Positions 1-36,313 of a stretch of DNA of 36,313 nt are shown here, in pieces. The translations under genes were made by a program, and so were the position numbers. Positions within the stretch are counted from its first letter, which is position 1. Every line of letters begins with the position of its first letter. The notes beneath the pieces were generated by a model. That model was not told the origin of the DNA. It made no database searches and saw only the letters and a program-made list of their open reading frames with translations. The DNA is taken from positions 1-36,313 of the IMG/VR virus record IMGVR_UViG_3300010297_000023, one strand, 5' to 3'. The stretch comes from a virus.

Positions 1-591
1 ATCAACTTTAACTGCTTTTAATTCTGCTTCTTCTAGTGGTTCTACAGATTCTTCAGCTGGCATTTCCATGCCCATGTCGCCGTTGTCTTCTTCATCTGAC
101 TCTTCATCAGCTGGTTCTTCGTCTTTATTACCAACTAACTCGTTAAACTTTGCTTTAAGATCTTCAAGTGCTTGTTCGATGTCGTTGACTTCTTTCTTCA
201 TGTCTTCAACTTCTTCTTCATGCTCTTCGTCTTCTTTAGCATCGTCGTCGTCGTCTTCGTCGTCGTCTTCGTTAGTTTGTTCGTAATCAATTTCTTCAGC
301 ATCTTCTTCAGCTTTTTGCTTTAGTTCTGCTTTAAGATCTTCTTCTTGATCACCAGTACCGCCTACAGTTTCTTCAACTGCTTCTTCTTCTGAATCAGCC
401 GCTTCTTCAACTGCTTCTTCTGATGATTCTTCTTCTGTTACTGTGTCATTTTCTTGTGAATTAACGATTTCTTCGTGAATTTCTCTAGCCTTTTCTACGA
501 TTGTGTCGTGTAAAAGTTCTTGAGCTTTGTCTTGTTCGCCGTTCACTAGAAACTCTAACACTTGCTCTAGTTTTGAACTCATTTGTGACAT
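1..591 (-). CDS. Acidic prohead-core-like protein, C-terminus cut by window edge
   Basis: 197 codons are visible and the frame is still open at the window edge. The start is ATG at 591, with an AAGGAG ribosome-binding site just upstream. The first 50 or so residues are ordinary helical sequence. After that come long Glu/Asp-rich stretches, including runs of Asp encoded by repeated GAC/GAT codons, then a likely coiled coil (IEQALEDLKAKFNELV) and a second acidic segment. It lies downstream of gp20 and a small basic protein. In T4 the order is 20-67-68-21, so a prohead core or scaffold role (gp67/gp68-like) fits by position and composition. Low complexity makes a sequence-based assignment unsafe. 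No catalytic motif is visible. The role is inferred; the gene itself is well supported by start, RBS and strand context. Confidence 0.6.
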   Translation of the reverse strand, partial: MSQMSSKLEQVLEFLVNGEQDKAQELLHDTIVEKAREIHEEIVNSQENDTVTEEESSEEAVEEAADSEEEAVEETVGGTGDQEEDLKAELKQKAEEDAEEIDYEQTNEDDDEDDDDDAKEDEEHEEEVEDMKKEVNDIEQALEDLKAKFNELVGNKDEEPADEESDEEDNGDMGMEMPAEESVEPLEEAELKAVKVD

Positions 592-643
592 TGTGTAATC
601 TCCTTATACGATTTCTCGCGAAATAATCATATTGTTATAGTGT

Positions 644-649
644 TATTTA
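644..649 (-). promoter_or_regulatory. Late promoter motif (TAAATA) upstream of the acidic core-like gene
   Basis: GTAAATA reads toward the gene starting at 591 and leaves a leader of about 50 nt that ends in an AAGGAG site. The rest of 592-737 is AT-rich. Its only other visible element is a short inverted repeat (CCCG/CGGG) near 667-680 without a U-tract. Confidence 0.45.
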
Positions 650-737
650 CACTAAAACAAGGAAATCCCGGTAAATCGGGTGGAAAACGAGTGATTTTTT
701 AAACATTTTCAAAAAAGTATGTTTTTAATAGAAATTT

Positions 738-941
738 TTACGCTATTTCTACAGGTGTACCATACATTTTTGCAACAAATTCTTTATTGTCTTCTTGATC
801 TTTTCTCCTAATTTCTCTAACTTTTCTTAGTTTATTAAGATGTCTAAGAGTCAAGCGGGTTTTTCTTGAACTGCCAATATCAGCTCTATGATACTTGTCA
901 TGCTCTGGAAAATATGCTTCTTTTAATTCGTTGTATCTCAT
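738..941 (-). CDS. Small basic protein between portal and core genes (gp67 position)
   Basis: 67 aa, with an N-terminus MRYNELKEAYF followed by a Lys/Arg-rich helix (LTLRHLNKLRKVREIRRK) and an acidic-to-neutral tail. Small proteins with the same MR-x-EL-x-EA start and a basic LNKLRK helix commonly follow gp20 in marine T4-like phages, and gene 67 holds this position in T4. A capsid-core or assembly role is therefore plausible but inferred. T4 gp67 is acidic, so this is not a clear orthologue. The exact T4 late promoter TATAAATA (950-957) lies 8 nt before the ATG, which supports both the start and late expression. No ribosome-binding site is visible. Confidence 0.65.
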   Translation of the reverse strand: MRYNELKEAYFPEHDKYHRADIGSSRKTRLTLRHLNKLRKVREIRRKDQEDNKEFVAKMYGTPVEIA

Positions 942-949
942 AACACTTG

Positions 950-957
950 TATTTATA
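950..957 (-). promoter_or_regulatory. T4-type late promoter TATAAATA before the 67-aa gene
   Basis: This is an exact match to the T4 late consensus, ending 8 nt before the ATG at 941. Transcription would start within a few bases of the start codon. Confidence 0.65.
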
Positions 958-1065
958 TGTTTAATTATTTTTTACAATCAAAAAGGACGTTTTTATCTAA
1001 TAATATATGTAGAGAATCTATTTGTTTGAGAATAATGTCAAAAACTTCTGTTTTTGTCCATTGCA

Positions 1066-2799
1066 CTATTCATTCTCGCCGGAAGTATTTTGATTTTGCT
1101 CAGAACCCGATATTGGGGATTCTTCTCCGCCTGGTTCTGGTGGGTTTGTATCACCGCCAGTGAACCCAGATGATGGCATTGGCGCCGCTCCTACAGAACC
1201 TAGTCCTTCACCTTGTGACATTTCACCAGGCATAGAGTTTTTGTTTTCTTCTGCCCACAGTCTTTCGTTATCATAAATCTCTTCTTCAGTAAGTTTTAAG
1301 AAACGCTTCATAGCAAAACGTTTACTCATATGAGGAATTTGATTTACTTGGTTCCAAATTTGTACATGTTGCGAATCAAGTTCAATTTGTCTATACTTGC
1401 CAAAGTTTTGTGGCTCATTAAACTGTAATTCAAATGACCCTGAATCAATCTCAATGCCTCTGTGTTTTAAGAACATTTTAAATTCATGATCAACAGCTGG
1501 CTGTAAAAACGTCTGTAGTCTTTTACAGAATTTTGTAAATCTATACTCTTGAATATATGCTGTGCCAACTCTTCCATCTGTGAATGCAGTCTGTGGATCA
1601 TTTGGTGAACTTGGCATATATGCACTTGGTATTCTCAAACCTTTCATTAGTTTGTCATTAAAGTATCTCAAGTCATCAATTTCACCTAAGTTAGTACCGC
1701 CCGGCAATGTTTCAACTTTAGAGCCTCTGCCTTCAGCCGTTTGTGCAAAGAAATAATCTTCTATCATTGATAATGGATTATAAGTAGCATCCATTATGTT
1801 TGTTCCGCCGCCTGACTGTGATGGAATACGTCTTTGATGAATTTCATTTTTTACTCTTTCAATAAAACCCATTGCTTTTGAAGTTGGCATGTTGCCTACG
1901 TCAATGTAGAACACACGTCTTTCAGGTGCTCTTTGTACACGATAAATGATAATAGAATCTTCAAGTAATTCTTTTTGTTTAAAGGTTTTAAAAACTGGTT
2001 CTAAAATAGATAAACCAAAAGGCCAAAATCTATCCATGCCTTCTGTCATACTCAAATGTATAACATGACTTGCATCAATTGGATACACAGTTGCATCTCT
2101 TTGAAATCTTGAACCATATCCGCCAGGTAGGTTTGACGTTGTTGCACCTCTTGGTTGATATGCTCTGTTTGATCCCATGCCACCTACTGGAAATGGTGTG
2201 GAACTTGCATAACCTAATTGTGTATTAAATTTTGAATATGAGTCTGATGTTAGATTTAAATTTTTAATGTTTAGATCCAAGTTTCTAATAAAATATGCTT
2301 CGGGTTTTTTTCCTTTACCTTCGTTGACTACAATTTTGTCAACAAACCCTGGATCGACCCAATACCATTTATATGTTTGTGGATCACGAACAAACATCTG
2401 ATCACCGTACTTAATTGTGTTTCTAAACATTTTGAAAGCACGTTTGTTCCAATCATTTATTTTGTTCCACTGCTGTAATGCATTTGTTAAAATCTGTGTT
2501 TCAGTATCTGTTGGTTCATCTTTATAGAATATAGTCCACGGCGATTGTGTTTTTTCGTCTACTTGTGTACAGAATTCTGCAATAGTATCTAGTGCTGAAT
2601 TGATTTCAGTATCTAGATCCATCATGTCATATTGATAATATCTTTCAATTCTGTTTGGCTGTCCTGCATACACTTCAGGTAACCATGTGTTGTATCTAGC
2701 ATGGCCCGTATTTCCGGTGTTTTGCACACCAACCGAGCCCATTGGACTCTTGATGCCTTGTGTAGTATCGTATTCTTTAAAGTATTTTTTCCAACTCAT
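1066..2799 (-). CDS. 20: Portal vertex protein of the head
   Basis: 577 aa, close to T4 gp20 (524 aa). The dodecameric portal is the DNA channel at one head vertex, the start point for prohead assembly and the docking site of terminase and neck. The N-terminal part (LPEVYAGQPNRIERYYQYDMMDLDTEINSALDTIAEFCTQ) is the conserved portal opening of marine T4-like phages, and FWPFGLSILEPVFKTFKQKELLEDS with the following IYRVQRAPERRVFYIDVGN is the conserved central part. The C-terminal 60 residues are Gly/Ser/Pro-rich and probably disordered. The start at 2799 is supported by an ATAAATA late motif 5 nt upstream. It is followed on the same strand by the 67-aa and acidic core-like genes, as expected from the T4 20-67-68 order. 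Confidence 0.95.
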   Translation of the reverse strand: MSWKKYFKEYDTTQGIKSPMGSVGVQNTGNTGHARYNTWLPEVYAGQPNRIERYYQYDMMDLDTEINSALDTIAEFCTQVDEKTQSPWTIFYKDEPTDTETQILTNALQQWNKINDWNKRAFKMFRNTIKYGDQMFVRDPQTYKWYWVDPGFVDKIVVNEGKGKKPEAYFIRNLDLNIKNLNLTSDSYSKFNTQLGYASSTPFPVGGMGSNRAYQPRGATTSNLPGGYGSRFQRDATVYPIDASHVIHLSMTEGMDRFWPFGLSILEPVFKTFKQKELLEDSIIIYRVQRAPERRVFYIDVGNMPTSKAMGFIERVKNEIHQRRIPSQSGGGTNIMDATYNPLSMIEDYFFAQTAEGRGSKVETLPGGTNLGEIDDLRYFNDKLMKGLRIPSAYMPSSPNDPQTAFTDGRVGTAYIQEYRFTKFCKRLQTFLQPAVDHEFKMFLKHRGIEIDSGSFELQFNEPQNFGKYRQIELDSQHVQIWNQVNQIPHMSKRFAMKRFLKLTEEEIYDNERLWAEENKNSMPGEMSQGEGLGSVGAAPMPSSGFTGGDTNPPEPGGEESPISGSEQNQNTSGENE

Positions 2800-2804
2800 A
2801 ATAT

Positions 2805-2811
2805 TATTTAT
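2805..2811 (-). promoter_or_regulatory. Late promoter motif ATAAATA before gp20
   Basis: ATAAATA is separated from the gp20 ATG by 5 nt, so the transcript would begin at or next to the start codon. There is no Shine-Dalgarno sequence between motif and ATG. Confidence 0.6.
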
Positions 2812-2868
2812 TTTAAACCTTTTTTAAAATACTAACAGAATTAAACTCCAGTGTCAACCTTATTATAA

Positions 2869-5169
2869 TTATGATGCTTGGCTAGATGTGAGTTCATAGT
2901 GTCTGTCTGTTGTTGTTGCTGTTTTTCCTGTGTTTTTATCAACGTTACGTAAAGCATCAAGCGTTGATTGTAATATTTCTATATGTCTTCTTCGATATTC
3001 GCTTTCGGTCATTTCACCTTTTTCAATAAAGCTCTGAGCATCACCAAACATTGGCATTATTCTAATTTTGCTTCTATAAGACCCGCCCATACCATCTGAT
3101 TGCTGTGTGCCTGCGTTGTTGTTTTGTGTGGACTCGTCGGCAATTGCACCAGGCGCCTTGTATCCTGTGATTGATCCTGAATAATATTCTCCAATTTTAC
3201 GTTGAACATACTCTTCAATTTCAGCTTCAGTCATTGGTCTTTGTTGTCCATTACGTCCTATTACTGGTGTCATATATGATCTTATGTCTTTGGCAATGCC
3301 GGCATCTTGATCTGCCTTGTATCTTTCTGTATCCATTGCATACTGGTTTTTTCCAGATTTACCAGTACCTTGTAGCAGTGCTACCAATGCCGCATTTTTT
3401 TGATCAGGATCTTGTGCATTTCTATAAGCATCAACTAACGCATCATATGTTTTTAAAGTTTTGGAAGTGTCACCGCCCGGTAATGCTAGTGCAACACCTC
3501 TGGCAATACCTGCTGATACTCCATTAGTTAATGCATTGGTTATTGAATCAACAAGATTGTTGAACATATCTTTAATTTTAGCAGTAAAGTCTGTAACTTT
3601 GTTCATTGAGTTTGTAATGAATCCTGATATTTCTGAAAATATTCCACCATCTTTGCTAAGATCGGCTACCATTCTAGTAACTGCATCAATGATTGAATTG
3701 AACGCTTTGACATTTGATTCTGTTAAAAACGCCAATGCAAGTTTTTGGAATTGAGCTGACAACATTGTCATTGCATTTGATAACAGTGTTTGTGCTTCTG
3801 CTAGTTTGCCCGGTTCCATTGTATTTGCTTCTCTCATCATTTTGACAAAATTATTAGTTTCATCACTTATCAATGCTTGTTGATTAATCAAAGTCAACAC
3901 AGTTTGAGCCATTCCGTCACCCATGATTGCAAGAGATTGTAATCGTTGTCTTTCTGTGTCACTAACATTTAATATAGTTTTTCTAAAAGTATCTAAACTG
4001 TCTGTGACATTACCGTTGCCTATAACTGCATTGTTTAATCCTCGTAGTGCATCTGCCAACTGTGGCGAAGACACTGTTAACTCTCTAAAGGATTCAGAAA
4101 ATCCCAAATCTCCAAAACCAATACCTTCAGACAACATAGTTGCTAAAGAACCGCCAGCATCTTCTCCAAATGCCGCCAAGCCAGCAAAGGCTGTTTGTGC
4201 TGATGCCAATGTTGATTGTCTTATTGATTCCGGTAGCATGTTTAATCTGTTTAAGAATGTGTTACTTGACGATGCTTGAATTACCAACTGTCTAATAACT
4301 TCTGCAGATGTTTTTGTTAACTCTGAAAATGCTTGAGTGGTTCTGGCAATTTCCACAGAATGCTGTGCAAGTTTCTGTCCATTGTTTCCAACTTGTAATC
4401 CTGCTCTAGCAAACACATCTGCTTGTTCTCCAACAATGGTGCTGATTTCTCCTAGTGACAATGCAAGATAACCTTGTTCTCTTAACAATGCTTGTGTTGA
4501 CTGAGCCGCGGCAAAAATAGACTGTGTACCAAATGCGTCCATGGCCTTGCTAAATTGCATTGTGAATTCTGCAGCCTGTTCCATTGTCATGCCGGCTCTT
4601 GTGGCCTGCATACCAAGAGATGCTATGCCTGATGCCACACCGTTGGTTGAAGAAAAATCAAAAAAACCTGTTCTAAACAACCCGCCTTCAAGTTTTCCTA
4701 ATCTCATTAAGAACTTGAACGCTGTTGTTACCGCTGTAAGGAAACCTCCAACTGCCGCGGCGCCTATTGACAAGAATTTACTGAATACTCCTAGTTTGCC
4801 AACAACTCCTCCAAGCAAACCACCTGCATTCTTGTCTCCAATTTTTTCAGCTAACTTTTCAAGTTTTTCAGAATTACTTTTAGTTGAATCATCAATTGCT
4901 TTACGAACTTTTTCTGCTGTTTGGGTTTCTTTTTGTTGCTGTTTGGTTTGTGCTTTTTCTTCTTTGGTTTGCTGTTCTACTGATTTTGCTTGAGCAGTAA
5001 GAACTTTTTCCATTCGTGAAAGAACAGTGGCAGTTCTTTTATCTGCTTTTTCAATTTCATTGGTTTTAAAACCTTGTTGTTTGGCCAGCTGAATCAGTGT
5101 CTGAATGGACTTGTCCATTGCAAATTCTGGTATTCTTACTGTAGCGCCGTCTAGTTCAATATCTATCAT
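2869..5169 (-). CDS. Tail length tape-measure protein (gp29-like)
   Basis: 766 aa. After a short beta-like start (MIDIELDGATVRIPEFAMD) comes a long Lys/Gln/Glu-rich coiled coil (residues about 40-115), then hydrophobic Gly/Ala-rich segments (about 118-160) and a long helical, Ala-rich body, with a polar C-terminus. This layout is typical of tape measures, which set tail tube length and lie inside the tube. In T4-like phages that role belongs to gp29 (590 aa). It is divergent from gp26/gp51, which carry a tail-chaperone-style frameshift signal; a tape measure next to such a pair is the usual arrangement in long-tailed phages. The start at 5169 lies 52 nt behind an ATAAATA motif. Assignment rests on architecture and context rather than a specific motif. 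Confidence 0.75.
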   Translation of the reverse strand: MIDIELDGATVRIPEFAMDKSIQTLIQLAKQQGFKTNEIEKADKRTATVLSRMEKVLTAQAKSVEQQTKEEKAQTKQQQKETQTAEKVRKAIDDSTKSNSEKLEKLAEKIGDKNAGGLLGGVVGKLGVFSKFLSIGAAAVGGFLTAVTTAFKFLMRLGKLEGGLFRTGFFDFSSTNGVASGIASLGMQATRAGMTMEQAAEFTMQFSKAMDAFGTQSIFAAAQSTQALLREQGYLALSLGEISTIVGEQADVFARAGLQVGNNGQKLAQHSVEIARTTQAFSELTKTSAEVIRQLVIQASSSNTFLNRLNMLPESIRQSTLASAQTAFAGLAAFGEDAGGSLATMLSEGIGFGDLGFSESFRELTVSSPQLADALRGLNNAVIGNGNVTDSLDTFRKTILNVSDTERQRLQSLAIMGDGMAQTVLTLINQQALISDETNNFVKMMREANTMEPGKLAEAQTLLSNAMTMLSAQFQKLALAFLTESNVKAFNSIIDAVTRMVADLSKDGGIFSEISGFITNSMNKVTDFTAKIKDMFNNLVDSITNALTNGVSAGIARGVALALPGGDTSKTLKTYDALVDAYRNAQDPDQKNAALVALLQGTGKSGKNQYAMDTERYKADQDAGIAKDIRSYMTPVIGRNGQQRPMTEAEIEEYVQRKIGEYYSGSITGYKAPGAIADESTQNNNAGTQQSDGMGGSYRSKIRIMPMFGDAQSFIEKGEMTESEYRRRHIEILQSTLDALRNVDKNTGKTATTTDRHYELTSSQAS

Positions 5170-5221
5170 GATAAATAATTAAGTATAGTTTTAATTTCTC
5201 CAATAAGTATTCTTACATGAA

Positions 5222-5238
5222 TATTTATGTGATAAATA
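5222..5238. promoter_or_regulatory. Palindromic divergent late promoter between tape measure and gp26
   Basis: TATTTATgtgATAAATA is a perfect 7-3-7 inverted repeat. Read leftward it gives ATAAATA, 52 nt before the tape-measure ATG. Read rightward it gives ATAAATA, 30 nt before the gp26 ATG, which also has an AAGG ribosome-binding site. One short element can therefore drive both genes. A second rightward TAAATA lies at 5172-5177. Confidence 0.6.
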
Positions 5239-5268
5239 AAGTACACAGTTAATAAACAAGGAAAAAAA

Positions 5269-6108
5269 ATGTCAGAAACAGCAACTACCAATCCGCTAAA
5301 GCAGTTTTATAGATCGCCAAAGCTCTATGTTAAACTGCCTTCTGGTGCAAAATTTAATACTGTTGAAGATGAAGCTCCAACTGGAGAACTTCCTGTGTAT
5401 CCTATGACAACTAAAGACGAGTTGTTCATGAGGAATCCAGATGCATTACTCAACGGTGACGCTGTGATCAAAATTATTCAAAGTTGTGTACCAAATGTCA
5501 AAGACACAAGAAAACTACCAGTGTGTGATATTGACATTTTGATGATTGCAATACGTATGGCAACATACGGTGAAATAATGGAAACAAGAATAACATCACC
5601 ACACAGCAAACAAGAAGACACTTACGAAATTAACTTAAACAATATTCTTGAAAATGTTGAAGTTATGCCTAGTGAAAATTCAATCACATTATCCAACGGT
5701 GTAACAGTTTACGTAAGACCTTTAACATATAGTTCTCAAACAAAATTAAATTTGATTGCATATGACCAAACCAAAGTGTTACAAAGCCTAGGTGAAATTC
5801 AAAATAACCCAGAGGTTAGTCAATTTAAAAACATGTTTGTCAAACTAGCAGAAACAAATATGGACCTGTTAGCAGAATGTGTTGTAAAAGTTGTAACACC
5901 AGATGGTGAAACTGTAGAAAACAGATCACACATCAAAGAATTTGTTGATAATTTAGATGCTATAAACAGTAAAAAAATTGATAACGAAATTGACAGGCTT
6001 AATAAATTTTCAACAGTAACTACTCAAACTTTAGCATGTAAGCAGACAGGAAAAGAATTTACAACTGAAGTCAAATTGGATCCTGCGGATTTTTTCGTAG
6101 TTACTTAA
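5269..6108 (+). CDS. 26: Baseplate hub / tail assembly protein gp26
   Basis: 279 aa against 208 in T4. The core (ELPVYPMTTKDELFMRNPDALLNGDAVIKIIQSCVPN, then DIDILMIAIRMATYGEIME and VRPLTYSSQTKLNLIAYDQ) is the T4 gp26 family pattern as seen in marine T4-like phages. The protein is needed for assembly of the baseplate hub; like its counterparts in other long-tailed phages it may act as a tape-measure chaperone (inference). ATG 5269 follows ACAAGGAAAAAAA. Codons 274-276 read GAT TTT TTC, which contains the T TTT TTC heptamer. Without slippage the protein ends four codons later at TAA 6106; with a -1 slip it continues into gp51. Confidence 0.88.
   Translation: MSETATTNPLKQFYRSPKLYVKLPSGAKFNTVEDEAPTGELPVYPMTTKDELFMRNPDALLNGDAVIKIIQSCVPNVKDTRKLPVCDIDILMIAIRMATYGEIMETRITSPHSKQEDTYEINLNNILENVEVMPSENSITLSNGVTVYVRPLTYSSQTKLNLIAYDQTKVLQSLGEIQNNPEVSQFKNMFVKLAETNMDLLAECVVKVVTPDGETVENRSHIKEFVDNLDAINSKKIDNEIDRLNKFSTVTTQTLACKQTGKEFTTEVKLDPADFFVVT
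6090..6096 (+). promoter_or_regulatory. Putative -1 ribosomal frameshift heptamer T TTT TTC
   Basis: In the gp26 frame the bases are GA-T-TTT-TTC, a perfect X-XXY-YYZ slippery heptamer, 9 nt before the gp26 stop. Slipping back one base enters exactly the open frame that encodes gp51. Only a weak hairpin (GTTA/TAAC, about 6100-6112) follows, so any stimulatory structure is unclear. Confidence 0.65.
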
Positions 6109-6326
6109 TAACACACTCGCCGTCTGAGATTGGAGAGTACTTTCATAGATTAGCAGAAGAAAGTTACGAAATAAGAAAACAACTTACTGAAATCTGTTGG
6201 TATATGAGAGGCTCTATCAGTTGGGAGCAGGCGTGGGAACTAAGTTTTGAAGACAAGAAAATTATATCAGAGTTTTTGAAAGACAACATGGATAGATTTA
6301 AAAATTCTATGACTCCTGTTGTTTAA
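6090..6326 (+). CDS. 51: Baseplate hub assembly catalyst gp51, probably made as a gp26-gp51 frameshift fusion
   Basis: The frame encodes RSYLITHSPSEIGEYFHRLA, then EESYEIRKQLTEICWYMRG and SISWEQAWELSFEDKKII, ending at TAA 6324-6326. The EESYxIRxQLTxICWYMRG and AW-x-LS pattern is the gp51 pattern of marine T4-like phages. The frame opens at 6069 after a TGA and contains no ATG, GTG or TTG before the conserved region; the first ATG (6203) is inside it. A separate complete gp51 could thus start only at a rare codon (ATT 6075 or ATA 6108). A -1 slip at 6090-6096 would give a 352-aa fusion (276 residues of gp26 plus 76). Gene identity is well supported; the expression route is inferred. The stop overlaps that of the convergent minus-strand gene. 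Confidence 0.75.
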   Translation, partial: FFRSYLITHSPSEIGEYFHRLAEESYEIRKQLTEICWYMRGSISWEQAWELSFEDKKIISEFLKDNMDRFKNSMTPVV

Positions 6327-6571
6327 CGAGCTGATAAACTAAACATCATTGCTTCATTTTTAGATTTAAAAGATATGTACGCATCATTGCCATCAAAAAA
6401 CCAACCCCAGTCTTTTTTGCAATTAGACATACACCAATCAATATGTGAATCTTGTAGTTCAGTTAATCGTATATTAATATCAAACGATTTGTTAAATCCA
6501 CATGTTTTTGGTATAAGACCATTGTTTTCTAGCCTACAATCTTTAAAATCCCAAGTTGTTTCTGGTTCCAT
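6323..6571 (-). CDS. 82-aa conserved-type hypothetical protein
   Basis: Starts MEPETTWDFKDCRLENNGL and ends FKSKNEAMMFSLSAR. The central part holds two Cys (WCMSNCKKDWGWFF) and aromatic residues. I recognise only a general resemblance to small unknown proteins of marine T4-like phages that end in a W-x-WFF...F-x-x-x-x-A-x-x-F-x-L pattern. The frame extends upstream to 6640, but the start at 6571 is chosen because a TAAATA late motif lies 5 nt before it, in the same TAAATAATATTATG context as gp20. It is convergent with gp51, and the two TAA stops overlap. Function unknown. Confidence 0.6.
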   Translation of the reverse strand: MEPETTWDFKDCRLENNGLIPKTCGFNKSFDINIRLTELQDSHIDWCMSNCKKDWGWFFDGNDAYISFKSKNEAMMFSLSAR

Positions 6572-6576
6572 AATAT

Positions 6577-6582
6577 TATTTA
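6577..6582 (-). promoter_or_regulatory. Late promoter motif TAAATA before the 82-aa gene
   Basis: TAAATAATATTATG is identical over 14 bases to the motif-plus-start of gp20. The gap from motif to ATG is 5 nt. Just beyond it, at 6587-6606, is an AAAAAGG-TTGA-CCTTTTT hairpin that could stop transcription coming leftward out of the RNA A region. Confidence 0.5.
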
Positions 6583-6639
6583 ATTTAAAAAAAGGTTGAC
6601 CTTTTTGTTGTTTTACTGCATTATACAAAAACATAGGCA

Positions 6640-6990
6640 AAATATCAAGGCATTTTTTTAGGCAATATATAGCAACAATGTTTGGTCGAGGATGCTCGAC
6701 TCACCTTGAGTACATACACAAAGTATGTTCAGATTCTGGTGCGTTGCAAGGGAAGTGTTAACTTAGGCACAAATGATAATGGCTCTGCTAGAGAAAGATA
6801 TGCAACCATTGTCTTATACATAAACAGCCAATTCTGGATATGTATAAGTCCCGTTGGATGAAGTAGGAATGATAGGGGTACCGGCCAACCGCCTCTTTAG
6901 GTTCCGTGAATTGGATGACTGATCTCTGGTAATGAGTAATAAAAACTTATTAACAAAGAAAAGTACTTCGCCCGGCAACGGGTGAAGTAT
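6640..6990 (+). ncRNA. Candidate structured RNA A
   Basis: This gene-free stretch has about 42% GC from 6681 to 6990 (my count) in a genome of roughly one third GC, and is dense in helices. Seen: GTCGAG/CTCGAC (about 6684-6699); ACATAC/GTATGT (6712-6728); GATAATGG/CCATTGTC enclosing CTCT/AGAG (6775-6813); a perfect 10-bp CTTATACATA/TATGTATAAG (about 6814-6848); AGGGG/CCTCT (about 6874-6897); TAATAA/TTATTA (about 6937-6953); and an 11-bp hairpin with a GCAA tetraloop (6962-6987). Three helices contain G-U pairs on the plus strand that would be A-C mismatches on the minus strand, so plus is the likely sense. A weak promoter (TTGACC 6596, CATTAT 6619) lies upstream. No U-tract terminator is visible, so the 3' end is uncertain. 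It does not match tRNA, tmRNA or RNase P signatures I know. Confidence 0.5.
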
Positions 6991-7071
6991 GGCCAAATCT
7001 TGGTAATAAGTGCATTATCAAATACAAAACAAAAAAGCTAATACAATTCACATTAATCAAAATGAATAAAC

Positions 7072-7123
7072 ATTCGCAAAGATGATAACTATTCCGCAAA
7101 GAGATGATGTAAACCATCGCGGA
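7072..7123 (+). repeat. Imperfect direct repeat plus bulged hairpin upstream of the nuclease gene
   Basis: ATTCGCAAAGATGAT (7072-7086) recurs as ATTCCGCAAAGAGATGAT (7091-7108). The second copy forms a hairpin: TCCGC/GCGGA (7093-7097 with 7119-7123) stacked on GATG/CATC (7103-7106 with 7115-7118), with a bulged AAAGA. It could be an operator or a downstream part of RNA A. The rest of 6991-7143 shows nothing I can assign. Confidence 0.35.
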
Positions 7124-7143
7124 GGTGATATATTTTATTTTGG

Positions 7144-7172
7144 TAGACATTCTGACTATTTTGTCATATAGT
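7144..7172 (+). promoter_or_regulatory. Sigma-70-like promoter of the nuclease gene, leaderless
   Basis: TAGACA (7144-7149), a 17-bp spacer, then TATAGT (7167-7172). Only 7 nt separate the -10 box from the ATG at 7180, so transcription should start at or next to the start codon. There is no Shine-Dalgarno sequence. Confidence 0.6.
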
Positions 7173-7179
7173 ATTAAAC

Positions 7180-7683
7180 ATGAGCGGTAGTAAAAGTAAA
7201 AACAAAGGTAAGACCTACGAACGTGATGTAGCCAACTTTCTCACAGAGATGTATCAAGAAAGTTTCACAAGAGTACCTCATTCTGGTGCTTATATTGGCG
7301 GACAGAATTTTGTTCGTATTGATAATTTATCAGAAGGTCAAACAAGAGGATTCAAAGGTGATATAATTCCACCTGACAGTTTCCCATTGCTTGTAATTGA
7401 AGCAAAACACTACGGTGAATTCAGATGGAATCATCTTGCATTGGGTCAAGATGTTAAGCAGTTAGACGATTGGATACAGCAAGCCATTGATAGTTCTGAA
7501 GACAAAGACAAATGGCTATTGTGTGTTAAAATTACAAGACAGGGAGAATTTGTGTTATGGGATCCATCTAGATGGTCTAATTTAAACTATAAACAAACAT
7601 ATAAAAAATATCATTATATGGATTATAACACTTTCTGGAAACACAACAAAGATGCAGTCAAACAACAAAGCAACAATAGATAA
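7180..7683 (+). CDS. PD-(D/E)XK family nuclease, resolvase-like
   Basis: 167 aa. The basic, Gly/Ser/Lys start (MSGSKSKNKGKTYERDVANFL) leads into the nuclease core: Glu14 in the first helix, G60-D61 before a strand, and VIEAKHY with Glu75 and Lys77. Together these form the E...D...ExK metal-binding pattern of the restriction-endonuclease-like fold. Small single-domain enzymes of this kind include Holliday-junction resolvases and VRR-NUC proteins; which substrate this one cuts cannot be read from the sequence. An early, sigma-70-type promoter and proximity to recombination genes gp46/47 fit a DNA-processing role. It overlaps the next gene by 32 nt in a different frame, so the two are probably cotranscribed. 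Confidence 0.75.
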   Translation: MSGSKSKNKGKTYERDVANFLTEMYQESFTRVPHSGAYIGGQNFVRIDNLSEGQTRGFKGDIIPPDSFPLLVIEAKHYGEFRWNHLALGQDVKQLDDWIQQAIDSSEDKDKWLLCVKITRQGEFVLWDPSRWSNLNYKQTYKKYHYMDYNTFWKHNKDAVKQQSNNR

Positions 7684-8839
7684 TTTTAGTTTAGTTATAA
7701 TTGACAATGACACTTTATTAAAAAGTATCAAAGATTATTTCTACCAAAACTTGTTTCATGATTTTGATGATGACAAAATTTTTAATTGTTCTATAAACAA
7801 TATTAATCAAACATTACAAAAGATTCAAACAGAATATGCAGTAGTCATACAAGAAGGCATATTCTTTTTTGATCATTTGGATAATAACTTTTTAAAAATT
7901 ATAATTAATAATTTAAAAGATTATGTTTTAATTGGACATGTGCTTGATCGCAAAGACAGGTATTATCAATTACACCCTCAACAGTTTATAATAAATGTAA
8001 GCAAATGGAAACAGATTGGATGTCCAGACTTTAATTGCAAAGAGCATGACAATCTATTAACCATACAACGTTCAGCTGAAAATTTTCATGATGATTACAC
8101 ACCGCTATGGATACAAGCAGATAATAGTTTTATGTCTTGCAATAAACTGAAGTTTGGTGGATTAGTTATCAGTGAGTTTTTGAAAAATAATTTTAAAGTT
8201 AGACCTTTTAACACAGATGAAAGACATGTTAAAAAATTTGTTTACTATGAATTACAAGAACAAATAGCTCATTTACTTTCTTACGAACGTCTACATCCAA
8301 AATCATTTTACTATGCTAAAACTACTAGAAATTCTAAAAAACTGTTTAATCAGACAGCATCACATTATATTTCAGTTGCCAATGCTGTGGAAAGTTTGTA
8401 TAAAATAAAAGACATTTACCAAAACATAAAAAGCATAGATTTTTATGATATATCAATTACTGCATTGATTTTTACAGAACACTTTATTAACAGTTTTGAA
8501 AATGATTATAAAAAGTTTGTAAATGATTTTGATAACATGGGCGCCAGACCATGGACTACATTAGATTTATCAAATGAAGATTACTACCAATTAGATAGTT
8601 ATAAAGATGTCGAAACTATTAAACCAGTGTTAGATCATATAAGAAATAATGATGTAAAAATTAATTATTGTTATGGAGATATTACCAGAACTTCTATAAT
8701 TGAAAAAATTAACAATTCAACTGTTATGTATATTAGTAATGCATTTAATTACGAACATAATTTTATTCGCACAGAAGAAAAATCATTCTGGATTCACAAA
8801 GTAAAATCTAATAATAATATAAAGAAAATTTTATTTTAA
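7652..8839 (+). CDS. Hypothetical protein of 395 aa, marine-phage type
   Basis: Starts inside the end of the nuclease gene and runs to 8839. A stretch near residues 91-125 (YVLIGHVLDRKDRYYQLHPQ, then QFIINVSKWKQIGCPDF) resembles a segment found in proteins of marine T4-like phages that look like glycosyltransferase or nucleotide-sugar-type folds. The C-terminal part, with a strand-like INYCYGDIT and a VMYISNAFNYE, recalls the end of class I methyltransferase-like folds. Neither resemblance includes a diagnostic catalytic motif, so I give no function. It is very AT-rich, like its neighbours. Its stop overlaps the 3' end of the convergent Dps-like gene by 9 nt. Confidence 0.6.
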   Translation: MQSNNKATIDNFSLVIIDNDTLLKSIKDYFYQNLFHDFDDDKIFNCSINNINQTLQKIQTEYAVVIQEGIFFFDHLDNNFLKIIINNLKDYVLIGHVLDRKDRYYQLHPQQFIINVSKWKQIGCPDFNCKEHDNLLTIQRSAENFHDDYTPLWIQADNSFMSCNKLKFGGLVISEFLKNNFKVRPFNTDERHVKKFVYYELQEQIAHLLSYERLHPKSFYYAKTTRNSKKLFNQTASHYISVANAVESLYKIKDIYQNIKSIDFYDISITALIFTEHFINSFENDYKKFVNDFDNMGARPWTTLDLSNEDYYQLDSYKDVETIKPVLDHIRNNDVKINYCYGDITRTSIIEKINNSTVMYISNAFNYEHNFIRTEEKSFWIHKVKSNNNIKKILF

Positions 8840-9205
8840 TCTTAACAAATAAATTAATTGATTGCACTCTTGCACAATTTCGTCTACAATATTTTGAATA
8901 TCACCATAAGAGATAGTTTCTTTGTATTCGGCATAGTTGTCTCTAATATCTTCTACAGATTCAATAATGTCAGCACTGTTTGTGTAATTAACTAATTCCA
9001 CACTGCCTTGGTCTACTGGAAGAGAATCTGTTCTTCCCATCATTGATTCAACTAAACTGTCAACTAACGGTCTTAATTTTTGTTCAAAACCATCAAGTGC
9101 CTGGTGCTCAGCATAACCTTTTGTTTGCCAGTGCCAGTATTTTATTTGATTAAGATATTCTAAAGTATACCTTATTAGTTGCTCAAATTTCATTGTTTGC
9201 TCCAT
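8831..9205 (-). CDS. Small helical protein, Dps/ferritin-like (resembles phage DUF5856)
   Basis: 124 aa, almost entirely helical. The segment LIRYTLEYLNQIKYWHWQTK, then GYAEHQALDGFEQKLRPLVDSLVESMMGR has the order His-Trp...Glu-His...Asp...Glu seen in Dps-like and other ferritin-like bundles, and resembles the small conserved phage proteins grouped as DUF5856. Whether it binds metal is not established by the sequence. The upstream ATG at 9205 lies 6 nt from a TAAATA late motif. A second ATG four codons later (MKFEQ) has GGAG upstream and would be a more ordinary start, so the true N-terminus is uncertain by four residues. It is downstream of the oxygenase gene on the same strand. Confidence 0.65.
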   Translation of the reverse strand: MEQTMKFEQLIRYTLEYLNQIKYWHWQTKGYAEHQALDGFEQKLRPLVDSLVESMMGRTDSLPVDQGSVELVNYTNSADIIESVEDIRDNYAEYKETISYGDIQNIVDEIVQECNQLIYLLRLK

Positions 9206-9211
9206 TTTTGT

Positions 9212-9217
9212 TATTTA
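9212..9217 (-). promoter_or_regulatory. Late promoter motif TAAATA before the Dps-like gene
   Basis: ATAATAAATA lies 6 nt upstream of the ATG at 9205. Confidence 0.5.
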
Positions 9218-9224
9218 TTATTAA

Positions 9225-9881
9225 CTAGTGATATTTATGCCATCCTTTTTCTAGCATAGGTAAAAATGTTTTTTTATCTTTTTTACCGTGTGCAATGATA
9301 TGTAATCTTGATTCTGAACTACGATTCCAAACAGCATGAGGCTGTCCTATGTCAATTAAAAATGCACTACCGTTTGTAAAAGGAATAGTACCCCAATTTT
9401 TATATCTAAATTCACATTTTTCTGGATTGTATATTGAAATATTAACAGGATTTAAACATCTTTCCTGATCATCTTGATGAGGGAGTATATAACCCCCAGG
9501 CTCGACCCACATAAATCTCAATCTTTTATAACTTTTGTAAGGAAATGTATTTTCAAAAAAATGCTTTGTAATAGGACATTGATCAGCAACCCAAGTCCAT
9601 TTATACTCTGGTTCTTGTTTAAATTTACCGTTATAATACATCCAATCATTTGTGTGTTCGGCATCTATACCGTGTATGCAAATACTTTTCCAAGTACCGC
9701 CACCTTCGTGTTCTCTGTGAACTACGCATTTGTCTTTTATAGCAAGTGCTTCTTTATAAATGTCTTGCCATGGAATATCTAAATCTAGTTTAACATAAGG
9801 TACAGTAGTATCTTCAGCTAGCCATTCCCATATATCTTTTCCATTGTAATCACATGCAAAATGTTCTTCAAGATCTTTCAT
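9225..9881 (-). CDS. 2-oxoglutarate/Fe(II)-dependent oxygenase
   Basis: 218 aa. The double-stranded beta-helix motif is complete: His135-x-Asp137 in ILPHQDDQ, His182 in GQPHAVWN, and Arg192 in SESRLHIIAHG for the 2-oxoglutarate carboxylate. PGGYILPHQD and IDIGQPHAVWN resemble the aspartyl/asparaginyl beta-hydroxylase-like oxygenases common in cyanophages and pelagiphages. These enzymes hydroxylate a protein, nucleotide or small-molecule substrate; the substrate is not evident here. The start is fixed by a TAAATA motif 5 nt upstream, in the 11-nt gap after the gp46 stop, suggesting late expression separate from gp46/47. No signal peptide is visible, so it should act in the host cytoplasm. Confidence 0.85.
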   Translation of the reverse strand: MKDLEEHFACDYNGKDIWEWLAEDTTVPYVKLDLDIPWQDIYKEALAIKDKCVVHREHEGGGTWKSICIHGIDAEHTNDWMYYNGKFKQEPEYKWTWVADQCPITKHFFENTFPYKSYKRLRFMWVEPGGYILPHQDDQERCLNPVNISIYNPEKCEFRYKNWGTIPFTNGSAFLIDIGQPHAVWNRSSESRLHIIAHGKKDKKTFLPMLEKGWHKYH

Positions 9882-9886
9882 GTAAC

Positions 9887-9892
9887 TATTTA
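9887..9892 (-). promoter_or_regulatory. Late promoter motif TAAATA before the oxygenase
   Basis: AATAAATAG fills the 11-nt gap between the gp46 stop and the oxygenase ATG, ending 5 nt before the latter. Confidence 0.5.
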
Positions 9893-11671
9893 TTAGTGTG
9901 TAGATACTACTTCTAAGTCTTCAGATATTGAAGTGAATCCGTTTTCTTTTACAACGTTCATAATAGAATTAACTCTACCAGTTAATTCGTCTTTGTGTGA
10001 AATAAGGAATATATTTTTATCACGTTCTCTGGTCATTTTTTTCAAAATAGACATACTGGATTCAACACCTTGTGTGTCCATACCAGAATCAATTAGTTCA
10101 TCGATAAACATCAAGTTAATTGGTTTGCTTGTTGACTCAAATATATCTCTAAATGCCCAACTTAATCCGAGTATGAGTCTGTTACGTTCACCTCTACTTA
10201 AATTATCAAAATCAAGTTCTCTACCAAGTTCTGTGATTTCCACAGACAAGTCCGATTTAAATATCACTTCATGCGGCAAATATAATAGTTCAAGATAATG
10301 ATTTAGTCTTGAATTTAAGTACACTAAATTTTGATCAATGATTTTCTTTCTAATAAAACTGTCTTTTGATGTTAATAGTCTATATAAAAACTCTTGATGT
10401 TCCTTTAATTTAGTTAAATTGTTTAGTAAATCATATTCGATCTTTTCAATGTTTTGATTTTGTAATGTATCAATTTGTTCAATGTGTGGATTTTCTTGTT
10501 CAGAAATTAATACAAGTTCATTTTTTAAATTTTCAAGATTCTGTCTATGTTGATATGCTTGATCAACATCAAGATAAAAGCACTGTGGTTTTTCACCTAG
10601 TGTGCCAATTGACTCTAATGTTTTTGTGTGCTCTTGGTGTTGTGTATCATTAGAAAGTATTTGTTGTGTTGCTTCTTGTTTTTGTTCTTTTTTATTATCA
10701 AGTATTTCTTCTTGCTTAGAATCATGTATTTCTTGACCACAAGCATAACACTGATGGGCTTCAAGTGATTGAATTTCTTTGTTTAATTTTTCAATTAAGC
10801 GATTTTGCTTTTCTGTGTCACGAGTAATACTTTCAAGCCATTTAGTTGCTTCGTTTATTGCCGCAGAACTTTCTTTCCACTTGTCAAGACTTTTATGATT
10901 TTCAATTTCTTGATCAACATTAATATTTTCTAATTCTTTAATAGCATTGGTTATTGTAGTAACTTTTTTACTTTGTTCGTCTACCCATGCAGTGCTTTTA
11001 ATTTTAAATCTTCTAATAGTTTCTTCTATTTTTTCATTGCTAGATTTAACTGCTTGAATTCTTAATTCTTCTTCTTTGATATCATTTTTTGTTTGTGTTA
11101 TTTGATCTTTTAACAGTTGTGCTTTGGTTGACAATCTAGTGATACCCAATAATTCTTCAATAACATCTCTTTGCTCATTTGCTTTCATGCTTAAAAACGG
11201 CAAGTTGTATGTATTAAGTGCTACAATTTGTTTGAATAAAGCCAATGACATACCAAACACTTTATGAATTTCTTCTTGTGTTAATCTATTTTCGCCTTGT
11301 GCTTCGTCTGTGTCTTTTTCGTTAACAACTTCATCGTCGCAAAAAAACCTAAAATAATTAGGCTTACGTCCTCGTTCAATTTTGTATGTTTTACCATCAA
11401 CTTCAAACTCACACGATACACTCATGTTTTTTTGATTAGTTTTATTAATAAGATTATCTCTTTTGATATTTGTTAACGCATCTCCAAACAAACAAAAACT
11501 CAAAGCATTAAGCAATGTTGTTTTCCCGGTACCATTTCGTGATCCTTCGCCGCCTAGATCTAAATTGTTACCAAGTATTAGTGTTAATCCTGGATGATTC
11601 AAGTTTATAGCTTGAGTGGCATTACCAATACTTTGAAAGTTTTTGATTGTGAGATTTTTTAATATTATCAT
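9893..11671 (-). CDS. 46: Recombination endonuclease subunit gp46 (Rad50/SbcC-like ATPase)
   Basis: 592 aa against 560 in T4. Seen in order: Walker A GSRNGTGKTT (about 43-52), a long coiled coil with a zinc-hook CYACG (Cys308, Cys311) at its apex, a second coiled coil, the ABC signature LSRGERNRL (491-499), and Walker B INLMFIDE (518-525) followed by the D-loop region. With gp47 it forms the Mre11-Rad50-type complex that resects DNA ends for recombination-dependent replication. In T4 it also contributes to host DNA breakdown. The start ATG overlaps the gp47 TGA (ATGA), so the two subunits are translationally coupled. The complex is driven by the promoter at 12700-12728. Confidence 0.95.
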   Translation of the reverse strand: MIILKNLTIKNFQSIGNATQAINLNHPGLTLILGNNLDLGGEGSRNGTGKTTLLNALSFCLFGDALTNIKRDNLINKTNQKNMSVSCEFEVDGKTYKIERGRKPNYFRFFCDDEVVNEKDTDEAQGENRLTQEEIHKVFGMSLALFKQIVALNTYNLPFLSMKANEQRDVIEELLGITRLSTKAQLLKDQITQTKNDIKEEELRIQAVKSSNEKIEETIRRFKIKSTAWVDEQSKKVTTITNAIKELENINVDQEIENHKSLDKWKESSAAINEATKWLESITRDTEKQNRLIEKLNKEIQSLEAHQCYACGQEIHDSKQEEILDNKKEQKQEATQQILSNDTQHQEHTKTLESIGTLGEKPQCFYLDVDQAYQHRQNLENLKNELVLISEQENPHIEQIDTLQNQNIEKIEYDLLNNLTKLKEHQEFLYRLLTSKDSFIRKKIIDQNLVYLNSRLNHYLELLYLPHEVIFKSDLSVEITELGRELDFDNLSRGERNRLILGLSWAFRDIFESTSKPINLMFIDELIDSGMDTQGVESSMSILKKMTRERDKNIFLISHKDELTGRVNSIMNVVKENGFTSISEDLEVVSTH

Positions 11672-12672
11672 AGCCTATTATAAATTTCCATTAAGATATG
11701 ATTATCAAAAGATTCTGATTCAATTTTTGCTAGTTGATCTAATACAATTTCATCAACACTCTGAAATTTAATTTCGCCTTGGAATTCAATTTCATCTTCT
11801 GCTTGTTTGTGAGGTAGTAAACTAATTTCTCTTAAATTATATTGTTGTTGTAACTGTTCTTTAATAAAGTTTGCTTCTTCATAAGTTACATCAACATCAA
11901 TTTTAACACGCACATGGCACTCAGTGTCTAAGAATGTGTCTGGGTCTCTTAAGAGATCACTTAAATTCATTACTCTGTATTTTGGCCCATCTTTCCATAT
12001 TTTAAACTGTGGTTCTTTGTCCCACTCTAAAAACATGCAACCTCTATCATTATCCCAAGCATCAGCATAGTTGTGTGCAAATGGATTACCAATATAACTG
12101 ATATTACCTTTATGCTGTCTCTTGTGAAAGTGACCAGAAAAGACTCTTTCAATATGACTAAAATGATCTGCTTGTATTTCACCATGGTCGGGCATTTCAA
12201 CCATAGCATTCATTTTAAAGTTTGGCAATTCAAAATGACCAAACATATATTTGCATTTAATTTTTTGAATTTTTTTCCATTCGTTACCAACTAGCCATGG
12301 CACAATAGCAACATTGTCTTTGACAAGTATTTCATTAACCACTTCAATTTTTGGAATTTCGTTTGCAAAAATTACAGAGGATATTTCTCGTTTGTCTCTG
12401 TAAAATAAATCATGATTACCTGTAATAAAATAAACCTTTTCAAAGTTTTCACTTAATCTTTTTAAATTAGATATTGAATAATTTAATGTACTAATATTAA
12501 TTGAAGAGCGATGATGATGCCAGTCTCCTAGAAATATACAAGTTTCTGCACCAAATTCCTTTGATTCTTCTATAAACCACTTTACAAAATTCTCACAGTC
12601 ATTGTTATGCTGTCTTGAATTGTTTTTTAAGCCAAAATGTATATCTGTAAAGCAGGCGGCTTTTTTAAACAT
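11668..12672 (-). CDS. 47: Recombination endonuclease subunit gp47 (Mre11/SbcD-like nuclease)
   Basis: 334 aa, about the length of T4 gp47. All metallophosphoesterase motifs are present: Asp10-x-His12 (FTDIHFG), Gly-Asp50-x-His52 (LGDWHHHR), Gly-Asn86-His87-Asp (TGNHDLF), His146 (FGHFELP) and Gly-His181-x-His183 (SGHFHKR). These hold two metal ions in Mre11-type nucleases, so the enzyme should be active. It pairs with gp46, with which it overlaps by 4 nt. The ATG at 12672 follows CTGGAAAAAAAT, a weak ribosome-binding site, on a leader of about 20 nt. Confidence 0.95.
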   Translation of the reverse strand: MFKKAACFTDIHFGLKNNSRQHNNDCENFVKWFIEESKEFGAETCIFLGDWHHHRSSINISTLNYSISNLKRLSENFEKVYFITGNHDLFYRDKREISSVIFANEIPKIEVVNEILVKDNVAIVPWLVGNEWKKIQKIKCKYMFGHFELPNFKMNAMVEMPDHGEIQADHFSHIERVFSGHFHKRQHKGNISYIGNPFAHNYADAWDNDRGCMFLEWDKEPQFKIWKDGPKYRVMNLSDLLRDPDTFLDTECHVRVKIDVDVTYEEANFIKEQLQQQYNLREISLLPHKQAEDEIEFQGEIKFQSVDEIVLDQLAKIESESFDNHILMEIYNRL

Positions 12673-12699
12673 ATTTTTTTCCAGTAATTAACTATTCTA

Positions 12700-12728
12700 A
12701 TTATATGTTAAAAGAAACAAAAAGTCAA
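12700..12728 (-). promoter_or_regulatory. Strong sigma-70-like promoter of the gp47-gp46 operon
   Basis: TTGACT (12723-12728), a 17-bp spacer and a consensus TATAAT (12700-12705). The -35 box lies inside the last codons of gp55, so gp47/46 can be transcribed independently of the gene upstream. Confidence 0.75.
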
Positions 12729-13516
12729 GACTTTTTGGAAGCCATTTCGTTTTCTAATTGTCTTGTGTAAGATGGACTTAATCCATTTTTTTCTAAAATA
12801 TCATCTCGTAGATTTTGATGCTTTTTTTCTACATTTAAAATTCTAGTAAAAGAATTAGTAATAGCCGCAGTGTAATAAGCAAACGGATTAGCACTTTTTG
12901 ATTCATCAAATTGTAAACCAATCTGTGAAAGTTGTACTAATGCTTGTCCTCGCATTTCATCATTGTAAGTATATCCTCTCCAGTTGGATCTAGTACCATA
13001 TCTTTCACAAAGCTTCATAAACATTAATCCAAGTTTGTTAGTCATTTTTCCGTGTTCTAAACTAAATTGATTATGACCAGCATGATGACTTTTACCTACT
13101 TCTTCCCATTCTCCATTATCGTTAATAATATAATGCTTAAATGGAATAAAGTTTAATTTAACTTTAGTATCTGCGACTGTTTTTGGATTTGATTTACGAT
13201 CTGGATCATCTGGGATATGATCCCATGTTATCACTCTTATAACAATATCTGTATCTTTAATCTCTTTTAATTTAATTTCGTGTTCTGAAATTTCTTTTCT
13301 TTTTAAGCCTAATTCATCAACTTTGAGTTGTGTGAGTCTAGCCGCTCTGTTTTTACGTGCTTCAAGGATTTTAGCCTTGGTTATCTTTTCAATAGGATCA
13401 TGCACAATAAGATCATAATCAGCATACTTTTTATCCGTAAAATAACAGAAACTGCTTTTGCTTTTGTGTATCTCTTTTAAAATGTCTTTGTTGTTTAAAT
13501 AATTTATTCTTGCCAT
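12725..13516 (-). CDS. 55: Late-promoter sigma factor gp55
   Basis: 263 aa from ATG 13516, longer than T4 gp55 (185 aa). It begins MARINYLNNKDILKEI, matching the YVNNKELL start of T4 gp55, and ends with the sigma-2-like part (NWRGYTYNDEMRGQALVQLS, then FDESKSANPFAYYTAAITNSFTRILN), where the aromatic-rich helix contacts DNA and core polymerase. Between them, about 100 residues that are Lys/Glu-rich have no counterpart in T4 gp55. It directs host polymerase to TAAATA-type late promoters, which are abundant in this window. The frame also extends to an ATG at 13555, but the promoter's -35 and -10 boxes overlap that extension, so 13516 is the start. Confidence 0.88.
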   Translation of the reverse strand: MARINYLNNKDILKEIHKSKSSFCYFTDKKYADYDLIVHDPIEKITKAKILEARKNRAARLTQLKVDELGLKRKEISEHEIKLKEIKDTDIVIRVITWDHIPDDPDRKSNPKTVADTKVKLNFIPFKHYIINDNGEWEEVGKSHHAGHNQFSLEHGKMTNKLGLMFMKLCERYGTRSNWRGYTYNDEMRGQALVQLSQIGLQFDESKSANPFAYYTAAITNSFTRILNVEKKHQNLRDDILEKNGLSPSYTRQLENEMASKKS

Positions 13517-13522
13517 AGTGTT

Positions 13523-13551
13523 AATATAATAGGTTGTGTCATAAAAGTCAA
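13523..13551 (-). promoter_or_regulatory. Sigma-70-like promoter of gp55, leaderless
   Basis: TTGACT (13546-13551), 17-bp spacer, TATATT (13523-13528). Six nt remain to the ATG at 13516, so the mRNA should begin at the start codon. Confidence 0.65.
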
Positions 13552-13589
13552 CCACTTTGCTAAATTAAATACTACTTTTATAACTATAC

Positions 13590-13595
13590 TAAATA
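13590..13595 (+). promoter_or_regulatory. Late promoter motif (C)TAAATA before gp48
   Basis: ACTAAATA ends 5 nt before the gp48 ATG and would drive the gp48-gp53-hub-gp5 operon. It is back to back with the early promoter of gp55. Confidence 0.55.
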
Positions 13596-13600
13596 TTTAT

Positions 13601-14413
13601 ATGACAATTAATCAAGACTTCAGAGCAAAATTACAAGCAAAGCCCGGGGCTAAACAAGAAGTATACGGTGGCGGCAGTAAAGATTATAGAAAAAATTTAC
13701 TGGCTCCAATAGCCTATACCAACGGTTTGGTGTTTCCTTATACTCCAGCAATACAGGTTGCTCATGCTCAAGTTGATTATTCACAGTACAGTTTACCACA
13801 GACTAACTTTGATTACATGGCATTTGTGAGAAGAGCTTCTCCTACAATGTCTGTTACTGCACCATTTACAGCAAATAACATGGAAGAAGCAAGATATATG
13901 CTGGCTACTATACATTTTTTAAGATCAGTAACAATGACATATTTTGGCATTGAAAACAGAGAAAGAAGAGGAACACCGCCACCAGTATTACTGTTCAGTG
14001 CTTACGGTCCTTACATGTTTGAAAGAATTCCGGTAATTATTAGAACAGTATCTTTTGGTTTAGAACAAGATGTTGATTACATTCCAGCTGGCTTCATGCC
14101 AAACGATTTGCCTATGAGCAATGATGAAAAAAGATTACAGGAATTGGCTGTAATTGATACTAGTATTGACAATGATTATGGAGTAGCAGAATTAGAAGAA
14201 AGAAAAAAATTAAAAGAAAAAGTCAAAGGCAATATAAAAAGTATTGAACAAGCAGTAGCCAAAAGTTATGTGCCTGCGGTATTAAACATTTTTATAGACT
14301 TAGTGTATGCACCAACACCGTCAACTGTAAGAAACGGTTTTAATCTTGATAAATTCAGAGATGGAAGCTGGCTTAAAGGTGGAAACAAGGACGGATCAAA
14401 AGGATTTATTTAA
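13601..14413 (+). CDS. 48: Tail tube cap / baseplate protein gp48-like
   Basis: 270 aa. The N-terminal part is basic; then comes LVFPYTPAIQVAHAQVDYSQ, followed by YMAFVRRASPTMSVTAPFTA and EEARYMLATIHFLRSVTMTYFG, the pattern of gp48-type tube-initiating proteins in marine T4-like phages. In T4, gp48 and gp54 sit on top of the baseplate hub and start tube polymerisation. The protein resembles the wider group of tube-like and LysM-less initiator proteins, so gp54 is a less likely alternative. It is first of a four-gene plus-strand operon: its stop overlaps the gp53 ATG by one base. It starts directly behind a late motif with no Shine-Dalgarno sequence. Confidence 0.72.
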   Translation: MTINQDFRAKLQAKPGAKQEVYGGGSKDYRKNLLAPIAYTNGLVFPYTPAIQVAHAQVDYSQYSLPQTNFDYMAFVRRASPTMSVTAPFTANNMEEARYMLATIHFLRSVTMTYFGIENRERRGTPPPVLLFSAYGPYMFERIPVIIRTVSFGLEQDVDYIPAGFMPNDLPMSNDEKRLQELAVIDTSIDNDYGVAELEERKKLKEKVKGNIKSIEQAVAKSYVPAVLNIFIDLVYAPTPSTVRNGFNLDKFRDGSWLKGGNKDGSKGFI

Positions 14414-14700
14414 TGGCAACAGAAGATTCACAATACGCTAGTACACCAATTGTTAATGATTATTTAGACATTTTAAATATGCCTAGCATACCAAAAAGGT
14501 CTGATGACGAATACTACACAATAGAAAACAAATATCATCAAAGACCAGATTTACTTGCATATAAACTATACGGTACAACCAGATTATGGTGGGTTTTTAT
14601 AGTAAGAAATATAGATCTGTTTGAAGACCCAATTGAAGATTTTACAGCCGGCACAATAATAAGATTACCTAATTATGATGCAATAGCCGGCCAAAGGTAA
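14413..14700 (+). CDS. 53: Baseplate wedge protein gp53
   Basis: 95 aa, short compared with T4 gp53 (196 aa). The diagnostic part is complete: YYTIENKYHQRPDLLAYKLY, then GTTRLWWVFIVRNIDLFEDP and IEDFTAGTIIRLPN. RPDLLAYxLYG...LWWVF..RN followed by DPI-x-DF-x-G-x-x-I is the family pattern, and the last part resembles a LysM-like end. In T4 gp53 locks neighbouring wedges together around the hub. It overlaps gp48 by 1 nt and ends 5 nt before the 970-aa gene, so the four genes form one operon. Confidence 0.88.
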   Translation: MATEDSQYASTPIVNDYLDILNMPSIPKRSDDEYYTIENKYHQRPDLLAYKLYGTTRLWWVFIVRNIDLFEDPIEDFTAGTIIRLPNYDAIAGQR

Positions 14701-14705
14701 TTACT

Positions 14706-17618
14706 ATGGCAACAGCGGCAGATAGAAAAAAATGGCGCCACGGCAAAGGTGGCAACGCAAAAAATAGCAGTATTACTGTTAATCCAGAAAACAATATCAC
14801 ACAAGATTTAGCTACAGAAAACATCGATAAAGTTGTAACTGGAGTAAGTAGCGAAGTGTATGTACCAATTGGTACAGTGTCTAGTGCTCGTATGCCTAAG
14901 GATTTTGGCTCAGTTAAAGCAGGCTATGAAACAAATGCATTAGATGTAATAGGCGATACAAATTATCTCCTCAATATCAATGGCACAGCTGATAAACTTA
15001 ATAATGCCATGGAAATACAAGATGCAAAGTTTAATTTAAAAAGCAACGATACAACAGCAAATGTTGAAACAACAACTGCAAAAGTAGAAGCTGAAACCAA
15101 TGCAGACAATACCCAAAAAAGTCAAACAACCGATACTAGTAACAGTGCTGGCAAAAAAGACACAACCGAAGTTAAAAACAACGATACCACAGTTAAAAGA
15201 GAACCAATACCTAGAGAAACAAGTACCGAAAAATTGCAGGCTGGATTAGATCTGTTCAATGATGCTAATTGGGATCAAAATATTTTACATGACTATGAAT
15301 CAGTAACTTATGATATTACGTTAGCTATTGCAAATAAATCATTTACTAAAAAGTTTTTTGATCGCGAAGCACACTTGTCATATGGATATGCAACAGACAG
15401 CGAGTTTTTTGAAACTGATAATAGTTATTCATCTAACAATCTGTTAAAAACATATGATCCAGGAAACACAGACGACAGAGTTTACATTATTGCCAGATCT
15501 GCAGAAACTATTACAACAATTACTAGTTTTGAATTTGAGAATGTGTTAGGATTAACTAGAGCAGATCGTGTTAATACTGCTTTTAAATTTAACATGTCGA
15601 TAACTCAACCACAATCAACAAACTTAATTAAACAAATTTTTTTAGCATCGCAAGAATTAGGTATTGAGAGATACCAAGTACATCCGTTTTTTATTCAAGT
15701 TTATCTAAAAGGTAGAAAAAAAGATGGAAGTTTAGTGGGGGACTATAATCCTCATGCCTCGGGTGCAGATGCTGGTGGCAACTTGAGAAATGCCGGAGCA
15801 ATGAGTGCCTCAGGTCAAGAAATACCGGGTACCAGAAGACTGTATGCTGTTTTTATTAAAAACATGCAATACAAAGTAGATGTTGGCGGAGCAGTTTATC
15901 AACTTGAAGGAAATCGTTATGGTGATCTAGCCAGAGCCGATGACCATGCATTAGTTAGTGATATTAGAATTCCACAAATAAAAGATTTTAAAGATTTTAC
16001 TAAAAAATTTACATCAGCTATATTTGAGCAACAAAAACACGAATTAGGATTAACCAAATACCTAATGGACAAATACGAAGTTATAGTGCTAGGCGAAGAC
16101 AGCAAAGAAATTGACGAAGTTCTTAAATCAAGAATTATAACAGATGTTGAAAACAAAGGATTAATTTTAAACACAGATTTAGATAGCAATAATATAACTA
16201 CAGAAATTGATTATGATGCTAGTATTACTGAAGTCATTGAGAAACACTTAACAAGAACTGAATATTTTGTTACTAAAATAAAAGGAGTTAAAGAAAGTTT
16301 ATCAGAAATCAACAATTTAGATAAAGATGACCTCGAAAAATGGGACGAAATTGAAGTAGGAAAAAAAGCATTCACGATAACTCCTCTAGCAATACCTTTG
16401 AAATTTGATCCGTTGCGTAATGACTATCAAAGAAAATTAGTTTATGTCATTTATATTAGCAGTTGGACCAGCATACAATCTGGTATTTTACAAGAGTACA
16501 ATGCACCGCCACAAAGACATAAAAAAAGAGTCAGTGAGATGATGCAAAATGCATCACTGACTAAAAAATACAGTTATCATTATTCTGGTGATAATATTGA
16601 TGTTATGGATTTTGACTTGACATATAATTTTCAATATGTGTTTCCATATGACCAATTACATGGAATATTTAAAAACTTACCAGATGCTTTGAGAGATAGA
16701 ATTATTAAATCAGCTAACGATTTTAGTAAACACGAAAAAGCAAAAAACGAAATGAAAGTTGACTTTGATAAAATGGCAGAAGATGGAAACATTAGTCAAA
16801 GCGAGAATAGACAAATACTTGAAGCAAGAAGATTTTTCTTAAATCAATATACTGAAGTTTTACAGGACGGCGCAGTAGAACCAGACAGCGAAACTTTACA
16901 AGCATATAAATCGCTAGTATCGTCTTTTAACAATGATATATTAGAATTTAATAAGTCAGTTCAAACTTCCGGAAGACAACTACTAGAACTACAACCATAT
17001 AAAAGTACATCTGACAATTTACAATCAAACAGAACTAATTCACCTACTCGTATTAACATTACCGGTAACAAATGGCGACTGGCAGAAACATTAAAAGAAC
17101 TATCTGATAAAAGTTCAGAAACTTTTGGAAAAGCCATAGGAGCTCAATTTTATTCAAGAACAATGGATCAAGCAGGCGGTACTACAGATGTAGGAACAGG
17201 CGAAAATGCAGAAGCACAACGAGTCATTGAAAATGCGTTCGCTGGTGGACCTAGTGTAGATTTAATGAATGTTACGATGGATATTATAGGAGATCCATAC
17301 TGGGTGCCAAAACCAGAAATTGATCAACTAGATACAGTATTAAAAGATTTAGGTGTATCGGTTGATCCAAAAAGAGAAAACATGGTTTTGTTTCAAACAT
17401 TATATCCAAAAGAAATAAACCAAGAAACAGGATTTATACCACCAGCGTCAACCCGTACAGATGAGATCTTGACATCTATCTATAGAGTGTATAAAATAGG
17501 ACATAGTTTTAGTAATGGACAATTTACACAAAGGTTGCACATGCAAAGAGATGCTTTAACAGATTTAAGTTTTGTTACATCAACAAGATCAGTAAGACAA
17601 GGTGGATCAGGAAGATAA
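14706..17618 (+). CDS. Large baseplate hub structural protein, 970 aa
   Basis: The N-terminal region is basic, followed by a Thr/Asn/Lys-rich, probably disordered segment (about residues 110-180). The body then has tube-like, beta-rich sequence: AETITTITSFEFENVLGLTR, PQSTNLIKQIFLASQELG, and YAVFIKNMQYKVDVGGAVYQ, then helical regions. A C-terminal part ends in IYRVYKIGHSFSNGQFTQRL. Proteins of this size lie between gp53 and gp5 in marine T4-like phages. The body and its place next to gp5 suggest the hub ring occupied by gp27 in T4, but I cannot show homology from sequence alone. No catalytic motif is seen. It is separated from gp5 by 3 nt. The structural role is well supported by context; the exact T4 counterpart is inferred. 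Confidence 0.68.
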   Translation: MATAADRKKWRHGKGGNAKNSSITVNPENNITQDLATENIDKVVTGVSSEVYVPIGTVSSARMPKDFGSVKAGYETNALDVIGDTNYLLNINGTADKLNNAMEIQDAKFNLKSNDTTANVETTTAKVEAETNADNTQKSQTTDTSNSAGKKDTTEVKNNDTTVKREPIPRETSTEKLQAGLDLFNDANWDQNILHDYESVTYDITLAIANKSFTKKFFDREAHLSYGYATDSEFFETDNSYSSNNLLKTYDPGNTDDRVYIIARSAETITTITSFEFENVLGLTRADRVNTAFKFNMSITQPQSTNLIKQIFLASQELGIERYQVHPFFIQVYLKGRKKDGSLVGDYNPHASGADAGGNLRNAGAMSASGQEIPGTRRLYAVFIKNMQYKVDVGGAVYQLEGNRYGDLARADDHALVSDIRIPQIKDFKDFTKKFTSAIFEQQKHELGLTKYLMDKYEVIVLGEDSKEIDEVLKSRIITDVENKGLILNTDLDSNNITTEIDYDASITEVIEKHLTRTEYFVTKIKGVKESLSEINNLDKDDLEKWDEIEVGKKAFTITPLAIPLKFDPLRNDYQRKLVYVIYISSWTSIQSGILQEYNAPPQRHKKRVSEMMQNASLTKKYSYHYSGDNIDVMDFDLTYNFQYVFPYDQLHGIFKNLPDALRDRIIKSANDFSKHEKAKNEMKVDFDKMAEDGNISQSENRQILEARRFFLNQYTEVLQDGAVEPDSETLQAYKSLVSSFNNDILEFNKSVQTSGRQLLELQPYKSTSDNLQSNRTNSPTRINITGNKWRLAETLKELSDKSSETFGKAIGAQFYSRTMDQAGGTTDVGTGENAEAQRVIENAFAGGPSVDLMNVTMDIIGDPYWVPKPEIDQLDTVLKDLGVSVDPKRENMVLFQTLYPKEINQETGFIPPASTRTDEILTSIYRVYKIGHSFSNGQFTQRLHMQRDALTDLSFVTSTRSVRQGGSGR

Positions 17619-17621
17619 AAA

Positions 17622-19055
17622 ATGGCAGGTAAAAATATAACATCGTCAAGTAATTATAAAGCACAAAGAGACGGTTTGAGTAAATCGCGTGATATCACAA
17701 CTATCAAAATAGCCGAAGTTATGGATACTACTGACTTGGCAAGATTAGGTAGATTAAGAGTTCATCTTATTGGGTCTGATACTCCTAGAACCGATTCAAC
17801 TACATGGAAAAGTGTTATATGGACTTCTCCATTTGCTGGGGCAACAAATCCATCTACATTAAGAAAAGGCGGAGATGCTGAAAACAGTTATTCAGGAACA
17901 CAAAATTCATATGGTATGTGGATGGTGCCACCCGATGTAGGCAATCTAGTTGCTGTAGCGTTTGTTGACGGTAACAGTAACTTTGGTGTGTTTATTGGTT
18001 GTTTAATTCAGCCAGGGGTTAACCACATGATGCCAGCTATTGCAAAAGGTACAACATTTGGTGAAGAATCTCCGATATTACCAGTTGCTGAAGTTAACAG
18101 AGTAAGTAGTGAAGCTCAGCTATCAGATATATTTGATATCAAAGCTCACACAGAAAAAGGACAACCCATTGACCGCGTCAAGCGTCCAGCACACGGCCCG
18201 CACTATCAAGGACTGATCAACCAAGGTCTTGAAAATGATGCAATAAGAGGACTATCAGATTCATCTGCTAGAAGAGAATCACCGTCGCAGGTGTTTGGTA
18301 TATTAACCCCAGGAGGACATCAATTTGTAATGGACGATGCAAGTCAAAAACAAATTAGATTAAGAACAGTAGGTGGAGCTCAAATACTACTAGATGACTC
18401 AAATAATACAGTTTATGTAACCAACAGCAATGCCACAGGTTGGGTAGAAATAACTAACAATGGTAAAATTGAAGTGTGGGGTGCAGACTCAATATCAATG
18501 AGAACCGAAAATGATTTTAACATTAGAGCTGACAGAGACATTAATATTGAATCAGGTAGACATATTAATATTAAAACAAATAACACAGCAGGAACGTCAC
18601 AACCTAAGTCAACAAGAGATTTAGGAGATATTAATGGTACTTTGCACATTGATGTTGCAGGTGAATTTAAATTAACTGCTAGAAAAGATATTAGTACATC
18701 TACATTAGAAAACACTAATATATTTTCTACTAAAGATTTAAAACTAACTCAATTAGTAACATCACATATCAACAGCGGAGTTAGTCATAGAGAAACTGCC
18801 GCCGGCGGCGCAGGTAGAATTGACATGAACTCAGCCGGATTTGTTGCAACACCAACAGCAACAGTAGGAGCAATATCGTTTCAAGCAGACAGTGACGGTA
18901 ACTTATTATACACAAATATTTTAGAAAAAAGAACAGGAAGTTCTTTGAATTCACCAAGAGAAACTGAAACATTAAGAGGTTCTATTAATACTAGATTTCC
19001 TACTAGAGAACCTTATCCAGATCACGAAACTAAAAAAATGGATAATCAGTCATAA
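17622..19055 (+). CDS. 5: Baseplate hub/spike protein gp5-like, no lysozyme domain
   Basis: 477 aa. The N-terminal OB-like domain (IAEVMDTTDLARLGRLRVHL, then GMWMVPPDVGNLVAVAFVDG) is the gp5/VgrG-type hub domain. After a linker comes GILTPGGHQFVMDDASQKQI and IEVWGADSISMRTENDFNIR, then ADRDINIESGRHINIKTN: repeated short strands of the triple-stranded beta-helix that forms the cell-puncturing needle. T4 gp5 has a lysozyme domain between these parts; none is visible here, so wall degradation must come from another protein. The gene is last in the gp48-gp53-hub-gp5 operon, with a bidirectional terminator overlapping its stop codon. Confidence 0.87.
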   Translation: MAGKNITSSSNYKAQRDGLSKSRDITTIKIAEVMDTTDLARLGRLRVHLIGSDTPRTDSTTWKSVIWTSPFAGATNPSTLRKGGDAENSYSGTQNSYGMWMVPPDVGNLVAVAFVDGNSNFGVFIGCLIQPGVNHMMPAIAKGTTFGEESPILPVAEVNRVSSEAQLSDIFDIKAHTEKGQPIDRVKRPAHGPHYQGLINQGLENDAIRGLSDSSARRESPSQVFGILTPGGHQFVMDDASQKQIRLRTVGGAQILLDDSNNTVYVTNSNATGWVEITNNGKIEVWGADSISMRTENDFNIRADRDINIESGRHINIKTNNTAGTSQPKSTRDLGDINGTLHIDVAGEFKLTARKDISTSTLENTNIFSTKDLKLTQLVTSHINSGVSHRETAAGGAGRIDMNSAGFVATPTATVGAISFQADSDGNLLYTNILEKRTGSSLNSPRETETLRGSINTRFPTREPYPDHETKKMDNQS

Positions 19056-19090
19056 AAAAAGGTGACCTAAATCTTAAGCCACCTTTTTTA
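19053..19090. terminator. Bidirectional terminator between gp5 and the cold-shock gene
   Basis: AAAAAAGGTG and CACCTTTTTT pair around a short loop, with A and T runs on both flanks. It can end the plus-strand gp5 operon and the minus-strand cold-shock transcript. Confidence 0.75.
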
Positions 19091-19102
19091 GTTACTTGAA
19101 TA

Positions 19103-19303
19103 CTATTTGATTGATAGATTCACAGCACTCGGACCTTTTGGTCCATCTTGTGTTTCAAATGTTACTGTATCACCTTCGTTTAACGAGTTTAAGCCTGCGG
19201 CTTCTACTGCTGAAATGTGTACAAAAACATCTTTATCTTCACAGGCAATAAATCCAAAGCCTTTTGCGGCGTTGAACCATTTTACTGTTCCTTGATTACT
19301 CAT
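19103..19303 (-). CDS. csp: Cold-shock domain protein (CspA family)
   Basis: 66 aa, the usual length. The five-stranded OB fold is complete, with RNP1 KGFGFI (14-19) and RNP2 VFVHI (26-30), [15 protein letters not shown] at the start and [20 protein letters not shown] at the end. These proteins bind single-stranded RNA and DNA and melt RNA structure. A phage copy may keep mRNA unfolded in a cold ocean host; that is inference. The ATG follows AAGGAAAAACAC. It is separated from RNA B by the RNA B terminator, so it probably has its own promoter; a TAAATA motif lies 112 nt upstream. The resemblance to host genes suggests transfer from a bacterium. Confidence 0.92.
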
Positions 19304-19415
19304 GTGTTTTTCCTTGTGTTCGTGTTTATATTTGAGGAAGTTTGTATCTAATATTAGGGCGGGAGGTTTGTTAGTTCTACTGCGTCTTGTTCTTATTACT
19401 GTCTTATCTCATATC

Positions 19416-19421
19416 TATTTA
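19416..19421 (-). promoter_or_regulatory. Late promoter-like TAAATA upstream of the cold-shock gene
   Basis: GAATAAATAG lies directly after the RNA B terminator. It would leave a leader of about 100 nt before the cold-shock ATG, with no strong structure visible in it. Confidence 0.35.
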
Positions 19422-19426
19422 TTCAT

Positions 19427-19459
19427 AAAAAAAGACACTTCATTACAACGTGCCTTTTT
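19427..19459 (-). terminator. Rho-independent terminator of RNA B
   Basis: Read on the minus strand, AAAAAGGCAC pairs with GTGTCTTTTT over 10 bp with one G-U, followed by further T residues. On the plus strand the same pair is an A-C mismatch, so the element works leftward. Confidence 0.72.
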
Positions 19460-19679
19460 CATAATATAGTAAAATAGGTAGGACTTGGTTACACCTACAA
19501 GCACGTACCGGAATACCATTCTAATACGTACAACCTAACCCCGCTAGTGACTGCGATGTGAGCCTGCCTATTTCTAGTACAAACCCTGGGTACTACCCCT
19601 GGCTAGTCAAGTTCGGCCCCTCTGGTAAAGGCCTCTTCCTTGCACTATAAACAAAAGTTAATTATGCTTTTGTTACTAT
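19427..19679 (-). ncRNA. Candidate structured RNA B with its own promoter and terminator
   Basis: About 250 nt between a near-consensus sigma-70 promoter and a terminator, with no ORF of note. GC is about 48% over 19471-19650 (my count), far above the surroundings. Helices seen on the minus strand: an 8-bp AACAAAAG/CTTTTGTT hairpin right at the 5' end (19650-19674); GGCCUUU/AGGGGCC with two G-U pairs that would be mismatches on the plus strand (19615-19633); AGTAC/GTACT (about 19576-19593); and a long-range AATAGGcAGG/CCTaCCTATT (19473-19482 with 19563-19572, one mismatch) closing a domain with GGTTA/TAACC and ACGTA/TACGT hairpins inside. It does not match tRNA, tmRNA, RNase P, SRP or cobalamin riboswitch signatures I know. 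It lies between speD and the cold-shock gene. Confidence 0.68.
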
Positions 19680-19685
19680 GTTATT

Positions 19686-19714
19686 ACTATAACAAACAAT
19701 AGCTGTTTTGTCAA
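19686..19714 (-). promoter_or_regulatory. Sigma-70-like promoter of RNA B
   Basis: Consensus TTGACA (19709-19714), 17-bp spacer, TATAGT (19686-19691). It follows the speD stop by 10 nt and would start transcription near 19679, exactly where the 5' hairpin begins. Confidence 0.75.
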
Positions 19715-19724
19715 CCTTTTATTT

Positions 19725-20090
19725 TTAGATTTCTTCAAAACTATTTTTTCTATCTAAAAATTTATAATCTGTCATTATAGGATCAAGTATTTTGATGTGA
19801 TCAAAAACAACAGTTGGATCAAACTCACTACAACTATAAACATCTAACTGTAAAAGAGCCGGCCATGATTCGTCCCAGATGTGTAAAGCAATATGGCTAG
19901 TCTCAATAATTGCAAACGCTGTCATACCTTGATTTCCATCAACTTTACAATAGATTGCAACCGGCCCATACATGCACTTCATATTAATTTTTTTAATTAG
20001 TTCATTAATAAAGTTAATTGCCACCTCTTCATCAAACAGCGGTTTTTGAATTTCTGCTCTCACAACAAGGTGTTTGTGCTCTATGCTCAT
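19725..20090 (-). CDS. speD: S-adenosylmethionine decarboxylase proenzyme-like (SpeD)
   Basis: 121 aa, the size of the prokaryotic SpeD proenzyme. The self-processing site is preserved as IIETSHIALHIWDE: Ser65 would become the pyruvoyl group, with His70 five residues on and Cys87 in DVYSCSEF. In Thermotoga SpeD the equivalents are Ser63, His68 and Cys83; here two residues are inserted before the Cys and the usual PE is DE. The enzyme makes decarboxylated AdoMet for spermidine synthesis, and speD occurs as a metabolic gene in marine T4-like phages. Activity is likely but not certain given the changes. A TAAATA motif lies 7 nt before the ATG, suggesting late expression. Confidence 0.8.
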   Translation of the reverse strand: MSIEHKHLVVRAEIQKPLFDEEVAINFINELIKKINMKCMYGPVAIYCKVDGNQGMTAFAIIETSHIALHIWDESWPALLQLDVYSCSEFDPTVVFDHIKILDPIMTDYKFLDRKNSFEEI

Positions 20091-20097
20091 ATACTAC

Positions 20098-20103
20098 TAT
20101 TTA
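20098..20103 (-). promoter_or_regulatory. Late promoter motif TAAATA before speD
   Basis: CAGTAAATAG lies 7 nt upstream of the speD ATG, between it and the terminator at 20113-20144. Confidence 0.5.
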
Positions 20104-20112
20104 CTGTTAATC

Positions 20113-20144
20113 ATAAAAAAAGGCGACAAGTTGCCGCCTTTTCT
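20113..20144 (-). terminator. Terminator after the 77-aa membrane protein gene
   Basis: AAAAGGCG and CGCCTTTT pair around a 9-nt loop, followed by TTTATG on the minus strand. The 14-nt palindrome TCAAAGATCTTTGA (20146-20159) lies just upstream of it in the same 3' region. Confidence 0.72.
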
Positions 20145-20173
20145 ATCAAAGATCTTTGAGGTCTTTTTTTAGA

Positions 20174-20407
20174 TTATTTAGACTTATAAATGTGATATAA
20201 AATCCAAACAGCTACCAAGCCTAGTAATCCTTGATCACTAAATCCTGATATAATTGCTTGTACATTTCCAATTACAGAAATGTTTGGCCAAAAAGGAATA
20301 CCTTGGCCGCCGAATAACACTTCAAGTACAATACCTAGTGCTATTACAGAAACACCCACATCTGCTAGTGCCGATGCCCATGTTTTTATTTTGTTAATAA
20401 TATCCAT
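20174..20407 (-). CDS. 77-aa membrane protein, two hydrophobic segments
   Basis: Starts MDIINKIKTWASALADVGVS. Hydrophobic segment one covers about residues 16-32 (VGVSVIALGIVLEVLFG). A Gly/Pro/Trp turn follows (GGQGIPFWPN). Segment two is near the C-terminus (QGLLGLVAVWILYHIYK), ending in basic residues. Two membrane spans and a charged tail suit a holin-like or membrane-remodelling protein, but no family is recognised. The gene stands alone, with a sigma-70-like promoter, a near-perfect AGGAGGT ribosome-binding site 8 nt before the ATG and its own terminator, so it is likely made in quantity and probably early. Early timing argues against a simple lysis holin. Confidence 0.7.
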   Translation of the reverse strand: MDIINKIKTWASALADVGVSVIALGIVLEVLFGGQGIPFWPNISVIGNVQAIISGFSDQGLLGLVAVWILYHIYKSK

Positions 20408-20437
20408 ATTAAGGACCTCCTAACTTTTGTTTGTAAT

Positions 20438-20467
20438 ATATTATTATAAAACTTTGTACAAAGTCAA
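20438..20467 (-). promoter_or_regulatory. Sigma-70-like promoter of the 77-aa membrane protein gene
   Basis: TTGACT (20462-20467), 18-bp spacer, TAATAT (20438-20443). The stretch upstream, 20468-20530, is very AT-rich and shows nothing else. Confidence 0.55.
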
Positions 20468-20530
20468 ATAAAAATTTTACCATAATATTTAAAATTGTGA
20501 ATAATTGAGTTAACTAATATGTTAACTTTC

Positions 20531-20564
20531 CATAAAAAAAGGGCGATATTTTGCAATACCGCCC
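20531..20564 (-). terminator. Strong terminator with GCAA tetraloop after the 104-aa gene
   Basis: Read on the minus strand, GGGCGGTATT pairs with AATATCGCCC around a GCAA loop (10 bp, one G-U), followed by seven T residues. On the plus strand the G-U becomes an A-C mismatch, which fixes the direction. Confidence 0.82.
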
Positions 20565-20621
20565 AAGTTTTAGTCATTTGTTATTATAGTTATAAACTAT
20601 TACATTTGAACTTTTTTATTA

Positions 20622-20936
20622 TTATGCATTTGCATTGATTACAGTTTTACCTGAATCAGCAAGTAAGTCAATTACAGAGTTTTTAATTGATTTAGCAACT
20701 TCGTAGTTACCAGTACCAATTACTCTTACATTGAAATCATAACCTTTTGACACTAGATCAGTTGTTGGTGTTGATCTTTTCATTGCCAAATTTTTATGTT
20801 TGATAACACCACCATTGACGTTACCTGAGTTATCTAGAGCATTTTTAGCCTCATCAAGGAAAACGCCAACTTTGTTGGTTACTCTTCCTTTAGAGAATTC
20901 TCTAGTGTATACTACATACTGTTTAGTTCTAGCCAT
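20622..20936 (-). CDS. 104-aa basic hypothetical protein, strongly expressed signals
   Basis: The protein begins MARTKQYVVYTREFSKGRVT and ends SVIDLLADSGKTVINANA; it is basic, and strands seem to alternate with helices. No known family or DNA-binding motif is recognised. The frame extends 14 codons upstream (MFNLIKNLFEGDTQ), but an AAGGAG ribosome-binding site 8 nt before ATG 20936 favours the shorter form. The upstream ATG at 20978 is 8 nt from a TATAAT box and could be used on a leaderless transcript. With its own promoter and a strong terminator it looks like a small, abundant product. Role unknown. Confidence 0.72.
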   Translation of the reverse strand: MARTKQYVVYTREFSKGRVTNKVGVFLDEAKNALDNSGNVNGGVIKHKNLAMKRSTPTTDLVSKGYDFNVRVIGTGNYEVAKSIKNSVIDLLADSGKTVINANA

Positions 20937-20986
20937 TTGTGTATCTCCTTCAAATAGGTTTTTTATTAAGTTAAACATATCTATAT

Positions 20987-21013
20987 ATTATACTAGAATG
21001 TGCTGTTTGTCAA
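20987..21013 (-). promoter_or_regulatory. Sigma-70-like promoter of the 104-aa gene
   Basis: Consensus TTGACA (21008-21013) and consensus TATAAT (20987-20992), but the spacer is only 15 bp, shorter than the usual 17. It lies just after the stop of the 80-aa gene. Confidence 0.55.
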
Positions 21014-21021
21014 CAACTATT

Positions 21022-21264
21022 TTATCCACTTTTTGGATTTTCTACTTTGATACCAGCATTTTTAAATATGAGTTCTGGAAAACGCATGATTTCGTCTTTG
21101 ATTTCATACATCTTTAAAGAAACATCATGGTCGTCATACCATAATTCGTCTGAAAGTTTTTTGTTATACACATCTGTGATGACATCCAATAAACGAACAG
21201 CTTGTTCTTTTTCCATATACCACCATTCTTTGCCATTGGCAAAGTTTTTTAAATTTGCTGACAT
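21022..21264 (-). CDS. 80-aa hypothetical protein downstream of ClpP
   Basis: The sequence is MSANLKNFANGKEWWYMEKE, then QAVRLLDVITDVYNKKLSDE, followed by a Trp/Tyr/Asp-rich turn and a second helix. It is acidic to neutral and helical, with no recognised family. It starts 4 nt after the clpP stop and is probably cotranscribed with it. There is no clear ribosome-binding site before ATG 21264; an internal ATG at codon 17 is preceded by GGTGG and cannot be excluded. Function unknown. Confidence 0.55.
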   Translation of the reverse strand: MSANLKNFANGKEWWYMEKEQAVRLLDVITDVYNKKLSDELWYDDHDVSLKMYEIKDEIMRFPELIFKNAGIKVENPKSG

Positions 21265-21268
21265 ATTG

Positions 21269-21829
21269 TTATAATATATGATCTGCTATCTTTAAGTCAA
21301 CCAGTTGTTTTGCCGTAAAGTATTGATCAGAAGGATTATTAAACTTTTTACGTACTTCTGATAGAGGAAATCCAGTTGCATCTCTTAGAATTTGCATTGA
21401 TCGTTGTTCACAGTTCACGTTTTCTTTCATCTGTGATCTCATATCATGCATTTTAGATTCCATTGCATCTGAATGTTGATGATTCATAATACCAGTATTT
21501 TTACCAATGTATCTTTCGCCGTGCTTTCCACTAGCAAAAATTAAAAAACCTGCACTCATAACAGCACCAATTCCTATTGTGGATATGTGATGATAGCTGT
21601 TACGCATCATATCAATTAATCCAAAAGTTTCATATAAGTCCCCACCAACGGTGTTCACATATAATTTTAGAGTTCTTTTAGGTTTCTTGTTTAGGTTACA
21701 AGCAATAATCCATTTTATAGCTTTGCCAATATTTTCTTCAGTTAATTCTCCATTCAGATAATGTATATCTTCATTGTTAAGCAAAACGTCAACTCTATCT
21801 TCAGCAGTAAATTGGTCGTATTTTTTCAT
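21269..21829 (-). CDS. clpP: ClpP-like serine protease
   Basis: 186 aa, close to bacterial ClpP after processing. The fold signature is present: YVNTVGGDLYETFGLIDMMR (the NSPGG-type loop), the nucleophile Ser92 in GAVMSAGFLIFASG, His117 in GIMNHQHSD, and Asp168 in PSDQYFTAKQ, so the Ser-His-Asp triad is complete. Host ClpP forms tetradecamers fed by AAA+ unfoldases; a phage copy could mix with the host enzyme or act alone on phage proteins. No Clp ATPase is in this window. The neighbours do not point to a head-maturation role. An exact TATAAATA late promoter lies 30 nt upstream, so expression is probably late. Confidence 0.87.
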   Translation of the reverse strand: MKKYDQFTAEDRVDVLLNNEDIHYLNGELTEENIGKAIKWIIACNLNKKPKRTLKLYVNTVGGDLYETFGLIDMMRNSYHHISTIGIGAVMSAGFLIFASGKHGERYIGKNTGIMNHQHSDAMESKMHDMRSQMKENVNCEQRSMQILRDATGFPLSEVRKKFNNPSDQYFTAKQLVDLKIADHIL

Positions 21830-21859
21830 TGGTTAAATAGTATATGTTAATATGTAACT

Positions 21860-21867
21860 TATTTATA
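21860..21867 (-). promoter_or_regulatory. T4-type late promoter TATAAATA before clpP
   Basis: An exact match to the T4 late consensus, 30 nt before the clpP ATG. It is divergent from the gp25 promoter at 21911. Confidence 0.65.
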
Positions 21868-21910
21868 AAAAGATGTCAAGCATAATTAAGTTAGCAGTTA
21901 ATCAAAGCAA

Positions 21911-21916
21911 TAAATA
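21911..21916 (+). promoter_or_regulatory. Late promoter motif ATAAATA before gp25
   Basis: AATAAATA lies 17 nt before the gp25 ATG, followed by the ribosome-binding site AAGGATAAGGA. It would drive the gp25-gp6-gp7 operon. Confidence 0.6.
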
Positions 21917-21933
21917 TTATTAAGGATAAGGAA

Positions 21934-22359
21934 ATGGCATACTCAGGTTCAACACAAATGACTAATTCCACTGCAAATAGTAGTGAAGATTCGGGATTTA
22001 ATCAGATCTATAAAGGGTTTTCAACGAGTGCCGGAAACAAGAGTAATATGCTATATGATATTGATGTAGTAAAACAAGATCTTATCAATCACTTTTATAC
22101 CAGAAAAGGCGAAAGAGTTATGAATCCTGAATTTGGTTCAATTGTGTGGGATCTATTATATGAACCACTTGATGAAAGTGCAGAAGAAGATTTAATTGAG
22201 GATTGTAGTAGAATTGTAAATGAAGATCCAAGATGTGAATTACTAGACATTCGTTTAGATTCGTTGGGCAACGGTATAAGAATTGATATCAGTATTAACG
22301 TTTTGCCATTTAATAAACAAGCAGTAATGCAATTGGATTTTGAAAGAGAAACATTATAA
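21934..22359 (+). CDS. 25: Baseplate wedge protein gp25
   Basis: 141 aa against 132 in T4. The GPW/gp25 fold pattern is clear: DIDVVKQDLINHFYTRKGER, then VMNPEFGSIVWDLLYEPLDE and DCSRIVNEDPRCELLDIRLD. EFGxxxWxLLFE is the best-conserved part. In T4 gp25 joins the wedge core (gp6, gp7, gp53) and helps to trigger sheath polymerisation. It is first of the gp25-gp6-gp7 operon: its stop overlaps the gp6 ATG by one base. The start is supported by a late motif and an AAGGATAAGGA ribosome-binding site. Confidence 0.93.
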   Translation: MAYSGSTQMTNSTANSSEDSGFNQIYKGFSTSAGNKSNMLYDIDVVKQDLINHFYTRKGERVMNPEFGSIVWDLLYEPLDESAEEDLIEDCSRIVNEDPRCELLDIRLDSLGNGIRIDISINVLPFNKQAVMQLDFERETL

Positions 22360-25300
22360 TGAGTCAAATAGTAAGACAGAATAATTTATTTGCCGCAGAA
22401 GACTGGAAAACAGTTTACAGAACATTTTCACAAGCAAACTTTACAGCATATGATTATGATTCAATCAGATCAACAATGCTCAACTACATCTCAGTAAACT
22501 ATCCTGAAGATTTTAATGATTATATTCAATCCAGTGAATTTATTGCTATTATTGATCTTGTTGCATATCTAGGCCAAAGTATTGCATTTAGAACAGATTT
22601 AAATTCAAGAGAAAACTTTTTAGATACTGCTGAAAGAAGAGACTCGATTATTCGATTAGCAAAACTAATTAATTACAGAACTAAAAGAAATGTTCCTGCT
22701 AGAGGTATTTTAAAAATTACAAAAATTTTAACTAGTGAACCATTGGAAGATTCTAATGGTAATGAGCTTTCAAACACATCAATATCTTGGAACGATTCTA
22801 CAAATGCTGATTGGTATGATCAGTGGTTAACAATTTGTAATTCAATGTTTAATTCAACAAACCAGTTTGGCAATCCAACATCAAAAAAAGTTGTTGGTGG
22901 AGTACCGACAGAAATTTATAATGTTAACTCACAAACAGACACCAGTGTTGTTAAACCTATTTCTGTTAGCATCGACGGAGTGAATACTAAAATTGATATT
23001 GTAAAAGCATCAATTAATACTTCTAATTATTTAGAAGAAAGATCTCCAGACCAAACAGATGCATTTACTATAATATATAGAAACAACAACCAAGGTTTTG
23101 GATCAGTTGACACTGGGTTTTTTGTTTATTTTAAAGAAGGTGAATTAGAATACCAAGACCAATACTATAACGACCCAATACCAAACAGAGTTTTATCTGT
23201 TGATAAAACAAACATTAACGATTTAGATGTTTGGGTACAGAAAGTATCATCTGGCGGTGTCCCAATAGAAAAATGGAAAAAAGTTCCTTCGTTGTTTGGG
23301 CAAAACACCATCTACAATTCACTTGCATTGTCTGAAAGAAATATCTTTAACGTACAGTCTGAAAATAACGACAAAATAAAAGTATTGTTTGCAGATGGCA
23401 ACTTTGGTAATGCACCCAAAGGAAATATTAGAGTTTGGTATAGACGAAGCAAAGGCAAAGGCCAAGTATTAAGAGCAAACAGAATTCAAAACAAAGAAGT
23501 TACATTGACTTATCTTAACAAAGAAGGTCAAGAGTATCAGGCTACACTAAGTTTAACATTAACATATACTGTTAACAATTCATCTGATACAGAAACAAAT
23601 GCAAATATTAAAAATAATGCACCGGTGGCATTCTATACACAAGATCGTATGGTAAATGCAGAAGACTATGCAATTTTTCCATTAACACAATCGCAAACAA
23701 TACAAAAAATCAAAACAATTAATAGAACACACATAGGTCATTCAAGATATCTTGACACAAATGACCCTACTGGTACTGTTAAAAATGTAAATGTTTTTGG
23801 CGAAGATGGAATCTTGTATAAGAATCCAAACTTTACATTGGCTACTGAAGAAATAACTGGAATTATATCAGATAATTCTAGTTATAGTTACATTATTAAT
23901 AGTGTGCTTGAACCTTTATTAAAAAAACCACAGTTAAAGAATTTTTATTTTGATACTTACAAAAAAGCAGTTGAAACTGATCATGATTCAGATCAATTTG
24001 AAATGGATCAAGTATCAGTGAACCAAGTTGCGTGGCAACCTTATCCAGTTTCAGGATCAAGCAACGTTGGATTTTTCTATATTGGTAACGCACCGGTGTT
24101 AGCAACTGGTAGACCAAATTCAGCACAATTAATTACAGTATTCAATAATCCATACAGTTCAAATGAAAAACTTGCATTTATTAGACCTGGTGCTAAGTTA
24201 GAATTTGTTGACAGTTATTCCAACCCTACTACAATCAAATGGGCCACTGTTGTTTCTGTTACTAATGATGGTACAATTTTATCATCAGAAACTACAGGAT
24301 CAATCACACTTGATCAAGAAATAACAGCTGGCCTAAAAGTTAGAAAAATCTTGCCAGCTTTTAGGACAACATTGTCAACTGATGAAAAAGCATTAATACA
24401 AGCACAAATGGAAGCAGGATTAGATTTTGGTATAGGATATCATTACAGAGATTTATCAACAACAGCAAATAAATGGTATGTAATTGGTGAAGACTTTGTT
24501 GATACCTCAGCAGATTTTACAGTAAAATATAATCAGTCACACGGCGGATACAGTTCATTAGGTGAAGATGCTTCTTGGTTAATAAGAGCTTCATACATAC
24601 CTGCATCTGATACTGCTAGTTCACCAAAATATGTTTTTACAGTTAGAGGACTAGAATATGTTTTTGAAAGTGACAACGAAGTTAGATTTTTCTATGTAGA
24701 CAAATATAAAAATATTAGTACACAAACAGGAAAAGCAATCAAAGACACAATCAAAATACTTGATATAAACAAAGATGTAGACGTATTATCAAACCCAGCA
24801 AGTACAACAAAATTAACAAACCCAGTAACATTTGAATTGTCCGAAGAATTTGTTGAGCAAGACGGATATGTTGATACTAAAAAAGTTAAAATTGCAAACT
24901 ATGATTCAGACGATGACGGAATGCCAGACAATCCAATTGGTCATGAACTTTTAATTAACGATACTAATTTTGTATTCTTTAATAGTTACAGCGATTACAA
25001 TGGTTATACATATTACAAGATTAACAAAGAGGTCTCTCAAGTTGATGTATTAACCGGAGCGGGTCTTGAATTTTTAACAACTGATCAACAGTTTTATTTG
25101 AATAATACTAAACTTAACAACGGAACGTCATCCCAATATACAAAAAGATATGGTGTTTCTGGTAATACAATTTATAAAGCGTATACTGGAAGAACAGCAA
25201 CAACATCAGAGCCGTTCTATTTTCAGTATAAGCATTCAGCACCAAGAACACAAAGAGTTGATCCTAGCGTATCTAACATTATTGAAATGATTGTTTTACA

Positions 25301-25850
25301 AACATCATATTATACAAATATACAGAACTGGTTTGCCGCAAATAAAACTGCCGCAGAATTACCTGTTCAACCAACTGCAACAGAGTTAAAAGAATCACTA
25401 GCAGAACTTGAAAAATATAAAACAATAGGAGATCAAATAGTTTATTCTCCAGCTAAATTTAAATTGTTGTTTGGTAAAACTGCTAATGTGGCTAACCAAG
25501 CTACATTTAAAGTAGTTAAAATACCAGGTGCAACATTTACAGATAATCAAATTAAAACAGGTGTTGTTAATGCAATCAACGATTACTTTAATATTGCAAA
25601 CTGGGATTTTGGAGACACATTCTTTTTTACAGAATTATCAGCGTACATTCACAATCAACTGTCGTCGCAAATTTCATCTGTTGTAATTGTGCCCAATGAC
25701 AGTGAATCAAAATTTGGTAATCTTTTTCAAATTAGAGCAGAACCAAATGAACTTTTCTTTTCAACGGCATCTGTTGAGGATGTTGAAATTGTAGTAGGTT
25801 TAACTGGAAACAATTTAAACCCTTCGATGACAGACACTGGGAGTTACTAA
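22359..25850 (+). CDS. 6: Baseplate wedge protein gp6, enlarged
   Basis: 1163 aa, nearly twice T4 gp6 (660 aa). The N-terminus (AAEDWKTVYRTFSQANFTAY, then YPEDFNDYIQSSEFIAIIDL and DLNSRENFLDTAERRDSIIR) is the typical gp6 start of marine T4-like phages, and the C-terminal part (GDTFFFTELSAYIHNQLSSQ, then ISSVVIVPND) is the conserved gp6 end. The extra length lies in between and includes DSDDDGMPD (residues 849-857), an exact DxDxDGxxD calcium-loop pattern. gp6 forms the inner ring of wedge dimers that opens on infection. It is in one operon with gp25 (1-nt overlap) and gp7 (3-nt gap). Confidence 0.9.
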   Translation: MSQIVRQNNLFAAEDWKTVYRTFSQANFTAYDYDSIRSTMLNYISVNYPEDFNDYIQSSEFIAIIDLVAYLGQSIAFRTDLNSRENFLDTAERRDSIIRLAKLINYRTKRNVPARGILKITKILTSEPLEDSNGNELSNTSISWNDSTNADWYDQWLTICNSMFNSTNQFGNPTSKKVVGGVPTEIYNVNSQTDTSVVKPISVSIDGVNTKIDIVKASINTSNYLEERSPDQTDAFTIIYRNNNQGFGSVDTGFFVYFKEGELEYQDQYYNDPIPNRVLSVDKTNINDLDVWVQKVSSGGVPIEKWKKVPSLFGQNTIYNSLALSERNIFNVQSENNDKIKVLFADGNFGNAPKGNIRVWYRRSKGKGQVLRANRIQNKEVTLTYLNKEGQEYQATLSLTLTYTVNNSSDTETNANIKNNAPVAFYTQDRMVNAEDYAIFPLTQSQTIQKIKTINRTHIGHSRYLDTNDPTGTVKNVNVFGEDGILYKNPNFTLATEEITGIISDNSSYSYIINSVLEPLLKKPQLKNFYFDTYKKAVETDHDSDQFEMDQVSVNQVAWQPYPVSGSSNVGFFYIGNAPVLATGRPNSAQLITVFNNPYSSNEKLAFIRPGAKLEFVDSYSNPTTIKWATVVSVTNDGTILSSETTGSITLDQEITAGLKVRKILPAFRTTLSTDEKALIQAQMEAGLDFGIGYHYRDLSTTANKWYVIGEDFVDTSADFTVKYNQSHGGYSSLGEDASWLIRASYIPASDTASSPKYVFTVRGLEYVFESDNEVRFFYVDKYKNISTQTGKAIKDTIKILDINKDVDVLSNPASTTKLTNPVTFELSEEFVEQDGYVDTKKVKIANYDSDDDGMPDNPIGHELLINDTNFVFFNSYSDYNGYTYYKINKEVSQVDVLTGAGLEFLTTDQQFYLNNTKLNNGTSSQYTKRYGVSGNTIYKAYTGRTATTSEPFYFQYKHSAPRTQRVDPSVSNIIEMIVLQTSYYTNIQNWFAANKTAAELPVQPTATELKESLAELEKYKTIGDQIVYSPAKFKLLFGKTANVANQATFKVVKIPGATFTDNQIKTGVVNAINDYFNIANWDFGDTFFFTELSAYIHNQLSSQISSVVIVPNDSESKFGNLFQIRAEPNELFFSTASVEDVEIVVGLTGNNLNPSMTDTGSY

Positions 25851-25853
25851 TAA

Positions 25854-28800
25854 ATGGCTAAGGTAAGTTCAAAGTTACCAGAGTTTTTACAGAATCCAAA
25901 ACTGAAAAACTTTTTTGATGGCACAGTAGAACAAGCATTTTCAAAAGCTGATAATGAAAAAGTTACTGAATGGATTGGTAGAAAATACGGCACATATTAT
26001 AATCCTTTCAAAGATAATTACAAGCCCGAAGATAACAGCTTAAGAAAGAATTATCAATTAGAAACCACAGCCGCATTAAAAAATCCTGACAATCTACTAA
26101 CGTCAGATTCTATATTTTTTAACGAAGCTCTTGATTACATAGTAAATGAAAATGGAAAAATTAATAATCAAAATAGATTGTTTGGTCAAGAATATTATAC
26201 ATATTCTCCACCTATTGATTATGATAAATTTTTAAATTACGAAAACTATTATTGGTATCCAAGTTTAGATACTGGTGTTCCGAGTGTTGTTGTTTCAGGA
26301 ACTACTGAAACATTTACAGCAACAAACAAACAAGATTTCACATTAGAATATCCTATATCAAGTAACGATGAAGTAAAAGTCAACGGAACACTGATTTCAA
26401 CATATACGTCAACCGGATTAAATTTAACTATAAGTAGTCCAACTTTATCCGCAGGCGATAACATTTCTGTATTACATAAAATTGATCCAGATGATATCAT
26501 TGGTTTAAAAATTTATACATCACCAAATGGAATTACGTTCACATCAGGTTTATTAATTGAGTTTTCATCAAACTATCTTTCAAATTCAAGTTATGCAAAC
26601 AAAAGATATTTTGTTGAAGGTGTTAATAGCAAAAATGGTATTGAATTTGTTGAAACCAGTGACGAAACTGAATTATTTTTAGATGAAGAGTTTCTTCCAT
26701 GGGATCCAGCAGAAGATCAAGGAACAACATCAACAACAGATGGATTTGATTCAAATAGATGGGATACTGTTCCTTCAATTCAAAATCCTGACTATATTAC
26801 AATTGAAAGAGGTTGTACTGACAAAAATCCATGGTCTCGAACTAACGGTTGGGTACACAAAGATGTTATTACGGCATATAAAAACTTTCAAGAAGAAGTA
26901 ACCGTATATCATCCTTTTGATAGTGTTACAAGTTCTATCAGTGGTTGGGACGATGGTTACTGGGATAGCACAACTGAATTTCAACCTTCAATATTTCAAT
27001 TAGATATTAGCAGAAAAGGTAGAAGACCTATTATCGAATTCAAAAAAGATATAAAACTTTATAACTACGGAGAAAAACACACACAAACAGTTGACGTGTT
27101 GTCTATAGAAGACACAATTGATGATATAACAGGAGAAGCAAGTTATAGAATTGATGATATTGAATTACGCGATGGTATGAAAATATTGTTTATTAATTCA
27201 AACTTTGAAACAACACTAACACCATGGGATGGTGATAGTTATCCATGGGACCATGACAGTGATAATAATCCTTTAACGCCAGTTGAAGATGATGGCGACA
27301 TTACAACAACGTCAGGACTAACAGGCGGTGACGTTGGTTGGGATATCACTGGTACCGACTTTGATGATTCAAGTTCAATATGGCAAGTGTCAGGAGTAGG
27401 CTCATCTATAACACTTACAAAAGTACCCGGCGTTACTATTGATGATTATAGTTTAGTGACTATTAGACTTGGTGCAGTGAACGCCGGCAGAGAATACTAC
27501 TGGACAGGATATGCATGGCAAGTATCACAACAGAAAACTTCTTTAAATCAATCACCATTGTTTGCATTATATGATAGTAACGGCAAGTCATTAGACGATT
27601 CAATTACATATCCATTATCAACTTTTGTTGGTAATAAAATATTTGGCTATAAAATAGGCACAGGCGCCACTGATTCTGTATTAGGATTTGCACCTTATTA
27701 TGTAGGATATAATTCGGTTAGTAACTACCAATTTGAAAACTTTTTAAACACTGATTCTAGTATAAATGGATTCAAGTATTATAAACAATTTGATTATAAA
27801 AATATTTTAAAAGATACAATTGAATATGATCTAGTAATTAATCCAGACTATACATCTTCTGCTAACAAAGTTTATATAGAAAATATAAAACAGCAAACAT
27901 TAAATTTACAAAGAGGAAATTCTTATAAATTATTATTAAATGACAGTTCGTTTAGTTCAAACGGGTTTTCAAAAACATATCATCCTGTATTGATAAGTTT
28001 AACAGACGACGGAGTACACAACTCGGGCACAGTTTATAATACCGGTGTAAAATATTATCTTGATAATGTTGAAGTAACAGAAACGGTTTTTAAATCTAGT
28101 TCTTTTAACACAGCCAAAAAAAGATACATCGAAATTAATCCTACAGCATCAACTCCTGACACATTATATTATTTCTGTAATACACATCCTGGCATGGGAG
28201 GAAAAATAAGTTTATTAGATAATCCTTATTCTACTATTGCTGAAAAAACAGAAACAAATTATTTTAACGAATGGAGATCAGTTGAAACAAAATCAAAACA
28301 AAAATTAATTCAAGAATTTGAAACTGACGAATATTCTATCAAAAATAATTTTAAACTTGATACTATTGTAGCAAGTGATCAGTCCGTGCAAGTATATGTT
28401 AACAACAAACTGGTATCAAACTATACAATTAATTTTGGGCAGTTTATTAAATTTAATAGTGATTTAGAAAATCATCAACATATTTTAATAAAGTATGATA
28501 CAAATGATGTTGATACAATACTAACATCAGCCTATTACGAAGTGCCAAAAAACTTGTCTAATAACTCACAAAACAAAGATGTAGTTAGTTACAGTTATAG
28601 TAATTTCTTAGATCATTTTGCTTCTGGTATACAAAATCAGCATAATCTTGTAGGACTTGCACTAGGTAATAACACATATCGAGACACTAGAAAAGATTTA
28701 AATTTATCTACTGAAATTTTACAACACAATGCACCGTTACTAAAATTTATGACCCATGTCAACAGCGATGACAGAAATATTGTCAAGTCTGTTAGATATG

Positions 28801-31800
28801 CACAAAGCGAATATGTAAGATTCAAAAATAAATTTCTTCAGACATTAGAAGCAGTTGATAGAGAAAACGACACTGGAACATGGTCCGGTAAACAGCTTGT
28901 TGATGCCACACTAAAGAAAATGAATACCAATAAAAAACTAATCAACAATTGGTCATATAGTTTAATGCTGTCATATGGCGAAACAGGAAAACGTACCACA
29001 ATTACTATTGATTCTACAAATAAAACATGGAACAATGATACATCAGCTGTAACGCAGAACTATCAAGAAATTTTAAATCTTGTAGGTGCACCTGGATTAG
29101 AGTTAGATGTTAGTTATAATCCATTAACTGATAAAGACATTAAATCTTTATATGTTTACAAGAATAATGTAATTCAATTAATGAATGTTGATTATGTTAT
29201 AGATAATTCTGCTGGTACAAAAATTGTGTTTATTGGTGCCAATAAACCTGTTATAGGAGATAAAATTCAAGTTGATTATTTTGATGTAAAACAACCTGCT
29301 TGGATTCCAGCAACACCATCAAAATTAGGAATAAGTCAAGTGTTTATTCCACAAGAAATATCTGATACATCATATTCTGCAGGATCGCAAACATTTATTC
29401 AAGGACATGATGGTTCATTGACTTTAAAATACAACAACTTTAAAGATACAGCATTGTTAGAGTTAGAAAAAAGAATTTATAACGACATTGAAGTTAAATT
29501 TATTGATCCAGATTATGTTCCTTTATTATCTTACGATCATGTCTTTGGAAATTATTTTAATAAAAAAGATTACAATTACGAAGAATTTGTTCAAGCAATT
29601 CGATCACATGCGTATGATTGGGGTGTAAAAAATGAAGTAGAAATGAGATTAAACAAAACGTATGATTCAACTGATTGGAAAACATGGAATTATTCTTCTG
29701 TAAAAAATATTTCAAACGATCCTACTCCGGGACATTGGAGAGGTATATTTAAAAAGTTTTACGGTACGCACAGACCACATTCACACCCATGGGAAATGTT
29801 AGGATTTAGCATTAAACCAAACTGGTGGGATGACACATATTCATGGACTGATGTTGATAAAAGAAATAGTTTAATTAATGATATTGAACAAGGTATTATC
29901 AAACTTGGTAGTCGAAGAAATAATTTAAAAAATGAGTATGCTGATAAATCTAATGTTTATAGACACGATGGGTTTACTAATTATGTTCCTGTTGATTTGC
30001 AAGGACAATTAAGAAGTCCAAAGGATATTGGATTGATTTCGGTTAATCCTGTTTCAACAGAAGCTAAAAAAGACTGGAAGCTAGGAGATCTATCACCAGC
30101 TGAATTGGCTTTTGTTATTGACAGTTCTTATGCGTTTGCTATGATGAATGTGATGCTTGTAAGCAAACCAGCTGAATTTTGTGAAACAATGTTTGACACA
30201 CTAAATGTTGATTTTGCTAACATAAACAAAAAACAAAAATTTTCAAAATTAACAAATAAAAGGTTAAACAACAATGTATATGTTCATAGAGAAATATCTA
30301 CAGATAGCAAAGTAGTAGTTGGTTACGGATACAATCAATATGTTTCTGAAAGATTAATATCACAGACTAAAAATGTTTTAAATTTATATGGTGGTATTAT
30401 TAGAAATGTAAATCCACAGTTGGGTATTAAACAAGCATCTTATATAGATTTTGATTCATACAGAGTACAAGCAGAATCATATTCACCAACATCGTCAACT
30501 TCAAGTATTTTCTTACCAGACAACAACGTGACAACATTTGTACACACTAGCGAAGCTGTTGGTAAAACTGCATATTCTGGTGTTATCATTGAAAAAACAA
30601 GCAACGGTTATAAAGTGCATGGATACGATGCAGGTGCAAACTACTTTAATGTAACAGAAAGTGATATGAATGGGTTAAAAGCACCAGTTGTAGTTGGAGC
30701 AAAGCCAATTAATGTTCCAGCATATACCCCAGGTAATAGTTTAGCATCAGGGGATTATATCAAGTACGAAGGACAAATTTATAAAGCAGTTAAAGATCAT
30801 ACAACCGGTGATAAATTTACACCAAGCAATTATCAATCTGTTGCAGAAGCGCCAACAGAGGGTGGAAGAAAAGTTACATATTATAGAAACGTTGTTAACG
30901 ATTCAATTAAAACAATTGAATACGGAACTGAGTTTACATCAGAACAAGAAGTATTTGATTTTATGATTAACTGGGGAAGATACTTAGAAAATCAAGGTTG
31001 GATATTTGATGTACAAAATAACAGAATTAGAGAAACATATGACTGGCTATACTCTGCAAAAGAATTTTTATTTTGGAGTTTAGGTGAGTGGGCAGATGGC
31101 TCAGTACTGACATTATCACCTCTTGCATCTGAAGTTTCTTTTGAACCTAAAAAAGGTATTGTTGCTAATGTTGAAGATATTATCGGTAATAGCTATGCTA
31201 TTCTTAATAGATCGGGTATGCCAATTGATGCCGCAACTACAACAGTGATTAGAGATGGTAGAAAAGTAACTATTACAGAAGACAACAATGATCCAATTTA
31301 CTTTGTTAATTTGTTTACTAGAGAAATTGAACATGTTACTGTTTTTGACAATACTACATCATTTGGAGATGTGATTTACGAACCGGTACTTGCAATTAGA
31401 CAACCAAGATTAAAACAAACAGTTTTAAGATCAACAGGCTGGCTTGGTAAGTTAGAAGCAAACGGTCATTTAATTACTACAAGCGGTATTGTCAGTAACT
31501 TTGACACATCAGCAAAAGATATTCAAACATATCTTGATGTTGATTCAACTACAAACAATGATGAACTTAATAAAGCTGGGTTACACACAATTGGCTATCA
31601 GTCTAGAGATCACTTAGATAACTTAGAAATCATTGATGAAAATCAAGTTAGATTTTATCAAGGTTTTGTTAAACAAAAAGGTAGTAAAAATGCAATTGAT
31701 AGATTGTTAAGAAGCAACACAGTTCTAGACAATCAAGATATTAATATCTATGAATATTATGCTATTAAACTTTCAGACTTTGGCGGTAACGATATTAATC

Positions 31801-34800
31801 AATCAATTGAAGTAAAACTTAGCGATGAAGAAATTAAAACCAATCCGCAAATAATCCAATTCTTACCTAAAAAAGATGATGTGGTTACAACTGATATAAA
31901 GACCGATAACATTATTACAATAGATGTTGATGATAATACAAGATGGGTTAAAAAACCAAATGGCAATAAAAACTCTGAAGAACTTTTTGCAACAAGACCA
32001 GAGTCATTTGAAATGCCAACTGCTGGGTATGTACATTATAAAGATGTTAATGCAAGAGTGTTTACAAAAACAGACTTAGACAGTTATTATAAAAATAATC
32101 ATTCATCAGGAAGTATAAACGAAGGACATTTAGTATGGGTAGCAAAAGATAATTCAACAGAGTGGAATGTTTATAGATTCACAGAAGTCTCACAGGCCAT
32201 TGAATCAGTAACTTCAACAGAACCGTTTACTGTTACATTATCAGAACCAACAAAATTATTAACAATACACGGTGATTCAACAAATTTAATTTTAGAAAAA
32301 TCAAATATAGCCGATCAGAGTATCACAGCTGATACATACGGTGATAAAACACTGACACTAAATTTAGCAGATCAGTCAGTGAGTAAAACATTTGAATTTG
32401 CAAATGTTGGTGGTTCGGGTGCAGATATTGTTGCTGGCAATGTTGCAGATCAAGTACTTGAAATGATAGTAACTACAGCAGGCTCAGGATATTCAGTTGG
32501 AGACAGCGTTGAAGTTTCTGGATCAGGTGGATCATCTGCAACAGGTAATGTTACTGCAATTGATATGTCGGGTGGTATAACAAACATTGCCGTTATATCG
32601 GGTGGCGCAAACTTCTTTGGCGAACCTGGCGATATATCAATTAAAACAGCCGGTGTTGATTCTGCCGGAGTAGGTGCTGTTATTAGATTTAAAGGTAATA
32701 ATCCTACGTATCAAATTAACACAACTTTATCTAGCTCAGCCACACCGTTTACAAAAGGAGAAACAATCACAGGTAGTGTTAGTGGAGTTTCTGCAACTAT
32801 TATAAATGTGTACACAGACGGAACAACTACAATTTTACATATTAACGGACATACTGCAACACCGGTTGCAACTGATGTGTTTACAGGCGGTACATCTGGC
32901 GCAGTATCAACAGGAACAAACACAATCACAGCAAGAAGCTTGGCATCTTATGGCGACTCAACATTTGGTGCATTACTTGATTTAGAAATTAACAATGGCG
33001 GCACAGGATATCAAAGTCCAAGTATTCATGTTTCAGGTACAACACCAGCACAAGGTATACTTGAACAGACTTCCGGTGTAATTGATAAAGCATATATAAC
33101 TGACGGCGGTTCTGGATATAGATTACAATTTCCTGAAAAAGCAGATGTTGAAATCGCAATCAAAGATACAGTATTAAATGCAAACGTTGATTTTGTTGAC
33201 AGTTTATTAAAATGTGATACAGTATCAAATGTTGTTGTTACAATTAATGAAGCATTTGACGGCACAGGTCCTACAATTAATTTAGGATCAACTGCAAATA
33301 CTTCTTTACTAATTTCAACACAAAGTTTATCTGCAAATGCTACAGTAACTTCTTTTAATAGTAATATAACTGATAGATCAAACACAGCATTAAGATTGAG
33401 CTTTAGTGCCACAAATGCAACAACAGGTAATGCTACAGTTACAGTTAATTACAAAAAAGCATTATACAATATTTCAGAACTTGATGGAAGTGCTACTACT
33501 ATAACAGCAAATGATTTATCAGGTGGTACACATGCTTTATATAAATGGAAAGATGTAAGACTTGCATCAAGAAACAACGGAGTTGATCAAAGCAACGTTG
33601 GTTCTAGTTTATCTACAACTGTAAATGATTTTGTATCAAATGTTTGTTCTGATGTAACGTTTATTGATGGAGACAAAATTTTCTTAGACAATGGCGGCAA
33701 CAACAAATGGTATACAATGACTATGACCACAGATGCTTCTGTAAAAACAGCATACGACATTTTAGCAAGTAACAGCAACGTAGACTCAAGTATTACAATT
33801 GGTAGCAATTATTGGATTATTAATTCTGATGTTGATTATACAGCAACAACACCAAGCCAAACACTGTTTAATACTACAAAAAGAATGCAACACACTCAAG
33901 TAAATTCAGCACTGTTAAACAGATCAAGAATTTACAACAACTATGAAGGTGACAACGAAGTTGATTTAGAAGTGTTTGATCCAATTAAAAATATCTACCC
34001 GGGTGTTGCAATGAGAGAATTATCTTATATAAGAAAAACAAATCCTGCGGTGTTTAGTAATACAGCAAACAACTCTATTAAAACAGCAAATGATTTAGAT
34101 GTATGGGGAGAAAATCAAGTAGGACAATTATGGTGGGATTTATCAACAGTAAGATACATTGAATATGAAAACTTTGATCAACAATATAGACTAAGACACT
34201 GGGGTTCGTTATTTCCAGGATCAACTATCGATGTGTATGAGTGGGTAAGCAGTACAAAAGCACCAAGCAGTTGGGGTTTAGACGGAACAGTTCAAAGTAC
34301 AACTGATTATGTTGTTGAAACTGAAACTGACAAGCAAGGCATTGAGCATACAACTTATTACTTCTGGGTTAAAGCCAGAACTGAAATTCCTGCGAACCAT
34401 CAACGAAATATTTCAGCATTGTCAGTACAAAGATTACTAAAAAATCCTACTTCTCAAGGATTAAGTTGGTACGCACCAGTATCAACATCAAGCATATTAG
34501 TTTCAAACATTGCAAGGTTTATTTCAACCGAAAATAGTGTTTTAAGAGTTAATTATAAAATCAAAGATCTTGATGTGCCAGTACACAAACAATGGTTATT
34601 GATAAAAGAAAACGATCCTAATGCTCTAGTTCCTACTAGTGTATGGAATAAATTCACAGATTCATTATCAGGCCAAGATGCATCCGGTCTTGCTGTTCCT
34701 GATACTACATTACATGAAAATATGAAGTATGGTAACACGGTTCGACCAAGACAAAGTTGGTTTAAAAATGTTCAAGAAGCAAGAAGAATATTTAGATACA

Positions 34801-36313
34801 AAGCTAATAACATTTTATCAAAAATTAATCTTGATCTTGAATATCCAAATTGGGATAGTAATATCAATACTGATACACTGTATGAAAAAGTTGACTTTTA
34901 TTTAGATGGTTATAACAGTTCTTTAATTATCGATAGAATTGTTGACACAGCATCTGAAATTGACAAATCGGTTTTATCAAAAAATGAAGTTATTAAAGTA
35001 AACATTGATAACAATTCTAAATGGGCCATTTACATTTACGGCAACAGAGAAAGTATTTTATCAGGTAATATTGATGTGGCAACAGATACAACAGAACAAG
35101 CATCAACAGCCACAACAGGTGCATCAACCGGTAACATTTATTCTGCATCTTCACAGTCAACCCACTTAGATGATGAAGGCATAGATCCAGCTACATATGA
35201 ACTTGTAAGAGTTGCTACACAAACTAGCACAATGGAATTAAAACAAAACTTCTATTCAAGTACAGCAAGTGCAATAGAAATTAGAGAAATTATGAGCACA
35301 TTGTATAATACAATATTACCTGGATCATATAAACAATCACTAAGTGAATTAATGTTTGAATGTATTAACTATGTGTTCACTGAACAAACAAACATTGATT
35401 GGATTATCAAAACCAGTTATTTTGATGTTCTACAAAATGACAACAGTTTACAACAAAAAGTTTCGTATAAACCAGATACTTTTAATTTTGTAGAAAGTTA
35501 TATCAATGAAGTTAAACCATATCATGGTAAACTGCTAAACTTCTTATCTAAGAAAACAACAGCAATTGAAGAAGCTAATGTTGACATGGATGAATATTCA
35601 ATTAATATGAAAACCGATTTGGTATTTGATAGAGTTTCTAAAAACATTGAAGTATTAAGTTCCGGTACACCAGCTGAACAACTTGAAGCATTAAAAACCA
35701 GAACATCGTTAACAACTGTTCCTGATGCATCAGCTATTGACAGAGTAGCAAAATATTATTTTGGAGAACAATTGGCTTCGCTAATTACATCAAATCCTGA
35801 TTCTGTTGATGCATTTATGAAACAATTACATAATATTGTTTCTCCATTTAACGACTTAGACCTTGACAGTACACCTTTCACAATCAATGAAGAAGGAAAT
35901 ACTATTGGTATTGACAAACACAGATTTGACAACGACATTGGTTGGGATTCAGATGTACAACAAACAATATACAGATCATTATTTCAAAGAAAAAATTCAT
36001 GGCAACCGGGTACAGCATACACAACCACAATTAATACAAACAGTTCAGGTGTTATTACATCAAACAGTTATGTACAATACAATGACATATCGCATTTTGC
36101 AAACTGGAGTGTGTCAAACACGTATGCTGTTGACGATTTAGTTGTGTATGATGATAGACTTTATAAGTGTAATGTTGCACACAAAAATCTTGCAAGTGAA
36201 ACTACTTTCCAAAACAGTAGATGGGATCTAATTGAAGATTATGTTTACTTCACAGCAAAAGATCACACATCATCAAGTAGTTTTGCTACAGATTATAATA
36301 ATGGTAATTGGAG
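25854..36313 (+). CDS. 7: Giant gp7-like baseplate wedge protein, 3' end outside window
   Basis: 3486 codons without a stop, still open at the edge; T4 gp7 has 1032. It begins MAKVSSKLPEFLQNPKLKNF; FLNYENYYWYPS, PDYITIERGCTDKNPWSRTN and YINEVKPYHGKLLNFL are typical of gp7-type proteins of marine T4-like phages. Additions include a cupredoxin-like segment (about residues 680-790) with His710, Cys775, His778 and Met781. Near 32440-33140 are repeats of a Gly-x-Gly-Tyr element (AGSGYSVGD, NGGTGYQSP, DGGSGYRLQ). The T4 protein initiates wedge assembly with gp10, gp8, gp6 and gp53; the extra domains probably decorate the outside and may contact the host. It starts 3 nt after the gp6 stop. Confidence 0.85.
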   Translation, partial: MAKVSSKLPEFLQNPKLKNFFDGTVEQAFSKADNEKVTEWIGRKYGTYYNPFKDNYKPEDNSLRKNYQLETTAALKNPDNLLTSDSIFFNEALDYIVNENGKINNQNRLFGQEYYTYSPPIDYDKFLNYENYYWYPSLDTGVPSVVVSGTTETFTATNKQDFTLEYPISSNDEVKVNGTLISTYTSTGLNLTISSPTLSAGDNISVLHKIDPDDIIGLKIYTSPNGITFTSGLLIEFSSNYLSNSSYANKRYFVEGVNSKNGIEFVETSDETELFLDEEFLPWDPAEDQGTTSTTDGFDSNRWDTVPSIQNPDYITIERGCTDKNPWSRTNGWVHKDVITAYKNFQEEVTVYHPFDSVTSSISGWDDGYWDSTTEFQPSIFQLDISRKGRRPIIEFKKDIKLYNYGEKHTQTVDVLSIEDTIDDITGEASYRIDDIELRDGMKILFINSNFETTLTPWDGDSYPWDHDSDNNPLTPVEDDGDITTTSGLTGGDVGWDITGTDFDDSSSIWQVSGVGSSITLTKVPGVTIDDYSLVTIRLGAVNAGREYYWTGYAWQVSQQKTSLNQSPLFALYDSNGKSLDDSITYPLSTFVGNKIFGYKIGTGATDSVLGFAPYYVGYNSVSNYQFENFLNTDSSINGFKYYKQFDYKNILKDTIEYDLVINPDYTSSANKVYIENIKQQTLNLQRGNSYKLLLNDSSFSSNGFSKTYHPVLISLTDDGVHNSGTVYNTGVKYYLDNVEVTETVFKSSSFNTAKKRYIEINPTASTPDTLYYFCNTHPGMGGKISLLDNPYSTIAEKTETNYFNEWRSVETKSKQKLIQEFETDEYSIKNNFKLDTIVASDQSVQVYVNNKLVSNYTINFGQFIKFNSDLENHQHILIKYDTNDVDTILTSAYYEVPKNLSNNSQNKDVVSYSYSNFLDHFASGIQNQHNLVGLALGNNTYRDTRKDLNLSTEILQHNAPLLKFMTHVNSDDRNIVKSVRYAQSEYVRFKNKFLQTLEAVDRENDTGTWSGKQLVDATLKKMNTNKKLINNWSYSLMLSYGETGKRTTITIDSTNKTWNNDTSAVTQNYQEILNLVGAPGLELDVSYNPLTDKDIKSLYVYKNNVIQLMNVDYVIDNSAGTKIVFIGANKPVIGDKIQVDYFDVKQPAWIPATPSKLGISQVFIPQEISDTSYSAGSQTFIQGHDGSLTLKYNNFKDTALLELEKRIYNDIEVKFIDPDYVPLLSYDHVFGNYFNKKDYNYEEFVQAIRSHAYDWGVKNEVEMRLNKTYDSTDWKTWNYSSVKNISNDPTPGHWRGIFKKFYGTHRPHSHPWEMLGFSIKPNWWDDTYSWTDVDKRNSLINDIEQGIIKLGSRRNNLKNEYADKSNVYRHDGFTNYVPVDLQGQLRSPKDIGLISVNPVSTEAKKDWKLGDLSPAELAFVIDSSYAFAMMNVMLVSKPAEFCETMFDTLNVDFANINKKQKFSKLTNKRLNNNVYVHREISTDSKVVVGYGYNQYVSERLISQTKNVLNLYGGIIRNVNPQLGIKQASYIDFDSYRVQAESYSPTSSTSSIFLPDNNVTTFVHTSEAVGKTAYSGVIIEKTSNGYKVHGYDAGANYFNVTESDMNGLKAPVVVGAKPINVPAYTPGNSLASGDYIKYEGQIYKAVKDHTTGDKFTPSNYQSVAEAPTEGGRKVTYYRNVVNDSIKTIEYGTEFTSEQEVFDFMINWGRYLENQGWIFDVQNNRIRETYDWLYSAKEFLFWSLGEWADGSVLTLSPLASEVSFEPKKGIVANVEDIIGNSYAILNRSGMPIDAATTTVIRDGRKVTITEDNNDPIYFVNLFTREIEHVTVFDNTTSFGDVIYEPVLAIRQPRLKQTVLRSTGWLGKLEANGHLITTSGIVSNFDTSAKDIQTYLDVDSTTNNDELNKAGLHTIGYQSRDHLDNLEIIDENQVRFYQGFVKQKGSKNAIDRLLRSNTVLDNQDINIYEYYAIKLSDFGGNDINQSIEVKLSDEEIKTNPQIIQFLPKKDDVVTTDIKTDNIITIDVDDNTRWVKKPNGNKNSEELFATRPESFEMPTAGYVHYKDVNARVFTKTDLDSYYKNNHSSGSINEGHLVWVAKDNSTEWNVYRFTEVSQAIESVTSTEPFTVTLSEPTKLLTIHGDSTNLILEKSNIADQSITADTYGDKTLTLNLADQSVSKTFEFANVGGSGADIVAGNVADQVLEMIVTTAGSGYSVGDSVEVSGSGGSSATGNVTAIDMSGGITNIAVISGGANFFGEPGDISIKTAGVDSAGVGAVIRFKGNNPTYQINTTLSSSATPFTKGETITGSVSGVSATIINVYTDGTTTILHINGHTATPVATDVFTGGTSGAVSTGTNTITARSLASYGDSTFGALLDLEINNGGTGYQSPSIHVSGTTPAQGILEQTSGVIDKAYITDGGSGYRLQFPEKADVEIAIKDTVLNANVDFVDSLLKCDTVSNVVVTINEAFDGTGPTINLGSTANTSLLISTQSLSANATVTSFNSNITDRSNTALRLSFSATNATTGNATVTVNYKKALYNISELDGSATTITANDLSGGTHALYKWKDVRLASRNNGVDQSNVGSSLSTTVNDFVSNVCSDVTFIDGDKIFLDNGGNNKWYTMTMTTDASVKTAYDILASNSNVDSSITIGSNYWIINSDVDYTATTPSQTLFNTTKRMQHTQVNSALLNRSRIYNNYEGDNEVDLEVFDPIKNIYPGVAMRELSYIRKTNPAVFSNTANNSIKTANDLDVWGENQVGQLWWDLSTVRYIEYENFDQQYRLRHWGSLFPGSTIDVYEWVSSTKAPSSWGLDGTVQSTTDYVVETETDKQGIEHTTYYFWVKARTEIPANHQRNISALSVQRLLKNPTSQGLSWYAPVSTSSILVSNIARFISTENSVLRVNYKIKDLDVPVHKQWLLIKENDPNALVPTSVWNKFTDSLSGQDASGLAVPDTTLHENMKYGNTVRPRQSWFKNVQEARRIFRYKANNILSKINLDLEYPNWDSNINTDTLYEKVDFYLDGYNSSLIIDRIVDTASEIDKSVLSKNEVIKVNIDNNSKWAIYIYGNRESILSGNIDVATDTTEQASTATTGASTGNIYSASSQSTHLDDEGIDPATYELVRVATQTSTMELKQNFYSSTASAIEIREIMSTLYNTILPGSYKQSLSELMFECINYVFTEQTNIDWIIKTSYFDVLQNDNSLQQKVSYKPDTFNFVESYINEVKPYHGKLLNFLSKKTTAIEEANVDMDEYSINMKTDLVFDRVSKNIEVLSSGTPAEQLEALKTRTSLTTVPDASAIDRVAKYYFGEQLASLITSNPDSVDAFMKQLHNIVSPFNDLDLDSTPFTINEEGNTIGIDKHRFDNDIGWDSDVQQTIYRSLFQRKNSWQPGTAYTTTINTNSSGVITSNSYVQYNDISHFANWSVSNTYAVDDLVVYDDRLYKCNVAHKNLASETTFQNSRWDLIEDYVYFTAKDHTSSSSFATDYNNGNW
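27900..28214 (+). other. Cupredoxin-like domain within the gp7-like protein
   Basis: About 105 residues from LNLQRGNSYKLLLNDSS to YYFCNTHPGMGGKISLL. They hold His710 (THP-like TYHPVLIS), Cys775, His778 and Met781. The C-x2-H-x2-M spacing is that of amicyanin, one of the type-1 copper proteins. Sequence alone does not show that copper is bound. Confidence 0.55.
32440..33140 (+). repeat. Gly-x-Gly-Tyr beta-type repeats inside the gp7-like protein
   Basis: Degenerate repeats of about 30-60 residues are marked by AGSGYSVGD, NGGTGYQSP and DGGSGYRLQ, with a Gly-rich, Ser/Thr-rich spacer. The pattern resembles repeats in adhesion and tail-fibre proteins. Confidence 0.5.

Follow-up and report, generated by a model that had tools for sequence, protein, structure and literature searches.

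The manA RNA (Rfam RF01745) was published as a cis-regulatory riboswitch candidate (Weinberg et al. 2010, PMC2864571), its structure was corrected in Rfam 14.3 (PMC7779021), and the view that it is a cis-regulatory element or riboswitch candidate has been repeated later (PMC9964418; PMC12197685). It has remained an unexplained riboswitch candidate since 2010, and we found no experiment on manA RNA in the passages of the literature that mention it. T4-type phages also carry PeSL cassettes, which are short units of a promoter and a stem-loop that occupy variable intergenic sites and are shuffled as modules.

We analyzed a window of 36,313 nucleotides, by which we mean the whole stretch of viral DNA presented above, with a focus on a folded minus-strand RNA (about 220 nt) that immediately follows speD. 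The original prediction stated that this RNA matches no RNA class; however, an Rfam search identified it as a homolog of manA over the full length of the RF01745 model (Table 1). The match comes from a permissive search, and the window copy falls below the gathering cut-off of RF01745 (55.2 bits), which is a curation threshold and not a biological trait. At gathering thresholds, the Rfam search of the whole window gave no match. The other weak permissive matches (Ref1C, STnc40, PK-PYVV, HIV-1_SL3) were at chance level and were discarded. An unannotated homolog in Pelagibacter phage Mosig EXVC030M (MT647606; blastn, 72.6% identity over 66% of the query, 3e-20) clears the cut-off with 64 bits, as do other copies of the same clade (58.7, 57.5 and 56.4 bits in G014, G010 and G009); 4 of the 20 window-clade records lie above the cut-off and 16 below it. 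Because most copies tested score in this lower range, phage annotations will miss the window clade, which is common in marine virus contigs. A covariance model built from the window clade (R1) matches typical cyanophage manA RNAs over their full length. Homology to manA is secure because of these full-length reciprocal model matches together with the joint covariation described below, and the feature is almost certainly a diverged member of the RF01745 family. For the window's own record, the first pass of a genome search with RF01745 misses the diverged copy, and such a miss is not evidence of absence. A scan of genome contigs with a 16-base manA string gave 75 matches; 2 of the 15 loci checked with Rfam hold manA, both of them among T4-like phage genes.

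Homology, structure, promoter, terminator, single copy number, variable sites and the downstream late-promoter motif were established by sequence comparison, with about 190 relatives compared in all. The window-clade set was collected from IMG/VR by two conserved strings, which biases the collection to copies that hold these strings and precludes variation in the columns within them. The check for compensatory changes proposed in the original prediction was run on 44 diverse relatives and gave a 12-helix structure with 71 pairs, in which 91.3% of the cells are paired and 43 pairs changed on both sides; the covariation was 0.420 as compared to 0.157 after shuffling, and slid pairings reached no more than 0.104. 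When 24 clade RNAs were aligned jointly with 14 of the cyanophage type, 91.6% of the cells were paired and the covariation was 0.619 (0.187 shuffled, at most 0.124 slid), the alignment being fitted to the model, which favours this score. The compensatory changes fit one structure common to the window clade and the cyanophage manA RNAs. The outermost helix P0 is paired in 87% of the cells, with changes on both sides in 4 of 6 pairs, and the closing helix P2 reads UAUAG/CUAUU in the window clade and GGGAG/CUCCC in cyanophages. We also considered and rejected an anti-Shine-Dalgarno mimicry by the CCUCC-like 3' strand of the cyanophage copies: in the window clade this strand is CUAUU with its partner altered to match, and since both strands change together, the strand belongs to a helix and is not a conserved mimic.

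The structural data bear on the idea that the locus yields an R-loop primer transcript that starts replication as at T4 origins, or that it serves as a recombination site at the DNA level. An early-type promoter, a single copy and an intergenic position would suit such a role, but the compensatory changes across the helices indicate selection on the folded RNA rather than on DNA or an R-loop. A replication-start transcript, which had been listed among the possible roles, fits poorly with a covarying structure that is retained at many unrelated genome sites, and we regard this explanation as highly improbable.

At the window locus, the prediction that the minus strand encodes an independent structured ncRNA, running from promoter to terminator, was borne out, also by the compensatory changes among the relatives. 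The consensus promoter was found where it had been placed and is, with its 11/12 match, the top promoter-like site within the 2.2 kb scanned; its -35 box starts 10 nt past the speD stop codon, and the coordinates confirm that the cold-shock gene comes next. Transcription is predicted to start at about 19679, which coincides with the first base of P0. The minus strand from 19679 to 19424 folds with -76.5 kcal/mol (z -2.64, 1 of 200 shuffles being equally good); the plus-strand fold is less stable (-58.8, z -2.21 relative to shuffles). The good terminator is likewise present, and there is no ORF of at least 60 aa on the RNA strand across the RNA region. The GC content is about 42% and not roughly 48% as had been stated. 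A peptide-coding reading was rejected, the core length of the homologs not being kept in multiples of three (mod 3: 46/33/12). ARAGORN and Rfam detected no tRNA or tmRNA in the window. With its own promoter and its own terminator the RNA is as expected of a trans-acting phage ncRNA, and in the window phage this manA-family RNA probably forms a stand-alone transcription unit.

Table 1. Coordinates of the RNA, its signals and neighbouring genes in the window, and loci of related observations in other records.
Feature	Position	Strand	Remarks
speD (S-adenosylmethionine decarboxylase)	19725-20090	-	phrog_3125, PF02675; upstream neighbour outside the RNA
Sigma-70-type promoter, TTGACA-17-TATAGT, TG before -10	19686-19714	-	11/12 consensus match; drives the RNA
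manA-family ncRNA (predicted transcript from start site to terminator)	19427-19679	-	Rfam match, fold, covariation
Full-length match to Rfam RF01745 manA RNA, model 1-192/192	19468-19672	-	42.6 bits, E=1e-9
Outermost helix P0, 19679-19675 with 19470-19466	19466-19679	-	Pairs RNA 5' and 3' ends; outside Rfam model
5' hairpin P1 (ACAAAAG/CTTTTGT)	19651-19673	-	6/7 pairs with changes on both sides
Closing helix P2 around multi-branch core	19473-19649	-	Covaries between clades
Intrinsic terminator (stem of 11 bp and U tract)	19427-19460	-	-11 kcal/mol, z -4.19
T4-type late-promoter motif (AATAAATAG), core 19416-19422	19415-19423	-	Between terminator and cold-shock gene
Cold-shock protein gene, next downstream, behind terminator	19103-19303	-	phrog_729, 8.5e-20; neighbour, not part of the RNA
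Annotated ORFs overlapping manA	L375 1457-1633; L376 1545-1718; L379 1507-1713; L372 1571-1675 and 1647-1745
Flank-sharing, core-differing loci	L022, L151, L089; L035, L097, L113; L077, L023, L072
GACCTAAGATGCAACT...GGGCAGATGGTCTT element	L183, L190, L194, L243, L253, L261		Just downstream of manA

Across the relatives, a consensus promoter lies at the 5' end of the RNA in 179 of 186 loci in total. Matches of at least 10/12 were found at near-constant distance in 87 of 92 window-clade loci (control 14/440), and such matches occur in 92 of 94 cyanophage-type loci (control 8/219). In 54 of 89 window-clade loci an intrinsic terminator borders the RNA on its 3' side, as compared to 2 of 890 shuffles, a count obtained with a relaxed definition, the stricter one having dropped the window itself; these terminators comprise 32 different sequences. 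The calls of promoters and terminators are consensus-based, each being set against a control. A clear terminator was present in only 10 of 94 cyanophage-type loci by the stricter test, and the Mosig-like sub-clade lacks a terminator and has a start codon 11-20 nt away. Several other features were seen at manA loci of this kind. A GACCTAAGATGCAACT...GGGCAGATGGTCTT element, which is a hairpin with a long loop and frequently a T after it, recurs directly 3' of cyanophage-type manA. The 'hypothetical proteins' of P-HM1, P-SSM4, S-SSM5 and P-HM2 that overlap the manA RNA are probably spurious ORFs. Cyanophage P-RSM6 has a Glutamine-II riboswitch match just at threshold near manA (L374 1031-1083), and in Mosig a permuted tmRNA gene (L001 587-925) lies about 3 kb away from the manA RNA.

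These data can be used to weigh the established view, in which the RNA would be a riboswitch or another cis-acting 5' leader that senses a metabolite and controls the next gene, here the cold-shock gene, via the terminator. It is in keeping with the Rfam type (Cis-reg) and with Weinberg et al. 2010 (PMC2864571), with the position of Mosig-like copies directly ahead of rubrerythrin, peroxiredoxin or gp32 start codons, with downstream genes in cyanophages that include talC, hsp20 and gp32, and with an 8-bp antiterminator pairing that could form in the window alone. However, when the complementarity between RNA and terminator was compared within the window clade, no antiterminator signal was found: since the value for the RNA's own terminator (6.96) was no better than that for the terminators of other loci (6.91), nothing points to an attenuator. 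Also the single copy per genome, the unrelated neighbours, the separate late-promoter motif of the next gene and the presence of convergent genes or tRNA genes at the next position argue against a riboswitch, which we consider unlikely. The Mosig-like copies, and the cyanophage copies with no clear terminator, could be leaders, or else a longer precursor may be cut down to give their RNA.

The motif NTAAATA, which is the late-promoter consensus of T4-type phages, is found behind the terminator in 40 of 52 terminator-bearing loci as compared to 50 of 943 (5%) in the background, and the late sigma factor gp55 is encoded in the window. Over the window as a whole there are 12 ATAAATA sites, fewer than expected by chance, most of which closely precede the start of a gene (950, 2805, 5171-5238, 9212-9238, 9887, 13594, 19416, 21860-21916), which suggests that they represent a late-promoter map of the window phage. 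In L021, L062 and L094 the RNA is followed within about 62 nt by a convergent gene, the gene after manA in P-TIM68 is convergent too, and three contigs (L176, L196, L275) have a tRNA-Asn-like gene, as read from the sequence, directly behind manA. The surroundings of the window RNA had been interpreted as a host-takeover gene cluster, but the neighbours turned out to be T4-like genes (portal, baseplate, head-protease, gp46/47-like and gp55) together with speD and the cold-shock gene. On the plus strand, positions 25854-36311 hold an ORF that extends beyond the end of the window and encodes a giant protein of at least 3486 aa, adjoining a baseplate wedge gene.

All of the 20 window-clade records, the largest being 185 kb, contain one match each; there was one manA place per record in 37 of 37 phage records, several of which are duplicate GenBank/RefSeq entries, and one manA copy in 14 of 14 cyanophage-type contigs, these counts resting largely on contigs of which most are possibly incomplete. 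The sites differ across 12 annotated cyanophages (after gp23, after pstS, between regA and purL, before gp32, near talC, or behind psbA and ferredoxin genes). In the window clade the RNA is found, among other places, after gp23, in a gp32 region and beside speD and csp. The 185-kb record L067 resembles the window in that the RNA is followed by the same csp gene with a late-promoter motif, but it has a different terminator and, upstream, a gene for a capsid-type 388-aa protein, which we take to be gp23-like; gp23 is annotated in the cyanophage records. In L004-L008, speD relatives at 75% identity lack an adjacent RNA of this type, so the two do not always occur together. The csp gene neighbours the RNA in few relatives only, and a decoy for the cold-shock product is unlikely as a family-wide role.

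The variation in sites, and the accessory metabolic genes that often adjoin the RNA, would also be compatible with a mobile regulatory cassette that resembles PeSL, in which a promoter and a stable 5' RNA move between intergenic sites by recombination and provide accessory genes with early expression or a stable mRNA. Nine locus pairs have near-identical promoter/terminator flanks and different RNA cores (76-83% alike), and this swapping of RNA cores between conserved flanks points to recombination at the locus, which keeps the cassette explanation alive. Nonetheless, a terminator parts the RNA from the next gene in the window clade, and a promoter cassette requires neither a 12-helix covarying RNA nor a limit of one copy per genome; such a cassette seems to us quite unlikely.

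The invariably single copy, the early-type promoter, the usual presence of an own terminator in the window clade and the unrelated neighbours argue for an RNA gene that acts in trans, and we lean towards this reading of the manA-family RNA as a single-copy phage gene, bearing in mind that a single copy and a variable site alone do not prove trans action. For such a trans-acting RNA, we infer early expression and the nature of the partner along the following lines. Early in infection the consensus promoter would be used by the host RNA polymerase carrying the housekeeping sigma factor, and the RNA would start at the first base of P0 and fold into a multi-branch structure with paired 5' and 3' ends. 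Its own terminator would end it, the cold-shock gene being served by its own late promoter, and the folded RNA may bind, in trans, a protein or other machinery common to diverse marine hosts. We see an even chance for a wider reading taken as a whole, namely that manA RNAs overall are an early ncRNA gene, widespread and single-copy among marine T4-like phages (cyanophages and pelagiphages), and that this gene would act in trans on a target common to very different hosts and not as a riboswitch, would have a mobile site, and would owe its cis-regulatory label to neighbours taken as targets. If the RNA is indeed a stand-alone phage RNA, a hunt for the ligand via the neighbouring genes is misdirected.

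Among the known systems, the wcaG RNA (RF01761) is a separate family of cyanophage-borne candidate riboswitches described alongside manA, and Rfam gave no wcaG match in the window. The window RNA shares with manA RF01745 the helix order of the full model, the loop residues that are kept in cyanophage copies, and carriage by T4-like marine phages; it differs in its score below the cut-off, the extra end-to-end helix P0, the terminator directly behind it, and the separate late-promoter motif for the next gene. Because of this abutting terminator and separate motif the window RNA does not resemble a 5' UTR, and the 5' UTR location, which is the basis of the cis-regulatory label and not a trait of the model, is not what is seen in the window. 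The Mosig copy has the same promoter position and the same fold as the window RNA, but lacks a terminator and lies directly ahead of a rubrerythrin gene. PeSL cassettes resemble the window RNA in their combination of a promoter with a stem-loop at variable intergenic sites, from which the window RNA is distinguished as a covarying RNA of about 220 nt that is present in a single copy.
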